A DNA stretch of 64,000 nucleotides from Candidatus Latescibacterota bacterium. Lineage in GTDB: Bacteria; Latescibacterota; UBA2968. A model generated the notes under the pieces. It ran no database searches. It saw nothing but the letters and a program-made list of their open reading frames with translations, and was not told the DNA's origin. The DNA is taken from assembly GCA_022823725.1 (NCBI GenBank), contig JAJEHL010000002.1:62001-126000 (forward strand). Direction: 5' to 3'. Made by a program: the position numbers and the translations under genes. Of the stretch, positions 1 through 64,000 are shown in pieces (position 1 is the first letter of the stretch; every line of letters begins with the position of its first letter).

Positions 1-291
1 GCGTGCAATACTCATGCTCGGCACGAGCGCGAGATCCTGATAAACGGTTTCAATCCCCAGATCTCGCGCATCCTGTGGCGAGTTAAATCGAATGACCTCG
101 TCCTCAAAATACATATCGCCTTCACTCGGCGGATAAACACCCGTAATCACCTTAATCAGCGTAGATTTGCCCGCCCCATTATCGCCTAAAAGCGCGAGAA
201 CCTCACCATCCTCAAGCGTGAAATCAATGCCTTTCAGCGCGACAATATGCCCAAAGCGGCGACCGATATTTTTTAGCTCAAGTAAAACCAA
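1..291 (-). CDS. Sugar-type ABC transporter ATP-binding protein (partial)
   Basis: This is the N-terminal part (about 97 codons) of an ABC ATPase that would energise uptake with the permease and binding protein upstream. The Walker A sequence GDNGAGKST is visible near residue 38, and [11 protein letters not shown] covers the Q-loop region; Walker B and the signature motif lie beyond the window edge. The reading frame opens with a TTG at 291, about 9 bp after the permease stop codon, so the genes are probably co-transcribed; the start codon itself is not certain. Sequence and context fit the RbsA/MglA group, which normally has two fused ATPase domains, but the second domain cannot be seen here. 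Confidence 0.85.
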
Positions 292-299
292 ATATAGCC

Positions 300-1478
300 T
301 CAGCGTTCTTTCCGCACAAAATTGTTAATCACAACAGCCGCGATCATAATAGCGCCAATAGCCCCCCTAAAAGCATTGGAGGGAACCTGCATGAGAACAA
401 GCCCCGTGCGCAACATGCCCGTCAGCGCAGTACCAATAGCCGAACCGATCAGACTGCCATAACCCCCCGTGAGAAGCGTCCCGCCAATAACAACCGCGGC
501 GATAACCTCAAGCTCCAACCCCGTACCGCGCAATGGATCAACGCTCTTGAGACGTGCGACCTGAATAATACCTGCAAGCGCGGCGAGAAAACCCGAAATG
601 ACAAAATTGGTTACGCGCACGCGGTCAATATGAATACCCTGCAAACGCGCCGCCTGTGCATTGCCTCCAGTGGCAAAAACAGCGTTCCCAAAACGCGTTT
701 GACTCAACACAATTGCAAAAACTGAAGTAAGCCCTATCCACCACAGAATGCTGGTGCGATAATTACCCGTCCCAATACGCCCGTTGAGCGCGTCAAAAAA
801 ATCAATTTTAACCGGCATCAAAGGATGGGGTACAAGTGCCTCGAACACGAAATAAGAAAAAAAAAGAAGCGCAACAGCAATCGGGATTTTGGACTTTACA
901 GATTGATTTCTCGCCCGCCAGATATCCCGCGCTATCCACAGAACAAGAAAAAAAAGTGCAAGTGTCAAAATAAAAACCGCAAGACCGGGCACTTCGAGAA
1001 CCGGAGACTCGCGCGAATAGTCCGCATATCGAACAATGCGTCCCCCAGAAATAGCCGTAAGAGGAATGGCGCGATACGCGAGCATCGTCCCCAGCGTAAT
1101 AATAAAAGAGGGAATACCCGTCGATATGAGAAGCAATCCGTTGATCAAACCGAGCAGACAGCCGACAATTAAACCAATTCCCGCCGCGAGTAAAATAGGT
1201 ACACCATTTACAGTTGCATAGAGAAATGCGAGAGAAGACACCCCCAGAATAGAACCAACTGAAAGGTCAAATTCTCCAGAAATCATCAAAAGCGTAATAC
1301 CGATAGCGAGGATGCCCGGAACGGCCTGACTGTTGAGAATGGATGAAATCGCGCTATGGGAGAGAAATGTATCTGGCGTGGCGAGTGCGAAAACCAAAAA
1401 TATAACAGAAAAACCCGCTGCAGCGCCAGCTTCTGGAGAGCGCGCAAGGCGGGTGCGAATAGCGTCATAAGTCTTCAA
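300..1478 (-). CDS. Sugar-type ABC transporter permease (RbsC-like)
   Basis: A 392-residue inner-membrane permease of the RbsC/XylH class (BPD_transp_2). It shows about ten hydrophobic segments, the family stretch [15 protein letters not shown] after the second segment, and the cytoplasmic loop [16 protein letters not shown] that contacts the ATPase. An extended charged loop around residues 185-230 is longer than in RbsC. It lies between the binding-protein gene (upstream on the minus strand) and the ATPase gene, the usual order of a three-gene uptake operon. The substrate cannot be deduced; ribose-, xylose- or inositol-like sugars are typical for the family. Confidence 0.9.
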
Positions 1479-1493
1479 CAGAAATCCTATCTA

Positions 1494-1675
1494 CGTCATG
1501 TGTGACTTTAGGATCAGTGGTCATAAGAGCACTGTCATTCTGAGCGGAGCGCAGCGAAGTCGAAGAATCTGCTGCCTCAACAGTGTGCAGGGGCAACAGA
1601 TGCTTCGTCAGCCTATCCGGCTTCCTCAGCATGACACGGTGTATAGCACATTTATTTTTAAAGTCACACATCGCG
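1494..1675. mobile_element. MITE-like inverted-repeat element with 9-bp target duplication
   Basis: A 182-bp non-coding block between the binding-protein and permease genes. Its ends are 17-bp inverted repeats matching at 15 positions; the inner 13 bp, ATGTGTGACTTTA at 1498-1510 and its complement at 1659-1671, match perfectly. It is flanked by an exact 9-bp direct repeat, TCCTATCTA, at 1485-1493 and 1676-1684. A second nested imperfect inverted repeat (TGTCATTCTGAG at 1533-1544 against CTCAGCATGACA at 1625-1636) contains the GAGCGGAGCGCAGCG tract. I see no transposase, so this fits a non-autonomous element mobilised in trans. Confidence 0.7.
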
Positions 1676-1677
1676 TC

Positions 1678-2646
1678 CTATCTATAACCTGCAGCCACTA
1701 ATCTGGCAATGCGGTCAACATTTGTTGCATTGATGGCGAACGGACCTGTGAGCACATCCTGTGCGAGGGTAAGCCCATAGGCATTATTCAAATACAAAAA
1801 GGAAACAGTCAGATAACCCTGCAAATAGGGCTGTTGATCGACAGCCTGAACCGTATATCCCCTCCGAATGTGGTCAAATATAGACGTACTCGTATCGTGG
1901 GTAACATGCAAAATTTCGCCAGCTTTTTTTCTTTCTTCCTCAGCAAAAAGATAAAAAGCATCTGCTGGCAGTGGTCCCAGAGTGGCGATGGCATTGGTTT
2001 CGGGATGCCCCAGAAAATAATCGCGCAACAAGCCCGCAGACTGCTCGACATCGTTGGATATGGTCAAACCATCTACGACAATGCCCCTTTCTTTAAAAAT
2101 GCTCGAAAATCCAGCAAACCGCGCTTCGAGACCACTGTGCCCGAGTTCCTGGATAGGACATACTGCGCGCTGAACCGCAATGCCGCGCTTTTTCGCCTCT
2201 GCGAGAATAGCTCTTGCATTGGATTGACCGCCGAGATACTCGCTGGCACCCACGTAAAATTGCGTGGGCAGTGCATGATCTCCCCCCGCGTTGGGATCCG
2301 CCGTATTGAGCACAATAATGGGAATACCCACCGCGTGTGCGCGCTCAACGCTCTCCCGAATGGCCTCCGGATCCGGGCACGTAATACCAATGCCATTGAC
2401 CTTATTTGCAATCGCGTCATCGAGAAAATTGGGCATATCCGCAATTGAAAATGTGGGATTGCTCAGCCATTGCACATCCACGTCATAGCGTTTGGCCGCA
2501 TCTTCCATACCTTTAATCACGACATTCCAGAATGGATTTCCCGGTCCCCCGTGCGTGACAAAAGCAAACTTATAGCGTTCTTGAGCGATAGCGGGATGCA
2601 GGCAAGAAAAGACAAAGAAAAACGCGAGAACATAGCGAATAATCAT
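1678..2646 (-). CDS. Periplasmic sugar-binding protein of an ABC transporter
   Basis: A 322-residue class I periplasmic binding protein (Peripla_BP_4, RbsB-like). It starts with a cleavable signal peptide (MIIRYVLAFFFVFSCLHPAIA). The core opens with FAFVTHGGPGNPFWNVVIKGMEDAA, the usual first strand and helix of the fold, and has GIGITCPDPEAIRESVERAHAVGIPIIVLNT in the middle. It would capture the solute and deliver it to the permease and ATPase encoded next. Its stop codon lies within the 9-bp direct repeat flanking the inverted-repeat element. It may bind a sugar or polyol; the ligand cannot be read from the sequence. Confidence 0.9.
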   Translation of the reverse strand: MIIRYVLAFFFVFSCLHPAIAQERYKFAFVTHGGPGNPFWNVVIKGMEDAAKRYDVDVQWLSNPTFSIADMPNFLDDAIANKVNGIGITCPDPEAIRESVERAHAVGIPIIVLNTADPNAGGDHALPTQFYVGASEYLGGQSNARAILAEAKKRGIAVQRAVCPIQELGHSGLEARFAGFSSIFKERGIVVDGLTISNDVEQSAGLLRDYFLGHPETNAIATLGPLPADAFYLFAEEERKKAGEILHVTHDTSTSIFDHIRRGYTVQAVDQQPYLQGYLTVSFLYLNNAYGLTLAQDVLTGPFAINATNVDRIARLVAAGYR

Positions 2647-2698
2647 TGAAAACTCCTATCTCAAAATGATGACTTCGCAAGATACGCGCCCAAAAAGA

Positions 2699-3376
2699 TC
2701 AAGTCAAGTTAGACAAGCAGGCATGTGTGTGTGGTAGGGGATCTATGCCCGTAGCGAGTATTGTAGCACGCGCATGGGCGAGAAGAAAATCGAGTTCATC
2801 GGGCGTATCGACATCAAAATAGGGAGGAACGAGACCGAGCGTATGTCCTGCGCGCTGAACGCGGTCAATGGTCTGCGACAGAACGCTGGACGTGCTCCAT
2901 TCCACATCCACAAAAATTTCCGGCACAGGTTTTGAGACACCGACGAGATAGTATCCCCCATCTGTACTCGGACCTAAAACAACATCCTTTGCACGCAACA
3001 GATCATAAGCCTGTGTAATATGGTAGGCTGGCAGAGAAGGAATATCCGTTCCAATGAGAACCGCTGCTGATGCACCTGCGGCGAGTTGTTGAACCAGTGC
3101 TTCTCGCATACGTGCGCCGAGATCATCCTGCACCTGGGGAACGAACTGCCATTGAGCCTTCCCACCACCAAAAAGTGCGCGAACCCCGGCCTCTGCATCG
3201 GGCGGATCAAAAGCGATCACCCGTCTATCGACATCGATATTCTCTGCCCGCGCCAACACATCGCGCACAAACGCGGTATAAAGGGCTGCAACCTGATCGG
3301 GTGCATAGCGCGTCTGCAAGCGGGTCTTAACCGCTCCGGGAATTGGATTTTTGACAAAAACAATAAGGGTTGTCAT
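2699..3376 (-). CDS. TIGR04282-type glycosyltransferase (DUF2064)
   Basis: A protein of about 225 residues starting at the methionine of MTTLIVFVKNPIPGAVKTRL; eight upstream codons in the same frame lack family similarity. It matches the DUF2064/TIGR04282 group, nucleotide-diphospho-sugar transferase-fold proteins linked in some bacteria to arsenosugar synthesis. Visible motifs are KNPIPGAVKTRL near the start, LIGTDIPSLP in the middle (the metal/nucleotide-sugar aspartate region) and GPSTDGGYYLVGV. It is transcribed away from the PhyH-HEAT gene. The actual acceptor is unknown, and no arsenic genes are seen nearby. Confidence 0.8.
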   Translation of the reverse strand: MTTLIVFVKNPIPGAVKTRLQTRYAPDQVAALYTAFVRDVLARAENIDVDRRVIAFDPPDAEAGVRALFGGGKAQWQFVPQVQDDLGARMREALVQQLAAGASAAVLIGTDIPSLPAYHITQAYDLLRAKDVVLGPSTDGGYYLVGVSKPVPEIFVDVEWSTSSVLSQTIDRVQRAGHTLGLVPPYFDVDTPDELDFLLAHARATILATGIDPLPHTHACLSNLT

Positions 3377-3382
3377 AAAGTT

Positions 3383-3425
3383 GATAGACTGTTTACGCAA
3401 ACATCAAAATTTTGTATCATACAAA
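3383..3425. promoter_or_regulatory. Two palindromes in a divergent promoter region
   Basis: Between the glycosyltransferase (minus) and the PhyH-HEAT gene (plus) lie two operator-like palindromes: TGTTT-ACGC-AAACA at 3390-3403 and the perfect TTTGTAT-C-ATACAAA at 3411-3425. The first, with flanking TGATAG and CATCA, recurs at the 3-prime ends of the two hicB copies (6822-6835 and 10115-10128), so it may instead be a relic of a hicB tail (LMFA-stop) rather than an operator. No regulator is identified. Confidence 0.45.
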
Positions 3426-3502
3426 GCCAATGGACATAGTACCTGAAAATGATCTAAAAATCAAATTATTAACTCTCTCAACCCCAAAGGAGAACCTGAA
3501 AA

Positions 3503-5417
3503 ATGAGTTCCCGCTCCCAAACATCTGATTTTACCCCCCTCACATATACCACACCCAACCGTCTGGTCACAGATTTTGCAAGCCGTGGCATTGTCATCCT
3601 CGCCCCTGAAGACCTGGGCATCCCCACCGAAGTCCACAAGCGCGTTTACGATTTTGAAAAAAAGGCCCTCAGCGAAAAAAAGCGCGTCACAACAGGCATC
3701 ATCCCCGACGTACTCGAAATCCTCAACGCACCCGGCCTCGTCTCTGCCTGCGACCAACTCGCGGGCAAAAATTGGGCCATCGTCCCCTTTACCCACAACG
3801 CAGTCTTTACCAGCGGACCCAGAGATCAGCACTGGCACAAAGACGACAACGGTCCCTACAACAGCCGCAAACAACGCCACCATCAGGCCGTCCAACTGGA
3901 AATGCTGTATTATCCTCAAGCGGTCACAGCAGAAATGGGGCCCCACAGCAACCATCCCCTACTCACAATATTGGACCTTTAACCACGAAGAAAACCACGA
4001 CAACTTTGCAGGCGCAGACCACCTCGATTTTGCCTACTTCTTCGACATGCAAAGCGAACACGTCAGCGGCCCCAAATCCAAATACGACATCGAAGACATC
4101 GTCAACCAGCGCACCGCCCATGACATACGCATGCGCGATGCCGTCACCAACACACAATGGCCCCTCGTACTCCCCTTTGAAGCAGGACCACTCCGCGCAG
4201 GCAGCGTAATCATCTACTCCCACAACACCTTCCACAGAGGCAACCATCGGCGCGATGACTGGCGCACCTGGGACGACAACCCGCGCTTTATGTGGCGCTT
4301 CTGGCTCTATCGCACCACCGATCCATCACCCAACGGGTCAACAACCGTTGTACCAATGAACGACCTCGGCATCGACCCCATCACCAACGTCAACCTCTCC
4401 GAGGCACCGGACAATGCCACCGAAGTGTGGCGCTATCATCATCACTGGATCAAAACCGGGCAGGCACCGCCACCGCGTCCCAAATCAGAATCTGCTTCAC
4501 CCGAACAAAAAGAGCGCGAAGCCGAAGCCCTTTTCGAACAACTCCACACAAAATATGACGAAGCTGAACCCACCCGAATAGGAGCTGCCTACAAACTCGC
4601 CTCAATTGGCGACCCGGCACTGGCCACCAAATTCCTCGGACGCGCACTCCACACCGACCGCGAAAATGTCCGACGCGCCGCCACTTATGGCCTGATCGCC
4701 GTGGGACCAGATGCGACAGACACACTCATCGAAGCAACCCGATCCCCCATCAAATGGATTCGCAAAGCAGGCGTCTATGGCCTGGGCGACGCCAGCCATC
4801 TCACCAAGAACGTACTCGACGCAGTTACCCCCTGCTTGCAAAACGATACCTCTGTCTATGTCCGCTCTGTCGCCGCGGGAACCCTGGGCTGTTTGGGTCG
4901 CCGTGCAGTGGCTACCGGTAAAGGCACCGATCTAATACCCGCTTGCATTGACGCGCTCTTGCAAAGCCTCAGCCGAGAAGAAAACCGCCCCAGCATGGAC
5001 AAAGCACAAAAACGAAGCATCAAATTTGTCCGACCAACCGACGACTGCGACGTCTGCGAAGGCAGTGGCGTTGATTTCGGCCTCGACCGCTTTGAGCCTG
5101 TTCGCTCTGCCGTCCGGGAAAACGCCCTGTGGTCCATCGTCATCCTCTGTTCCCACGGCACCAAAATCCTCGGCAATGCACTTGAGCCAACCATCGAAAC
5201 CTTAAAACACATCATCCGAACAGACAAAAATATCATCGTCGTCGGTTACGCCATGGACGCGCTGATTCGCCTGGTCAAATTGAACCAAGATGAAATTTCT
5301 CAAACCAACCGGGAAAATCTCCTGAATATCTTAAAAGAACTCCCCGTACACAGTTGGGAAACATTCATCCGCGGTGGCCTTAGTCTGCAGACCGTATCAG
5401 AATTCAACAACCCTTGA
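3503..5417 (+). pseudogene. PhyH dioxygenase-HEAT repeat fusion, frameshifted
   Basis: Read as one gene, this is a protein of about 637 residues whose frame breaks in the run GGGGCCCC at 3937-3944. Removing one base there joins the first frame (from ATG 3503, preceded by AAAGGAG) to the second at TATIPYSQYW and restores the family sequence. The N-terminal half resembles the phytanoyl-CoA dioxygenase (non-haem Fe(II)/2-oxoglutarate) superfamily: HWHKDD supplies an HxD-type pair, and NTFHRGNHRR gives a distal histidine and arginine. From about residue 350 there are HEAT-like repeats (AAYKLASIGDPAL, RRAATYGLIAVGPDA, IRKAGVYGLGDAS). A CDVCEGSG motif near residue 515 could bind metal. As written the protein stops after about 160 residues. 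A sequencing error in the homopolymer is as likely as a real mutation. Confidence 0.75.
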
Positions 5418-5442
5418 AAACACATCAAAGAATGGAGAACCT

Positions 5443-6801
5443 ATGTCTCAGAAACGACCGAATATTCTCTATATCATGGACGACCAGCACCGATGGGATT
5501 ATCTGGGATCAATGGGCGCTGAATTTGTCAAAACACCCAATCTGGATCGGCTGGCCGAGCGCGGCATTCAGTTCACACAATGTATAACAAATTGTCCCGT
5601 ATGCGCGCCATCTCGCATTGCAGTCGCATCGGGCCTGCAACCCGTTCGCCTGGGCGCACTGGGTAACAACAACTTTCTGCCACGCACAGCCACAACGTAT
5701 TATCAACGGCTACGCGACCACAATTATTACGTAGGCTGCGTGGGTAAACTGGATCTGGCAAAACCCGATGGGTATAATGGACGCGACGGAGACAGGCCAG
5801 CTACGTACATGTGGGGGTTCACGCATCCCGTTGAAGTCGAAGGCAAAAGCCATGCTGGGAAGAGCAGAATTCCTCAAGGACCCTACAATCATTTTTTAAA
5901 AGAAAAAGGATTACTCGATGCATTTGTCGATGATTATTCAGCGCGAAGTGGTCCCAAAACAAGTCATGATTCGGTACTGCCGACCGAAGCATTTGCAGAT
6001 ACGTACATCGGACAGCGATCTGTACAGTGGATCGAAGACATACCCGACGATTTCCCCTGGCATCTGTTTGTGAGTTTTGTGGGGCCACACAGCCCATTTG
6101 ATCCCCCGACTGAATATGCCGATCGATATCGCAACGCCGAAATGCCAGATCCGATTCCAGCAACGAGCAAAGGGAAACCCAAAAATATTGAAAATAGCAG
6201 AAAAGGTCTGACCGAAGCTGAAATCCTGAAGACGCGACAGCAATATTGTGCGTATATCGAGCTAATTGACGCTCAGATCGGCGAAATATTAGACGCGGTT
6301 GAAAAGCGGGAAATGATGGACAATACGTACATCATTTTTGCCAGCGACCACGGCGAAATGCTCGGCGACCACGGGCTATATGGCAAGAGCGTGGCCTATG
6401 AGGCTTCTTTGCGCGTGCCGCTTATTGTCGCAGGACCTAACATTGAAGGAGGCAGGGTATCGGATGAACCCGTAGAATTGATCGATACCAACGCGACGAT
6501 CTGCGAATGGGCCGGGTTGCCACCACAGGAAAATATCGACGCAAAATCACTGGGACCCGTCTTGAGAGGCGAGACGGATGATCACCGCGCAGAAGCGGTC
6601 AGCCAAATTCGCAATTTCAGGTTGATCCGCACAAAAACACACAAACTGGTCGAAAACCAAAACGATATGAATGAGCTTTACGACCTGGAAAATGATCCCA
6701 ATGAACTGAACAATATCGCCCGTGAAAATCCGGATATCGTACAGAAACTCAGCAGTCGGTTAGGCGAGAGATTCACAGAAGGCGCCTGGTTGCGCGGTTG
6801 A
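5443..6801 (+). CDS. Sulfatase family protein (type I, formylglycine-dependent)
   Basis: A 452-residue type I sulfatase. The start is the ATG at 5443 behind GGAGAACCT; 23 upstream codons overlap the previous gene. The N-terminal metal site is ILYIMDDQHRWDYLG, and the formylglycine motif CAPSRIAVASG (C-x-P-x-R) is intact near residue 52. FASDHGEMLGDHGLYGK supplies the second metal-binding aspartate and histidine. No signal peptide is seen, which suggests a cytoplasmic enzyme or substrate import first. A maturase (FGE or anSME) is needed and is not in the window. The substrate is unknown; phosphonate monoester hydrolases share this fold. Confidence 0.9.
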   Translation: MSQKRPNILYIMDDQHRWDYLGSMGAEFVKTPNLDRLAERGIQFTQCITNCPVCAPSRIAVASGLQPVRLGALGNNNFLPRTATTYYQRLRDHNYYVGCVGKLDLAKPDGYNGRDGDRPATYMWGFTHPVEVEGKSHAGKSRIPQGPYNHFLKEKGLLDAFVDDYSARSGPKTSHDSVLPTEAFADTYIGQRSVQWIEDIPDDFPWHLFVSFVGPHSPFDPPTEYADRYRNAEMPDPIPATSKGKPKNIENSRKGLTEAEILKTRQQYCAYIELIDAQIGEILDAVEKREMMDNTYIIFASDHGEMLGDHGLYGKSVAYEASLRVPLIVAGPNIEGGRVSDEPVELIDTNATICEWAGLPPQENIDAKSLGPVLRGETDDHRAEAVSQIRNFRLIRTKTHKLVENQNDMNELYDLENDPNELNNIARENPDIVQKLSSRLGERFTEGAWLRG

Positions 6802-6824
6802 GGAGGGAAATCTTTAATAGCTGT

Positions 6825-6995
6825 TTACGCAAACATCAGCCGTCCTTTTGGCTCGGGAATGGGACGACCTAAATTTTTCGCCGTCTCAATCCATTCTTCG
6901 ATAATGACATCAACATTTTGCAATGCCTCATAATAAGTCGAACCATCTGCTGCACAGCCCTCAAGTTCCGGAACCTCAGCGATAAATGCTTCTTC
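6825..6995 (-). pseudogene. hicB antitoxin fragment (5-prime truncated copy)
   Basis: The last 56 codons of a HicB-like antitoxin, reading EEAFIAEVPELEGC to GRLMFA-stop, with no start codon: upstream the frame continues into ATT/ATA codons and a stop at about 7025. The block 6807-6995 matches 10100-10288, next to and within the intact hicB, at about 181 of 189 positions by eye, so one copy derives from the other. The break at 6995 lies just beside the promoter of the following plus-strand module, suggesting that insertion of that module removed the start of the gene. Confidence 0.8.
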
Positions 6996-7013
6996 AAAAT
7001 AAAAAATTATTCC

Positions 7014-7051
7014 TTGACATTTTTATTAACACAACTATATTGTTGTGTTAA
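7014..7051 (+). promoter_or_regulatory. Promoter with embedded 26-bp palindromic operator
   Basis: A -35 box TTGACA (7014-7019), a 16-bp spacer and a -10 box TATATT (7036-7041). The -10 box is the exact centre of a perfect palindrome, TTAACACAAC-TATATT-GTTGTGTTAA (7026-7051), with 10-bp arms. A dimeric repressor bound here would block RNA polymerase. The XRE-domain protein encoded two genes downstream is the obvious candidate, which would make the pair autoregulated, as is common for toxin-antitoxin-like modules. The gene start lies 88 bp downstream. Confidence 0.8.
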
Positions 7052-7138
7052 GGATTGTCAATATCTTGTACTTTATTGGATTCAGCTTTGGCGGGAAGCT
7101 GCTACCCGTCGGAATTTGTCAGAAGATACGGCGGATCT

Positions 7139-7588
7139 ATGATACCACTTTTTGATTCTAACGGATGCTTACCCGTCGGCATACATTGGACAACTTGGGA
7201 AAAATTCAAAATCAGATTCGGTGTGACCGCTCATAGGCGCAGACTCTTAGATGGCCTGGAGCAAGGATTAAAGTCTTTGAAAGCGGCTGGCTGCTCGACT
7301 GTTTACATAGATGGAAGTTTTGTTACAGACAAAGAAATCCCTGGAGATTTTGATGCATGCTGGGATGACAGCGGGGTTGACCTGGCATTACTTGATCCCG
7401 TTCTGTTAAACTTCGATAATCAACGGGCGGCACAAAAAGCCAAATATCGTGGAGAATTCTTCCCTGCTCATCTTGCGGCAGAAGCTACGCCTCCCTACAG
7501 GGTTTTTCTCGATTTTTTCCAGACCGATAAAGCTACGGGCAATCCCAAAGGGATTATAGCCATAGACCTAAGAGGATGGCAGATATGA
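7139..7588 (+). CDS. Nucleotidyltransferase-like protein (DUF6932-like)
   Basis: A 149-residue cytosolic protein starting at ATG 7139 (MIPLFDSNGCLPVG). The core YIDGSFVTDKEIPGDFDACWDD resembles the G-S-x(n)-D-x-D signature of minimal nucleotidyltransferase folds and matches proteins I know as DUF6932; the assignment is by memory of the family. It lacks membrane segments. Its stop codon overlaps an ATG of the next gene (ATGA at 7585-7588), so translation is probably coupled. Together with the following XRE-ImmA protein it forms a two-gene module behind an operator-bearing promoter, a layout typical of toxin-antitoxin or defence modules. Which partner is toxic is unknown. Confidence 0.7.
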   Translation: MIPLFDSNGCLPVGIHWTTWEKFKIRFGVTAHRRRLLDGLEQGLKSLKAAGCSTVYIDGSFVTDKEIPGDFDACWDDSGVDLALLDPVLLNFDNQRAAQKAKYRGEFFPAHLAAEATPPYRVFLDFFQTDKATGNPKGIIAIDLRGWQI

Positions 7589-9033
7589 TCAAAAACGCGA
7601 GACAATATCGGATCACCAAGGCCCAGATGAGGAAGTTTGAGGGTGCTTTGGCGGAGTTGGCTCAAAATAAAAATAAGAATATTCATCCTCTACTTCAGAA
7701 AGCTCATCAGGATGCATTGAGAAGTCAACATGAGGAACTCCGTATGCAGTTGGAGGAATACGACGCGCTTGTAGAAGGTAAGCGCAATGTTCTCGAACGT
7801 CTTTCACTTACTGATCTTCCTCGTGCTCTCATTCAGGCTCGGATTGCTATGGGGTTGTCTCAGAAAGAACTTGCCCATCGTCTCGGACTCAAAGAGCAAC
7901 AAATACAGCGATACGAAGCAAATGAATACGCGACTGCCAATCTTGAACGATTGAAAGAGATCGTAGAAGCTCTGGGTATTGAAATGCAAGAGGATCTTTT
8001 TCTTTCCTCGGACCACTATTCACTGGAAGAAATCTTCAGTCGAATGAAAAAATCTGGTTTTGAGAAGAATTTCATATTCAATCGATTACTGCCGCGAGAT
8101 TTAGTCGCATATATAGAGCAAGAGAATGAAAAGAGCCAAACCGGAAATGTACCATTGCAAGTTGCTACAGCAATTGCTCGCGTATTTGGATGGTCTCCTA
8201 CTCTGATCTTTGGTTCTCGTCCATTAATAATGGATCCTACTATTGCGGGAACTGGAAGATTTAAAACTCCTGTATATGCAACAAGAACCAGATTAAGTGC
8301 CTATACCATGTTTGCCCATATTTTGGGTCTGCATCTTCTTGATACAACGCAGGATTTGAAACCACAAAAAGTGCCTACAAATGGTCTCAAAGTGAGAGAG
8401 GAGATACTATCTTCCTATGGATCTGTCACATTCGAAAATGTGCTACGCTATGTATGGGGCTTAGGTATACCCGTGTTGCCGTTGCGTGATCCAGGCGCGT
8501 TCCATGGTGCCTGTTGGCGGATAGAATATCGGAATGTGATCGTACTGAAACAAGGGACGGATTCGTTAGCGCGTTGGCTATTCGATCTTTTGCATGAACT
8601 TGCCCATGCGGGCGAAGATCCCGACAGCGAAGAATATGCTATGGTTGAGACTGATCCAATAGAGAGGCAAGACTCTGACGAGGAGGCCGCTGCGAATAAG
8701 TTCGCTGATGATGTCATGCTTGCAGGACGCGCGGAGGAACTTGCTGAAAAATGTGTTGAGGCTGCTGAAGGAAAAGTAGAATGGTTGAAAAGGGTAGTTC
8801 CCGAAGTGGCTGAAAAGGAGGGTGTAGAGGCAGATGCTCTTGCCAATTACATGGCCTATCGACTGTCGTTACAGCAGTTAAATTGGTGGGGAGTAGCCAG
8901 CAACCTGCAGAAAACAGATCCTCTGCCCTGGGTCACCGCTCGGGATATACTACTCGAACACGTAGATCTTAGTTACCTCAACGAATTCGATAGAGATCTA
9001 CTAATGCGTGCAATAGATGATGGTCTGTATTGA
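7585..9033 (+). CDS. XRE-family regulator with ImmA/IrrE-type HExxH domain
   Basis: A protein of about 482 residues; the ATG at 7585 overlaps the previous stop as ATGA, and an in-frame ATG at 7576 is the alternative. Residues 1-70 are charged and probably coiled coil. An XRE helix-turn-helix follows at about 75-130 (ALIQARIAMGLSQKELAHRL, IQRYEANEYA). The C-terminal half carries LLHELAHAGED, a zinc metallopeptidase HExxH motif as in ImmA/IrrE proteins, which cleave or regulate repressors. The protein could repress its own promoter at 7014-7051 and be inactivated on a stress signal. Partner and module role are inferred from gene order. Confidence 0.8.
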   Translation: MIKNARQYRITKAQMRKFEGALAELAQNKNKNIHPLLQKAHQDALRSQHEELRMQLEEYDALVEGKRNVLERLSLTDLPRALIQARIAMGLSQKELAHRLGLKEQQIQRYEANEYATANLERLKEIVEALGIEMQEDLFLSSDHYSLEEIFSRMKKSGFEKNFIFNRLLPRDLVAYIEQENEKSQTGNVPLQVATAIARVFGWSPTLIFGSRPLIMDPTIAGTGRFKTPVYATRTRLSAYTMFAHILGLHLLDTTQDLKPQKVPTNGLKVREEILSSYGSVTFENVLRYVWGLGIPVLPLRDPGAFHGACWRIEYRNVIVLKQGTDSLARWLFDLLHELAHAGEDPDSEEYAMVETDPIERQDSDEEAAANKFADDVMLAGRAEELAEKCVEAAEGKVEWLKRVVPEVAEKEGVEADALANYMAYRLSLQQLNWWGVASNLQKTDPLPWVTARDILLEHVDLSYLNEFDRDLLMRAIDDGLY

Positions 9034-9035
9034 GG

Positions 9036-10043
9036 ATCCGCGCAGTTTTGGAACCGGATGAGCGGAAGTGGCCAGTGTATGATACCGAATCACCCGTGGG
9101 ATTGATGTCGCCGGATTATACGTCGGAGAAAATTGATCAGGTTTTGTTTAGCAAAGCAAAGGCGTGGCTGAATACGCATTTTGAAGAGCGAAAGGATGAT
9201 CCTTTCTTTTTGTATTTTCCATCGTCGGCAATCCATCGTCCGTGTTTGCCATCCCATAAGTGGATTGGAAAAAGTCAGGCAGGATTGAGAGGTGATAAGG
9301 TTGCAGAATTAGATGATATTGTCGGGCGTTTGTTGGGAGAATTGGAAAAACACGGCGTACTCAATAACAGGCTGGTGATCTTTTCAAGTGATAACGGTGG
9401 GCTTGCAGGCGATTCCGAGCAAGCATTGCAGGAATTGGCGGACAATGGGTATGGTCAGATTTGGCCGTCCCAGCAATTGTTGGGCAGAATCGATGAAGGG
9501 ATTCACAACGTACGCGGAAGAAAACATCTGACGTATAGCCATCGGTGCAATGGAGCGTTTTTTGGTTATAAAACAGATATATATGAAGGCGGACACCGCG
9601 TACCTTTTTTAGCACGCTGGCCAGGTAAGGTGACAGCGGGAACAGTTTGCGATGAGACGATTTGCATGACGGATATGCTGGCGACTGTGGCGGCACTTTT
9701 GGGTGAGACTTTGCCTGAAGATGCGGGTGAGGACAGTTATAATATCTTGCCATTGATATTGGACGAAGAAATTGAGAAACCAATTCGAGAGGCGACAGTC
9801 CATCACTCAGGTCAGGGGATGTTTGCAATCAGGAAGGGCGAGTGGAAACTGGTATTGGGACAAGAATCGGGGGGTACTCAGACGGATCGCACGGTTGAGA
9901 CTGAAGGGCAGCTTTACAATATGGAAACAGACAAAGAAGAAACCACGAATGTATATGAAGAACATCCTGAAGTGGTAGCAGAACTGACGGCCTTATTGGA
10001 AAAGTATGAGCGCGAGGGACGGAGTGCACCAGTGATGGCTTAA
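9036..10043 (+). pseudogene. Sulfatase lacking its N-terminal catalytic half
   Basis: About 335 codons matching the C-terminal two thirds of an arylsulfatase A-like enzyme, from EPDERKWPVYD through SPDYTSEKIDQVLF, FFLYFPSSAIHRPCLPS, IFSSDNGG and the C-terminal LYNMETDKEETTNV. The N-terminal part with the first metal aspartates and the C-x-P-x-R formylglycine motif is missing. The similarity begins right at the stop codon of the XRE-ImmA gene (9031-9033), so the 5-prime part was evidently replaced by that module. The only start is a TTG at 9030 overlapping that stop; no good ribosome site is seen. Even if translated, the product cannot be an active sulfatase. Confidence 0.85.
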
Positions 10044-10117
10044 GAAGATGATGTAATTTATCAGGTTGAAAATAGGAATGTACAACAATGACCAGGATTG
10101 AAACCTTTGATAGCTGT

Positions 10118-10345
10118 TTACGCAAACATCAGCCGTCCTTTTGGCTCGGGAATGGGACGACCTAAATTTTTTGCCGTTTCAATCCATTCTTCGATAATGA
10201 CATCAACATTTTGAAATGCCTCATAATAAGTCGAACCATCTGCTGCACAGCCCGCAAGTTCCGGAACCTCAGCGATAAATGCCTCGTCTTCCTCACTCCA
10301 ATAAATGATGATTTCGTATTTGTGAGTAGTAGTCAATGGAAACAA
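10118..10345 (-). CDS. HicB-family antitoxin-like protein
   Basis: A 75-residue protein with the HicB half-RNase H fold pattern: YEIIIYWSEEDEAFIAEVPE, then AGCAADGSTYYEAFQNVDVIIEEWIETAKNLGRPIPEP. It lacks the C-terminal DNA-binding extension found in some HicB antitoxins. No hicA toxin gene is visible on either side, so it is an orphan or belongs to a solitary HicB-like group. It lies 12 bp downstream of the decayed restriction-subunit fragment on the same strand. A truncated, about 96 percent identical copy is present at 6825-6995. Confidence 0.85.
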   Translation of the reverse strand: MFPLTTTHKYEIIIYWSEEDEAFIAEVPELAGCAADGSTYYEAFQNVDVIIEEWIETAKNLGRPIPEPKGRLMFA

Positions 10346-10357
10346 CCTTTCCCATAT

Positions 10358-10675
10358 TTATTCGTGGTCATTTATCTTCAATGCCTGATACAGGCTGTTC
10401 TTAAATTTATTCTCATCTTCGTTGTTGTAAAACGGCACGCCAACCAAACGATATTTCTCGTTCTCAAACGTCAAGGTTTTGCAGTCAAACTCGGAAGAGA
10501 TCTCCTGTAAGAAGTTTTCTTTTCAACGGTCATTCTCTTTCAGATGCTTCCCTTTGGGTTCAATAAACATCTGATAAGTAAGCAGGTTTCCATCTTGTTC
10601 GCGCAGGAACAGAACAAAATCTGGCTCAAATGCCTGTCCATCGTCAAAGTTATAAATGTCGAACAGGTTCAGCTT
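10358..10675 (-). pseudogene. C-terminal remnant of type III restriction subunit (Res)
   Basis: Reading the minus strand gives about 105 codons typical of the end of a type III restriction enzyme Res subunit: FDIYNFDDGQAFEPDFVLFL, LTYQMFIEPKGKHL, YRLVGVPFYNNEDE. The F-E-P-D-F and E-P-K-G residues are the PD-(D/E)XK nuclease core of the family. An in-frame TGA at 10523-10525 sits where the family has a tryptophan codon (DR-stop-KEN), and the helicase part is missing altogether. It follows a relE stub and the damaged methyltransferase gene, so a type III restriction operon has been reduced to its ends. Confidence 0.8.
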
Positions 10676-10749
10676 ACGCGCTGTGCTGTTGCCCTATCCA
10701 AACGTCGTACATCAGATTGAGCACGATCCGAAAATACCACATCATACAT
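10669..10749 (-). pseudogene. RelE/ParE-type toxin N-terminal stub
   Basis: A 26-codon frame, MYDVVFSDRAQSDVRRLDRATAQRVS read in two halves (MYDVVFSDRAQSD and VRRLDRATAQRVS), that looks like the first strand and helices of a RelE/ParE toxin and then stops. Its ATG overlaps the stop of the upstream frame (TAATG), the coupling typical of antitoxin-toxin pairs. The rest of the gene is gone and Res sequence follows at once, which marks a deletion from within relE to near the end of res. With so few residues the family call is tentative. Confidence 0.55.
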
Positions 10750-11889
10750 TACCAATTAAGCCCCAATTCTTCGGCGACTTTCTCGGCAGGGGTAGTCTTT
10801 CCACCGGCTTCCACATCGGCGATGGTCTGCTGGAGGTCTGCGACAAATTCGTCGCGCAATTCCAACCCCTCGTCGGGATCCTGTCCGTAGAACTCCTCGT
10901 TTAATTCCTTGTCTTCCGCGCTTATGCCAAATTCCTCGTCGTCAATCTCCGAAAGATTCACATACAACTGATTCTTGTCCAGCAGTTCCGCGAGCAATTT
11001 CTTCTGTTTGTCCAACCCGTTTTCGCTTTCGCCGATGGCGATAAAGTCATTGACCGCATCTTCTGGGATCTCAGGATTTACGTACCAGTTCAAGAACGAG
11101 TTTTCGGCAATGTCTCTCCAGAGTGCCTCAAGCTCTTTCGAGGATTCCGCGGCTTGAATTTTATCCATATAGGCTTCGTTGTATTGCATCAGTTCACAAT
11201 AGACAAAGTCGCCACCGCCCTTCCATGCGACGGATTTGGAGATACCGCCAGTGTCGTATTCAATTTCTTCAGATAGCTTATTCTCCACCTTTATTCTTTT
11301 TTCGACAACTTTCTTCAATCTCTCAAGCGTGATGGTTTCCACATAATCCATCTCCTGGTCGCCAATGTGAAGGAAAATAATCCCTTCATTCTTCAACAAC
11401 ACTCTTGCCACTTCCAGCCGATTCCTCATAAACGTCAGCCAGCTTGAATGTTTGAAATTATCGTTATATCCAAAGCCATCACCATTGATGTTATAGGGCG
11501 GGTGAATATAAATCAGCTTTACCTTGCCATAGAACTGCTGTTTGAGCGTGTGCAATGCCACCAAGTTATTGCCCTTGATAATCAGGTTTTCACGGATCGT
11601 ACCACTTTCATCCCGTTTGAACCCCATCACGTCCTCTTCGCCATCTACCGTATAGCGTTTCCATTGGGTCAATACTTTCGGATCAAATAGCCGGTCAATT
11701 TCATCCTGTGCCAGAATTTCATTGAAGAAAATCTCTTTGCGCTTTTCCTCTGCCTTTGTCTGTCCACCTTCCAATACGCAATCCTTATAAGGCCATACCA
11801 GGGACACCTCGCCTCGCTCCTGTAGAAATTTATCATCGATATTCAAACCAATTCTATTACGGAATCGGGTATATGAATCGGCGAGAAAG
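10749..11889 (-). pseudogene. Type III DNA methyltransferase (Mod), 3-prime part, with RelB-like tail
   Basis: This is the larger part of a type III modification methyltransferase gene cut by the IS element at 11890. It runs from LADSYTRFRNRIGLN through VWPYKDCVLEGGQ and LIYIHPPYNIN to the Mod C-terminus (LDKNQLYVNLSEIDDEEFG). The catalytic motif DPPYN is altered to HPPYN. The frame jumps from IIFLHIGDQE directly to MDYVETITLERLKKV, so an internal segment carrying the FxGxG cofactor-binding motif appears deleted. After the normal Mod end it continues in frame into LELRDEFVADLQQTIADVEA and KTTPAEKVAEELGL, which resembles a RelB-type antitoxin. Activity as a methyltransferase is very unlikely. 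Confidence 0.75.
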
Positions 11890-11894
11890 TGGAG

Positions 11895-12746
11895 TTACCC
11901 CGCTTTGGTGGATAGTGTAGGACTTTCAACCCAATCACCTTTTGCCATCAGTTTTTCATAGGTGATGGGCGATTGGTACTTCAGTGCAGAGTGTCTGCGG
12001 TGTGGATTATACCACCCTTCAATATACTCGAAGATCGCCAGTTTGGCTTGGCTATGATTGGGGAAGCTGTGGCGGTCTATCAATTCGCACTCAAGGGTGG
12101 CAAAGAAGCTTTCACACAAGGCATTGTCAAAGCAATCGCCAACCGATCCAACAGAGGGTCTGACCTCCATTCTTGCACAGCGTTGACCAAAGGCATAAGA
12201 GGTATATTGAGAGCCTTGATCTGAGTGATGGATGACCCCATCTGGTCGGCGGTTCCAAAGTGCCATATCCAGAGCATCTAAGACCAGTTGCGTCTTCAAG
12301 TGTGAGGCCATTGCCCAACCAACTACTCGTCTGGAGAAGGCATCCATGACAACAGATAGATACAAAAAGCCAGAGTAGGTGGGTATGTAGGTAATATCCG
12401 CGACCCACAGCTTGTTGGGATTATCAACCCTAAAGTCTCGCTTGACCAGATCAGGGGCTTTCTCGTCTGTGATAGACCGGTATGTTGTCAGGATACCTTT
12501 TCTTCGGCTGACACCACGTATATTGGCTTGTCGCATCAGTCTTGCGACCCGTTTCTTGCTGGTGTGGACACCTACTTCGCGCAGATCCTGAAAGATACGA
12601 GGTGCGCCATAGGTCCCATTGGAACGCTGGTGAAAGGCCCTTATTTGTTCTGTCAACTGTTCATCGTCCTTTGCCTTTTGAGATAAAGGTCGATGACACC
12701 ATGCATAATACCCACTGGTGGAGACACCCAGCACTCGGCATAGCAT
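11895..12746 (-). CDS. IS3-family transposase orfB (DDE integrase)
   Basis: The catalytic half of the IS3 transposase, 283 residues from the first ATG; the natural fusion product starts further upstream by -1 frameshift from orfA. It contains the HTH_21 region (NGTYGAPRIFQDLRE) and an rve integrase core with the DDE triad in WVADITYIPT, HHSDQGSQYTS and NALCESFFATLECEL, ending with WYNPHRRHSALKYQSPI. It cuts and joins the element ends. The frame appears intact, so the element may still be active. Confidence 0.95.
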   Translation of the reverse strand: MLCRVLGVSTSGYYAWCHRPLSQKAKDDEQLTEQIRAFHQRSNGTYGAPRIFQDLREVGVHTSKKRVARLMRQANIRGVSRRKGILTTYRSITDEKAPDLVKRDFRVDNPNKLWVADITYIPTYSGFLYLSVVMDAFSRRVVGWAMASHLKTQLVLDALDMALWNRRPDGVIHHSDQGSQYTSYAFGQRCARMEVRPSVGSVGDCFDNALCESFFATLECELIDRHSFPNHSQAKLAIFEYIEGWYNPHRRHSALKYQSPITYEKLMAKGDWVESPTLSTKAG

Positions 12747-12775
12747 GGTGATCGGATAGTTGGCCTGATGCGCCT

Positions 12776-13087
12776 TTATGTATCTGAAGATTTGGGGGGT
12801 ATCGCATCGGTCTCCGCTGCGAACCAGGCCGCGGCTTTTGCAAGGATCTCGCGCTCTTGCCGTAAGCGTTTATTCTCTCTGCGAAGCCGTTGAAGTTCTT
12901 CCCGCTCACGACTGGTCAACCCATCGGCTCGACGGCCTTCATCGCGGTCTGCTTGACGCACCCAGGCACTGATCGTCTGGGCTGTCGGCTCAAACTCTTT
13001 GGCCAAATCGTTGGCACTACGACCCGATCTGACCAGATTGACCATTTGCTGGCGAAATGCTGCTGGATATGATCTTTTTCTGACCAT
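12776..13087 (-). CDS. IS3-family transposase orfA (HTH protein)
   Basis: A 103-residue protein with an N-terminal helix-turn-helix (YPAAFRQQMVNLVRSGRS, LAKEFEPTAQTISAWV) that binds the element ends and a C-terminal leucine zipper (EREELQRLRRENKRL). The frame runs past a C6A3 tract (plus-strand TTTGGGGGG at 12791-12799) where a -1 shift would move the ribosome into the orfB frame (PQIFRYIKAHQ) and make the OrfAB transposase. Other IS3 members use A-rich slippery sites, so this heptamer is a candidate only. Confidence 0.9.
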   Translation of the reverse strand: MVRKRSYPAAFRQQMVNLVRSGRSANDLAKEFEPTAQTISAWVRQADRDEGRRADGLTSREREELQRLRRENKRLRQEREILAKAAAWFAAETDAIPPKSSDT

Positions 13088-13142
13088 TTTGGACTCCTTT
13101 CTCTGAAAGAGATAAGTTGTCCACTAAAACGGGTCAAGTCCA

Positions 13143-13382
13143 AAAGTTCTTATCAGAAACGTATTCAATAAAGGTGTTGAAAATGAAAATCCAGTGGCCT
13201 TCGATCTCGTCAAAGAATTTTGCCTTGATATCCGCATCGCCAAGCAGCAATCTCACAAGGTCCTGGTCAATCTTCCAAGCTCGATCTGTCACTGCCGCCT
13301 TAACCAACTCGCCTTCGTCGTCAATGAAACGGGCGTCGGTTTTGAGCAATTCGATCAATTTTTCGTTAAAGTTTTTCGGCAT
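13143..13382 (-). pseudogene. Type III DNA methyltransferase (Mod), 5-prime part
   Basis: The first 80 codons of the mod gene interrupted by the IS element, starting at ATG 13382 (MPKNFNEKLIELLKTD). It continues DEGELVKAAVTDRAWKIDQD and ends IEYVSDKNF at the insertion point. This matches the N-terminal helical region common to type III Mod proteins. Together with the part at 10749-11889 the ancestral reading frame would encode about 458 residues, shorter than the roughly 600 usual for the family because of the internal deletion noted there. Confidence 0.75.
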
Positions 13383-13516
13383 GGTACAATCCTTGAAGCG
13401 GTGAGATAGGCAACCTGTGGACGCGGTCACGCCAGCGCGGATACTTGATCTTTAGCCTATCCAACAGCCGGACGTTGAAGGCGATTTCGTTGGCCTTGGA
13501 AATGGTCTGAGAAAGG
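13383..13516 (-). other. Spacer with gene-fragment-like frame
   Basis: This gap between the mod start and the 181-residue gene holds a minus-strand frame without a start codon, reading ISKANEIAFNVRLLDRLK and YPRWRDRVHRLP. Its composition is protein-like and it runs into the mod start. It may be the end of a lost gene or an old N-terminal extension. I cannot assign it. Confidence 0.3.
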
Positions 13517-14062
13517 TCAGTCTATTTGAATGACATCATCCGAAAGTTTTCGATCCAACTCAGTTGACGGAATAATATCGACCTCTGTCAGCATCTCTTT
13601 CTTCAATGTACTTTTTAGAAAGTTTCGCAGCTTGTCTCTCAGGTGGTCCAGCAGAACAGAAGAATCCGACGAATCCGTAGTCGTTATGAGCCAGTAGTGA
13701 AATTGATTCTCTGGCAAAAACGCTTTTACTCGCGCCCACAAACTGGACAGGCGACAAAGGACCAACATGGAACCGTAAAGTTTTAGGCGGTGCTCTCTGA
13801 GAACGTTTTCGTAAAGCAAGGCAGTTTGGTCTTCGTCGTTGAGGTAGGCATGTCTTTGTTTGAAATCAACTATCGTCCACCCTAAATCGGTTTCCTCAAT
13901 CAAAACGACGCTTTGTCTATCCTTGCTGACCGTCACATAGTCACAGCACTCACAGGTTCCAAGCCCGGCGGCGTGGCGCATGTCGTTTGCTGTGTTGTCC
14001 ATCCGATATGCTTTGAAGCCGCTGGCAGACTCAATATCCTCAGCAAATTGGGATAAGCGCAT
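13517..14062 (-). CDS. Uncharacterised ATPase partner, possible nuclease fold
   Basis: A 181-residue soluble protein of no family I recognise. Its ATG at 14062 lies 1 bp after the stop of the AAA ATPase gene, so the two are translated together. The N-terminal part contains CECCDYVTVSKDRQSVVLIEET, which has the spacing of a PD-(D/E)xK nuclease core (aspartate, then hydrophobic strand with acidic residues) but lacks the lysine. The C-terminal half is charged and helical (LLDHLRDKLRNFLKSTLKKE). In ATPase-plus-small-partner defence systems such as Septu or PARIS the partner is the effector nuclease; by analogy this could be one, but no direct evidence is visible. Confidence 0.6.
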   Translation of the reverse strand: MRLSQFAEDIESASGFKAYRMDNTANDMRHAAGLGTCECCDYVTVSKDRQSVVLIEETDLGWTIVDFKQRHAYLNDEDQTALLYENVLREHRLKLYGSMLVLCRLSSLWARVKAFLPENQFHYWLITTTDSSDSSVLLDHLRDKLRNFLKSTLKKEMLTEVDIIPSTELDRKLSDDVIQID

Positions 14063-14063
14063 T

Positions 14064-15404
14064 CTACAACCCCGTGATGTAGAGGTCGGAGAAAGGCTGA
14101 GTCAACGATTGTTTGGCCTCTGCCATCACCGCGTCCATATCGTCATTCCATTCAGCATCTGGCGGAAACTTATTCAACCTGACGAGTGCCCGGTCTTCCG
14201 GTTCTTTCTTTAGATGCACCTCAAGCCACTTGAGAATCGTCATGCTATGGGTGGAGATCACCACATGTCCCCCCTGACGAGCCAACTCAAAAAGGAACTC
14301 CGCCATCTCAACCTGCCAGGCTGGATGCAGATTCGCCTCGGGTTCATCAATGAACAGAAAAGAACCGGGTTCTAATGCCCCGCGTTCAATGAGCAACGCC
14401 AGCATACCCATGTTGGCAACCCCAGCCGACGTAAGAGAGAGCGGAAATGACCCACCACTTGTTTGAAATTCGAGATCGCCCGCCTCACTCAGCACAATTT
14501 TCCCTCCAATCGCATTGTGCAGACCTTTGTGAATCTCGGCGAAAGGATGATCAACGCGCTGTCTTCTGAGAGCGACGACCACATCGTAAAAATAAGATGG
14601 CACTCCGTTCAACGAGACCGAGGAACGCGAGTCGAGCTTAATTGATTCCAGAGGATTTTTCAGCTTCCAATAGAGTTGGGACTCTAAATAGAAGGCTTTG
14701 GGAAATGATTGCGGATTTTGAACGATTTGCGGATCGGGACTGAACTCGAATTGGTTTGCTTCTTCCAAAACCCCTAATCCCTGGACGCTGAAAGACAAGG
14801 GGGAATCACTGACTCCTTTGAGCTGTGAAATATCATATACTTGAAAATTTCCGCTTACATTCTGGCTAAACTTCCAGGCCCATCCGAAAGCAATCACCAG
14901 TTTCTCATTTCTGAGAGTCTCTTCCAAATTATCTATGCTATCTTTGATGTATCCGTGAATCTCTAATACCTCGAAACGGTCTTCGTCTCTTTCAATGTTG
15001 TTTTTCAGGGTTTGGAGATGGGTATTCATCGCCTCAATTTCTGCTATTATTTCGGGTTGTACCGACTTGAACACATCGAGTTCATTTTGGCCCACACGAC
15101 TTGACGCCGCTTCCCGCAAGAGAGAATCAATTTTTTGCAATGCCCTTCTAATAATAGACTTGGCGCGTTCTCCTGCCGCACCAAAATCTCTATTCAATTC
15201 TAAGATGCGGTAAATCACACTGGCGTATGCTTCAAAACACACGAGCGCAGGATTCGCGTTTATTGCCTCAAGCATCGAATAGAGCATCTTCGCCACAAAA
15301 GTCTTGCCCGTATTGTTTGGCCCGGCGAAGACCGTGAACCGGCCCACCTGGATGGTTGCCTCGTCAATAGGCCCAAAATTCTGAATTTTTAACTCGAGGT
15401 CCAT
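14064..15404 (-). CDS. AAA15/OLD-like ATPase of a putative defence pair
   Basis: A 446-residue ABC/SMC-like ATPase of the AAA15/AAA21 type. Walker A is FAGPNNTGKTFVAK at about residue 30, the signature-like helix is TSAGVANMGMLALLIERG, Walker B is FLFIDEPEANLHP and the H-loop is VVISTHS. Between them lies a helical insertion (about 90-190) like a short SMC arm. No TOPRIM domain follows, unlike OLD nucleases. The start has a strong ribosome site (GAGGAGGG). It lies 54 bp after gatB on the same strand and is followed immediately by the 181-residue partner and the damaged type III modification genes, which points to phage defence. Confidence 0.8.
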   Translation of the reverse strand: MDLELKIQNFGPIDEATIQVGRFTVFAGPNNTGKTFVAKMLYSMLEAINANPALVCFEAYASVIYRILELNRDFGAAGERAKSIIRRALQKIDSLLREAASSRVGQNELDVFKSVQPEIIAEIEAMNTHLQTLKNNIERDEDRFEVLEIHGYIKDSIDNLEETLRNEKLVIAFGWAWKFSQNVSGNFQVYDISQLKGVSDSPLSFSVQGLGVLEEANQFEFSPDPQIVQNPQSFPKAFYLESQLYWKLKNPLESIKLDSRSSVSLNGVPSYFYDVVVALRRQRVDHPFAEIHKGLHNAIGGKIVLSEAGDLEFQTSGGSFPLSLTSAGVANMGMLALLIERGALEPGSFLFIDEPEANLHPAWQVEMAEFLFELARQGGHVVISTHSMTILKWLEVHLKKEPEDRALVRLNKFPPDAEWNDDMDAVMAEAKQSLTQPFSDLYITGL

Positions 15405-15458
15405 AAGTCCCTCCTCAACAGCCGTAAGGCAAACCCCACCCTGATATTTCCGCGTATT

Positions 15459-16910
15459 TCATCCCAATTTCTCCCGCAACAACTGACTCGCCTTTTGGGG
15501 ATTGGCCTGACCTTTTGTAGCTCTCATAAGCTGGCCCATAAAGAACCCCATAAGCTTCTGGTCCCCGCCTTTAAACCGCTCAACCTCCTCGGGATTATCC
15601 ACAATAATCTGATCAATCACGCCATCAAGTTCACCCGCATCGCTGATCTGTACAAGCCCCTTCTTCTCAACAATAGCCGCAGGACTATCCCCTGTCTCCA
15701 CCATATCGTCAAAAACCGTCCTGGCGATACTGGTGCTAATATCGCCCTTATCGACCAAACCAATCAATTCTGCGAGAGATTCAGCCGAGACACGCAAATC
15801 GCCAATCGCGACCTTCCGATCATTGAGAACGCGCATCACATCGCCCTGTATCCAATTGGCCGCAATCCTGCTCTGCACACCCGCTGCAACCGTAGCTTCA
15901 AAATAATCCGCAACATCTCGACCTGCGGTAAGCACCTCGATCTGATCGGCAGACATATCGTAATCTTCTGCAAAACGCGCGCGTTTTGCTTCTGGCAACT
16001 CTGGAATCTGGTTCTGAACGCGCTCGACCCAAGCATGATCTACGACAAGGGGAACCAGATCCGGATCGGGAAAATAGCGATAATCATCCGATTCCTCTTT
16101 TGTACGCATAGCCCGCAAAATATTGCGATCGGGGTCATAGAGCATCGTCGCCTGTTCAATCTCACCGCCAGTTTCGAGCAAATCAATCTGCCGCTGAATC
16201 TCCGATTCAATAGCGCGCTGGCAATTGCGAAAAGAATTGACATTCTTGATCTCAACCTTCGTACCGAGTCGGGTCTCTCCAACGGGTCGAATCGACACAT
16301 TGGCATCGATCCGCATATGCCCTTTCTCCATATCGCCTTCGGACACCCCCGTGTACACCAACAATTGATGCAAACTCGTCAGATAGTGAAACGCCTCTTC
16401 GGACGTCGAAAGATCCGGCTCACTCACAATCTCAATAAGCGGCACCCCACAGCGATTGACATCCACGAGAGACTCCCCCGCAGCCACAAAAGCTTCCTGG
16501 TGGATGCTCTTCCCCGCATCTTCTTCCATATGGATGCGCGTAAGGCGAATCGTCTTTGTACCACCGTCCTCCGTAGGCACGTCAACACCCCCGCCAGTGG
16601 CCAGAGGCATTTCCTCATTGGATTGAAACTGCGAAATCTGATACCCCTTGGGCAGATCGGGATAAAAATAATTCTTCCGCAAAAAACGGCTGCGTGGTTG
16701 AATCGTGCAACCTGCGGCCAGCGCAATGTGCATCGCCAACTCAACGACATTCTGATTCAGCACGGGAAGCGCGCCCGGCAAGCCCAAACACACCGGACAG
16801 ACATGGGTATTGGGATCGCCGCCAAACTCGGCGCTGCATCCACAAAAAATTTTGGTCGTTGTCGCCAGTTGGGCGTGTACTTCCAGGCCAATGACGGATT
16901 CGTAAGTCAT
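15459..16910 (-). CDS. gatB: Asp-tRNA(Asn)/Glu-tRNA(Gln) amidotransferase subunit B
   Basis: A 483-residue GatB, full length. The start [20 protein letters not shown] and the zinc-site cysteines (CGC near residue 24, CPVCLGLPG near 40) are present, as are [20 protein letters not shown] and the C-terminal YqeY-like tail domain. GatB binds mischarged tRNA and, with GatA and GatC, converts Glu-tRNA(Gln) or Asp-tRNA(Asn) to the amide form. Its ATG overlaps the gatA stop by 4 bp. gatC is not in the neighbourhood and must be elsewhere. Confidence 0.97.
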
Positions 16911-18364
16911 AACGCCAATTCTCTTTCAACAACCGCAGCCGCACTCAAAATAGTCTCTTCGGCAAAGGCATTGCCGAGCAACTGCAAGCCTATGGGCAAG
17001 CCCTCAGCCGATATGCCACATGGCACTGAAATGCCGGGAATACCAGCGAGATTAACTGAAACAGTATAAATATCGGAAAGATACATCTGTAATGGATCGT
17101 CGAGTTTCTCACCCAGCTTAAATGCCGGGGTAGGCGATACGGGCGAAGCGAGGAGATCGCAGGATTCAAACGCGCGGTCAAAATCCCGACGAATAAGCGT
17201 ACGCACCTGTTGCGCCTTGCGGTAATACGCATCGTAATACCCCGCACTAAGCGCGTAAGTACCCAGCATAATGCGACGCTTGACTTCTGCGCCAAAACCC
17301 TTGCTGCGCGTTTGAACATACATATCAATCAGACTTTCCGCCTCATCGCGGAAGCCGTATTTCACCCCATCGTAACGCGACAAATTTGACGATGCCTCAG
17401 CCGTAGCGATAATATAATATGCGGCAATAGCAAAAGCGGGATGTCCGGCAGTTGGCAGCGAAACTTCGCGAATAGACGCGCCATTTTTTTCCAAAATCTC
17501 AACCCCTTGCATAACGGCATCGCGAACATCGGATTGCAGACCCTCGCCGAAAAACTCTGTCGGCAAGCCAATGGTGAGGCCATCAACACCTCTTTGACAG
17601 GCCAAAAGGTAATCGGGCACCGATACATGGGCAGAAGTAGAATCGCGGGGATCGTGCCCGGCAATGACGCCGAGCAAAGTGGCCGCATCTTCGACAGTAC
17701 GCGCAAATGGGCCAATTTGGTCAAGCGAAGAGGCATAAGCGATCAAGCCATAACGAGAAACGCGACCATAAGTGGGTTTAAGTCCCACCACACCGCAGAA
17801 AGAAGCGGGCAAACGAACAGACCCCCCAGTGTCAGACCCCAGGGTCATAAGAGCCTGACCGGCAGCAACAGCGGCAGCAGAACCACCGCTGGATCCGCCT
17901 GTCACGCGGGTTTGATCGCGTGGATTTTTGACCGCACCAAAATGGGAATTTTCGCTGGAAGACCCCATGGCAAACTCATCCATATTGAGTTTGCCCAGGA
18001 TGATTGCATCGGCTTGACGCAGGCGAGTAACAACGGTTGCGTCATAAGGTGGGATAAAATTATCGAGAATTCTTGAAGCGCAGGTCGTGCGCAGCCCTTT
18101 GGTACACAACACATCTTTCAGCGCAATCGGGACACCTGCGAGAGGGCCAAGGGCCTGGTCCTCCGCGGCCTTTTGATCGACAGCATCTGCTGCTGTGAGC
18201 GCGCCTTCTTCATCAATAGTGATGAAGGCATTGATATCGGGATTTGTATTTTGGACGTGAGCGAGGATCTCTTCCGTTATTTCGCGGGCTGTGTGCGCCC
18301 CTCTGCGAATGCCGTGTACAAGCCCTCGCGCTGTTTGGGCAGAAAAAACAGAATCGTCAGCCAC
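16907..18364 (-). CDS. gatA: Asp-tRNA(Asn)/Glu-tRNA(Gln) amidotransferase subunit A
   Basis: A 485-residue amidase-signature enzyme that releases ammonia from glutamine for the GatCAB complex. The Ser-cisSer-Lys catalytic set is visible as the lysine in [13 protein letters not shown] and the serines in [14 protein letters not shown] and [45 protein letters not shown] in two parts is a GatA hallmark and separates it from other amidases. It precedes gatB with a 4-bp overlap and follows tatA by 12 bp, so a tatA-gatA-gatB operon is likely. Confidence 0.97.
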
Positions 18365-18376
18365 CCTGCCTCCAGA

Positions 18377-18622
18377 TTACGATTTTGTTTCTGTACCCGA
18401 TGTTGTCTGTGTGGTCTGTGAGGTCTGTGTGGGTTGTGGTTCGGGAGGCGGAGCAGTATTGACGTTATTTTCTATTTCCGACTGAACGTCCTTTACGCCG
18501 CGCTTAAATTCGGTAATGCCCTTGCCGAGAGACTGGGCAATTTCGGGAATGCGTTTTGCGCCAAACACCAGCAGGACAACGACCAAAATCAATACGATTT
18601 CCCACGGTCCCATGCCGAACAT
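18377..18622 (-). CDS. tatA: Twin-arginine translocase subunit TatA/TatE
   Basis: An 81-residue protein starting at ATG 18622 (MFGMGPWEIVLIL) behind a perfect AGGAGGT; eight further upstream codons are not needed. It has one N-terminal membrane helix, the conserved FGAKRIPEIAQSLGKGITEF hinge and amphipathic helix, and a Pro/Thr-rich tail. It forms the protein-conducting part of the Tat pathway. At least one likely Tat substrate (the dioxygenase at 53116-53814) is in the window. tatB and tatC are not seen. Confidence 0.95.
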   Translation of the reverse strand: MFGMGPWEIVLILVVVLLVFGAKRIPEIAQSLGKGITEFKRGVKDVQSEIENNVNTAPPPEPQPTQTSQTTQTTSGTETKS

Positions 18623-18642
18623 GTCATACCTCCTGAAATAAC

Positions 18643-18936
18643 TCAATAGGAATACTTAACGTAGTACCAGGCTATCCCAATACCGAGAAAGCTCAACACA
18701 TTGAAGTCAATTGAAAAACCCAATGTAAAGGTCATAATGATCAAGTTGATCTCAATGGGATTGAGCTTATAGACATAAGATTCAACAAGTACTTTTTGCG
18801 CTACATTATTTTCCAGGCCAAGACTGTCAAAAATAACAGCCAGAACCTGACCAGCTACGTTGCCTGCAAGAATGCCGACAAAAATCGCAACAATGAGAAT
18901 TCCCAGACTTCTTCGCCCCATAACCACGCTTTGCAA
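18643..18936 (-). CDS. DUF4321 membrane protein
   Basis: A small membrane protein of 92-97 residues (start at 18936 or at the methionine of MGRRSLGIL, 18921). Two hydrophobic helices (LGILIVAIFVGILAGNVAGQ and LIIMTFTLGFSIDFNVLSFL) flank a short loop. It matches DUF4321, a family of unknown function. It sits between pssA and tatA on the same strand with short gaps, so it is probably part of this membrane-related operon. Confidence 0.75.
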   Translation of the reverse strand: MQSVVMGRRSLGILIVAIFVGILAGNVAGQVLAVIFDSLGLENNVAQKVLVESYVYKLNPIEINLIIMTFTLGFSIDFNVLSFLGIGIAWYYVKYSY

Positions 18937-18948
18937 AAAAGGTGAATT

Positions 18949-19680
18949 TTAGTCCCGTACATCTGCCACTTCGCGGTCTGTGATGGCATAATACAACCAC
19001 CTGAACAGGCCAGACAGGGAAATGGCGAGTGCCACGGGAAAGAATACTTCATAAGTATAAAAAAACATGAGCACAATAATACATAGTAAAAAAATCAAGC
19101 GGATACGACCGCGTCTGGTTTCAATTGATAATCTCGAAAACGCGTTGTACTCCATTGTGCTGATCATGAGAAATGAGAGCACAACGCACAGGGCAATGGC
19201 AAAATGAGGCGCGTGGGTACTGCTCTGCCACACATGTTCTGTAAAAAGAATATATGCGGCCAATGTACCCGCTGCCGTTGGAATCGGGAGGCCAGAGAAA
19301 TTTTCTTTCTCGAATCCCTTTAATTGTGCGTTGAAACGCGCCAACCTCAGCGCACCACACAACAAAAATAAAAAACAAACGACAAAAGGCAACCAGCGAA
19401 TGACCAGCAAAGTATCGAGATAGTACAACATGAGCAGCGCCGGGGCCACGCCAAAAGAACAGACATCGACAATGGAATCAAATTGGACGCCAAAGTTGCT
19501 GGACGTATGGAAGTATCGCGCAATTTTTCCGTCGCACGCATCGAGAAATCCCGCAATAACGATGAGAAGAGCTGCAGCGATAAAACGCCCATCCACAGCG
19601 TAGTACATAGATAAAAAACCACAAAACAAACTGCTAATGGTAAACAGGCTGGGCAGGGCTGCTTTGGCATTCATTGACAA
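18949..19680 (-). CDS. pssA: CDP-diacylglycerol-serine O-phosphatidyltransferase
   Basis: A 243-residue integral membrane enzyme making phosphatidylserine from CDP-diacylglycerol and serine, the first step to phosphatidylethanolamine. The CDP-alcohol phosphotransferase signature is complete: DACDGKIAR, eight residues, then GVQFDSIVD. About seven membrane helices follow the N-terminus MSMNAKAALPSLFTISSLFCGF. Size and the SFGVAPALL motif fit the PssA type rather than PgsA. It lies 15 bp after the protease gene. Confidence 0.92.
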   Translation of the reverse strand: MSMNAKAALPSLFTISSLFCGFLSMYYAVDGRFIAAALLIVIAGFLDACDGKIARYFHTSSNFGVQFDSIVDVCSFGVAPALLMLYYLDTLLVIRWLPFVVCFLFLLCGALRLARFNAQLKGFEKENFSGLPIPTAAGTLAAYILFTEHVWQSSTHAPHFAIALCVVLSFLMISTMEYNAFSRLSIETRRGRIRLIFLLCIIVLMFFYTYEVFFPVALAISLSGLFRWLYYAITDREVADVRD

Positions 19681-19695
19681 GGCTCCAATCGGGGA

Positions 19696-20814
19696 TTACT
19701 CGTTGCGCGGGTCGGCTTCTAAGACGAGTTGGGTATCAAATACGTGACCTCGACCACGCAAAATTTTGAGATTAAATGTATCGCCGACAGCTGCGTACCG
19801 AAAAGCATCTACGACATCATCAGCATTACTGGTATTTTTGTCGTTGACCATCACTATTACATCACCGAGCAGCAACCCGGCGCTTTCACCTGGACTGAGG
19901 GGATCGACGACAGTGATCAAAGCACCTTTAATTGTCCGAACCCCAAGGGTGCTGGCAATATGCGGGTTGAGATTGTGAATGTCCAGCCCGGTCCAGAACT
20001 CGCGGCTACCCTGGTCAATGAGCTGACAGGCCACCTGGATTGCGCGATCAATGGGCACTGCAAAACCGATGCCCAGCGATCCACCCTGTGAAAAGATAAA
20101 CGAATTAACGCCAATAACCCGACCGAGGCTGTTCACCAAAGGACCGCCGCTGTTGCCGGGGTTAATTGAAGCGTCCGTTTGAATCATGCTTTTGTAGGCG
20201 CGTTCGTTTTGCTCTGGGCGAACAATGCGATCTACTGCACTAATAACACCAACCGTAACGGTGGGATTAAGATCTTCAAAGTGCAAGCCAAAAGGGTTTC
20301 CAAGCGCGATTGCCCATTCGCCAATAATAACGCTTTCAGATGTCCCAATCTCGGGAACATAGAGACTATCGGCATCAATCTGCACAACGGCAAGATCCCA
20401 TTGGCGATCGATAAAAACATCGAGAACATCAAAGCGACGACCGTCGGGAAAGATTACAAATATATCCTGTGCACCATCGACAACATGGCTGCTGGTCAGG
20501 ATATAACCATCGGTCTGTATCACAAACCCCGAGCCGATTCCAGGAATGCGCCGCCTGTTGGAAAGTTCAAAGGGTTCAAAAAAGCTATCGGGATATCGGG
20601 GATAATCCCGATCGTAAACCGTATTGATGCTAACGACTGCTGGCGCCACATTTTCAACCGCTCGAACAATGGCATTTCGGCGCGAAGTCTCAATACTTGT
20701 ACTTACCGCGCTCGTGTTGGACGAAGACCGATTGAGCAGGGGAAATAGTGCCAGGCCAATGCACAAGCCCAATAGCAAAATCAGCAGGGGGTGCTTCACG
20801 GCACTCATCCTCAC
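19696..20814 (-). CDS. HtrA/DegP-like periplasmic serine protease with one PDZ domain
   Basis: A 372-residue protease with an N-terminal membrane anchor or signal (HPLLILLLGLCIGLALFPLL). The catalytic triad is His in ILTSSHVVDGA, Asp in DRQWDLAVVQI and Ser in INPGNSGGPLVN. A single C-terminal PDZ domain (about 280-365; SPGESAGLLLGDVIVMVN) makes it DegS-like in layout. It would act on misfolded envelope proteins. The start overlaps the truA stop by 4 bp; a second ATG two codons in is possible. Confidence 0.93.
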   Translation of the reverse strand: MRMSAVKHPLLILLLGLCIGLALFPLLNRSSSNTSAVSTSIETSRRNAIVRAVENVAPAVVSINTVYDRDYPRYPDSFFEPFELSNRRRIPGIGSGFVIQTDGYILTSSHVVDGAQDIFVIFPDGRRFDVLDVFIDRQWDLAVVQIDADSLYVPEIGTSESVIIGEWAIALGNPFGLHFEDLNPTVTVGVISAVDRIVRPEQNERAYKSMIQTDASINPGNSGGPLVNSLGRVIGVNSFIFSQGGSLGIGFAVPIDRAIQVACQLIDQGSREFWTGLDIHNLNPHIASTLGVRTIKGALITVVDPLSPGESAGLLLGDVIVMVNDKNTSNADDVVDAFRYAAVGDTFNLKILRGRGHVFDTQLVLEADPRNE

Positions 20815-21551
20815 GGGAGTTCATCGTCGTAAATCACCCTTTCGAGAAACAAACCCTGGGCAGGAGCGGATTCTCCGGCACTTTGGCGGTTGCGAGCACC
20901 GAGAATATCATGCATAGATTCGGCAGGTCGCGCCCCTCGACCCATTTCTACGAGGGTGCCAACGATACTGCGCACCATTGCGCGTAAAAAGCGATTACCG
21001 GAAATATAAAATAAGAGTTCGTCGCCCTGCCGTTGCCAATCGCATGTATAGACCTGACAGACTCGATTTTCTCTTTCTTTGGCCGCCACACAAAAAGACG
21101 TAAAGTCGTGTTGGCCAATGAGAATTTTGCTCGCCCGTTTTATTGCATTGAGATCGAGTTCGCCGCGCATATACCACGCATAATGCCGACCAATAGGCTG
21201 TTTGTTATGCCGGATACAATAAAAATAATGACGGCGTTGGGCATCGAAACGCGCGTGAAAGTCAGGGCCGACATAATCGGCGCTTTTGACCGCAACATCG
21301 GGGGGCAACATGCCATTGAGCGCGTGCTGCAAGCGATCGAGCGAAATATCGCGTGTAGGCGTAAAATTGACGACCTGCCCGAGTGCGTGAACGCCTGCAT
21401 CTGTACGACCAGACGCCGTAACCGGGACCGGTGCGCCATAAAGTTGCTCAAGGCGTGCCTGAAGCTCGCCCTGGACCGTGCGTTGGTCAGGCTGAATTTG
21501 CCAGCCCTTAAAGTCGGTCCCATCGTATTCGAGCGTCAGGCGAATCTGCAT
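20811..21551 (-). CDS. truA: tRNA pseudouridine(38-40) synthase
   Basis: A TruA of 246 residues starting at ATG 21551 (MQIRLTLEYDGTDFKGWQIQ); eight earlier codons are outside the family. The catalytic aspartate is in ASGRTDAGVHALGQ, and FDAQRRHYFYCI and FLRAMVRSIVGTLVEMG are further family motifs. It converts uridines 38-40 of the anticodon arm to pseudouridine. It is the first gene of the run leading to pssA. The 220 bp upstream to comEC hold a divergent promoter region with only a weak 7-bp inverted repeat (TCACATG/CATGTGA). Confidence 0.95.
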   Translation of the reverse strand: MQIRLTLEYDGTDFKGWQIQPDQRTVQGELQARLEQLYGAPVPVTASGRTDAGVHALGQVVNFTPTRDISLDRLQHALNGMLPPDVAVKSADYVGPDFHARFDAQRRHYFYCIRHNKQPIGRHYAWYMRGELDLNAIKRASKILIGQHDFTSFCVAAKERENRVCQVYTCDWQRQGDELLFYISGNRFLRAMVRSIVGTLVEMGRGARPAESMHDILGARNRQSAGESAPAQGLFLERVIYDDELP

Positions 21552-21771
21552 GATAACGGCCCGCACCAAACGCAAAAAGAGTAACGATCCTAACTTCCAC
21601 TAAAGCATACAGTTTTGGAAATATACCATCTCACATGGGGAAAGTCAATGACGAAAAGGGGAACATTTTTTTTCATCATGTGAACAGTTTTTTCCTCAAA
21701 TAGCGGAGATGAACACGCCATGAGAGCTGGCACGAAAATTGCCACAATACGGGATCAAAAAAGGAAACAAC

Positions 21772-24144
21772 ATGAGACGACCCGCATTGTGGACTGCGCT
21801 GTACTTCGCTTTGGGAATCGGTTTACACAGGTATATTGGAGTATTTCCAGCACCCACCATACTCTGCACCTTTACCCTTATCTGTTTTTGTGGCGTGGGG
21901 CTGTGGAGACACTGGAATAAGGGAAAGATGAGCATCCTTTTTGCGAGCCTTCTCATTTTGCTGGGTGCATTGAGAAGCTCGCAGAGCCTGGAACGCGCTG
22001 TAGATCACTTTGTCCTGTTCTTACCTGCAGACCGCACACTTGTCGAAGTCGAAGGATTGGTATCGTCGGATCCAGAACGCATCGATGGCGATTATCGCAC
22101 CGTCTTTAACGTACTTCAAATCGTCTTCAAAGACACGACACGCGCTGTAAGCGGCAGGGCGCTAATCAGGTTTAAGGCGGGCACTGCAGTGCCCGCCTAC
22201 GGGGATCGAATGCAATTGCAGATACAGCTCTATCAACCTGGTCTCCCGCGAAATCCGGGTGCATTTGATTACCGGGATTTTTTGAAACGAAGGGGTATTG
22301 ATGCTTTGGGCACGGTGCAAAAGCGCACCCAGATTATTGCACATCAACAGGAAAAAGATGACTGGTGGGCGCAGATCGTATTGCCCATTAGAAATCTCAT
22401 TCGCCGTGCAATTGATCAGAATCTTTCCGGGGGACCTGCTGGCCTCTTAAAAGGGGTGCTTTTAGGCGCAAAGCATGCGGTGCCCGAAGAAGTTAAAACC
22501 GCATTCGCACAAACGGGTGTCAATCACGTCTTAGCGGTATCTGGACTTCACGTGGGATTGATTGCTGGAGCTGTATTTTTTATTTTAAAGATACTGGGAA
22601 TTGGGCGGGGTATCACTGCCACGCTGACAATTTTTGCGCTGGTACTTTACGCGCTGATAACCGGATTGCCCCCCTCGGTCGTGCGCGCTTCGACAATGGG
22701 ATGTGTCGCACTTTTGGGCATGGTGGGACAGCGCGATATAGACGGTGGAAATATCCTGGGCATAGCGGGTTTGGGACTGTTGATCGCTCGACCACAGGAC
22801 CTGTTCGATGTGGGTTTTCAACTGTCATTTGTAGCCACGGGCGGCATTTTGATTTTTTATCGACCATTGCGTGACTTCTTACCCGAAAAAAAGGGATGGT
22901 ACGATACCTGTATCGCAGGGCCTCTGGCTGTTTCTCTCGCTGCTCAGGCAACGACTCTACCCTTTGTTGTGGCATATTTTGGGCTGGTATCGGTTATTGG
23001 CTTAATGGCAAATTTAATTGTCGTACCACTCATAGGCGTTGGCGTTGCCCTGGGACTCCTGACTGTATTGTCCTTCGCCTGTTGGGAACCTCTGGCGACG
23101 ATATTAAACGCCGCGAACTGGCTAATTTTGAGCGGAACTATCAAATGTGCAAAATTCATGGCCGAGCCAGAGTGGGCTGCTTTTGAAGTTGCACGTCCCT
23201 CCTGGGTTATCTTTGCGATTTATCTGGTCCTGATTCCTCTGATTCACCCTACTGTCAGACGGCTTTGGGGTACTTATTGTCTCATAATCGCCCTTGCTCT
23301 GGCAAATATCGGAATCTGGAAAAATATCTGGCAAACAGAGTCAGCCCTTGAAATCTATTTCCTCGATGTCGGTCAGGGCGATGCTATTTTTTTTAAATAT
23401 CCGAATGGACGAACACTTCTGGTCGATGGTGGTATTCGCACGCACTACACCGACATGGGAGAGCGCGTGATTCTGCCATTTCTCAAAAGTCAGAATATTG
23501 ATCATATAGATGTCGTGGTGGGATCTCACCCGCATGCCGATCATATTGGTGGCCTGATTTCCGTTTTGGAACAGATATCGGTAGGTTATTATCTCGATGC
23601 GGGACAGCACGTTGATTCTGTTACCGGCAAACGACTTAAAAAGATAGTAAAAACAAAAGGCATCAGATATCAGGCTGTGGCTGCGGGAGATAGTCTGGTG
23701 GGTATTGGCGGTCTGGTGCTACATCCGACATCGACTTATGTCTCCGACTCGGGATCGGCACCCGATGGATTGAATAATGGTTCGGTCGTAATTCGAATCG
23801 TCTATCGGGAAACAGCGATATTATTGACTGGGGATATAGAACACGAGACAGATAGCGATCTGATGCTCTGGAATCATCGCCTGCGGTCAGACATCCTCAA
23901 AGCTGCACACCACGGCTCGCGCACATCCTCAACACCCGAGTTTCTCGCGGGTGTCAATCCCAGCGTTGTAGCCATATCTTGCGGAATAAACAATAAATTC
24001 CGGCATCCTTCGCCAGAAGTTGTACAACGCTTTCGCGATATGGGGATACAAATTTGGAGAACCGATCATTCGGGTGCAATCGCAATGAGAATAGATCGCG
24101 GACACATCGATATCGTACCGTGGCTCAAAACTGAACAAAAATAA
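21772..24144 (+). CDS. comEC: ComEC/Rec2-family DNA internalisation protein
   Basis: A 790-residue membrane protein starting at ATG 21772 behind AAGGAAAC. Order: N-terminal DUF4131 region (about 20-170), competence domain with many helices (TGVNHVLAVSGLHVGLIAGA at about 245), and a C-terminal metallo-beta-lactamase domain (YFLDVGQGDAIFF, SHPHADHIGG, LTGDIE, AAHHGSR). It forms the inner-membrane channel for single-stranded DNA in natural transformation. No other competence genes are near, though a ComEA-like helix-hairpin-helix lipoprotein is encoded at 53811-54509. A terminator follows directly. Confidence 0.95.
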   Translation: MRRPALWTALYFALGIGLHRYIGVFPAPTILCTFTLICFCGVGLWRHWNKGKMSILFASLLILLGALRSSQSLERAVDHFVLFLPADRTLVEVEGLVSSDPERIDGDYRTVFNVLQIVFKDTTRAVSGRALIRFKAGTAVPAYGDRMQLQIQLYQPGLPRNPGAFDYRDFLKRRGIDALGTVQKRTQIIAHQQEKDDWWAQIVLPIRNLIRRAIDQNLSGGPAGLLKGVLLGAKHAVPEEVKTAFAQTGVNHVLAVSGLHVGLIAGAVFFILKILGIGRGITATLTIFALVLYALITGLPPSVVRASTMGCVALLGMVGQRDIDGGNILGIAGLGLLIARPQDLFDVGFQLSFVATGGILIFYRPLRDFLPEKKGWYDTCIAGPLAVSLAAQATTLPFVVAYFGLVSVIGLMANLIVVPLIGVGVALGLLTVLSFACWEPLATILNAANWLILSGTIKCAKFMAEPEWAAFEVARPSWVIFAIYLVLIPLIHPTVRRLWGTYCLIIALALANIGIWKNIWQTESALEIYFLDVGQGDAIFFKYPNGRTLLVDGGIRTHYTDMGERVILPFLKSQNIDHIDVVVGSHPHADHIGGLISVLEQISVGYYLDAGQHVDSVTGKRLKKIVKTKGIRYQAVAAGDSLVGIGGLVLHPTSTYVSDSGSAPDGLNNGSVVIRIVYRETAILLTGDIEHETDSDLMLWNHRLRSDILKAAHHGSRTSSTPEFLAGVNPSVVAISCGINNKFRHPSPEVVQRFRDMGIQIWRTDHSGAIAMRIDRGHIDIVPWLKTEQK

Positions 24145-24150
24145 AAAAAA

Positions 24151-24173
24151 CGGTCCAGATAGGACCGCTTTTT
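24151..24173 (+). terminator. Rho-independent terminator of comEC
   Basis: A perfect 6-bp stem CGGTCC (24151-24156) and GGACCG (24162-24167) with loop AGATA, followed by CTTTTTT. It begins 7 bp after the comEC stop codon. The A-tract on the other side makes it potentially bidirectional. Confidence 0.9.
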
Positions 24174-24611
24174 TGTTCAGGTGGATGAAGGTATCTTTTC
24201 CATCAGCCTCCACTAATTGGAGTGCACCGAAATAGGGATGTGGTTTCTTCATATTGTCGGCCAGTGCTATAGTATTATCTCCCCCGGTAATACCATAGTT
24301 TGACCGTTAAAGTCCAAACCAAATTCCTCCTGGACCAATTCAGGGCTTAAAGATTAGAGCAACCCACATCCACCTGAATATAAACATCCATAACCATATT
24401 AAAAATATGGAGATACAAGAAAAAATTCATTTGAATCACAGATAGAATATATACAGTGAAAGTCCGCTCGTCAACTACTAAATTGACCTTTATTGTCGGT
24501 TTTTTTTACGCGATTGAAATAAGGTCTTGAAACTTAAGAACATCGCTATATAAAAAAAAATTAGAGGCTCTCAGATGCGGATTGTACAGGCTGGAGATGC
24601 GATCTCGCTAT
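24174..24611. other. 438-bp intergenic region with long-range inverted repeat
   Basis: No convincing gene. An 11-bp perfect inverted repeat, TTCAGGTGGAT (24176-24186) and ATCCACCTGAA (24368-24378), brackets about 200 bp of AT-rich sequence. Both flanking genes (comEC and accA) end towards it, so no promoter is needed here. It could be an old non-autonomous element or a structured RNA; I cannot decide. Confidence 0.35.
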
Positions 24612-25577
24612 CTATCGAAATTCTTCCCAAATCCCCATTCGATTGAATTTTTCAACCCGTAATTTTGAAAGATTTTCAACGGGTATTTTAACAATCTCTG
24701 CAAGTGCATCTGAAACGGCTTTTTTCAGATTTTGTGCTGCCAACTCAACATTGCGATGTGCCCCCCCATAAGGCTCTGGCACAATGCAGTCAATAATACC
24801 GAGGGCCAGAAGATCTTCTGCCGCGATTTTCATAGCTTCTGCAGCTTCCGTGCGTTTGTCCCGGTTGCGCCAGAGAATGAGCGAACAGGATTCGGGATTG
24901 ATCACGGAATACCAGGCATTTTCGAGCATGAGAATTTGGTCGCCTACACCAATGCCCAGTGCCCCTCCGCTCGCGCCTTCACCGATAATTGCAACGACAA
25001 TAGGAACGGGTAGCCGCGCCATCTCTAAAAGGTTGCGAGCAATGGCTTCTGATATACTTCGCTGTTCCGAGGCCAGCCCTGGAAACGCGCCCGGCGTATC
25101 GACCATACAAAGCACGGGACGACCAAATTTGGCAGCCAACTGCATCAATCTCAGGGCTTTGCGATATCCTTCCGGATGTGGAAGGCCAAAATTGCGCTTG
25201 AGATTCTCGCTTGTATTGCGCCCTTTTTGTTGTCCGATAACGACGATGGGGTGGCCTTCAAAATACGCCAATCCCCCGACAATCGCCTGATCATTCCCAC
25301 TACAGCGATCGCCGTGCAACTCGATAAAATCAGAAGTTATACGGTCGATATAGTCCAGTGAATAAGGTCGCTGAGGGTGGCGTGATAGCTGGTATTTTTG
25401 CCACCGCGTGAGATTGCGAAAAATATCGCGTTCGAGTTTCTCGTGGCGTTTCTCGAGAACTTCAATTGCGTCAGTCACATCCAGACCTTCCGCTTTGGCC
25501 CGTTCCCGAAGCGCGGCGATTTTCTCCTCCAACTCGGCCAGTGGCTGTTCAAAATCGAGATAAGATCGGTCGCTCAT
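24612..25577 (-). CDS. accA: Acetyl-CoA carboxylase carboxyltransferase subunit alpha
   Basis: A 321-residue AccA: YLDFEQPLAELEEKI at the start, then FIELHGDRCSGNDQAIVGGL, GQQKGRNTSENLKRNFGLPH and GEGASGGALGIGVGD, all hallmarks of the alpha carboxyltransferase. With AccD it transfers CO2 from biotin to acetyl-CoA in fatty acid synthesis. It is the last gene of the operon that starts at cimA and overlaps the preceding aminotransferase by 4 bp. accD is not in the window. Confidence 0.96.
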   Translation of the reverse strand: MSDRSYLDFEQPLAELEEKIAALRERAKAEGLDVTDAIEVLEKRHEKLERDIFRNLTRWQKYQLSRHPQRPYSLDYIDRITSDFIELHGDRCSGNDQAIVGGLAYFEGHPIVVIGQQKGRNTSENLKRNFGLPHPEGYRKALRLMQLAAKFGRPVLCMVDTPGAFPGLASEQRSISEAIARNLLEMARLPVPIVVAIIGEGASGGALGIGVGDQILMLENAWYSVINPESCSLILWRNRDKRTEAAEAMKIAAEDLLALGIIDCIVPEPYGGAHRNVELAAQNLKKAVSDALAEIVKIPVENLSKLRVEKFNRMGIWEEFR

Positions 25578-26797
25578 GAATGATCGTCCTTTATATAAAG
25601 TGCGGTCAACGCCGCTTCAATGCGGTCCATGCCCCGGGCGATTTGCTCGGGTGACGCTGAGTATGAAAACCGCAGATATCCCGGTGCGCCAAAACCCGTA
25701 CCGGGAACGCAGGCGACACGCGCTTCTTCAAGCAAAAAATTGCAAAGCGCAACATCGCTGTCAATACACCCACAAGATGACGACTTGCCAATATATTCAG
25801 AGATATCGGGAAAAACATAAAATGCGCCCCGGGGCATATTGCAAGACACGCCCGGCATCCGATTGAGACGAGAAACAATTTGATTGCGTCGTTTAACATA
25901 AGCACGCCGCATCACTTCAACACAATCTTGAGGTCCTGTAAGTGCTTCGAGTGCGGCGTATTGGGAGATCGAACACGTATTAGTAGTTTCCTGGGTCTGA
26001 ACTTTGATCATCAAATCGATCAAATTCTGGGGGCCTGCGCCATACCCCACGCGCCATCCGGTCATTGCATAGGATTTTGACACGCCATTAACAGTCAGTG
26101 TTCTATCTGCCAACTCGGGCAACAAAGCGGCGATAGACACATGTTCGGCATCTTCGTAAAGGAGTTTCTCGTAGATTTCATCGGCAATCACATAGACATT
26201 AGCACCCGCAATCACATCGGCCAGTGCATTCATATTTTCGCGGGTATAAACCGTTCCCGTCGGATTGCAGGGACTATTTAAAAGCACAAATTTTGTTCGT
26301 GGGGTAATGGCATCTTGAAGTTGTCGCGCCGTCATGCAAAAATCCGAGTCTTGTGTAGTCGGCACAATGATCGGATTGCCACCCATTAAGCGCACCTGAT
26401 CGGCATAGCTCGTCCAATAAGGAGCGGGAATAATGGCCTCGTCCCCTTCCTCTATCAAAGCGATAATGGCGTCAAAAATCGTTTGTTTTGCCCCACACGT
26501 CACAACAATTTGCGAGGGGTCATAATACAAATCATTGTCGCGCTCAAATTTATCACAGATCGCGTCTTTGAGTTCGGGAATACCCGACGCGGGATTGGTA
26601 TATCGCGTATGGCCCGCTTTAATAGCGCGAATCGCAGCATCTCTTATGTGCTCAGGAGTCTCAAAGTCAGGCTCACCCGCAACGAGAGAGATGAGATCAA
26701 CGCCCTGTCGTCTCAGTTCTCCTGCCCTGGCAAAAGCCGATACCGTCGCAGAAGCCTGAATATTGAGAACGCGCTGTGTAAAAGGAGATTTGGGCAT
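25574..26797 (-). CDS. PLP-dependent class I aminotransferase (AspAT-like)
   Basis: A 407-residue fold-type I aminotransferase. The PLP lysine is in TVNGVSKSYAMTGWRVGYG, with NSPCNPTGTVY and FSYSASPEQI as further binding sites. Motifs fit the subgroup Ib aspartate aminotransferases (or prephenate/aspartate enzymes) of bacteria. It lies 6 bp after argJ, so it may act in amino-acid interconversion alongside that operon. The exact substrate is not certain. Confidence 0.9.
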   Translation of the reverse strand: MPKSPFTQRVLNIQASATVSAFARAGELRRQGVDLISLVAGEPDFETPEHIRDAAIRAIKAGHTRYTNPASGIPELKDAICDKFERDNDLYYDPSQIVVTCGAKQTIFDAIIALIEEGDEAIIPAPYWTSYADQVRLMGGNPIIVPTTQDSDFCMTARQLQDAITPRTKFVLLNSPCNPTGTVYTRENMNALADVIAGANVYVIADEIYEKLLYEDAEHVSIAALLPELADRTLTVNGVSKSYAMTGWRVGYGAGPQNLIDLMIKVQTQETTNTCSISQYAALEALTGPQDCVEVMRRAYVKRRNQIVSRLNRMPGVSCNMPRGAFYVFPDISEYIGKSSSCGCIDSDVALCNFLLEEARVACVPGTGFGAPGYLRFSYSASPEQIARGMDRIEAALTALYIKDDHS

Positions 26798-26803
26798 GTG
26801 AAG

Positions 26804-28000
26804 TTATGTGGTGTACTCCGCATTTATGCGGACGTAGTCGTAAGTCAGGTCACACGTATAAATAGTGGCCGATGCCTCGCCGATGTTCAAATTAATGTCA
26901 ATATCGATATCGGAATCACCCAGAGCTTCGATAGCGCGCTCCTGGTCAAAAGGAAGCCCACTACCATCATCATAAATAGGGATACCGGCCATTGAAACGG
27001 CTGTGCGGTCGGGATCCATAGCCACGCCGGCATAACCCGCCGCACACAAAATCCGCCCCCAGTTGGGATCGCGCCCAAAAACAGCGGTCTTGACCAGATT
27101 TGAGTTGGCAACAGACAGCCCCACCGTGCGTGCATCAGCCTCGGTAGCTGCGCCATCAACGCGAACAGTGATAAGTTTGGTCGCACCCTCGCCATCGCGA
27201 GCAATTTGTTTGGCCAGACTAATGCAAACTGCATTGAGCGCGTCCTGGAAAGTGTGGAGATCTTCGCCCGTGAGTTCACTCTTACTCGCCGCGCCATTCG
27301 CCAGAGCCAGAACCGTATCATTAGTACTCATATCGCCATCGACGGTAATACAATTAAAAGATTGTGTAACAGCTTCACAAAGCGCATTTTGGAGCACCCC
27401 GGGGGAAAGGGCTGCATCTGTGAGCACAAAAGCGAGCATAGTCGCCATATTGGGCGCAATCATACCCGCGCCCTTGGCGATCCCGGCAATGGTAATTTCA
27501 CAACCATCTATTTCACATCGCACAGATGCTTTTTTAGGCACAGTATCCGTCGTCATAATCGCCTCTGAAGCCTCATCCCATCCCCCAACATCGAGTTGCG
27601 GAACAATATCTCGAATACCCATTTCAAGACACCCCATCGGAAGAGGCACACCAATGACCCCCGTCGAATTAACGAGCACATCTTCTGGCGCAACATCCAA
27701 ACCCCTACCCACCCATTGCGCCATCTGGCGCGCATCGGCCATGCCCTGATCTCCGGTACACGCATTGGCATTTTTGCTATTGACCACAATGGCTTGTGCC
27801 CGTCCATTTTGCAGGTGTTCCCTATTGAGATGCACGGGTGCTGCACACACTTGATTTGTCGTAAACATCCCCGCTGCCGAAGCCGCTCGATCAGACACAA
27901 TAAGCGCGAGGTCTTTCTCGTCCCCATCTTTGAGACCGCAATGGAGCCCGGCGGACACATAACCTTTTGGAGGATAGATGGTATTTTCGTTAATCACCAC
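26804..28000 (-). CDS. argJ: Glutamate N-acetyltransferase/amino-acid acetyltransferase
   Basis: A 398-residue ornithine acetyltransferase family member. The self-cleavage and nucleophile threonine lies in KGAGMIAPNMATMLAFVLTD (the A-T-M site), and NSKNANACTG and KTAVFGRDPNWGRILCAAGY are family motifs. It moves the acetyl group from N-acetylornithine to glutamate, recycling it in arginine synthesis. Whether it is also able to use acetyl-CoA cannot be told. No other arg gene is nearby; it lies between two aminotransferases, 17 bp after the first. Confidence 0.95.
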   Translation of the reverse strand: MVINENTIYPPKGYVSAGLHCGLKDGDEKDLALIVSDRAASAAGMFTTNQVCAAPVHLNREHLQNGRAQAIVVNSKNANACTGDQGMADARQMAQWVGRGLDVAPEDVLVNSTGVIGVPLPMGCLEMGIRDIVPQLDVGGWDEASEAIMTTDTVPKKASVRCEIDGCEITIAGIAKGAGMIAPNMATMLAFVLTDAALSPGVLQNALCEAVTQSFNCITVDGDMSTNDTVLALANGAASKSELTGEDLHTFQDALNAVCISLAKQIARDGEGATKLITVRVDGAATEADARTVGLSVANSNLVKTAVFGRDPNWGRILCAAGYAGVAMDPDRTAVSMAGIPIYDDGSGLPFDQERAIEALGDSDIDIDINLNIGEASATIYTCDLTYDYVRINAEYTT

Positions 28001-28017
28001 AAAAAACCTTCTTTCTA

Positions 28018-29190
28018 TTAAAAAAGCGCGCGTTTGACATTGCGAACAGCCTGGCGGATTCGATGTTCATTTTCGACCAGTGAAATGCGTACATATCCCT
28101 CGCCCATATCGCCGAAACCAATACCGGGAGAAACCGCGAGTTCTGCCTCCTCCATGAGTTTGAGGGAAAAATTCATAGAACCGAGATACCGATATTTTTC
28201 TGGAATAGGCGCCCAAACAAACATCGACGCCTTGGGCTTGTTGACGGGCCACCCGATGCGATTGAGACCCTCTACCAGCGTATCCCTGCGGCTCTGATAC
28301 ATAGCGGCCGATTGCTGTACGCAATCTTGCGGACCATCAAGCGCGGAAATTGCTGCGACCTGTATGGGGGTAAAAACACCGTAGTCATAGTAATTTTTAA
28401 TAATAGCAAGTGCTTTAATCACATCCGGATTTCCAAGGCAAAACCCGACGCGCCAACCGGCCATATTGTAGGACTTGGACATCGTGTAAAATTCGACCCC
28501 AACTTCTTTCGCACCCTTAACCTGCAAAAGACTCGGCACGCGAGTATCGTCAAACGCGATATCCGAATAGGCCATATCGTGAATAACAATGATATTTTGA
28601 CGGCGGGCAAAAGCCACAATCTCCTCAAAAAAAGAAATATCGACAGTAGCTGTCGTAGGATTGTGAGGAAAATTAAAAATCATCACTTTGGGTTTGGGCC
28701 ACAGCTCCCGCGAGATCATTTGCAGATCTGGCACAAATTCTTTTTCCGGACGCAAAGGCAAGCTAAAGACATTGCCATTGGCAATCGCAACGCCATAAAG
28801 ATGCAGGGGATACGCCGGATTTGGTACAATGGCGAGATCGCCAGGATCGAGAAGCGCGAGACAAATATGCGCCAACCCCTCTTTCGAACCAATTGTGACA
28901 ATCGCTTCTGTTTCCGGATCGAGATCAACGTCAAAACGGCGTTTGTAATGGCGACAAATCGCCCGCCTCAAAGCCGGAAGACCCGCCGATGGCGAATATC
29001 CATGCGTCTTGGGATCGCAGACAACCTCAGTGAGCTTGTCAATAATATGTGGCGGCGTCGGCTGGTCGGGATTGCCCATGCCCAGATCAATAATATCAAC
29101 ACCCTTGCGCCGCAGGTCCATTTTGCGGGCATTGACCTCGTGAAAAACATAGGGCGGCAAGCGTTCAATGCGGCGAGAATTGATTTGCAT
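28018..29190 (-). CDS. PLP-dependent aminotransferase (AlaC-like)
   Basis: A 390-residue class I aminotransferase. The start RIERLPPYVFHEVNARK and the motif DIIDLGMGNPDQPTP are typical of the AlaC/LL-diaminopimelate aminotransferase-like group. The PLP lysine is in YTMSKSYNMAGWRVGFC. A role in alanine or branched-chain amino-acid synthesis would fit its position 20 bp after cimA. Substrate choice among alanine, methionine and diaminopimelate cannot be settled by eye. Confidence 0.9.
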   Translation of the reverse strand: MQINSRRIERLPPYVFHEVNARKMDLRRKGVDIIDLGMGNPDQPTPPHIIDKLTEVVCDPKTHGYSPSAGLPALRRAICRHYKRRFDVDLDPETEAIVTIGSKEGLAHICLALLDPGDLAIVPNPAYPLHLYGVAIANGNVFSLPLRPEKEFVPDLQMISRELWPKPKVMIFNFPHNPTTATVDISFFEEIVAFARRQNIIVIHDMAYSDIAFDDTRVPSLLQVKGAKEVGVEFYTMSKSYNMAGWRVGFCLGNPDVIKALAIIKNYYDYGVFTPIQVAAISALDGPQDCVQQSAAMYQSRRDTLVEGLNRIGWPVNKPKASMFVWAPIPEKYRYLGSMNFSLKLMEEAELAVSPGIGFGDMGEGYVRISLVENEHRIRQAVRNVKRALF

Positions 29191-29210
29191 ACAATACTCT
29201 TTGAAAAGGA

Positions 29211-30791
29211 TTAGTCAACGACGATAACGCCGTCGAGCAGCAACTTATAGATCAAACTATCGACCAGTGCTGTCCAACTGGCTTCGATGATATTTTCGGA
29301 TACACCCACAGTATTCCACACGCGGCGGCGGTCAGAGGACTCGATCAGCACCCTTATTTTGGCTGCTGTGCCTTCGGCACTGGATAACACGCGCACTTTG
29401 TAGTCTTCAAGACGCACGTCTTTGAGCGTGGGATACACGCCTTCAAGTGCCCGACGCAAAGCCGAGTCAAGGGCATTGACGGGACCATTGCCTTCGCCAA
29501 CCGTGTGATAGATCTCTCCTTCAATTTCTATTTTCACAATAGCTTCTACTTCAGAGCCTGCAGCACTTTTGCGATTAATCGTCCTGTAATTTATGAGCTT
29601 GAACGGTCTGCGAATACTACCCAATATCTGGCGGGCAATAATTTCAAACGACGCTTCGGCGGCTTCAAAAACATAGCCCTCGTGTTCGAGTTGTTTAATT
29701 TTTTGCAGCAATTTTTGAACCGTTGGATGGCGTTTATCCAAACCCGGAATCAAATGGTGCAATTTGGCAGCAACAGCCCCGCCACCCGATTGTTCTGAAA
29801 GCAGAAAACGGCGCTGATTGCCCACAGATTCTGCATCGCAGTGTTCATACGCGACGGGTTGTTTGAGCATCGCATCGACGTGAACCCCCGCCTTGTGTGC
29901 AAAAGCACTCTCGCCCACATAAGGTTGGCGGTGATCGTGATAGACATTGGCGATTTCGCTCACAAAGCGCGATAATTCCATGAGTTTCTTGAGGTTTTTC
30001 GCGCCAATAGCTGTCTTCCCCAGCTTAAACTCAATATTTGGAATCACCGAACACAGGTTGGCATTGCCACAGCGTTCCCCATAACCATTAATAGTCCCCT
30101 GTACATGCGTGGCACCCATTTCGAGTGCAACAATGCTATTGGCCACGGCCATTCCCGCGTCGTTGTGCGTATGAATGCCCAGAGGAACATCGAGCCTGGG
30201 CTGAATGGCACTGATAATCTCCTGTATCTGATATGGCATCATGCCGCCATTGGTATCGCACAAGACGAGTACCTCTGCCCCGCCTGCTTGCGCGGCCAAC
30301 AGTGTTTCCAGCGCGTATTCGGGATCGGCTTTGTAACCGTCAAAAAAGTGTTCGGCATCGTAAATAACTTCTCGCCCGTTTTCCTTGAGCCAGGCGCAAG
30401 AATCCCTGATAATTTGCAGGTTTTCGTCTAATGTCGCCCGCAACACATCGGTCACGTGAAGCGTCCAGCTTTTTCCAAAGAGCGTGATGGCCTCTGTTCC
30501 TGCCTTGAGCAAAGTGGTGAGGGTGGGATCGTCTTCGGGCGGATTGTCAACCCTGCAGGTACTGCCAAAGGCGACAATTTTGGTATTGTGAAATTCGAGA
30601 TCGCGCACGCGGTCAAAAAATTCGAGATCCTTGGGATTCGTCGGATTGGGCCAACCGCCTTCAACATAGTGAATGCCCATCGCATCGAGATGCTGTGCAA
30701 TCATGGTTTTGTCTTCAGCCGAAAATGAAATACCCTCGGCTTGCGCGCCATCTCGAAGGGTCGAATCGTAGATTTGTACAAGTTCAGACAT
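29211..30791 (-). CDS. cimA: (R)-citramalate synthase
   Basis: A 526-residue enzyme of the DRE-TIM metallolyase family: IYDSTLRDGAQAEGISFSAE at the N-terminus, GIHTHNDAGMAVANS for the metal histidines, and a C-terminal LeuA-type allosteric domain from about 400. The GGWPNPTNPKDLEFF region and overall length match the TIGR00977 citramalate synthases rather than LeuA, and a true leuA is also present. It condenses pyruvate and acetyl-CoA to citramalate for a threonine-independent route to isoleucine, which then uses LeuC and LeuD. A leader with two inverted repeats precedes it. Confidence 0.93.
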   Translation of the reverse strand: MSELVQIYDSTLRDGAQAEGISFSAEDKTMIAQHLDAMGIHYVEGGWPNPTNPKDLEFFDRVRDLEFHNTKIVAFGSTCRVDNPPEDDPTLTTLLKAGTEAITLFGKSWTLHVTDVLRATLDENLQIIRDSCAWLKENGREVIYDAEHFFDGYKADPEYALETLLAAQAGGAEVLVLCDTNGGMMPYQIQEIISAIQPRLDVPLGIHTHNDAGMAVANSIVALEMGATHVQGTINGYGERCGNANLCSVIPNIEFKLGKTAIGAKNLKKLMELSRFVSEIANVYHDHRQPYVGESAFAHKAGVHVDAMLKQPVAYEHCDAESVGNQRRFLLSEQSGGGAVAAKLHHLIPGLDKRHPTVQKLLQKIKQLEHEGYVFEAAEASFEIIARQILGSIRRPFKLINYRTINRKSAAGSEVEAIVKIEIEGEIYHTVGEGNGPVNALDSALRRALEGVYPTLKDVRLEDYKVRVLSSAEGTAAKIRVLIESSDRRRVWNTVGVSENIIEASWTALVDSLIYKLLLDGVIVVD

Positions 30792-30802
30792 GTGATTTCC
30801 TC

Positions 30803-30882
30803 TGGTTTGGGATTAAAAAAGAGCGGTCATGCAAAACGATCCAATACCCAAACCAATGGCCTCCGGGCAACGAGTGCCCGGA
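30803..30882 (-). promoter_or_regulatory. Structured leader of cimA
   Basis: Upstream of the cimA start (30791) the minus-strand transcript contains a hairpin TCCGGGCA/TGCCCGGA (8-bp stem, 5-nt loop; 30862-30882) and, closer to the gene, a 9-bp inverted repeat TGGTTTGGG/CCCAAACCA (30803-30811, 30847-30855). The proximal arm directly abuts the ribosome-binding GAGGAAAT. Neither stem has a U-tract in the right place for a terminator, so control of translation is more likely than termination. Regulator unknown. Confidence 0.45.
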
Positions 30883-30927
30883 TAATATCTCCTGCCTGTT
30901 CGCATGTGAAAATGCATAATAACTCGC

Positions 30928-30949
30928 AAAAAAACCCGCGAGATGCGGG
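30928..30949 (-). terminator. Rho-independent terminator of the ilvN-leuACD operon
   Basis: On the minus strand the stem CCCGC/GCGGG (30945-30949 and 30935-30939, loop of five) is followed by seven Ts (30934-30928). It lies 11 bp after the leuD stop and separates leuD from the cimA operon. Confidence 0.85.
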
Positions 30950-30960
30950 CATAAAAAAGG

Positions 30961-31554
30961 TTAAAAGCCCGTAACATAGGGAAGTTTATCGGCTACCTCC
31001 CGCACCGCACCGCGGCCTTCGAGGAGCATACCCGTTGCATCCCACGCGCCTTCAATGAGTTGGAGCCGGTTGCCTTCTGCAATCTGGAGATTGACTTCTA
31101 TATCTCCAAACGTCATTTTTTTTTCTTTGAGATCAACCGCCATTTCTCGTTGCGGATCTGCTTCTATCGCATCTTGAATTTTGACAATATCCGCGGTTGA
31201 AGCCGTCAGACAAGGCACGCCCATAGCCGTGCAATTGCCCAGAAAAATTTCGGCAAAAGATTCGCCCACAATAGCACAAATCCCCCAGCGCATCAAAGCC
31301 TGGGGCGCGTGTTCTCTCGAAGACCCACACCCAAAATTATCATTGGCGATGAGTATGGATGCACCCTGATAGCGCGGATTGTCAAATGGGTGATCGGGAT
31401 TTGATTTGCGGTCGTCTTCAAATGCGTGCTCACCCAGGCCATCAAACGTAATAGCGCGAAGATACCGCGCGGGAATAATGCGATCGGTATCGATGTCATT
31501 TCCCCGAACGGGAATCGCACGTCCTTCTACATGCTGGATTACAGATGAATTCAT
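30961..31554 (-). CDS. leuD: 3-isopropylmalate dehydratase small subunit
   Basis: A 197-residue LeuD: RGNDIDTDRIIPARYLR, NFGCGSSREHAPQAL and IFLGNCTAMGVP are swivelling-domain signatures of the isopropylmalate isomerase small subunit. With LeuC it isomerises 2-isopropylmalate to 3-isopropylmalate, and citramalate to methylmalate in the citramalate route. It follows leuC by 14 bp and is the last gene before the terminator at 30928-30949. Confidence 0.96.
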   Translation of the reverse strand: MNSSVIQHVEGRAIPVRGNDIDTDRIIPARYLRAITFDGLGEHAFEDDRKSNPDHPFDNPRYQGASILIANDNFGCGSSREHAPQALMRWGICAIVGESFAEIFLGNCTAMGVPCLTASTADIVKIQDAIEADPQREMAVDLKEKKMTFGDIEVNLQIAEGNRLQLIEGAWDATGMLLEGRGAVREVADKLPYVTGF

Positions 31555-31568
31555 AAATAACCCCTCCT

Positions 31569-32966
31569 TTACATCGCGCGTACGTCAATAACCTCACCCG
31601 CAATAGCCGCGGCTGCGACCATCGCGGGACTCATCAAGAGCGTGCGCCCCGTGGGGCTGCCCTGACGCCCTTTGAAATTGCGATTGCTCGACGACGCGCA
31701 CACTTCGCGTCCCTGCAATTTGTCGGGATTCATAGCCAAACACATCGAACATCCCGCACCGCGCCATTCAAAGCCCGCATCTTCAAAAATGTGGTGTAAT
31801 CCCTCAGATTCGGCAGTCTTGAGAACGGATTTGGACCCCGGCACCACCAGCGCTTTGACACCATCGGCCACCTTGTGGCCCTCAACAACTCTGGCAGCTT
31901 CTCTGAGGTCAGAAATACGGCTGTTGGTACACGACCCCACAAAAGCCACATCTATAGGCATACCAGATATAGCCCTACCCGGCTTTAAATCCATATAATC
32001 ATACGCTTCGGCTGCAACATCGCGCTCATCATCGGGCAAATCCGTCAGCGCCGGTACTTTTTCTGATACGAAAAGTGCCTGCCCTGGCGTAATACCCCAG
32101 GTCACGGTAGGCTCGAGGGCAGAACCATCGAGATGATAAACATCGTCGTAATCGGCATCGGCATCGGAAGCCATAGAACGCCACCAGGAAACCGCGCGAT
32201 CAAAGGCTTCGCCCGAAGGTGCATAAGTGCGTCCCTGCAGATAGTCGTAAGTCGTCTGATCGGGATTCACATATCCCGCGCGCGCGCCGCCTTCAATCGA
32301 CATATTGCACACCGACATGCGCGCTTCCATATCCATAGCTTCAATAGCGGATCCGGCATATTCGTAAGCATAGCCCGTGCCGCCTTTTACGCCGAGATTG
32401 CGAATAACATTGAGAATGACATCTTTGGCGTAAACCCCATCACCCAGCGTACCGGATACTTCAATACGGCGCACTTTGAGAGGATCCATCGCCAGACACT
32501 GTGTGGCGAGCACATCGCGCACCTGCGATGTGCCAATGCCAAATGCAATGGCGCCATAAGCTCCGTGCGTTGAAGTGTGGCTATCGCCGCAGGCAATGGT
32601 CATCCCCGGCTGTGTCAGACCCAGTTCGGGACCAATAACGTGGACAATACCCTGACGCTCGTCGTCCAGACCAAAAAAAGAAAGGCCGAACTGCTGGGCA
32701 TTTTCTTCGATGGCGACCATCATATCCTCGGCCATCTCATCGGCAAATGGGCGTGCCACATCACTTGTGGGCACAATGTGATCAACCGTAGCAAACGTGC
32801 GTTCTGGATACGCAATGGTGAGACCGCGCTCTCTGAGCATATCAAAAGCCTGCGGGCTGGTAACCTCGTGAATGAGATGCAGGCCGATAAACAACTGCGT
32901 CTGCCCCGACGGCAGCGTTCGCACCGCATGCGCGTCCCAAACTTTGTGAAATAAACTTTGCCCCAT
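31569..32966 (-). CDS. leuC: 3-isopropylmalate dehydratase large subunit
   Basis: A 465-residue aconitase-family protein. The [4Fe-4S] ligands are the cysteine of [15 protein letters not shown] and the pair in [28 protein letters not shown] at the start and [20 protein letters not shown] are LeuC hallmarks. It needs LeuD, encoded next. It also serves the citramalate pathway started by CimA. It lies 14 bp after leuA. Confidence 0.96.
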
Positions 32967-32980
32967 CTATAACCTCTATT

Positions 32981-34537
32981 CTAAACGGTTGGTTCTCGCT
33001 CCTTGTGATTATCTTGCTGAATGGCCAGGCGATTGAGAGCGTCGAGAAAAGCTTTGGCACTGGCTTCAATAATATCAGTCGAAATGCCGCGCCCTCTGGT
33101 TATGCGACCATTGCACGACACATTGACTGTGACTTCTCCCATCGCTTCGGCACCCCCGGTAACGCCGCGGATAGTATAGTCTTCCACTTTGGTATTCGTA
33201 TTATCCGTGGCTTGCTTAATCGCCCGATACGTCGCATCTACCGGCCCATCGCCCCAGGCAGATTCCTGAACATGATTTTTGCCGTCAATACCAATGCGAA
33301 CTGTCGCAGAGGGAACCGTGCCAGTACCGCTTACCGTATGCAAATAGTCCAGCACGAACCGCATGGGAAAGTCTCGAATTTCATCTTCCACAATAGCCAT
33401 GAGGTCTTCGTCATAAACTTCCTTCTTCTTGTCGGCAACTTTGACAAAGCGCTCATAAGCAATATTTAATTCATCTTGATTGAGATGATAGCCCAGTTCT
33501 TCCAGGCGGTGGCGCAACGCGTGGCGACCAGACCGCGCCGTGAGCACAATACTCGATTCTTCCCAACCCACAGACCTGGGATCGATAATTTCGAAATTTT
33601 CGCGGTCTTTGAGCACCCCGTCCTGGTGGATACCCGAACTATGTGCAAATGCGTTGGCTCCTACAATGGGCTTGTTGGGCGGAACGACAATGCCCATAAG
33701 GCGGCTGACCAGACGGCTGGTGTTTACGATTTCGCGCGTTTTGATATCCGTATAGAGATCGAAATAATCCCCGCGCGTTTTGACGGCCATGACCACTTCT
33801 TCAAGCGAGGTATTGCCCGCGCGTTCACCCAATCCATTGATGGTGCATTCGACCTGACGTGCGCCATTTCTGAGTGCTTCGAGAGCATTGATAGTCGCCA
33901 TCCCCAAATCGTCGTGGCAGTGGACACTGATAACAGCCTGATCGACATTGGGCACTTCCGTGCAAATATTGCGAATAATGCGGCCAAACTGGCCGGGAAC
34001 TGCGTAGCCCACGGTATCGGGAATATTTATGGTTGTTGCACCCGCTTCAATAGTAGCTTCAATCACGTCGAGGAGATATTGAGGATCTGTACGGGCAGCA
34101 TCCATCGGTGAAAATTCCACATCCTCGCAATGCGACCTGGCTCGCACAACCGCATCAACAGCCATTTGCAGAACTTGATCGGGCGTTTTGCCAACCATGG
34201 AAATATGGAGCGGAGATGTCCCAATAAACGTGTGTATGCGCGGTCTTGGCGCATCTTTCAGAGCTTCACCTGCGCGATCAATATCTTTGAAAATTGCGCG
34301 AGATAGGCCGCAAATAACAGGGCCTTCGACCTCGTGTGCAATGCGCCGCACGGCATTGAAGTCCTGATCGGACGATACGGGAAATCCCGCCTCGATAACA
34401 TCGACATTGAGCCGCGCGAGTTGATGGGCGATCTCAACTTTTTCGCGCAACGCGAGCGAAGCCCCTGGCGTCTGTTCCGCGTCTCTCAAAGTAGTGTCAA
34501 AAATAACGACGCGGTCTTTGTTTTTGGCGTTTGACAT
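32981..34537 (-). CDS. leuA: 2-isopropylmalate synthase
   Basis: A 518-residue LeuA: VIFDTTLRDAEQTPGASLA, SVHCHDDLGMATINALEA and NTSLEEVVMAVKTR form the TIM-barrel active site, and the leucine-responsive regulatory domain occupies about 390-510. It condenses acetyl-CoA and 2-oxoisovalerate, the first committed step to leucine. Its ATG lies 2 bp after the stop of a small ORF, so translation may be coupled to it. leuB, ilvB, ilvC and ilvD are not in the window. Confidence 0.96.
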   Translation of the reverse strand: MSNAKNKDRVVIFDTTLRDAEQTPGASLALREKVEIAHQLARLNVDVIEAGFPVSSDQDFNAVRRIAHEVEGPVICGLSRAIFKDIDRAGEALKDAPRPRIHTFIGTSPLHISMVGKTPDQVLQMAVDAVVRARSHCEDVEFSPMDAARTDPQYLLDVIEATIEAGATTINIPDTVGYAVPGQFGRIIRNICTEVPNVDQAVISVHCHDDLGMATINALEALRNGARQVECTINGLGERAGNTSLEEVVMAVKTRGDYFDLYTDIKTREIVNTSRLVSRLMGIVVPPNKPIVGANAFAHSSGIHQDGVLKDRENFEIIDPRSVGWEESSIVLTARSGRHALRHRLEELGYHLNQDELNIAYERFVKVADKKKEVYDEDLMAIVEDEIRDFPMRFVLDYLHTVSGTGTVPSATVRIGIDGKNHVQESAWGDGPVDATYRAIKQATDNTNTKVEDYTIRGVTGGAEAMGEVTVNVSCNGRITRGRGISTDIIEASAKAFLDALNRLAIQQDNHKEREPTV

Positions 34538-34539
34538 TT

Positions 34540-34659
34540 TTATCCCTTAAACATGCCAGAATCGAAGTGGTAATGGGCAGATGGAACGCTCTGGCTGTCT
34601 TTTTCCATCTGCCAAACAAGAGCGAGTTCTTCGGTAAGATCACCGAGATCGGGATCCAT
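34540..34659 (-). CDS. Small ORF between ilvN and leuA
   Basis: A 39-codon frame (MDPDLGDLTEELALVWQ to HFDSGMFKG) with an excellent ribosome site, AAGGAGGTGATGCAG, in front of ATG 34659; an in-frame ATG at 34665 is also possible. It ends 2 bp before leuA. An 11-bp perfect inverted repeat (GGCAGATGGAA/TTCCATCTGCC, 34576-34586 and 34603-34613) lies within it. The product matches no family I know. It could be a real small protein or a translated leader that couples leuA translation to upstream events. Confidence 0.5.
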   Translation of the reverse strand: MDPDLGDLTEELALVWQMEKDSQSVPSAHYHFDSGMFKG

Positions 34660-34672
34660 CTGCATCACCTCC

Positions 34673-35164
34673 TTATTGCGTAGCGGAATCTCGCAACAGA
34701 GCAACCGTACCTGTGCGTGCGATTTCTTCGATGCCAAAAGAACTGAGCATGCCAATGATAGCCTGAATCTTATCATTTTTGCCCGTAACTTCTATGGTCA
34801 TCGATCTGGGACATACATCGACGATATGTGCGCGAAACACTTCGGCAATTTGGATAATTTCTGCACGCGTTGATGTATCGGCTTTGACTTTGACCAGCAT
34901 GAGTTCGCGTTCGACAAATGCGCCCTGAGTAATATCGATCACCCGAATGACATCAATGAGGCGATCCAATTGCTTGACCACTTGCTCGAGCACACTATCG
35001 TCGCCACCGACGACAATGGTCATGCGAGAAATACTCGGATCCTCTGTCTCGCCAACGGACAGACTATCGATATTGAATCCACGACTGGAAAAAAGGCCAG
35101 CAACGCGACACAGAACGCCAAAATGATTTTCAACCAGAGCACTTATCGTGTGTTTTTGAGTCAT
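34673..35164 (-). CDS. ilvN: Acetolactate synthase small (regulatory) subunit
   Basis: A 163-residue IlvN/IlvH starting at ATG 35164 (MTQKHTISALVENHFGVLCR) behind CAGGAA. The ACT domain covers the first 80 residues (VAGLFSSRGFNIDSLSVG) and the C-terminal ALS_ss_C domain the rest. It binds valine-type effectors and activates the large subunit, which must be encoded elsewhere. It heads the leuACD operon, behind a structured leader. Confidence 0.95.
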   Translation of the reverse strand: MTQKHTISALVENHFGVLCRVAGLFSSRGFNIDSLSVGETEDPSISRMTIVVGGDDSVLEQVVKQLDRLIDVIRVIDITQGAFVERELMLVKVKADTSTRAEIIQIAEVFRAHIVDVCPRSMTIEVTGKNDKIQAIIGMLSSFGIEEIARTGTVALLRDSATQ

Positions 35165-35187
35165 TAAACATTTCCTGAATACATGAA

Positions 35188-35262
35188 GTGACAACGACCT
35201 ATGAGTAAATCACAGGCTCTATCCTTTTATGGGTGTTGTCACAAGAATGGGGAAAGAGCCTG
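35188..35262 (-). promoter_or_regulatory. Interleaved alternative stems in the ilvN leader
   Basis: In the minus-strand transcript four arms occur in the order A (CAGGCTCT, 35262-35255), B (GTGACAAC, 35242-35235), A-prime (AGAGCCTG, 35220-35213), B-prime (GTTGTCAC, 35195-35188). A pairs perfectly with A-prime and B with B-prime, but the pairs interleave, so they are mutually exclusive hairpins or a pseudoknot. Arm A begins 3 nt after the stop codon of a leucine-rich ORF. This is the geometry of a ribosome-stalling attenuator. There is no U-tract after B-prime, so the output could be translational. Confidence 0.6.
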
Positions 35263-35265
35263 AAA

Positions 35266-35418
35266 CTAATGAGCGAGAATAGATAGAGAAAGGCTCGCGA
35301 GCAGGAGAAGGTGCAGAATGAGCAGCGCTCGCCCTGCAATAGAAAGGCGCGAAGAACGGATACGCAGTTGTACGCCGTCTCGCATAGTGGAAATCGCCAA
35401 TGTGGAAATTGAGCGCAT
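35266..35418 (-). CDS. Putative leucine-rich leader peptide of the ilvN-leu operon
   Basis: An open frame that ends in ALLILHLLLLASLSLSILAH-stop, with ten leucines and two isoleucines in its last 20 codons. The frame is open from 35475, but that end overlaps the predicted promoter; ATG codons at 35418 (50 aa) or 35382 (38 aa) are possible starts, neither with a clear ribosome site. The stop lies 3 nt before the first arm of the alternative stems, and the operon it precedes makes leucine and regulates acetolactate synthesis. A chance hydrophobic frame remains possible. Confidence 0.45.
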   Translation of the reverse strand: MRSISTLAISTMRDGVQLRIRSSRLSIAGRALLILHLLLLASLSLSILAH

Positions 35419-35464
35419 AATAGAAGACAGGGGAATAGAAGTAATAATGTATCTCAGATTGAAT

Positions 35465-35494
35465 AACTTACGCAATCTCAGTGGAATATGTCAA
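35465..35494 (-). promoter_or_regulatory. Candidate promoter of the ilvN-leuACD operon
   Basis: On the minus strand a consensus -35 TTGACA (35494-35489) is followed after 18 bp by TAAGTT (35470-35465), a weak -10. It would give a leader of about 290 nt before ilvN, enough to include the leucine-rich frame and the alternative stems. Confidence 0.4.
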
Positions 35495-35542
35495 GAAAAA
35501 ATATCATTTCGCAGTCGGCCCACCCCGTTCCTATCCATAGTC

Positions 35543-36292
35543 CTATATCACCATCTCCCGACGCACCCCACGCATATCCATCTCAAATTCAATATCGACC
35601 ACTGGTGGCCTGGTAAAATGCCAGCGGAATCCGTGCCGCCGAACAGGTCCCATGCGATTGAATAAAATATCCTCTACCAGCCCACCCAGAGCATGCACCG
35701 TGTACACATCCACAGCATTGATCATCTCCCACGCCCCACCCAGGCCGAACAGACGCTCGAGCATTACATCCACCACATAACTAACCTTCTCCCTCATAGC
35801 CTCTTCGCTGGTATCCCCACTGCGGACAATGCCCTGCTCTAATAATACGCCATCGCGCAATTCCCCGGCACCGGCAATCACCAGAGTCCGGGGTGTATCA
35901 GCCGATGCCGGCACCGTATAGGAAAATGCGTGCAGCACCGGTTCCTCCGGCGGATCAAACAGCGGTGCCACATTGGTACGCGCCACTGGATTCAATTCCC
36001 CTACGTACAGATCCCATGCCTTGAGCACCCGACAATAATCCCGATTGAAGGCAATGAACCCCGCCATAGTAAAAGGCGTAGGCGAACGCAATTCCATGCC
36101 GCACAATGCCTGTCGATCTCGCCCGACCGCCAGTAAATGCGCCTCGACCCGTTCAAAACCCCGCCGCCAGGGCAAAGCCTGCTCCAGTGTCACATGGACG
36201 ATCTCCCAGCCGGGATCGGCAATAACACCGCAAGAATAGGGATCAATCCCTTTGAGAAAGTGGTAATGTCCTTCGGACTTGGCAATCAACAT
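35543..36292 (-). CDS. Rid-like (YjgF/UK114-fold) uncharacterised protein
   Basis: A 249-residue cytosolic protein. Its C-terminal half (TLVIAGAGELRDG, then YVVDVMLERLFGLGGAWEMI and NAVDVYTVHALGGL) follows the strand-helix pattern of Rid/YjgF proteins (strand, activation helix, V-D-V-Y-T strand), with a related region before it (WDLYVGELNPVARTNVAPLF). I do not recognise a named family, and the catalytic arginine of RidA deaminases cannot be placed with confidence. It lies 17 bp after the next gene upstream and may belong to a small accessory operon with it. Confidence 0.55.
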   Translation of the reverse strand: MLIAKSEGHYHFLKGIDPYSCGVIADPGWEIVHVTLEQALPWRRGFERVEAHLLAVGRDRQALCGMELRSPTPFTMAGFIAFNRDYCRVLKAWDLYVGELNPVARTNVAPLFDPPEEPVLHAFSYTVPASADTPRTLVIAGAGELRDGVLLEQGIVRSGDTSEEAMREKVSYVVDVMLERLFGLGGAWEMINAVDVYTVHALGGLVEDILFNRMGPVRRHGFRWHFTRPPVVDIEFEMDMRGVRREMVI

Positions 36293-36309
36293 GATAACCC
36301 TCTATACAA

Positions 36310-37170
36310 TTACAACCGCCCATTCGCCCGAAGCGTGAGCAGTGTTCCCAACGTCACCCAGCCCCGCCATTCGAGTTCGCAACCCGGACTCACGGCTTGC
36401 CAGGTAATATTCCACCCTCCATCTGCTTGTTGTTCCGCAACAATTGCATCGAGGTTTGCCGCAACATCCTCTTCCCGAAAGTACTTGCGAAGTGGATGTT
36501 CGGGCGTACTCGCCCAGTCGAGCGGTTTGCGGACATAGCCCGTGGCATTTGCATCGGCAACGAGCCCCGCAGAGAACATCTCGCCGACCAGACGGTCGAG
36601 TTCGCACTTTGCGCGCGCCCGGTCCGGCACATGGTAGAGAAACGTCAGAACCACACCCATTTCGTGCATCTCTACGGGTTGCAAATCGGCAATCTTTGAC
36701 CAGCAGTACGCAGTCGCGCGATCTATCCACGCATGCTGAACGCGATTCTTGTGTAACAAACCGGCAATTGCAGCCGTTGGATTCAAAGACGCCGGTGGCT
36801 CTTCAACTGTATTCCACCATGATGCTCGCGGATAGCGATGTGCAGAAGGCAACAACCACGGAACACCACCTTCAGGCGTTGTAATCGCCATCAGATAATC
36901 ACAGGCACACTGCACCATCTCGGTATCAAAACCCACGACATCGAGAAACTCAAGCGCGTGCTGCACCGGCACCGGTTGGCTTTCGGGACAGCGAATATCC
37001 GGTTCAAGGGCATGTCCAAATCCGCCATCTTCATTTTGATAGGCGCGGAGCGCTGTGAGCACCTGCTCCCGCGAACCACCCTTGAAATGATAGGCAAACA
37101 ACTGACGCTCGAGCAACCGCGCATTATTATAGATAAACTCTTCCGCACGATCAAAAATTGTAGAACTCAT
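36310..37170 (-). CDS. Terpenoid-cyclase/prenyltransferase-fold (alpha-toroid) protein
   Basis: A 286-residue protein with repeats of the alpha/alpha-barrel type seen in squalene cyclases and prenyltransferases: YQNEDGGFGHALEPDIRC near residue 45 and VAEQQADGGWNITW near 247 are QW-like motifs. It lacks the DxDD cyclase motif and is far shorter than a triterpene cyclase, so it is probably not a cyclase. Function unknown. It sits between a CxxCxxCC protein (15 bp upstream) and the Rid-like protein. Confidence 0.65.
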   Translation of the reverse strand: MSSTIFDRAEEFIYNNARLLERQLFAYHFKGGSREQVLTALRAYQNEDGGFGHALEPDIRCPESQPVPVQHALEFLDVVGFDTEMVQCACDYLMAITTPEGGVPWLLPSAHRYPRASWWNTVEEPPASLNPTAAIAGLLHKNRVQHAWIDRATAYCWSKIADLQPVEMHEMGVVLTFLYHVPDRARAKCELDRLVGEMFSAGLVADANATGYVRKPLDWASTPEHPLRKYFREEDVAANLDAIVAEQQADGGWNITWQAVSPGCELEWRGWVTLGTLLTLRANGRL

Positions 37171-37185
37171 AGACTATAATCCTTC

Positions 37186-37731
37186 TCACCCCAACCCCAT
37201 AAATTTGAGAAATGTCTTTTTTCCACCCGTCTCTTTGCGTGCATTCCACGCATCAACCCTGGCATAATAGGGTTCTTCTTCCCACACCTCCCACTTTGCA
37301 ATAGCCTTAATTTCACCCAATGGCGTGTACCCGTCGAGTTCATACGGACAATCGGTAGATTGGCTAATGCTGAGCAACTCGATATTGTCATTTTCATCAA
37401 ACTCGAGATCAAATGGATATCTTCGACAAGTCACCGGGCGATAATCGTAGATAGTACACAAATCGTCTTCGCCCAGATATTGGCATCCGCTCTCGGTTCG
37501 ACGCAATCCCATAATGCGCTGGCCAGACTTCAGACGTATCCAGCCGGGCTGATCCTCACCCCATTCAATCTCGCTGGGCTTATAAAAATCGACAACATCA
37601 CAAGCGGCCTGATTTGTGCCCTCAACAATGCGGCGCACATCTTCGTCTGTTACCAGAACAATGGGGTCTCGACAGCAATTTCCACAGCGAGTGCAGCGAA
37701 ACTTGAGCAAGTGTTTCCACTCTTGCGCCAT
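37186..37731 (-). CDS. YkgJ-family CxxCxxCC zinc/iron-binding protein
   Basis: A 181-residue protein with the family signature FRCTRCGNCCRDPIVL (C-x2-C-x2-CC) and a second cluster in CQYLGEDDLCTIYDYRP followed by VTCRRYPF. These cysteines probably chelate zinc or an iron-sulfur cluster. The biochemical role of the family is not established. It lies 14 bp after the enolase-superfamily gene. Confidence 0.85.
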   Translation of the reverse strand: MAQEWKHLLKFRCTRCGNCCRDPIVLVTDEDVRRIVEGTNQAACDVVDFYKPSEIEWGEDQPGWIRLKSGQRIMGLRRTESGCQYLGEDDLCTIYDYRPVTCRRYPFDLEFDENDNIELLSISQSTDCPYELDGYTPLGEIKAIAKWEVWEEEPYYARVDAWNARKETGGKKTFLKFMGLG

Positions 37732-37745
37732 ATCGTCTCCAATGA

Positions 37746-38924
37746 TTATACGACCTTTTGCTCCAACCAGTCCTTAGTAATTTCAAGACCAAATCCAGGA
37801 GCATCGCTCGGAATGAGATAACCGTCTTTGATCACAGGCGTTCCCGGCAGCGCGACGCGTTCTTCGAGTGGGACACCCGGAGGCGACACCCCTTCGGAAC
37901 GCTCGCCCCACTGTATCGCCGGCATAGCATAAGAGAGATGCTGCCCATAGGGATAATTCATACCCGCGTGGCTGATAACCGTTAGCCCATGCGCCTCGGC
38001 AATATGGCATATCCGCATCAAAGTCGTGACACCACCTGCCCACTGAATATCGGGCTGCAAAATATCGACAAGTCCCTGGCTCGCGGCTGTGGCAAAAGGA
38101 TGGATGGTGTACCAGTGTTCGCCCGTAGCGAGAATTTGCCCGGAGACGCGTTGGCGAATTTTCACATAGCTCTCCATATCTTCGGGCAGCACATAATCTT
38201 CGAGCCACTTGAGGCGATACGGTCTTAATGCTTCGACGAGGCGAACCGTGTACTCAACATTGAGCGACATCCATGCATCGAGCATAAGTTCGACATCATC
38301 GCCAATCTGCTCGCGCGTTTTGGCAACGAGTTCTTCTGTCTTATTTATCCCCTCAATACCGGACTCCGGTCCGTATCGCGCAAAAAGCTTGACCGCCTTA
38401 AAACCCAATTCGAGAAACCATTCAATGCTATTTTCCGTACCATAAGATATATCTGTATTACTCGCATAACAGAAAATTTTATCTTTTTGCGGACCACCCA
38501 AGAGCGCGTAAACAGGACGCTGCAAAACTTTTCCCTTTAAATCCCACAGGGCATTATCCACAGCACTGATGGCATAGCTGGACAAACCCGCCGTATGATA
38601 AGGCGAAGAAGCCCGGCGCATCATATCCCACAACTTTTCAGTCGCCATGCAATTTTGTCCCTCGAGCAAAGAGGCAAAATTATCGTTGATAATACTGAGC
38701 ACTGGACCACTGTGATTGGTAAACCCCACCCCCCAGGTGCCGTCTTGCGCGGTCACGACACAGGCCGTGCGGGTCCAATTTGTATTCCACTCCGATCTTT
38801 TGAGATCGGGATATCGCGCCATAGGGCTGATAAAGCCATCTGTGGGCAACTTCGGAACGCGAGGTTCTGTTTTTTGAGCAGGAGAAATATTGACGGCAAC
38901 TGCGCGAATATCTTTAATTTTCAT
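37746..38924 (-). CDS. Enolase-superfamily dehydratase (rhamnonate dehydratase-like)
   Basis: A 392-residue protein from ATG 38924 behind AGAGGACC; the longer frame to 39041 runs into the ggt gene and is not needed. The muconate-lactonising fold is clear: LMLDAWMSLNVEYT (Asp ligand), WLEDYVLPEDM (Glu ligand), LATGEHWYTIHPF (Glu ligand) and ISHAGMNYPYG (catalytic His). These residues match L-rhamnonate dehydratase best, an enzyme removing water from acid sugars. Substrate prediction within the superfamily is unreliable. Confidence 0.85.
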   Translation of the reverse strand: MKIKDIRAVAVNISPAQKTEPRVPKLPTDGFISPMARYPDLKRSEWNTNWTRTACVVTAQDGTWGVGFTNHSGPVLSIINDNFASLLEGQNCMATEKLWDMMRRASSPYHTAGLSSYAISAVDNALWDLKGKVLQRPVYALLGGPQKDKIFCYASNTDISYGTENSIEWFLELGFKAVKLFARYGPESGIEGINKTEELVAKTREQIGDDVELMLDAWMSLNVEYTVRLVEALRPYRLKWLEDYVLPEDMESYVKIRQRVSGQILATGEHWYTIHPFATAASQGLVDILQPDIQWAGGVTTLMRICHIAEAHGLTVISHAGMNYPYGQHLSYAMPAIQWGERSEGVSPPGVPLEERVALPGTPVIKDGYLIPSDAPGFGLEITKDWLEQKVV

Positions 38925-38935
38925 AATTGGTCCTC

Positions 38936-40573
38936 TTAAAAAGCGATGGCATAACCATCTCGTCTGGGATCTGAACCGCCCATCAGGGTACCGGTCTCGG
39001 GATTGATCTGAATGGCCTGTGCATTTCCCGGACCACCCCAATTTGAGAGATAGCGAAGGTCGTGACCTTTCCGAGCCAGAGCTTCACACTCAATTGTGGG
39101 AAATCGGGCTTCGAGTTGCAGCACATCTTCGCAAGTATGGGGAACCGTGGATTCCATAGGATTTTGCAGAGAACGCCAGCGTGGGGCTTCAACAGCCTCT
39201 TGAGGCGTCATGCCAAATTCCAGAATATGTGTCACCAGTTGCAAATTGGTCTGCACCTGTGTATCTGCGCCCGGCGTGCCACATATCAAAACGGGCTTGC
39301 CGTCTTTCGCGACAATAACGGGATTCATGGTATGCCGAACTCTCTTTCCTGGCATCAGACAATTGGGATGATCTTTTTCCAGATGCCAGTACGTCATGCG
39401 GTTATTGAGAAGAATACCCGTATCCCCCGCAATAAGACTCGATCCCCAGCCAGATTGAATACTCTGCAGTTGACAAACCGCATTGCCCTCGCCATCAGCC
39501 ACGCAGAAACATGTCGTATCTTCGACCGATTCTGGGATACCGGGAGAGACATCGATAGCAGCGCGTTCGAGGTCAATGCCTGAAGCGCGCTCTTTTGCAT
39601 ACTCTTTCGAAAGAAGTCCATCAATAGGCACATCGATCCAATCGGGATCGGCCACGTATTTTTCCCGGTCTGCAAAAGCGAGTTTTTTGGCTTCGACCAT
39701 GAGGTGGATACTCTCGGCAGTATTGCAGCCCAGCGCCCGAAGATCAAAATTTTCGACAATATTGAGTTCTTGAAGTAAAATATGCCCACTCGAATTGGGC
39801 GGCGTTTCATATACGGTATAACCTTTGTAAGTCACGGCAATGGGATCGCCAATGCGGGCGCAATGGTTTTTCAAATCGGCTTCGGTGAGCAACCCACCTC
39901 GCGACTGGCTAAATGCAACAAGTGCCCGGGCTATTTCACCCGTGCGATAGGCGTCGCGTCCTTCTGAACCGATTTTCCGCAAGGTCTTACCCAAATCTTT
40001 CTGATAGACTATATCTCCGGGGCTGAGGGGCTGACCATCATTTGTAAAAACCGCCCGCGTATATGGATCGGAAGCAAAGCGTTTTGTTTCCCCCCGCAAG
40101 CTGTTCGCCAATTTGTGACTGAGCGGAAAACCCTCTTCACAAAGGGCGATTGCCGGCGCAAAAATATCTTCGAGAGGGCGCGTGCCAAAGTGCTCATGAG
40201 CAACGAGCCAGCCGTCAACAAGGCCGGGAATGGAAACACTCAAAATACCTTTCATCGGGATACCACCGCGTTTGAGATAATACTCCCGGGTCGCGCCCGT
40301 TGGGGCTGCACCCGTAGCATTGATGGCGGACACAGTGCCCGTCTTAGCAGAGTAAATTAAGATAAACCCATCGCCGCCTGCGCCTGAAGATTGCGGTTCA
40401 ACCACGCCGAGCGCAGCGGCTGTCGCAATAGCGGCATCAATGGCATTGCCTCCGGCCATCATGATCTGGATACCTGCTTGAGAAGCGAGATGGTGTCCCG
40501 ATGTGACCACGCCGTTCTTGCCCATGATGGACGGCCTGAAGGCGGGATGGACGATTGCATGAGGTGAAGACAT
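38936..40573 (-). CDS. ggt: Gamma-glutamyltransferase
   Basis: A 545-residue Ntn hydrolase of the GGT family: GVVTSGHHLASQAGIQIM, then GGNAIDAAIATAAALGVVEP at the N-terminus, and the autoprocessing threonine in SVEDTTCFCVADGEGNAVC; PPNSSGHILLQ and GSDPRRDGYAIAF are also typical. No signal peptide is seen, unlike secreted glutathione hydrolases, so it may act in the cytoplasm on other gamma-glutamyl compounds. It is 11 bp upstream of the dehydratase gene. Confidence 0.92.
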   Translation of the reverse strand: MSSPHAIVHPAFRPSIMGKNGVVTSGHHLASQAGIQIMMAGGNAIDAAIATAAALGVVEPQSSGAGGDGFILIYSAKTGTVSAINATGAAPTGATREYYLKRGGIPMKGILSVSIPGLVDGWLVAHEHFGTRPLEDIFAPAIALCEEGFPLSHKLANSLRGETKRFASDPYTRAVFTNDGQPLSPGDIVYQKDLGKTLRKIGSEGRDAYRTGEIARALVAFSQSRGGLLTEADLKNHCARIGDPIAVTYKGYTVYETPPNSSGHILLQELNIVENFDLRALGCNTAESIHLMVEAKKLAFADREKYVADPDWIDVPIDGLLSKEYAKERASGIDLERAAIDVSPGIPESVEDTTCFCVADGEGNAVCQLQSIQSGWGSSLIAGDTGILLNNRMTYWHLEKDHPNCLMPGKRVRHTMNPVIVAKDGKPVLICGTPGADTQVQTNLQLVTHILEFGMTPQEAVEAPRWRSLQNPMESTVPHTCEDVLQLEARFPTIECEALARKGHDLRYLSNWGGPGNAQAIQINPETGTLMGGSDPRRDGYAIAF

Positions 40574-40642
40574 TATGTGCTCCTGATATGATTTTGATTA
40601 AAGTATTTTACTAACGCCCGCGCCCGTATTCTTAGATACACC

Positions 40643-40729
40643 TTGACAAAATGCCATGAGGCCACTAATTTTCGGCTTTCTGTTTTCAGTACTGATATTA
40701 CACACAGACGCATTAAAATGCGTAATATC
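40643..40729 (+). promoter_or_regulatory. Promoter and 5-prime UTR hairpin of the response regulator gene
   Basis: A -35 TTGACA (40643-40648), a 17-bp spacer and TAATTT (40666-40671) form a good promoter. Downstream in the 90-nt untranslated region an inverted repeat GATATTAC/GTAATATC (40694-40701, 40722-40729) encloses a second small one GCATT/AATGC. This may be a hairpin in the mRNA or a binding site for the regulator itself. Confidence 0.55.
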
Positions 40730-40760
40730 AAAACCTCCCTTATTCCCAATTTCGTCTCCA

Positions 40761-41432
40761 ATGGCAACCATTCTTCTTCTCGCAGACGAAGCCTACGGCG
40801 CGCGTCTCAAATCGGACCTCGAATATATCGGGCATCAGGTTGAACATGTGATCCTGCGCGGGCGGAGCAATTTGCCTCCCATTCCCACTGACGGCATTGA
40901 TCTGACCATTATTGACCCCGAATCCTCCCTCGACCGCCTCGCACAGGCCATTGCAGACCTGCAACAACAACGTTCTACCAACGACTATTCCCTGCTCGTC
41001 ATCACCGATGAAATGACCGCACTCAACCTCGATTTTTCACTCGGCATTTCAGATTTTGTCATCAAGCCCTATAGTCTGCGCGAGTTCGAAGCGCGCCTGC
41101 GCCTGGCCCTTTGGAACGACGACCATCCCCCCGACGACCACACCCTCAAAATAGACGACCTCGTCATCAATATGGCACGCTACGAAGTGCGCGTCAAGGG
41201 CAGCGTTGTCGAACTCACACTCAAAGAATACGAACTACTCAAACATCTGGTCACCCACGAGACTCGCGTATTTACCCGATCGGACCTGCTCGACAGCATC
41301 TGGGGCTATGACTATTACGGCGGCATGCGCACCGTTGACGTCCACATTCGCCGCTTGCGCTCCAAACTCGGCGAATCGGGCAAAGCCATTACCACCGTGC
41401 GCGGTGTCGGCTACAAATTTGATTCCCTCTGA
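40761..41432 (+). CDS. OmpR-type winged-helix response regulator, atypical receiver
   Basis: A 223-residue regulator starting at ATG 40761 (MATILLLADEAYG); 35 in-frame codons upstream are leader. The receiver domain has the phospho-acceptor-like Asp in DLTIIDPESS and the lysine in DFVIKPYSLREFEARL, but the N-terminal acidic pair is reduced (LADEA), as in phosphorylation-independent regulators. The C-terminal winged helix (ELTLKEYELLKHLVTH, MRTVDVHIRRLRSKLG, VRGVGYKF) binds DNA. No histidine kinase gene is adjacent, so it is an orphan. Confidence 0.88.
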   Translation: MATILLLADEAYGARLKSDLEYIGHQVEHVILRGRSNLPPIPTDGIDLTIIDPESSLDRLAQAIADLQQQRSTNDYSLLVITDEMTALNLDFSLGISDFVIKPYSLREFEARLRLALWNDDHPPDDHTLKIDDLVINMARYEVRVKGSVVELTLKEYELLKHLVTHETRVFTRSDLLDSIWGYDYYGGMRTVDVHIRRLRSKLGESGKAITTVRGVGYKFDSL

Positions 41433-41460
41433 TATTAAAACAACTTCCGCCCACACTACA

Positions 41461-41496
41461 AACCCCAGAAGCCTGCTCCTGGGGTTTTATTTTTTA
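41461..41496 (+). terminator. Rho-independent terminator after the response regulator
   Basis: An 8-bp stem AACCCCAG (41461-41468) and CTGGGGTT (41479-41486) followed by TTATTTTTT. It ends just before the stop of the convergent PhyH gene at 41501. Confidence 0.9.
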
Positions 41497-41500
41497 ACAT

Positions 41501-42409
41501 TTAAGCTCGCGCCTGTGCCCAGGCGCGCAATGGAACATCATCCCAATTCTTAGTCAGCCAGTATTGTGACGAAGGGTGAAAATCGGGTTCCGGGCCCAGC
41601 GGGTCTTTCCCCGATGCCAGCGCGCCCAACAACTGGCGCCGAATTGGCGAACTCCGTTCAATGAGCGCGGCATCCTGCTCGATATAATCAGTTGGACGAA
41701 GCCACCGATAATTATAACCCACATGCATAATCTTTCGCGTCTTTCTCGACAAATTAGGCCCCACGCAATGCCAAACAGCGGTTCGCCACAACACCGCGGA
41801 ACCAGCGCGCAACTTAAGCTCAACCGCCTCTTCTGGATTGACCTCGCGCCCCATTTCCCGCAACTCTTCGGGCTTGCGCTTATGACTGCCCGGCACCAAC
41901 CACAGATTGCCACAATTGGATTCGGTCATATCGTAAAGCACATAAAAAACCTTGATCTCCATAAACGGGAGACGTCCATCCAGTGAAGGTCCCAGAAACA
42001 GCATATCGCTCGCCAAATCGGGATGCCATGCCACATTGCGGTATCCGACCTCCTGATCTTCGCCCTTGCCAACGCCAACATCACCCGCTTTCAAACCCTC
42101 GGGATACGGCGGTCGATAGTCCAAGTGCGTCGTTCGGATCTGAATATTCCATCCAATCGCATCCACCACCAGAGGCAACATGCGCGGATGATCGATCAAA
42201 TCGAGAAAAGCCTCGTGCTGCGACAGGGCATTGCGAACGGCAAAAGGATCATCAGGTCCCAGACCCTCGGCCTCTCGAATCCGCTCTGCCACCTCATCAA
42301 TAGCCAGCAGAAGCCGATTGACCTCGTCTCGAGTAAAAAAATTCTCGAGAATAACAAATCCCTTCTCATCAAAATCTCTCTCTTGCTGCTCTGTCATCGC
42401 AAGAGCCAT
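41501..42409 (-). CDS. Phytanoyl-CoA dioxygenase (PhyH) family protein
   Basis: A 302-residue Fe(II)/2-oxoglutarate dioxygenase. The metal ligands are in NVAWHPDLASD (HxD) and AVWHCVGPNLSRKTRKI (distal His and the 2-oxoglutarate Arg/Lys), and CGNLWLVPGSHKRKPEE is the family loop between. It hydroxylates an unknown small molecule or lipid. It is a single gene on its strand, with the regulator gene convergent and cysK divergent; the 225 bp upstream show no strong regulatory site. Confidence 0.88.
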   Translation of the reverse strand: MALAMTEQQERDFDEKGFVILENFFTRDEVNRLLLAIDEVAERIREAEGLGPDDPFAVRNALSQHEAFLDLIDHPRMLPLVVDAIGWNIQIRTTHLDYRPPYPEGLKAGDVGVGKGEDQEVGYRNVAWHPDLASDMLFLGPSLDGRLPFMEIKVFYVLYDMTESNCGNLWLVPGSHKRKPEELREMGREVNPEEAVELKLRAGSAVLWRTAVWHCVGPNLSRKTRKIMHVGYNYRWLRPTDYIEQDAALIERSSPIRRQLLGALASGKDPLGPEPDFHPSSQYWLTKNWDDVPLRAWAQARA

Positions 42410-42634
42410 AAATCCCTCCTTTGGCCAGCATATCCAGGTATCTCACCAGACTGAAGACTATATCAAGTCGAATATACTCATCACCTGCGAATAATTCAAG
42501 GCACAACTGATTCAAAAATCTCTCAAACCCAAATAACCCTAAACCACTTTATTTTTTCACATCAGAAATTATATTGTCACACCGGCTCGTATTCCTCAAC
42601 CCATCGCGTCGGATGTCCTTTAAGGGAGAATGCT

Positions 42635-43594
42635 ATGCCAGATACTATTGTGGGTCGCGTTTCCGACATTATCGGCAAAACGCCGATGGTTCGGTTAGAG
42701 AACTTGTCGCCAGCGGGGGGTGCTACCATTCTGGCCAAAATGGAATATCTCAATCCGGGTGGCAGCGTAAAAGACCGCATCGCGCTGAGTATGATCCGAG
42801 AAGCAGAAAAAGCCGGAACACTCAACCCCGGCATGACCATTGTAGAAGCGACCAGTGGAAATACCGGAATCGGCCTGGCGATGTTATGTGCCAAACTCAA
42901 ATATCGGCTGGTATTAACAATGCCTGAGACAATGAGTTTTGAACGGCGGGCACTGGTAACCAGATACGGAGCCGAAGTGGTCATAACACCCGGCGCAGGC
43001 GACATGGACGGAGCCAAACAGCGGGCGCAGGAAATAGTAAAAAAGAATGCAAATTGTATCGAATTAAAGCAGTTTGACAATCCTGCCAACCCAGAAGCGC
43101 ATCGACAAACCACAGGACCAGAAATTGTGAAAGCAACAGGAGGGAAGATAACGGCTTTTGTGTCGGGAGTAGGAACGGGCGGGACAATCACGGGAGTGGG
43201 TGAAGTCCTCAAAGCAGAAGTGCCAGATGTAAAAGTGATAGCTGTTGAGCCTGCTGGTTCGGCTGTATTGAGTGGCAAAAGCCGGGGGCCTCACGCAATC
43301 GAGGGAATTGGAGCGGGATTTATTCCATCAATTTTGAATTGTAATATACTGGACGAAGTAATCACAATAGAGGACCGCGAAGCATTTGACATGACGGAAA
43401 CTCTGGCGCGAGAAGAAGCACTGTTGGTCGGAATATCTTCGGGGGCAAATGTACTGGCAGCCCGGCGTGTGGCCCAGAGACTTTCGAGCGATGACATAGT
43501 CGTCACAGTACTGTGTGATACGGGAACCCGATATTTCAGTATTGAAGAATATTTTCGGCGCGACGAAGTGCAAAATGTAAATGCGCTTCTATAG
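42635..43594 (+). CDS. cysK: Cysteine synthase A (O-acetylserine sulfhydrylase)
   Basis: A 319-residue PLP enzyme. The PLP lysine is in NPGGSVKDRIALSMI, the substrate loop is EATSGNTGIGLAM, and GVGTGGTITGVGEVLK binds the cofactor phosphate. It joins sulfide with O-acetylserine to make cysteine. A ribosome site AAGGGAG lies before ATG 42635. A YeiH-type anion transporter gene follows after 12 bp, hinting at a sulfur-related pair. Confidence 0.95.
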   Translation: MPDTIVGRVSDIIGKTPMVRLENLSPAGGATILAKMEYLNPGGSVKDRIALSMIREAEKAGTLNPGMTIVEATSGNTGIGLAMLCAKLKYRLVLTMPETMSFERRALVTRYGAEVVITPGAGDMDGAKQRAQEIVKKNANCIELKQFDNPANPEAHRQTTGPEIVKATGGKITAFVSGVGTGGTITGVGEVLKAEVPDVKVIAVEPAGSAVLSGKSRGPHAIEGIGAGFIPSILNCNILDEVITIEDREAFDMTETLAREEALLVGISSGANVLAARRVAQRLSSDDIVVTVLCDTGTRYFSIEEYFRRDEVQNVNALL

Positions 43595-43606
43595 GGAAAT
43601 GAAAGT

Positions 43607-44746
43607 ATGAATCTGAGCGGAAAAGAGCGGTCATTTGAAGCGCAATTTCGCAAAAAGCTCTCTATCTGGCCCAAAGAAAGTCCCTGGCCAGGCATTGGGA
43701 TGTGCGTGGTCTTATCGTGGGTAGCAATATATTTAAACACATTGCCCTTTCCCCCATTTACACTGTCTTCGGGTCAACATCCCCTGAGCGCAGTATTACT
43801 GGCATTATTATTGGGCATGCTATTGTGCAACCTGATGCCATCAACAGCAAAATTAAAACCCGGCATAGATACAGTGGTGCAAAAATGGCTGCCCGTTGGA
43901 ATTGTGCTCCTGGGTGCGGGATTGGATTTTTACGATTTGATTCGCGTCGCAGTGCAGGTCCTGATTGGTGCGGCTGTGCTGATTGCAATAATTGTTGCAT
44001 TCACCCATCTCATGTCGCGCTGGTTTAACATCGAAAAAAAAATGGGGCTGTTGATTGGTGTGGGCACAGGGATTTGCGGAAGTTCTGCCATTGTGGCCCT
44101 TGCGCCCGCAATCAGAGCCAACAACGAAGAAATAACATATTCGGTCGGGGTAATTAATCTGCTGGGCGTAGTGGCGATGCTGCTATTTCCCGTGGTTGGA
44201 TCTCTGGCGATGATAGATGCAGAAGTATATGGCATCTGGTGTGGATTGGGCATTCACGCAACACCACAGGTCATTGCCGCGGGATTCGCGCATGCAGGAG
44301 ATGGGCAGACAGCGGGGGAAATGGCGACCATTGTAAAACTGGTACGCATTTCACTTTTGGGACCTGTCGTATTTGTGCTGGGGGCGTGGTTTGCTTATAC
44401 GCAGCGACAGACGGTTTATATCGATGAACCAGTGCGTTATTCCAAACTGGTACCGGGTTTTGTCGTGTTGTTCCTGGCAATGGCGCTGCTGCGAACCCTG
44501 GGCTTTTTGCCTGAAATAACATTACATTTATCTGAACAATTTGTGTTTGGTGCAGGCGACCGGCATATTGATCTATCTGGCTTATTGAGCCAGAGCGGCA
44601 AGTGGATTATTACGTGCGCGATGGCAGGAGTTGGATTATCTACGGCATTTGCTGCAATGAAAGCAGGCGGTATAAAACCGGTGATATTGGGTGTCTTATC
44701 GGCTATCACTCTGGCATTGCTGGGACTGGGTGTTGCACAGTTATAA
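43607..44746 (+). CDS. yeiH: YeiH/UPF0324-family putative sulfate exporter
   Basis: A 379-residue membrane protein with about ten helices and the UPF0324 hallmarks GIVLLGAGLDFYDL, GVGTGICGSSAIVALAPAI and GIHATPQVIAAGFAHAG. Members have been proposed to export sulfate or related anions; direct proof is scant. Its place 12 bp after cysK suggests a role in sulfur balance, for example when sulfonates or sulfated sugars are degraded, which fits the sulfatase gene in the window. Confidence 0.85.
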   Translation: MNLSGKERSFEAQFRKKLSIWPKESPWPGIGMCVVLSWVAIYLNTLPFPPFTLSSGQHPLSAVLLALLLGMLLCNLMPSTAKLKPGIDTVVQKWLPVGIVLLGAGLDFYDLIRVAVQVLIGAAVLIAIIVAFTHLMSRWFNIEKKMGLLIGVGTGICGSSAIVALAPAIRANNEEITYSVGVINLLGVVAMLLFPVVGSLAMIDAEVYGIWCGLGIHATPQVIAAGFAHAGDGQTAGEMATIVKLVRISLLGPVVFVLGAWFAYTQRQTVYIDEPVRYSKLVPGFVVLFLAMALLRTLGFLPEITLHLSEQFVFGAGDRHIDLSGLLSQSGKWIITCAMAGVGLSTAFAAMKAGGIKPVILGVLSAITLALLGLGVAQL

Positions 44747-44750
44747 AAAT

Positions 44751-44782
44751 AAGCCCCGAATACATCAAAACATCCGGGGCTT
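44751..44782. terminator. Bidirectional terminator between yeiH and the metal-binding lipoprotein gene
   Basis: An 8-bp stem AAGCCCCG (44751-44758) and CGGGGCTT (44775-44782) between two convergent genes. T-tracts are short (TTTG on the plus strand, TTATTTTT on the minus strand), so the minus-strand function is the stronger. Confidence 0.7.
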
Positions 44783-44796
44783 TGATCCAACAATTA

Positions 44797-45150
44797 TTAC
44801 TCAGGAACTTGGCAGCAACTGGGCAACTTTGCATACGCATCGGCATCGGCCTTTTTGTCATTAGCCGCATAACCCGTCTTAGTAACGGCCTGCTCCAGAG
44901 CGGAAACACTGGTCACCTCGTCATCAAACGTCACCTTCGCTGTCTTCGCCTCCAGATCGACTTCCACGCTCTGAACGCCATCGACCTCTTTCAGTGCTTT
45001 CTCGATGGTATTCGAGCACATAGCGCACTGCATCGACGACAACTTCACCTCGACAGTCGTCGCCTCCGACTCTGACGAACAGCCAACCCATCCCGCCAGG
45101 CCTATCGCTGTCGCGCCAATGACCAATAATGCAAAAATACGAGACTTCAT
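44797..45150 (-). CDS. Heavy-metal-associated (HMA) domain lipoprotein
   Basis: A 117-residue exported protein with a lipobox-type signal (ALLVIGATAIGLAGWVGC) and one HMA domain whose metal site is SSMQCAMCSNTIEKAL (C-x2-C). A C-terminal SCCQVP adds cysteines. Such modules bind Cu(I) or similar soft metals. It is the last gene of the Cus-type efflux operon, 33 bp after cusA, and may hand periplasmic copper to the pump or buffer it. Confidence 0.85.
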   Translation of the reverse strand: MKSRIFALLVIGATAIGLAGWVGCSSESEATTVEVKLSSMQCAMCSNTIEKALKEVDGVQSVEVDLEAKTAKVTFDDEVTSVSALEQAVTKTGYAANDKKADADAYAKLPSCCQVPE

Positions 45151-45183
45151 AACACACCTCCTGATAAGTGAATGATTCGGGTT

Positions 45184-48100
45184 TTACTTCTTCTCTTTCC
45201 ACAACGCGTAAATCGCTGGAATCACCAGCAACGTCAAAATCGTCGAAGACACCATCCCCCCCACCATAGGCGCTGCAATGCGCTTCATCGCCTCGGACCC
45301 CGTACCCGTTGACCACATAATCGGCAACAGACCCATCATCGTCGAAAACACCGTCATCAACTTGGGCCGCACCCGCTCCACAGCACCGGATATCACCGCC
45401 TGATTTAAATCCCCCAGCGTCAAAACATCGCCTTTCTCGCGTCTAATACGCTCATAAGCCTGATCCAGATAAATCAGCATCACCACCCCTGTCTCGGCAG
45501 CCAATCCCGCCAGCGCGATAAACCCAACCCCCACGGCAATACTCATATCGTAATCCAAAATATACAACAACCATATCCCACCGACCAGTGCAAAGGGCAG
45601 AGAAAGCATCACAATCGCGGTCTCAGTCACATTTCTAAAATTCAGATACAACAGCACAAAAATGATCGCCAGTGTCACGGGCACCACAACCTTCAGCTTT
45701 CTCTCTGCCCGCAACATATATTCATACTGACCACTCCAGATCGCGGTATAACCAGGCGGCATCTGCACCTGCTCCAACACCGCCTGTTGTGCCCGCGCAA
45801 CATAAGTCCCCACATCCACACCTTCAATATCGACATAGACCCACGCATTTAATCGCGCATTCTCGCTCTTAATACCCGGAGGTCCCTTCCGAATGCGAAG
45901 ATCTGCCAACTGTCCAATGGGAATCTGCGCCCCCATCGGCGTGGGCACCAGCACGCGCCGAAGCGCGGGCAAATTGTCGCGCAACTCCCGGCCATAACGC
46001 AAATTCACCGGATAGCGCTCCAAACCCTCCACAGTATGCGTGATATTCATCCCGCCCAATGCCGACATAATAACATCCTGCACATCTCCAACCGTCAGCC
46101 CATAACGCGCAGCAGCCTGTCTATCGATCTCAAAATCCAGATAATTGCCACCTGCAGCGCGCTCGGCAAACACACTCAGCGTACCCGGCAAATCGCGCAC
46201 CACCGTCTCGATCTTCTCGCCCAACATCTGCAATGTTTCCAGATCATCCCCCACGACCTTGATACCCACAGGCGTCTTAATACCCGTTGAAAGCATATCG
46301 ATGCGCGTCTTAATCGGCATAGTCCACGCATTGGTCAATCCCGGAAATTTTACCGCCTGATTCAATTCCCGAATTAACTTTTGAGGCGTCATGCCCTCTC
46401 GCCACTCGGACTCGGGCTTGAGCATAATCGTCGTCTCTATCATCGACAACGGCGCCGGGTCTGTCGCAGTCTCCGCCCGACCAATTTTGCCAAATACGTG
46501 TTCGACTTCCGGGAAAGTGCGAATAATCTTATCGGTCTGTTGCAACAACGCCCGCGCCTTCGTAATCGACACCCCCGGCAATGTCGTGGGCATATACAAC
46601 AGATCGCCCTCGTACAGGGGCGGCATAAATTCAGATCCAATTTTCTCCATAGGAAACAACGCGTCCAACTTCACCAGTGCCTTATAAGTCAAACTCTGTG
46701 GCCGATCTGAAAAACGCGACACCACGATATCCCGGAATGGAAACACCGTCACACACAACACTAGCCCCCCCAACACCACAGTCAGCACCCGATGTCGCAA
46801 CACCCAATCAATCACAGGCCGATACAGATAAATCAAAACGCGACTGATGGGATTCTGCGCCTCAGAACGAATTTTGCCCCGCACAAAAAAAGTCATCAGC
46901 ACCGGCACAACTGTAATCGCCAAAAATGCCGCCGCCGCCATAGCATAAGTCTTGGTATATGCCAGCGGCTTAAACAACCGTCCCTCCTGCGCCTCCAGTG
47001 TAAAAACCGGCAAAAACGACAGCGTAATAATCAACAGCGAAAAAAACAGCGCAGGTCCCACCTCTTTCGAAGCGGCAATAATCATCTCACTATGCGACTT
47101 TATTCCACCATCGCGTTCGATATGCTTGTGCGCATTTTCAATCATCACAATAGCGGCATCCACCATCGCCCCAATGGCAATCGCAATACCGCCAAGAGAC
47201 ATAATATTCGAATTGACACCCTGGTGATACATCGCTGCAAAAGCGATTAAAATCCCCATCGGCAATGTGAAAACAGCCACAAAAGCACTGCGAAAATGGA
47301 GCAAAAAAACAATACACACCACAGCCACGATCGCGATCTCTTCAATCAGCTTTTTCTGCAAATGATCAACCGCGCGCAGAATAAGCGCCGAGCGGTCGTA
47401 ATTGGCGACCACCACCACGCCCTCGGGAAGACCGGGTTTGAGCGATTCCATCTTCTCTTTCACCCGATCGATAACTTTGAGCGCATTCTCCCCATACCGC
47501 ATCACCACAATACCCCCCACCACCTCCCCCTCGCCATTCCACTCCGCCAATCCCCTCCTCAGTTCTGGCCCCACCTGCACAGTCGCAACATCTTTTACGC
47601 GAATCGGCGTACCGTGTTCATCCACACCCAGTGCAATCTGCTCGATATCCGCCGCAGAACGGATATACCCCAACCCACGCACCATAAACTCCGTCTCTGC
47701 CAACTCGACCAACCGCCCTCCCACATCGCTATTGCTGCGCTGAATCGCCGTCCGAACCTTCTGCAAAGGAATATTGTATGCCAGCAAGCGATTGGGATCC
47801 ACAACCACCTGGTACTGCTTCACAAATCCCCCCACAGACGCCACCTCCGACACGCCCTGTACACTGCTCAACTCATAACGCAAATACCAATCCTGAATAG
47901 ACCTCAACTCTGAAAGATCATATCTTCCAGTCGTATCCAGCACCGTATATTGATAAACCCAGCCCACACCCGTCGCATCTGGCCCCAGCTTTGGCGTCAC
48001 TCCCTGCGGCAATCTATCAGACGCGGAATTGAGATACTCCAACACCCGACTGCGCGCCCAGTACATATCCGTACCATCCTCAAAAATCACATACACATAA

Positions 48101-48372
48101 GAAATGCCAAAAAACGAATATCCCCGCACCGTCTTTGCATAGGGCACGGACAGCATCGCCGTCGTCAGCGGATACGTCACCTGATCCTCCACCACCTGCG
48201 GCGCCTGCCCCGGATATTCGCTAAACACGATCACCTGCACATCCGACAAATCGGGAATCGCATCCAGCGGCGTATTCAACATCGCATACACCCCCCATCC
48301 AATCACCATCAAAGTGGCGATCACCACCAGAAATCGATTCTCGACGCTCGCTTCAATAATTCGATTTAGCAT
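45184..48372 (-). CDS. cusA: CusA-type copper/silver efflux RND pump
   Basis: A 1062-residue heavy-metal-efflux RND protein with twelve membrane helices and two large periplasmic loops. VTYPLTTAMLSVPYAKTVRG and YWARSRVLEYLN are CusA-like. The three methionines that form the Cu/Ag site in E. coli CusA have matching positions here: GDLLYMPTTLPG, APLSMIETTI and TRIDMLSTGIK. This supports Cu(I)/Ag(I) rather than Zn/Co/Cd specificity. It exports metal with the adaptor and TolC-like protein encoded upstream. Confidence 0.93.
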   Translation of the reverse strand: MLNRIIEASVENRFLVVIATLMVIGWGVYAMLNTPLDAIPDLSDVQVIVFSEYPGQAPQVVEDQVTYPLTTAMLSVPYAKTVRGYSFFGISYVYVIFEDGTDMYWARSRVLEYLNSASDRLPQGVTPKLGPDATGVGWVYQYTVLDTTGRYDLSELRSIQDWYLRYELSSVQGVSEVASVGGFVKQYQVVVDPNRLLAYNIPLQKVRTAIQRSNSDVGGRLVELAETEFMVRGLGYIRSAADIEQIALGVDEHGTPIRVKDVATVQVGPELRRGLAEWNGEGEVVGGIVVMRYGENALKVIDRVKEKMESLKPGLPEGVVVVANYDRSALILRAVDHLQKKLIEEIAIVAVVCIVFLLHFRSAFVAVFTLPMGILIAFAAMYHQGVNSNIMSLGGIAIAIGAMVDAAIVMIENAHKHIERDGGIKSHSEMIIAASKEVGPALFFSLLIITLSFLPVFTLEAQEGRLFKPLAYTKTYAMAAAAFLAITVVPVLMTFFVRGKIRSEAQNPISRVLIYLYRPVIDWVLRHRVLTVVLGGLVLCVTVFPFRDIVVSRFSDRPQSLTYKALVKLDALFPMEKIGSEFMPPLYEGDLLYMPTTLPGVSITKARALLQQTDKIIRTFPEVEHVFGKIGRAETATDPAPLSMIETTIMLKPESEWREGMTPQKLIRELNQAVKFPGLTNAWTMPIKTRIDMLSTGIKTPVGIKVVGDDLETLQMLGEKIETVVRDLPGTLSVFAERAAGGNYLDFEIDRQAAARYGLTVGDVQDVIMSALGGMNITHTVEGLERYPVNLRYGRELRDNLPALRRVLVPTPMGAQIPIGQLADLRIRKGPPGIKSENARLNAWVYVDIEGVDVGTYVARAQQAVLEQVQMPPGYTAIWSGQYEYMLRAERKLKVVVPVTLAIIFVLLYLNFRNVTETAIVMLSLPFALVGGIWLLYILDYDMSIAVGVGFIALAGLAAETGVVMLIYLDQAYERIRREKGDVLTLGDLNQAVISGAVERVRPKLMTVFSTMMGLLPIMWSTGTGSEAMKRIAAPMVGGMVSSTILTLLVIPAIYALWKEKK

Positions 48373-48401
48373 CGCGTTTCAATCCTCTCAAAGTACGCGC
48401 T

Positions 48402-49769
48402 TCAATGTCCACCATGTCCGCCATGTCCACGCATCCCCGCCAGTGCGGCCTTCAAATTGCTCTCTGAATCAATCAAAAATTGTGCCGAAGTCACAATCTG
48501 CTCCCCCGGATTTAGTCCGTGCATTACCTCATATCCATCCTCGGTCTCGACCCCGGTGTGAATCTCGCGCGGTTCAAACCTGCCATCTCCGTGAGCCATC
48601 ACAACAACCCTGCGCGTCCCCGAATGAATCACCGCCTGAGCGGGTATCACAACGCCCTCACGCCCCACCTCGGAGCGAATCACCACATCGGCATACATAT
48701 CCGGTTTAAGCGCACCATCTGCATTATCGAAAATCATCCGTACCTGCACCGTACGCGTCTTTTCATTCATAAAGGGAAAAATATAATCCACTTTTCCCCC
48801 AAATTGCTCGCCCGGCAAATAAGACAACGACACCTCTGCGCGCTGCCCTTTGGAAACCCACGGCATCTCGTATTCGTACACATCTGCATAAATCCACACC
48901 ACCGACAGATCCGCAATGCGATACAGATGTTGACCCGACCTGATATACGCGCCCTCCAGCACATCTTTATGCGTCACAATGCCCGACCGAGGCGCCAGAA
49001 TGGGCATTGTTCGCCCAACCTGTCGCGTCTTTTCCAACTCCGCAATCTGACCCTCCGAAATATCCCAATACAACAACCTCTGCCGCGCAGCAGCAAGCAA
49101 ATCGTCGGCACTTTGCGCCACCTCTCGGACCGCACCATCGCGCATTCTCTCCGCATAATCCAGAGCCGTCAAATACTCCTCCTGCGCCGCGACCAGTTCC
49201 GGGCTATAAAGTGCCAGCAAAGGCTGCCCCTTTTCCACCCACTGACCGGTATAATCCACATATAACCGCTCAACCCATCCCGCGATCTTGCTATTCACAT
49301 CCATAATCCGCGTCTCGTCATAATCCACCCTGCCCACTGCGCGCACCGTCCGCTTCAAAGACTGCTTTTCCACCACCATTGTCTTCACACCAATATTTTG
49401 AATCGTCACAGGATCGATCTGCACGCTTCCATTTTGCACAGACGACGCATCAGCCTCCTTCACCACCAGATCCATACCGCAAATGGGACAACTACCCGGC
49501 TTATCCGACACCACCGTCGGGTGCATCGGACAAATATATGTTTCGTGATCCGCATGCATCTCATGACCGTGCCCGCCATCCACCTCCTTCTCTACCAGAT
49601 CCATACCACAGATTGGACAAGCCCCATGTTTATCCGACACCACCGTCGGATGCATCGGACAAATATATGTTTTCAACGCCTGCACCTGCTCTGTATCCGT
49701 ATCTCCCGCAATCCAGACACCACCAGCAAATCCCACGATCAATGCTAAAGTTAGAAGGACGTATTTCAT
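48402..49769 (-). CDS. cusB: CusB-like efflux adaptor with two metal-binding domains
   Basis: A 455-residue periplasmic adaptor starting at ATG 49769 (MKYVLLTLALIVG) behind AAGGAGTTTTGGAG. After the membrane anchor come two near-identical heavy-metal-binding domains: TYICPMHPTVVSDK-x-GACPICGMDLV and TYICPMHPTVVSDK-x-GSCPICGMDLV, each with Cys, Met and His ligands. The hairpin, lipoyl and barrel domains of the HlyD type follow (GWVERLYVDYTGQWVEKGQP), and the tail is HGGHGGH. It links CusA to the outer-membrane channel. The doubled domain is unusual. Confidence 0.93.
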   Translation of the reverse strand: MKYVLLTLALIVGFAGGVWIAGDTDTEQVQALKTYICPMHPTVVSDKHGACPICGMDLVEKEVDGGHGHEMHADHETYICPMHPTVVSDKPGSCPICGMDLVVKEADASSVQNGSVQIDPVTIQNIGVKTMVVEKQSLKRTVRAVGRVDYDETRIMDVNSKIAGWVERLYVDYTGQWVEKGQPLLALYSPELVAAQEEYLTALDYAERMRDGAVREVAQSADDLLAAARQRLLYWDISEGQIAELEKTRQVGRTMPILAPRSGIVTHKDVLEGAYIRSGQHLYRIADLSVVWIYADVYEYEMPWVSKGQRAEVSLSYLPGEQFGGKVDYIFPFMNEKTRTVQVRMIFDNADGALKPDMYADVVIRSEVGREGVVIPAQAVIHSGTRRVVVMAHGDGRFEPREIHTGVETEDGYEVMHGLNPGEQIVTSAQFLIDSESNLKAALAGMRGHGGHGGH

Positions 49770-49813
49770 CTCCAAAACTCCTTTCAGGCATGGGTTCACG
49801 CCCTACCTCGCAC

Positions 49814-51073
49814 CTAACGCCCCACTGCCGCCACCAGGTCTACCACCCGTTTTTCATGCTCAATCACATGTCGATAATATGCCATCTCAAAATTCAACAG
49901 CGTCATCTGATTATTCAACAACGTCAAAAAATCCACCTTATCCACCCGATATCCCGACAATGCCGACGCCAGCGATTGCTCTGCCTGGGGCAACATCGCA
50001 GAGCGAAACAACTCGGCACTTTCCCGGTGTTTTCTGACCTCAATAACCAAACGCTGAATTTCGTAGTGAATCTCCTGGCGTTCAACGGCCTTTTGCGCCT
50101 CAGTCTCCCGCATATTGGCCCGCGCTTCTGCAATCTGCTGGCGTTGCTTGCGCCCGCCAAACACGGGAAGTGGAATACCAATACCAACAGATATAAAATC
50201 ACTTCCCCCCACTGGATCATTGGGCGCAAACGCACGCTGGCGATATCCCAAACTCACCGTCATATCCGGCCAAACATTTCTTCGCGCAACCTCAACCTCT
50301 GCTTGCCACATCAAAACCGATTGATCCATCGCCTTCAGGGACGGATGCCCCTCATCGGCCTGTGCCAGCAAGGCATCAACCGCCAGCGGCATACTCGAAA
50401 GACCAATAGTATCTGGCGGCACGCCCAGAGGACTTTGCGGAGACCGGTTCAACACCAGATTCAAACGCGCCTCTGCCAATTGTTTTTTAGCCCGAAGATC
50501 AATCAACTCTGTATCCAGTGCCGAAAGCGAAACCTGAGCTTTCAACACATCCTGTTGCAACCCCTTTCCAACGGCGTATTTCGTGCGGGCAGTGCGAATC
50601 AGGTCTTGCAACAACACCCGATTCTTTTTCATAATTGCAATGGCACGGATCACATAAGCCAGATCAAAAAAAGGCTGCTTGACCGCATTGGCAATTGCCA
50701 GTTCTCGATCGCGCAACAGCCATGCAACAGACTCCGAGGCAAACTGCGCTGAACGCTCGCGCGCCCGCTGTTTGCCCGGCAAAGAAAACTTCTGGCTGAG
50801 CACAAATTGATTTCCACTCATCGGCGTACTGCTCAAATTGAAACCGCCCAACGGCACATTGCTCACCTCAAAGCGAAAAAACGGATCTTCCAGCGCCCCC
50901 GCCTGCGGAATTTTTGCTTCAAAAGCCGCCAACCGCGCCCGCAAAACCGACAAATTGGGATTATTTCCCAAAGCCTCCTGAATCAGCGCATCCAGATCCA
51001 GTTCATCTGCTCGCACAGGCAAGATAGATAGACCCATGAGGCATAGTCCGATCATGGCTCGGATAGCATACAC
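49814..51073 (-). CDS. TolC/CusC-family outer membrane efflux protein
   Basis: A 419-residue outer membrane factor with signal peptide (MIGLCLMGLSILPVRA). Two OEP repeats form the coiled-coil barrel: GNNPNLSVLRARLAAFEAKI and HPSLKAMDQSVLMWQAEVEV. NQFVLSQKFSLPGKQRARE is characteristic of metal-efflux OMFs. It would complete the tripartite CusCBA-type system; the adaptor gene follows after 44 bp. Confidence 0.92.
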   Translation of the reverse strand: MYAIRAMIGLCLMGLSILPVRADELDLDALIQEALGNNPNLSVLRARLAAFEAKIPQAGALEDPFFRFEVSNVPLGGFNLSSTPMSGNQFVLSQKFSLPGKQRARERSAQFASESVAWLLRDRELAIANAVKQPFFDLAYVIRAIAIMKKNRVLLQDLIRTARTKYAVGKGLQQDVLKAQVSLSALDTELIDLRAKKQLAEARLNLVLNRSPQSPLGVPPDTIGLSSMPLAVDALLAQADEGHPSLKAMDQSVLMWQAEVEVARRNVWPDMTVSLGYRQRAFAPNDPVGGSDFISVGIGIPLPVFGGRKQRQQIAEARANMRETEAQKAVERQEIHYEIQRLVIEVRKHRESAELFRSAMLPQAEQSLASALSGYRVDKVDFLTLLNNQMTLLNFEMAYYRHVIEHEKRVVDLVAAVGR

Positions 51074-51203
51074 AAGCCACCTCCAGAAAATTTGTATTTA
51101 TTTTTTATTCAAAAAGGAAAATGCTGCAAAACATGCGGCAGGAAAAACGACCATTTGGGAATATTTTGTACACACCTATCCCCAAACGTCATTTTAAGGG
51201 AAA

Positions 51204-51575
51204 TCATAAGAGAAATGCAGTGTGGAGAAGATACAGATCGGGCGGTGATCGCAGAGTGCTCTGGCGATCATGCGCCACAAAAGGAAGGAAGTTACTCTGG
51301 GAAAGAACAACAGCGGGATACAACGTCACATAAGTCAAATTCAACTTTGAATTTTGCCACTCACCGGGCAAAACAGCCAGATCGCGCGCAGGCATCTGCT
51401 GATCAATTGCCGCCTCTTTGCTACAACAGCAATCTTTCATCTCTGCCGCAGCATGACATTCTGGCATCGCAGCCTGATGCGCCCAACACAGACAGGGCGC
51501 AACCGTTCCAATGAGCGTCAGCGCGATAGCCGCACGCAGCACAATGCCAGTAAAAATGTGAGTAAAACGTCGCAA
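51204..51575 (-). CDS. Small secreted Cys/His-rich protein of the copper efflux operon
   Basis: A 123-residue exported protein with an N-terminal signal (IVLRAAIALTLIGTVAPCLC) and a metal-ligand-rich centre, HQAAMPECHAAAEMKDCCCSK. No named family is recognised. Proteins of this kind sit at the head of Cus-like operons in several Gram-negative groups. A role as a periplasmic copper binder or sensor is inferred from the residues and position 130 bp upstream of the outer membrane protein gene. Confidence 0.65.
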   Translation of the reverse strand: MRRFTHIFTGIVLRAAIALTLIGTVAPCLCWAHQAAMPECHAAAEMKDCCCSKEAAIDQQMPARDLAVLPGEWQNSKLNLTYVTLYPAVVLSQSNFLPFVAHDRQSTLRSPPDLYLLHTAFLL

Positions 51576-51600
51576 AAAGTATCCTCTATTTCTACTTGAG

Positions 51601-52335
51601 CTATATTTCCCTTAGCTCAGGCCATTTAATTTTTTTTTCTGTCAAAGAATCGCAAAGTATTAATCCACCCTGAGCAGCAATCTGTTCAAGGGTTAAATCG
51701 GTTAAGACCGGTGCAATGTGCTGTATCAGGTCACCGTGTAGGAGTTCGACATTATCCTTTGTGTCTCGATCTATTGAAACCCTCGAAGAGTTCCAAGACT
51801 CGTCGTGTATCTGTTTAAGTTTCTCGGCAGTTTCTGATGATAAGCTAAATGTTTCCTGGTTATGAAAAATATTACGGTGAATCACTATCCACGGTTTCCC
51901 GGTACGCCATCTGGGAGGCTCTCGCGACTCGAACAGATGCATCGCCCGTTCAGTGAGGGCCTTATATTCTCTTATTTCATGTCCATGTAACCCAACAGTG
52001 ATTCCAAATTTAACGGCGAGATCTGAAGCAGATTTGGTAATGGGAGTATGTATATCCTTAACACTGCATTCCATTTGGTCAAGGAAGTGCTGTATGCATT
52101 CTTTGTCGAGATCCTCCTTGCCAACGATATCGATAAAGCTCAGAACGGCATTGCCTCCCGGCACCAAATCTACAGATTCCGCGATGAGTTTTCCCGGATA
52201 CTGATTGGTGATCCAGTCAACGTTGCTAAATTGTGCATTTGGAGGCAAATCATGCTTACCGTGTTGATACAGGAAAGCATTGACACCCCCTTTCTTATCC
52301 TTTATCCGCAGAATCCTTTGGGCAGTAAGATACAT
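51601..52335 (-). CDS. Uncharacterised protein, third gene of Tse2-like module
   Basis: A 244-residue soluble protein of no family I recognise. It has no signal peptide or membrane helix. FLYQHGKHDLPPNAQFSNVD and GKPWIVIHRNIFHNQETFS are notable conserved-looking stretches. Its start overlaps the stop of the 92-residue gene (shared base 52335), so the three genes form one translational unit. It may be an immunity, processing or accessory protein for the first gene. It ends 25 bp before the copper operon, which could be read through. Confidence 0.6.
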   Translation of the reverse strand: MYLTAQRILRIKDKKGGVNAFLYQHGKHDLPPNAQFSNVDWITNQYPGKLIAESVDLVPGGNAVLSFIDIVGKEDLDKECIQHFLDQMECSVKDIHTPITKSASDLAVKFGITVGLHGHEIREYKALTERAMHLFESREPPRWRTGKPWIVIHRNIFHNQETFSLSSETAEKLKQIHDESWNSSRVSIDRDTKDNVELLHGDLIQHIAPVLTDLTLEQIAAQGGLILCDSLTEKKIKWPELREI

Positions 52336-52613
52336 CAGGCTACACCTCCAAGAGCACGAATCAATTTACCGGAATGAGAATCTTTCCAAATGTCTCCATC
52401 AATCAAACAATAATGTGGTATGGTATCGCGAATTAGGGACTTCGTCCCTTCACTGTATAGTAACTGCTGTTCTTTTTTATTCAATTCATACCAGACTTCT
52501 TCCATGACATCCAGAATAGTCTCTTCTTCATCAGATTCAAATCCTGCATGTTGCCAGCGGATATAAATGAGATCGCGTTCTAAAGAACGATATCGCTCGA
52601 AAGCTTCACTCAT
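52335..52613 (-). CDS. Small acidic uncharacterised protein, second gene of Tse2-like module
   Basis: A 92-residue acidic, probably helical protein: YRSLERDLIYIRWQHAGFES, EEETILDVMEEVWYELNKKE. It overlaps the toxin-like gene upstream by 8 bp. Small acidic proteins in this position are often antitoxins or immunity proteins. No family is recognised, so this is inference from size, charge and gene order. Confidence 0.6.
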   Translation of the reverse strand: MSEAFERYRSLERDLIYIRWQHAGFESDEEETILDVMEEVWYELNKKEQQLLYSEGTKSLIRDTIPHYCLIDGDIWKDSHSGKLIRALGGVA

Positions 52614-53007
52614 GACATTTCACCCACTCTTCTCTGGTCCCATGTAAATTCTGCTCATATTCCTCGAACAAACAGGACTTCGAGGGTTCAACAAGCGCGT
52701 GACTCGCTGTATCTCGACGCAGAGCTAAAGTAGAAGGCAAATTGATCACTTGAAAAGAAAAAACCGGGTCTCGTCCTTCACCGCCCAGAGCTTTGGGCTT
52801 TCTTATATACGGCAACAGATAAAGAGAGTCTGGCGTTACAGACATCCCTCCCGTTTCAGGAATCACTTCGCCTTTCTCATCAATAGGGATATCTATAGAT
52901 GGTCCACTTATGCGAACTCCTAATGCCCTTGCCGACCTTTCCACGAGAGGTTTACCATCAGAATCCTCTTTCATTGCCCGGAAAACAATCTCGGGGGTTC
53001 TCTGCAT
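52606..53007 (-). CDS. Tse2-like ADP-ribosyltransferase-fold protein (candidate toxin)
   Basis: A 133-residue protein whose layout parallels P. aeruginosa Tse2 and the Tse2 ADP-ribosyltransferase toxin family: VFRAMKEDSDGKPL near the start, then EKGEVIPETGGMSVTP, LLPYIRKPKALGG, NLPSTLALRRDTASHALVEP and a C-terminal TREEWVK helix. The G-x-V-x-P-x-T-G-G-M-S-V stretch and the H-x-x-x-x-P motif correspond by eye to TGGTSV and HYTIMP of Tse2. It is first in a three-gene unit with its own promoter. Toxicity and enzymatic activity are unproven. Confidence 0.6.
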   Translation of the reverse strand: MQRTPEIVFRAMKEDSDGKPLVERSARALGVRISGPSIDIPIDEKGEVIPETGGMSVTPDSLYLLPYIRKPKALGGEGRDPVFSFQVINLPSTLALRRDTASHALVEPSKSCLFEEYEQNLHGTREEWVKCHE

Positions 53008-53068
53008 TCAGCAAATCCTTGGCGGAGCTTTTTACCAAAGTCGTTCGGAATGAACCATCAAAAAAAGA

Positions 53069-53097
53069 AGAATAGCCAGAAATGATTATTCCGTCAA
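53069..53097 (-). promoter_or_regulatory. Promoter of the three-gene Tse2-like module
   Basis: On the minus strand TTGACG (53097-53092), a 17-bp spacer and TATTCT (53074-53069) give a good sigma-70-like promoter 62 bp upstream of the first gene. It shows that the module has its own transcription start and is not simply part of the dioxygenase operon upstream. Confidence 0.65.
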
Positions 53098-53115
53098 GAG
53101 GTGTGTCCTATCTTT

Positions 53116-53814
53116 TCACCACCACCCGCGCCGTCGGCCTCGCCGACCCCGATCATTTTCGCGGTCTTCGGGTGCCTCGCCAATCACAATATCAAAATTT
53201 GCCGTCAACTCGCCAATCTCAGACCCGGGCAACGGCTTAAACGGCACGGACAGCAAATCGTGAGACGCGCGACCAGTATTCCTGAAAATAGAATCCCACT
53301 CATTGTCTGGATTATCTTTCACGTACATCTGCGACGTCAAAAGCCGATGTCCATTTTTATTAATCGCAAAATGAATATGAGCGGTTCTCGACCCCCCGTA
53401 CCGCACGGGCTTAATCGTCCGAAAGCGATACTCCCCTGTAGATCCCGTCTCAAAACGTCCAAAACCCTGAAAATTCGTATCTCGCCTATTGCGCCTCGGG
53501 GCCTCAGAATGAATATAAACCCCATTGCGATCAACCTGCCAGATCTCCACTATGGCATTCTTTACGGGATTGGCATTCACATCCAAAACGCGCCCGGTCA
53601 AATGCGTAATCTCTCCCACGGCTGGCGTAATCGAATCGTTGATTATCACGAGATCATTATCGACATCCAGCGGCATCTTATCCGGATAAAACGGACCCTC
53701 GGTCTGCCGGGGTGTAAGCGTCAATTGCTCGGCAAAAACCCCTGGCGTCACAAAAACCGCCGCACCCAATGCAGCGGACTGATAGAAAAAACGTCGGCGA
53801 TTAACAGACATCAC
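53116..53814 (-). CDS. Tat-exported intradiol ring-cleavage dioxygenase-like protein
   Basis: A 232-residue protein with a twin-arginine signal (NRRRFFYQSAALGAAVF). The fold of protocatechuate 3,4-dioxygenases is visible: LTPRQTEGPFYPDKMPLD, LTGRVLDVNANPVKNAIVEI, WQVDRNGVYIH and YRFRTIKPVRYG with RTAHIHF (His-x-His iron ligands). It may oxidise aromatic compounds outside the cytoplasm. The C-terminus is a basic Arg/Gly stretch (RGRRGRRRGWW). It overlaps the helix-hairpin-helix lipoprotein gene by 4 bp. Confidence 0.85.
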   Translation of the reverse strand: MMSVNRRRFFYQSAALGAAVFVTPGVFAEQLTLTPRQTEGPFYPDKMPLDVDNDLVIINDSITPAVGEITHLTGRVLDVNANPVKNAIVEIWQVDRNGVYIHSEAPRRNRRDTNFQGFGRFETGSTGEYRFRTIKPVRYGGSRTAHIHFAINKNGHRLLTSQMYVKDNPDNEWDSIFRNTGRASHDLLSVPFKPLPGSEIGELTANFDIVIGEAPEDRENDRGRRGRRRGWW

Positions 53815-54509
53815 GGCCTCCTTATTTCCACATACCGCTCCAAGCGTGCAACTTCGCCATCATCGACGTACTTGCCAATCTCGCGCCGGAACTGCTCCAT
53901 GCTCGAATACGGACGGTACTCCTCAAACTCGTGTGCCATCCGCTTTCCCACACCGGGAATGGCGAGGATCTCATCCTCGGTAGCCGTGTTCAAGTCAATA
54001 GGCACAAAAACATACTTCTCCATTCGCGCAACCTCGGTATCATCTACGTATTTGCCCATCTCACGGCGCCATTGGGCGATAGCCGTATAAGGACGGTACT
54101 CCTCAAACTCGTGCGCCATCTTTTTGCCTACACCAGGCACCAGAAGAATCTCCTCCTCGCTGGCGGTATTCAGATTAATCGGAATAAACATCTGAACGTA
54201 GAGCTTCTCGACCTCCTCCTGACCGAGATTTTGCGAGACGACCGGGTGCAACGCTTCCATACCGAGGAACGGACGCTGCGCCATAATTGCATCAACGAGT
54301 TCCTTGCTCATCCCGGAAAGCGCGCCGAATTCATCGGCTCCTGCGAGATTGGGATTGACGACCACCGCGCTACTCGCGGCTTCTTCTGCGGGAGCGTCGG
54401 AGACAGGTGTCTCATCCACATTCGACCCACCACAACCCCAGAGCATCGCAAAACACACGAGTAATACCGTCGAGTTAGTAAAATTCACTCTTCTTCCGCA
54501 AATATTCAT
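53811..54509 (-). CDS. Lipoprotein with tandem ComEA-type helix-hairpin-helix repeats
   Basis: A 232-residue lipoprotein (LLVCFAMLWGC lipobox). Three units of about 60 residues follow: a degenerate first, then INLNTASEEEILLVPGVGKK and DLNTATEDEILAIPGVGKRM, each continued by AHEFEEYRPY and GKYVDD. Helix-hairpin-helix repeats of ComEA bind DNA during uptake, but here several acidic residues follow, so protein-protein contact is also possible. It shares overlapping ends with a membrane protein gene and a dioxygenase gene. Confidence 0.8.
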   Translation of the reverse strand: MNICGRRVNFTNSTVLLVCFAMLWGCGGSNVDETPVSDAPAEEAASSAVVVNPNLAGADEFGALSGMSKELVDAIMAQRPFLGMEALHPVVSQNLGQEEVEKLYVQMFIPINLNTASEEEILLVPGVGKKMAHEFEEYRPYTAIAQWRREMGKYVDDTEVARMEKYVFVPIDLNTATEDEILAIPGVGKRMAHEFEEYRPYSSMEQFRREIGKYVDDGEVARLERYVEIRRP

Positions 54510-54985
54510 GTTCCCTCCTGAGAATTTCTCACTTCACCAGCCCGCAAACCGGGGTGGCGAAAACAAATTGCTAAACCAAGCAGTCCAAGAAGTGTCATCG
54601 TACCTGGTGCCAGCGACGGGGTGGCACCGCCCAGAGCCTCCCAAACAAGCTCAAGACCGCTGCGGGATGGATACATCTCCAACTCGAACTCGACATTCCC
54701 CTTATAGTGAAGCCACTGCCCAACAAAGCCCGAAACAACGAACAGCACCATCAAAATCTGAAAAACGCGGACACTCGCCACGCCAGGCGCGACAAAGAGC
54801 CAGCCAGCGCACGGAACTGCCGCCACAAAGAGCACGAGGGGAACCCACTGCCAGAAATCCTCCATATGTTCAAGGAGAACAAGCTCGGCTCCCGTGCCGA
54901 CAATTCCCATTATCAAAATAGCGAGAACAAAACGCCGAAGCAGATCGGCGTCTCCTCGTCGAGGTCGTTGGGTTGAAATATCCAA
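54506..54985 (-). CDS. Four-helix membrane protein
   Basis: A 159-residue integral membrane protein with four hydrophobic helices (LAILIMGIVGTGAELVLLE, WVPLVLFVAAVPCAGWLFVA, FQILMVLFVVSGFVGQWLHY, TMTLLGLLGLAICF). No family recognised. It is the first gene of the operon with the helix-hairpin-helix lipoprotein (4-bp overlap) and the exported dioxygenase, which suggests an envelope-located function. Confidence 0.7.
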   Translation of the reverse strand: MDISTQRPRRGDADLLRRFVLAILIMGIVGTGAELVLLEHMEDFWQWVPLVLFVAAVPCAGWLFVAPGVASVRVFQILMVLFVVSGFVGQWLHYKGNVEFELEMYPSRSGLELVWEALGGATPSLAPGTMTLLGLLGLAICFRHPGLRAGEVRNSQEGT

Positions 54986-55134
54986 AACACATTCCTATTT
55001 TTTACTCACTAATCCTTAGACCACCCAATACGCCAGAACGTTCCCATCTCCCATCCCACATCTAAACCTTTTGTTTTTTTTCATAGAGAATTATATTTGA
55101 GCATCCTCAATATTCATTTCACAAGGAGACAACA

Positions 55135-55512
55135 ATGAAAAAACAACCCTTCACCAGCAACCGCGGCAACATCCCCAAATTCCCCTACTCGCAGGCCATA
55201 ATCTACGGCGACCTCATCTTCATCTCTGCTCAACCCCCGGTCGATCCGGAAACCGATGAAATTGTCGGAGACGATATCAAAACGCAAACCCGGTGCATTC
55301 TCACCAACATCTCGGGCATCCTCGAAGACGCGGGAACATCGCTCGACAACGTCCTGAAAGTAACAGTTATCCTCCAGGATCGCTCTCTTTTCTCGGACTT
55401 CAACGACGCCTACGCCGAATTTTTCCCGGAAAACGCACCCACACGCACACCCATCTTTGGCGATACCGGCGCACACCTCGTACTCCTCGACGTCATTGCG
55501 GGGATGGAGTAA
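55135..55512 (+). CDS. RidA-family protein
   Basis: A 125-residue Rid/YjgF protein with ribosome site AAGGAGAC before ATG 55135. YSQAIIYGDLIFISAQPPVD, NISGILEDAGTSLDNVLKVT and the conserved arginine in APTRTPIFGDT match the reactive-intermediate deaminase family, which hydrolyses enamine/imine products of PLP enzymes. Its last 20 bp overlap the end of the convergent pdxA gene, an enzyme of PLP synthesis. Confidence 0.88.
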   Translation: MKKQPFTSNRGNIPKFPYSQAIIYGDLIFISAQPPVDPETDEIVGDDIKTQTRCILTNISGILEDAGTSLDNVLKVTVILQDRSLFSDFNDAYAEFFPENAPTRTPIFGDTGAHLVLLDVIAGME

Positions 55513-56521
55513 TCTGAACCGCCAACTTACTCCCCACGCGGATCGCCTGCAACATATTCACGACTTTGGCAACGCCCTTGCCCGCGATATCATAAGCCGT
55601 GCCGTGATCCACAGACGCCCGCACAATCGGCAGGCCCAGCGTCACATTGACGGCCTCGTCAAACGCCACCAGTTTTGCGGGCACATGGCCCTGATCGTGA
55701 TACATCGCCACCACGCCATCGTACAGCCCATTATAAGCCTTCAAAAAAGTCGTATCCGCAGGTAGCGGACCGTCAACGCGCCAGCCTTTGCTAACAGCCT
55801 TTTCAACAGCCGGACGGATGATCTCCGCATCCTCGCTACCGAACAAGCCATTTTCACCCGCGTGTGGATTTAACCCACATACCGCAATCCTCGGATCTAT
55901 CTTGCCCATACCAACGAGTACATCACGGGTAAGCCGAACCGTATCGTAAATCAGATCAACCGTAAGCCTATCGGGAACCTCGTGTAACGCAATATGCCCC
56001 GTCACATGCGACACATTCATGCGATCAGATACCAGCATGAGATGCGCGCGTGCTGCGCCCGATTTCTCAGCCAACAATTCCGTATGCCCCGCGTAGGGAT
56101 AACCCGCCAGATTCATCGCCTCCTTATTCAAAGGCGCCGTTACAATACCGTCAATTCGATCCGCCATTGCCAGATCAACCGCGTGAATCACCCACTCAGC
56201 CGCTGCTCTACCCGCCTCGCAACACGTCTCGCCCATTGCGATCTGATCCACATCCACATCTATCGGACACCAGACATCAATGCACCCACATTCAAATGCG
56301 CCATCCTCAGGCCGGTCCACAATCCGCACATCCAGTTGCACACCAGCCATACCCATATCGCGCTTCAATATTTCCGGATGCCCAATAACCAGAGGTCTGC
56401 ACACGCGATAGCTTTCCTCATGTGCCAGAGCCTTCAAAATCACTTCCGGTCCTATACCACACGGATCGCCCATCGTAATGCCCATCAGCGGGCGCTTGCT
56501 CAAACTGTCGTTATCAATCAT
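55493..56521 (-). CDS. pdxA: 4-hydroxythreonine-4-phosphate dehydrogenase
   Basis: A 342-residue PdxA starting at ATG 56521, overlapping the RND pump stop by 8 bp; the longer frame to 56569 lies inside the pump gene. GITMGDPCGIGPEVILKAL, VTAPLNKEAMNLAGYPYAGHTE, and HVTGHIALHEVP are family motifs with the metal histidines; GLNPHAGENGLFG is the second metal loop. It oxidises 4-phosphohydroxythreonine in pyridoxal phosphate synthesis, or acts as a PdxA2-type catabolic dehydrogenase. Confidence 0.92.
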   Translation of the reverse strand: MIDNDSLSKRPLMGITMGDPCGIGPEVILKALAHEESYRVCRPLVIGHPEILKRDMGMAGVQLDVRIVDRPEDGAFECGCIDVWCPIDVDVDQIAMGETCCEAGRAAAEWVIHAVDLAMADRIDGIVTAPLNKEAMNLAGYPYAGHTELLAEKSGAARAHLMLVSDRMNVSHVTGHIALHEVPDRLTVDLIYDTVRLTRDVLVGMGKIDPRIAVCGLNPHAGENGLFGSEDAEIIRPAVEKAVSKGWRVDGPLPADTTFLKAYNGLYDGVVAMYHDQGHVPAKLVAFDEAVNVTLGLPIVRASVDHGTAYDIAGKGVAKVVNMLQAIRVGSKLAVQITPSPQ

Positions 56522-59500
56522 CGTCAGCCGTATCATAAGCCTCATCGCCAGCACGAGAGGCAAACACACTCGCGCTCAAACGACGAATTGCCAGACGCAA
56601 ATCGTCGAGCAAAGTATAAAACAAAGGCACGACCAGCAACGTCAGGAACGTTGAGGCCAACAGCCCACCTATCATTGTGCGCCCCAAAGGCGCATAAGGC
56701 GTACCCATTGCATTGCTATCACCCACAGCCATGGGCAACAAGCCAAATACCGTAGTAAACGTCGTCATCATAATAGGGCGAAAGCGATTGTGCCCCGCTT
56801 CCATAATTGCATCAAAGCGACCCATGCCATCGGCACGCAAGCGATTGACCATATCCACCAGCACAATCGCATTATTCACCACCACACCGATCAACACAAT
56901 TACCCCCACAGACGCCATTCCACCCATGGCCGTGTCTGTCAAATACAGCGTCCAGTAAACACCGAAAAAAGAAAATGGAATTGAAAAAAGTACTGAAAAC
57001 GGCAAAATAAACGACTCAAACAAAACGCCCATCAACAAAAATACACACGTCACCGCCATCACAATTCCCAGTCGCTCAGAGGCTTCGTCCTCTTTAAGTT
57101 GCTTGAAACTCTCTCCCTTGTCCCACGAATACCCGCGGGGCAACTCGAGGCCAGCCATCACTTTGTCAATCTCCGCGGCCAGGCCCTTAATATCTGCCCG
57201 CGTCGTATAAGCCCTGACACGCAACTTGACCTTGCCATCGTACCGCGCAATGCGTCCCATCCCCCGCGAGACCTGGAAGAAGGCGACTTCGCTCAAAGCC
57301 ACTTCTGTACCATCGTCGGTCTCAAACGGAAAATTGCGCAACTGATTCAAATTTTGTCGGTCTGTCCGCTCCAAAAAAAGCCGCACCCGCACCTCGCCGT
57401 CATCGGACTTAAAACGGGGCAACGACACCCCTTGCAGACCATAAGAAATATAGCGCGCAACATCCCGCACAGAAATCCCAAGCCGTTTCGCCCGCTCTCG
57501 ATCAATCACGACCTGCACCTCGTCATCGGCCAGTTCCAAATCCGTATCAACACCGATGAGAGACGGGATCTGCCGCAAACGCCGCTCCACCTCATCCACG
57601 AGACTGACCAGGACCTCGGTGTCATCGCCTTCCAGATAAATCGACACGCCCGGATCATTACTACCACCGCCCCCGTTGCTAGCCCCTTCCACGGAATGCC
57701 GCACCCCCACATATCTGGGCATATTTTTGCTAATATCTTCCGCGACCTCAGCCCGTTCCATTGGTCCGGCAACGGGTATCCCCAGGGCATTGCGCGTATT
57801 TTTGTACGCCACGTACCACCACGGATCATCGCTCTCAGCCGGCATATACAAGCTCAGATTACCGTAGCCAGGTCGATAATAAACGCGCAGGATTGCATAG
57901 CCATATTTTTCGCGCCGCGCCTCCAAAAATTCCTCGACCTCTGCCACAATCGCTTCGGTTTCTTCCAGCGAAAAGTGACGCGGAAACCTCAACCGCACAT
58001 CCAAATCGTTAAATGCGCCACCGCGGTGGCGGTCTGCGCGCTTCAGATTATCCATGGGATACATCGTCGTTGCCGCAAGTGCCAGCGCGATCAACACCGC
58101 GTCCCGGCGGTGTCTCAATGTCCAGCTCAACATGCGTGCATAAATCCCCCGCGCCTTCACAATAATTTTGGAAGTGGAACGCACCCGCCCCTTGCCCAAT
58201 CGCACCGATGCCAGGGGGATAAATAACAGCGCCACAAACAGCGACCCCACCAGAGCCACCCCAACCGGAACGCCCAGGCGCGTCATATAAAAAGTCATAA
58301 ACATATTGCCGCTAAACAACATCATGGGCAAAAACACCACCACTGTCGTCAACGTCGCCATAGTAATGGCCTGCCCTACCTCACTCGCGCCAAATATGGC
58401 GGCATCCTCAGGCGCCTCACCATTGCCCCGCCGCCGATAAATATTCTCCAAAATCACAATGGCATTATCCACAACCAGCCCAATCCCAACCATAAGACCC
58501 ATCATGGTCACCACATTTAGCGACCAGCCGATAAAATACAACGCGGTCATCGCAATCATCACACACAGCGGAATAGCCAGTGTAATAATGGCCGTCATCC
58601 GCACGGTACGCAAAAAGAACAACAACACCAGCGCGGCAAATAGCCCGCCCCAAAGCCCGGTTTCCTGAAGATTGCGAATCGATTCCTTGACAAAAAATCC
58701 CTGATTGAACATCACCTGAAACGACACTTGCCCGGCCATGCGCGGATCTTCTTCGATAGCTTTCAATTTTGCCACAACTCGATCGGTCACATCCACGATA
58801 TTTGCACCCGATTCCTGTTTGACGCCAAAACTCATCCCTCTTTTGCCATCAATGCGCTGTATCCACGATTTTTCGGGCACCTCGAAAACCACCGAAGCCA
58901 CATCACTCAGGCGCACCTTGCCTGCCCGCGATTGAATCTGGATATTTTCAATTTCCCGCAACGTGACATACTGTGCCAGCGACCGCACGTAAAATTTCTT
59001 TGTGCCTTCGCGCACATAGCCTCCGGCAAGCGCGAAATTGTCGCTCCTCAAGGTCGAAACAATCTCGCCAATGCGCACACCGCGCGCCCTCATGCGCTCT
59101 TGATCCACCTCCACCATCACTTCCTTGCGATCCGCGCCAAAAATATCCACGCGCCCAACCCCATCCACGCGCTCCAAAGGATGCTGCACAAAGGTCTCGA
59201 TATACTGAAAGGGTTCCGTAATAACCGAGTCAATCGACACAGCTACATACATAACAGACTTCGAATCCTGATCGTATTTGTAAATACGCACCTCGTCTCG
59301 CGCCTCTTCCGGCAGCAAGGGCTTGAGACGCTCGAGCCGATCTGAAACCTGATTGTACGCAGCCACCATATCTGTATATTGGCGAAATTCAATATACACG
59401 CGCGTACCCCGAGAGCTGTAGCTACGCATTGTCTTAATACCCTTTATAGTACGCAGCGTCTCTTCCAGCGGCAGGGTAATCTGTTGATCGGTCTCCTGAG

Positions 59501-59684
59501 GAGAGGCATTGCGATACCCAACGGACACAACCAAAAATGGCGGCGTCAAACCATCGGGCATCATCATGACGGGCATACGCAGATATGCCACCGCCCCCAG
59601 CACCAACAGCGCGACAAGGCACATGGTAACAGACACGGGTCGCAACACCGAAATACGCGGCAAAAGAGAAGATTTGGGATTCAT
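56514..59684 (-). CDS. RND-family efflux permease without adjacent adaptor
   Basis: A 1056-residue RND transporter with twelve helices. SVGYRNASPQETDQQITLPL, LVVDNAIVILENIYRRRGNG (RND motif in helix 4) and GGLLASTFLTLLVVPLFYTL show an intact ACR_tran protein. It is not of the CusA type: the methionine triad is missing. No HlyD-type adaptor or TolC gene is beside it; it could borrow partners encoded elsewhere. A periplasmic insert near residue 665 contains a glycine-rich loop (ASNGGGGSNDPG). Confidence 0.88.
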   Translation of the reverse strand: MNPKSSLLPRISVLRPVSVTMCLVALLVLGAVAYLRMPVMMMPDGLTPPFLVVSVGYRNASPQETDQQITLPLEETLRTIKGIKTMRSYSSRGTRVYIEFRQYTDMVAAYNQVSDRLERLKPLLPEEARDEVRIYKYDQDSKSVMYVAVSIDSVITEPFQYIETFVQHPLERVDGVGRVDIFGADRKEVMVEVDQERMRARGVRIGEIVSTLRSDNFALAGGYVREGTKKFYVRSLAQYVTLREIENIQIQSRAGKVRLSDVASVVFEVPEKSWIQRIDGKRGMSFGVKQESGANIVDVTDRVVAKLKAIEEDPRMAGQVSFQVMFNQGFFVKESIRNLQETGLWGGLFAALVLLFFLRTVRMTAIITLAIPLCVMIAMTALYFIGWSLNVVTMMGLMVGIGLVVDNAIVILENIYRRRGNGEAPEDAAIFGASEVGQAITMATLTTVVVFLPMMLFSGNMFMTFYMTRLGVPVGVALVGSLFVALLFIPLASVRLGKGRVRSTSKIIVKARGIYARMLSWTLRHRRDAVLIALALAATTMYPMDNLKRADRHRGGAFNDLDVRLRFPRHFSLEETEAIVAEVEEFLEARREKYGYAILRVYYRPGYGNLSLYMPAESDDPWWYVAYKNTRNALGIPVAGPMERAEVAEDISKNMPRYVGVRHSVEGASNGGGGSNDPGVSIYLEGDDTEVLVSLVDEVERRLRQIPSLIGVDTDLELADDEVQVVIDRERAKRLGISVRDVARYISYGLQGVSLPRFKSDDGEVRVRLFLERTDRQNLNQLRNFPFETDDGTEVALSEVAFFQVSRGMGRIARYDGKVKLRVRAYTTRADIKGLAAEIDKVMAGLELPRGYSWDKGESFKQLKEDEASERLGIVMAVTCVFLLMGVLFESFILPFSVLFSIPFSFFGVYWTLYLTDTAMGGMASVGVIVLIGVVVNNAIVLVDMVNRLRADGMGRFDAIMEAGHNRFRPIMMTTFTTVFGLLPMAVGDSNAMGTPYAPLGRTMIGGLLASTFLTLLVVPLFYTLLDDLRLAIRRLSASVFASRAGDEAYDTADDD

Positions 59685-59753
59685 GGTAAAATCAGTAGTT
59701 AGTTAGCACCACCAGAGTATCACTCTTAATTATCGAAGATTTACACAAATTTG

Positions 59754-59854
59754 GCAAACAAAGTTTGCAATGCCTTTTCAGAGGTCGGTGGGTTATCCAA
59801 ATTAAAACGTCTTCTGCTAATTTGGGTTGCATTTTAATATGTAAAGCCTATAAT
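59754..59854 (+). promoter_or_regulatory. Promoter region of the PhyH gene at 59923
   Basis: TTGCAT (59827-59832), a 16-bp spacer and a perfect -10 TATAAT (59849-59854) precede the PhyH gene. Upstream lies a small inverted repeat GCAAAC-AAA-GTTTGC (59754-59768) that could bind a regulator. The RND gene starts in the other direction at 59684. Confidence 0.55.
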
Positions 59855-59922
59855 TATAAATTGAAAACCAACTCCCCCGACGAAAAATCGCCCAAAACTC
59901 CTCATTAAACCAGGAGCAGGCC

Positions 59923-60945
59923 ATGACTGACCAGATTGTAGAATTGCGCGTATCCAACGACGCGATTGACGATTCGGAAGAGTTGCGGCGGCGCATCCGT
60001 GAAGAAGGCTACCTCTTCTTCCGCAAATTGCAAAACCCGGACAAACTCTGGGATTTGCGGCGACAAATGCTCAACAAAATGACACCCTGGCTCGTCGAGG
60101 GAACCGATCCCATAGATGGCATTGCCGATATCTCCAGGCAGTGTACCGAAGGCGACCCCGAATACACCGACGTATATCACGAAGTGTACAAACTCCAGGC
60201 CTTTCACCGCATTGCCCACGAACCAGAAGTACTCGACCTGCTCGAAAAAGTAATGGGTGGCTCTGTTTTCCCGCACCCGCACAAAGTCGCTCGCCTGTGG
60301 TTTCCCAAATACACAGCGCACACCACACCGATTCACCAAGACTTTGTACACTTTCAGGGCAACTTTGACACCTACACCTGCTGGGCACCTGTTGGCGACT
60401 GTCCCATTGAACTGGGTGGCCTCGCCGTACTGCCCGGCTCTCACAAAATTAATGCGGTCATGGAACACCACTTCTCCCTCGGCGCGGGCAGCCTGTGCAT
60501 TCACACCGACGAATTGGAAGGCCAATGGCACAGCACAGACTACGAAATCGGCGATACCCTGATCTTCCCTGCACTCACAGTACATCAAGCCCTGCCAAAC
60601 CTCACCGAAGACCGCCTTCGCGTCTCCCTCGACAACCGCTATCAAAAACTCGGCGATACCCTGTCTGAACACATGCTCGAACCCCATCTGAACATCTTCA
60701 ACAATCTCACCTGGGAAGACGTGTACAAAGACTGGGAAACCGACGACCTCAAATACTACTGGGAAAACCAGCACAATCGCGTCATACCCCGCGACCACAG
60801 CTATTCGGAGAAAGGGTTTGCTGAAGCCCTCGAACTGGCTAAAACGGGCGATGAACGCGCACATATTGCTATGAATCGCGCCATACAACGCGATCCCAAT
60901 TCACCTCAGGCCAAAGCTGCCAGAAAAGCTCTGGCACTTGCGTGA
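59923..60945 (+). CDS. Phytanoyl-CoA dioxygenase (PhyH) family protein
   Basis: A 340-residue Fe(II)/2-oxoglutarate dioxygenase. Iron ligands lie in TTPIHQDFVHFQG (HxD) and TVHQALPNLTEDRLRVSLDNR (distal His, then the 2-oxoglutarate arginine); ELGGLAVLPGSHKI is the connecting loop. The ribosome site is CCAGGAGC before ATG 59923. The last 60 residues are an extra helical tail (HIAMNRAIQRDPNSPQAKAA). The reverse strand is also open for 327 codons here, but that frame matches nothing. Confidence 0.9.
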   Translation: MTDQIVELRVSNDAIDDSEELRRRIREEGYLFFRKLQNPDKLWDLRRQMLNKMTPWLVEGTDPIDGIADISRQCTEGDPEYTDVYHEVYKLQAFHRIAHEPEVLDLLEKVMGGSVFPHPHKVARLWFPKYTAHTTPIHQDFVHFQGNFDTYTCWAPVGDCPIELGGLAVLPGSHKINAVMEHHFSLGAGSLCIHTDELEGQWHSTDYEIGDTLIFPALTVHQALPNLTEDRLRVSLDNRYQKLGDTLSEHMLEPHLNIFNNLTWEDVYKDWETDDLKYYWENQHNRVIPRDHSYSEKGFAEALELAKTGDERAHIAMNRAIQRDPNSPQAKAARKALALA

Positions 60946-61060
60946 TTGACAGTATTTTCACAATGCTTTTTAAAAAAGGAGGACCCTGTATTTTCGCAGT
61001 TGGCTATCATATAGCTTTATCGAAATAGTATTTTCACAGAACGTTTTTTAGGAGAATTCT

Positions 61061-62668
61061 ATGCTGAACCACATTCGCAATATTGTTGTCATAGCCCTTG
61101 CCGCAGGACTGATGTGGAACTGCGGCGGCGAGCGCGTCACGCAGTCAGAGACCGGGACAGACGAACAGATTGGACGTCCCCTGAGCAAATTGGTAGCGCA
61201 CGGAGATGCTGTACAGGCTCAGGTGAGGGTCACTTTGCATCAAGAGGACGCACCAGTCAGCGGTGCAACTGTAGAATTCTCGCGCTCTATTGCCGGACAC
61301 GCCCCTGACTATCATTGGTCGGGCACGACCGATGACCAGGGTCATGCGTGGGTGGAAATCAAATCGGGCAATGGTTATTACCAGGCGCGAGCCTTGCAGG
61401 ACGGGGTCGAGATCGGTTCCTGGTCGAGCATTCCAATCAACGCGGGCTACGAGGTCATGCTCGATTTACCCATCGGTGGACAAGCGCATATAACTGGTTC
61501 ATCCATGCGTTCCCTGGTCGAGATTGATGCGGGCGAAGCCGTGCAAATTCGTTCGTTGCTCACACAGACCATCGCGGCGTCGCTTGGCGGTCCATCGCGG
61601 AACGCAATTGAGTTGGCCGTGCAAGACTTCGGCATGATCCACGGTCACGCGGTTGAACTCGGCGAGCCAATAGACAGCGGGTGTGGACCGGAAGGCGGAC
61701 ACATGGGCGCAGAGCAGATCATCGCCGACCCGCAGGTAATCGGCGTCATCGGCACATCCTGCTCTGGCGCGGCTGTGGCGGCCTCACCAGTGATCAGCGC
61801 GGCGGGTCTCGTAATGATCTCGCCATCCAACACCTCGCCTTTGCTCACGTCCGACCTCGCAGGCAACGCAAATCCCAACTATCACCCAGGCTATTTTCGC
61901 GTTTCTGTCAACGATCTCTATCAAGCGCGAGCTGTCGCCGACTTCGCATATAATGAATTGGGCCTGCGGCGCATGGTATCCCTCAACGACGGTGACCCGT
62001 ACACGACAGCCCTCGTCAGTGCGTTTGGCGATGCGTTTAGTGCCATCGGCGGTGAGGTCGCGGTCAGCGCCCAGATCGAAAAAGGGCAGACGGACATGAC
62101 ATCCGTCCTCACGGAATTTGCAGCAGCCACACCAGACGGCATCTTCTTCCCGCTCTTCGACGAGGAAGGCATACCTTTCGCCAAGCAGGCGCGAGAACAC
62201 GACAACCTGAAAGACGCGACACTCATCACGGGTGCAGCTCTCCTCGATTCGAATTTCCTCGCCACACCGCAGTCAGAGGGTGTTTACGCTGCGGGACCGG
62301 AGGCGGACCTCGGCTCAAATGTCAATGCTACAACTGGCAAAAGCGTAGATGAAGTGCTGGCCGCATACACAGCCGCGTATGGCGGATTTCCAGGTACGCC
62401 TTACTGGGCGCACTCTTACGACGCCACAACGCTGCTGCTCAACGCCATCGAGATTGTTGCAGGCGAAGCGGGCGGGAAATTGTATGTAGATCGCGCCGCA
62501 CTACGCAGGCAACTCCACGCTACATCCGGCTTTCAGGGCCTCATCGGCACATTCAACTGCGACGAATTCGGAGACTGCGGCACCGGGCGCATAAACATCT
62601 ATCACCACACAGATTTGAACATCACAGACCCCGCGCAATTGCCCGTGGTCTATCGATTCTCGCCGTAA
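61061..62668 (+). CDS. Lipoprotein with Ig-like module and type I ligand-binding domain
   Basis: A 535-residue lipoprotein (lipobox GLMWNC, Cys 21). Residues 45-150 form a beta-rich carboxypeptidase-regulatory/Big-like module (APVSGATVEFSRSIAG, NGYYQARALQDG). From about 165 a Leu/Ile/Val-binding-protein fold (Peripla_BP_6) follows: DPQVIGVIGTSCSGAAVAA, MISPSNTSP, YFRVSVNDLYQARAVADFA, DGIFFPLFDEEG. It may sense or capture an amino acid-like ligand. No permease or ATPase genes adjoin. Its N-terminal module is duplicated in the next gene. Confidence 0.8.
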   Translation: MLNHIRNIVVIALAAGLMWNCGGERVTQSETGTDEQIGRPLSKLVAHGDAVQAQVRVTLHQEDAPVSGATVEFSRSIAGHAPDYHWSGTTDDQGHAWVEIKSGNGYYQARALQDGVEIGSWSSIPINAGYEVMLDLPIGGQAHITGSSMRSLVEIDAGEAVQIRSLLTQTIAASLGGPSRNAIELAVQDFGMIHGHAVELGEPIDSGCGPEGGHMGAEQIIADPQVIGVIGTSCSGAAVAASPVISAAGLVMISPSNTSPLLTSDLAGNANPNYHPGYFRVSVNDLYQARAVADFAYNELGLRRMVSLNDGDPYTTALVSAFGDAFSAIGGEVAVSAQIEKGQTDMTSVLTEFAAATPDGIFFPLFDEEGIPFAKQAREHDNLKDATLITGAALLDSNFLATPQSEGVYAAGPEADLGSNVNATTGKSVDEVLAAYTAAYGGFPGTPYWAHSYDATTLLLNAIEIVAGEAGGKLYVDRAALRRQLHATSGFQGLIGTFNCDEFGDCGTGRINIYHHTDLNITDPAQLPVVYRFSP

Positions 62669-62686
62669 ATTTTTTTGGAGGACTTC

Positions 62687-63616
62687 ATGTTGAACCACAT
62701 TCGCAGTATAGTTGTCATAGCTCTTACTGCAGGACTGATGTGGAACTGCGGCGCAGAGCGCGTGACGCAATCAGAAGTCGGAACAGACGAACAGATTGGA
62801 CGTCCCCTGAGTAAATTGGCGGTAGCCCATCACAAAGCACAGGCCGTGGTCATGGTCACATTGCACAGTGATGACACACCAGTAAGCGGTGCAATGATAG
62901 AATTTTCGCGCTCCATTGCTGGACAGACACCAGACTATCAATGGTCGGGCACAACCGATGAAAAAGGTCAAGCGCTGGTAGAAATCTCATCGGGCAATGG
63001 TTATTACCAGGCGCGTGCCTCGCAGGATGGTAGCGTGACCGGTACCTGGTCCAGCATACCGATTAACGCAGGCTATAAGGTCATACTCGATTTGCCCATT
63101 GGTGGAAAGGCGCAGGTGAAAGATTCATACTCTCTGGAGCCAGCAAAACAGATCGCAGCCAGAGATGTAGTAGATAAAGAAACCTTGAAAACATTTGTCG
63201 AAACCGCAAAAAAGTACGCGCAAAACTTCCCCTTTTCTGAAGACATTGAACAAGAATTCAGACAAGAAGGCGGAAAGTGGAAACACGAAGACATCTACCT
63301 CGCAGTCTTAAACGGCGATGGCGTCATCGTATTTCACGCAGCCAATCCGGCTCTCGAAGGGCAAAACCTGATCGACTTTGAAGATCCCAATGGCGTTAAA
63401 TACGTCCAGGAACTCATAGCTGCAGCCGCTGCAGGTGGTGGTTTTGTCGCGTATTATTTCGATAATCCAGCGGTAGATGAGAATGGAGATGGTGAATTAA
63501 TCGGAGACCCCATTGGCTCACCCAAGATAGGTTATGCCACCCCAATCACTGATCCTGAGACCGGCATGGCATTAACCCTGCTATCTGGCTTTTATCCGCA
63601 GGCAGCAGACGGATGA
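62687..63616 (+). CDS. Lipoprotein with Ig-like module and Cache-like sensor domain
   Basis: A 309-residue lipoprotein from ATG 62687 behind TTGGAGGAC. The first 150 residues are about three quarters identical to those of the preceding protein, including the signal and lipobox (GLMWNC). Instead of a binding-protein fold the C-terminal half looks like a single Cache domain: TFVETAKKYAQNFPFSEDIE, IYLAVLNGDGVIVFHAANPA, LIDFEDPNGVKYVQELIAAA, IGYATPITDPETGMALTL. Cache domains bind small ligands in the periplasm. Its stop overlaps a potential start of the following decarboxylase. Confidence 0.75.
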   Translation: MLNHIRSIVVIALTAGLMWNCGAERVTQSEVGTDEQIGRPLSKLAVAHHKAQAVVMVTLHSDDTPVSGAMIEFSRSIAGQTPDYQWSGTTDEKGQALVEISSGNGYYQARASQDGSVTGTWSSIPINAGYKVILDLPIGGKAQVKDSYSLEPAKQIAARDVVDKETLKTFVETAKKYAQNFPFSEDIEQEFRQEGGKWKHEDIYLAVLNGDGVIVFHAANPALEGQNLIDFEDPNGVKYVQELIAAAAAGGGFVAYYFDNPAVDENGDGELIGDPIGSPKIGYATPITDPETGMALTLLSGFYPQAADG

Positions 63617-63624
63617 GAGGGAGT

Positions 63625-64000
63625 ATGGAAGAACAACCAGAGGAAAAACGAAAACTTTCAGACGAGGAGAGTAACGGTCTCCAGATGGCCCCCGAACTCA
63701 TGCTCGAACTCGCGCGCAAAGCAGCGGAGCTTGTGGTAGCGCGAATCGAGACCTTGCCCGGGGAAAATGCCTGGGATGGAGAGTTTCGGCAGGGTCTCGA
63801 GAAACAATTGATGAAGGATCCGCCCGAAGCTGGACGACCAGCCGTGGAGGTCATCGAGCAGGTCGTACGCAAAATCCTCCCGGTTGCGATGCGACTGGAT
63901 CATCCGCGCTGTTTCGCGTTTATCCCGTCGTCGCCCACTTGGCCTGGGGTGCTGGCCGATTTCATGGCCGCCGGATACAACATCAACGCCTGCACCTGGC
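63625..64000 (+). CDS. Pyridoxal-dependent (aromatic amino acid-type) decarboxylase, partial
   Basis: The first 125 codons of a group II decarboxylase, cut by the window end. It starts at ATG 63625 behind GAGAGGGAG, with an ATG at 63613 overlapping the previous stop as an alternative. HPRCFAFIPSSPTWPGVLAD and AAGYNINACTW are typical of the aromatic-L-amino-acid decarboxylase N-terminus. The PLP lysine lies beyond the window. Coupling to two ligand-binding lipoproteins suggests that they detect an amino acid or amine related to its substrate. Confidence 0.85.
   Translation, partial: MEEQPEEKRKLSDEESNGLQMAPELMLELARKAAELVVARIETLPGENAWDGEFRQGLEKQLMKDPPEAGRPAVEVIEQVVRKILPVAMRLDHPRCFAFIPSSPTWPGVLADFMAAGYNINACTW

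Follow-up and report, generated by a model that had tools for sequence, protein, structure and literature searches.

A DUF6932 nucleotidyltransferase-like gene and its Xre-ImmA partner beneath a cross-phylum operator: a candidate toxin-antitoxin-like switch in a Latescibacterota genome

A gene encoding a small DUF6932 protein and a gene encoding an Xre-ImmA protein form an overlapping pair in a Candidatus Latescibacterota bacterium, downstream of a palindromic operator that recurs at related loci across phyla. We interpret this module as an autoregulated toxin-antitoxin (TA)-like switch, in which DUF6932 would act as effector and the Xre protein as an antitoxin-repressor that its own protease domain would inactivate, a reading that we regard as an even call. 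For DUF6932, a family of unknown function, the module supplies a partner conserved among relatives, a probable fold and a role open to testing. The following features are given in coordinates of the window, the whole stretch of 64,000 nucleotides that was analysed.

7014-7019, plus strand: -35 element TTGACA of the module promoter
7036-7041, plus strand: -10 element TATATT, after a 16-nt spacer
7038-7043, plus strand: alternative -10 element TATTGT, in the register conserved in relatives, after an 18-nt spacer
7026-7051, no strand: operator TTAACACAAC-TATATT-GTTGTGTTAA, 12/13 pairs, two perfect 10-nt arms
7050-7138, plus strand: 89-nt leader from operator to start codon, unlike most relatives, which have none
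7139-7588, plus strand: ORF1, DUF6932 (PF22014) nucleotidyltransferase (NTase)-like protein, 149 aa, assigned from Pfam, conserved residues, AlphaFold, Foldseek and hhalign
7313-7318, plus strand: GS (G59, S60) of ORF1
7346-7348, plus strand: D70 of ORF1
7352-7354, plus strand: D72 of ORF1
7454-7456, plus strand: E106 of ORF1, likely third carboxylate
7585-9033, plus strand: ORF2, Xre-ImmA protein, 482 aa, overlapping ORF1 by ATGA at 7585-7588
7585-7830, plus strand: N-terminal helical domain of ORF2 (MIKNxRQYRITKAQ...), kept with and without the ImmA domain
7831-7992, plus strand: Xre-type HTH of ORF2 (HTH_3, E=6e-13), HipB-like in Foldseek
8518-8721, plus strand: ImmA/Peptidase_M78-like segment of ORF2, with HELAH at 8593-8607
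9034-10043, plus strand: 3' part of a sulfatase gene whose homologue is intact in the sister genome G002 (506 aa)

Gene pairing and operator among relatives

The first-pass annotation had described a 149-aa gene, an HTH/HExxH gene and an ATGA overlap between them, and all three are borne out (7139-7588; 482-485 aa, from ATG 7585 to 9033; 7585-7588). The start of ORF1 at ATG 7139 is backed by homologues, and that of ORF2 at ATG 7585 is conserved among them, with a further in-frame ATG at 7576. The pairing recurs in other genomes, as that proposal required, and among close relatives is nearly universal: 322 ORF1 relatives emerged from a genome scan, and at all 80 of the loci taken for pairing (the best 80 of 322), which span many phyla, an Xre gene lies directly 3' of the DUF6932 gene. 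The overlap is mostly of 4 nt (ATGA) or 13-14 nt. Six loci that seemed to lack an Xre gene were rejected as exceptions, their overlapping ORFs being ORF-calling artefacts. This result covers close relatives; the distant PF22014 proteins L011, L112 and L144 have no such partner annotated or adjoining. The pair was also found on one viral contig; searches of viral contigs returned one ORF1 relative, and phage records no ORF1 match. Among plasmids, no close DUF6932 relative without Xre was seen in 28 records, most of them read off matching hit lists, and Xre without DUF6932 was found in 17 records (eight inspected), an asymmetry explained in part by Xre proteins that have diverged and may pair with something else.

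Three ORF2 architectures are represented among 90 loci: a short Xre protein (68), the type-1 form of the window (18) and a PD-lambda-2-like form (4). In most relatives, then, the Xre partner is only 134-180 aa long and carries neither a protease nor another enzymatic domain; no widely shared downstream genes were found at the short-Xre loci, which by sequence look like a stand-alone TA pair. The DUF6932 tree leaves the frequency with which the protease fusion arose ambiguous (11 changes needed, 2 forced).

The promoter joins TTGACA to TATATT with a 16-nt spacer (match 11/12), and over its -10 box lies the palindrome that had been annotated as perfect across 26 bp. The palindrome is real but imperfect, with 12 of 13 positions paired, because the pair 7036/7041 is T/T; in relatives, moreover, the conserved -10 is TATnRT and lies two bases beyond the box that had been annotated. 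A search for the palindrome with up to 3 mismatches found a single occurrence in the window and 0 in 100 shuffles, and its core (7028-7049) fits the cross-phylum consensus at 19/19. That consensus, AACACAACnnTATnGTTGTGTT, stands upstream of DUF6932 at 59 of 89 loci and at 17 of the 18 type-1 loci, compared with 1 in 884,401 background positions and 1 in 4,550 shuffled upstreams; having been written after the first alignment was inspected, it yields descriptive counts, though the contrast with background is large. An exact TTGAC lies 16-20 nt 5' of TATnRT in 37 of the 59 operator-bearing loci. In most relatives the operator directly abuts the DUF6932 start codon, from which a leaderless mRNA is predicted. 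The window's genome as a whole contains no second exact operator site, and the operator is therefore dedicated to the module locus.

These findings strongly back the autoregulation first suggested for the window, with ORF2 as the predicted operator-binding protein, and, as in a type II TA module, the two genes overlap and lie behind an operator of autoregulatory type, to which binding is predicted from sequence. The proposal of a TA module gains in the same way from gene order, overlap, operator, plasmid carriage and the fact that DUF6932 was never seen without Xre; its other half, that the kind is undescribed, fares worse (see below). An operator so nearly constant across phyla gives a rare view, at the level of sequence, of how switches of this kind are retained when they are transferred. 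The operator also holds a promoter-like site on the minus strand (7034-7061, TTGACA/TATAGT, 11/12) directed toward a hicB fragment.

The two proteins and the proposed switch

ORF1 is a member of DUF6932 (Pfam E=3e-38, 131.8 bits against a cut-off of 27). Its residues G59, S60, D70 and D72 are invariant in 51 aligned sequences and conform to the motif GS-x(9)-DxD, and E106 is almost invariant in the same set; E106 aligns with the D of KYAVDAYF in L112 and is offset at that point in the L011/L144 alignment. The AlphaFold model, predicted from an alignment of the window copy and the genome-scan loci, is confident (pLDDT 94.9). Foldseek against PDB returned mostly Pol-beta-type NTases, the minimal NTases 2rff, 1no5 and 7ae9 among them, at a best E of 0.25 and with none at E<0.001; matches to NTases among viral models were weak only. 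By hhalign, the window's DUF6932 subfamily alone is not significantly similar to minimal NTases (P=0.32), the window family combined with distant DUF6932 members reaches P=0.0024, and the distant members alone reach E=8.6e-6 across the GS, DxD and third-acid region. A sequence profile of ORF1 did not find an NTase in PDB, and neither AbiEii nor other NTase profiles in Pfam match ORF1. The earlier NTase-like assignment is borne out in that the NTase residues are conserved and the fold is supported indirectly, by AlphaFold, Foldseek and hhalign; NTase ancestry is probable, and catalysis putative. Two of the distant relatives, L011 and L144, are long proteins with a DUF6932-like N-terminus, the remainder of which reads in L011 as an alpha/beta hydrolase. 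At a further locus (L005:1465-2141) a distant DUF6932 gene precedes one for a 69-aa protein without an HTH, whose resemblance to the Xre partner is confined to the N-terminal domain.

The HExxH domain of ORF2 is a divergent ImmA/CapP-like domain. Its Pfam score for ImmA/Peptidase_M78 is 20.1 bits, under the cut-off of 22; HExxH is present in all 13 aligned type-1 members, and the top PDB matches of the protein in Foldseek are CapP (7t5t; probability 1.00, E=0.017), IrrE (3dti), PprI (8sln) and HipB. CapP and PprI are proteases that cleave repressors upon activation by single-stranded DNA (PMC10904395, PMC13373217). The N-terminal helical domain is presumably the part that binds DUF6932 and acts as antitoxin.

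As we picture the switch, ORF2 dimers, probably complexed with ORF1, would sit on 7026-7051 and block RNA polymerase, while the N-terminal domain of ORF2 would keep the NTase inactive. A signal would then activate the HExxH domain; analogy with CapP and PprI suggests single-stranded DNA in this role, perhaps arising from phage infection or damage. The active domain would cut the Xre part of the same molecule or of a copy next to it, and cleavage would both derepress the promoter and release DUF6932, which would add nucleotides to a cellular target (tRNA, by analogy with MenT) and so halt growth. The Xre-ImmA switches that phage-defence systems use would thereby gain a partner of NTase-like type.

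The polarity of the pair may be the reverse, given that in PD-lambda-2, the nearest tested system, the Xre-peptidase proved unexpectedly toxic (PMC9519451). The Xre-ImmA protein might itself inhibit growth, with DUF6932 as its antidote, either by binding or by attaching a nucleotide to it in the way that MntA modifies HepT. For PD-lambda-2, toxicity of the Xre-peptidase B by itself and rescue by A were found (PMC9519451), a PD-lambda-2-like subtype is paired with DUF6932 in L008, L010 and L014, and NTase antitoxins are known from HEPN/MNT systems (PMC7641770). However, the Xre partner of most relatives is a 134-180 aa protein free of enzymatic domains, and this, like the plasmid asymmetry, Xre without DUF6932 and never the reverse, weighs against this polarity, which we consider unlikely.

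The type-1 operon and the local history of the window copy

Missed by the first-pass annotation, the protease-fused subtype normally heads a larger operon. A DUF4186 gene lies downstream in 17/17 other type-1 loci, the window copy being the sole exception, and a radical SAM gene is found in 16 of those 17; genes for a DPPW protein, an ASCH protein and a P-loop kinase occur in many of them, where the contig reaches. On plasmids the radical SAM gene is present in exactly the 7 records with a type-1 ORF2; on viral contigs neither the radical SAM gene nor the distant L005 protein was found. PADLOC matches to the operon are weak only: the kinase hits VakA at 7e-8, and the radical SAM protein hits pVip at 7e-4. 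The radical SAM protein carries CxxxCxxC, and the DPPW protein is methyltransferase-like. At one locus (L018:4202-5885, minus strand) an AbiEi/AbiEii pair adjoins the type-1 operon in divergent orientation.

In the usual type-1 form, the switch that we favour would also turn on the downstream DUF4186, radical SAM, DPPW, ASCH and kinase operon. More tentatively, we suggest that type-1 loci, when complete, constitute an anti-phage or stress system so far unrecognised, in which a promoter-proximal NTase toxin and an Xre-ImmA antitoxin capable of self-cleavage stand guard over an operon for making or installing a modified nucleotide, such that cleavage arms the operon and frees the toxin, and the window holds a stripped guard; this is possible but doubtful. 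The six-to-seven-gene form, with no or weak PADLOC matches for most of its genes, is a concrete candidate system.

The same operon could be taken to mean that the pair is not a TA module at all: the Xre-ImmA protein would be a CapH/CapP-like regulator head that represses the radical SAM operon and self-cleaves to free it, DUF6932 would be a co-regulator or part of the pathway, and the window copy would be an orphan regulator. DUF4186 in 17/17 other type-1 loci, radical SAM, ASCH and kinase genes in most of them where the contig reaches, exact co-occurrence with the radical SAM gene on plasmids and CapP as the top fold match of ORF2 all fit such a regulator. Yet 68 of 90 loci lack protease and operon and still keep the DUF6932-Xre pair, often with the operator; the pair therefore has a function of its own, and we find the regulator-only account rather unlikely.

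No operon genes or operon remnants are present in the window, and the radical SAM gene is absent elsewhere in its genome (best E=0.02). The window copy appears to have kept the switch, with the operon lost or never brought along in transfer. Its surroundings, first annotated as a defence island, amount to a small, partly decayed pocket with sulfatases on one side and the housekeeping genes gatBA on the other; the pocket contains a split type III methyltransferase gene, an AAA_15/AriA-like ATPase with its partner, a hicB gene and a hicB fragment. Relative to sister genomes, the module, together with a duplicated hicB fragment of 195 bp, has taken the place of the 5' part of the second sulfatase. 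The fragment, which lies between the module and sulfatase 1, is a second copy of the 3' part of the hicB gene at 10118-10345 (minus strand), the two forming a 195-bp direct repeat (95%) at 6801-6995 and 10094-10288. The methyltransferase gene (10749-13430) lies in two pieces parted by an IS3-like transposase pair (11895-13087). Beyond it, 13517-15404 encodes the AAA_15 ATPase, which is AriA- and HEC-02A-like, and a 181-aa partner, a possible defence pair.

Decay of ORF2 is evident elsewhere in the genus, where the window ORF2 is the only full-length type-1 copy found. In seven same-genus genomes only the first 63-85 codons of ORF2 are left, at another site and without an adjacent DUF6932 gene; these relics (L167-L173) sit fused behind a different HTH gene, the last codons of which resemble the end of DUF6932. 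In the window's genome the ORF2 segment is absent from the corresponding second site. In G004 ORF2 is frameshifted and lies at the sulfatase's opposite end. Given this decay in sister species and the unusual 89-nt leader, the window copy may be on its way out. It could even be a relic, no longer functional, of a system that the genus is losing, a reading with which the missing operon and the displacement of the sulfatase 5' part also agree; but neither ORF is truncated, no invariant residue is missing from them, and the operator agrees with its consensus at 19/19, and we hold this to be quite improbable.

Relation to known systems

The first-pass annotation had taken the module to be of an undescribed kind, and this does not hold, because Xre-ImmA fusions have been described in pairs with many toxins (PMC2701414, PMC9519451, PMC10440598) and DUF6932 already stands in Pfam as a family, with a weak match of ORF1 to a PADLOC candidate, PDC-M63A (E=3.1e-10). 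PDC-M63A is, however, listed in PADLOC as a candidate without mechanism, and no other PDC-M63 components were present among the proteins scanned. Xre-COG2856 fusions, the same fused kind of antitoxin, were predicted with upstream RelE or PIN toxins by Makarova et al. 2009 (PMC2701414), in the available portion of which no NTase partner of such a fusion was seen. DUF6932, the NTase-like partner, the cross-phylum operator and the radical SAM operon are absent from the literature searched, itself a partial collection.

RosmerTA (RmrA-RmrT; PMC10440598) likewise uses an Xre-ImmA antitoxin as a hub for varied toxins, but the window ORF2 resembles RmrA models mainly through the HTH; membership was rejected, the best RmrA matches covering the HTH and the match in the ImmA region being weak (PDLC03943, E=0.0013). 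CapH/CapP and DdrO/PprI (PMC10904395, PMC13373217) also place an Xre repressor and an ImmA/IrrE-type metalloprotease over an operon; there they are two separate proteins, whereas here they are fused, and an NTase-like first gene is not described for those systems. In MenAT and AbiE (PMC10435456) an NTase-fold effector adjoins an antitoxin, but ORF1 is only about 150 aa long, has no AbiEii/NTase Pfam match and is paired with another antitoxin class.

PD-lambda-2 (Vassallo et al. 2022, PMC9519451) shares a small upstream partner of an Xre-peptidase fusion, and the plasmid subtype of L008 and L014 consists of DUF6932, a PD-lambda-2_B-like gene and a Beta/PD-lambda-2_C-like gene (in L014, E=1.5e-74 and E=1.8e-37, respectively). 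The first gene is HigB-like in PD-lambda-2 and DUF6932 here, however, and membership of the window copy was rejected: it has neither a HigB-like A gene nor a C gene, and its ORF2 matches PD-Lambda-2_B at only E=1.8e-5. L008, L014 and L082, each with DUF6932, a PD-lambda-2_B-like gene and a Beta gene, represent a PD-lambda-2 variant in which the HigB-like gene has been exchanged. On an Acinetobacter pittii plasmid (L010), DUF6932 and a PD-lambda-2_B-like gene lie between a Tn7-like tnsE and an IS30 beside blaNDM-1, and two further Acinetobacter plasmid records match ORF1.
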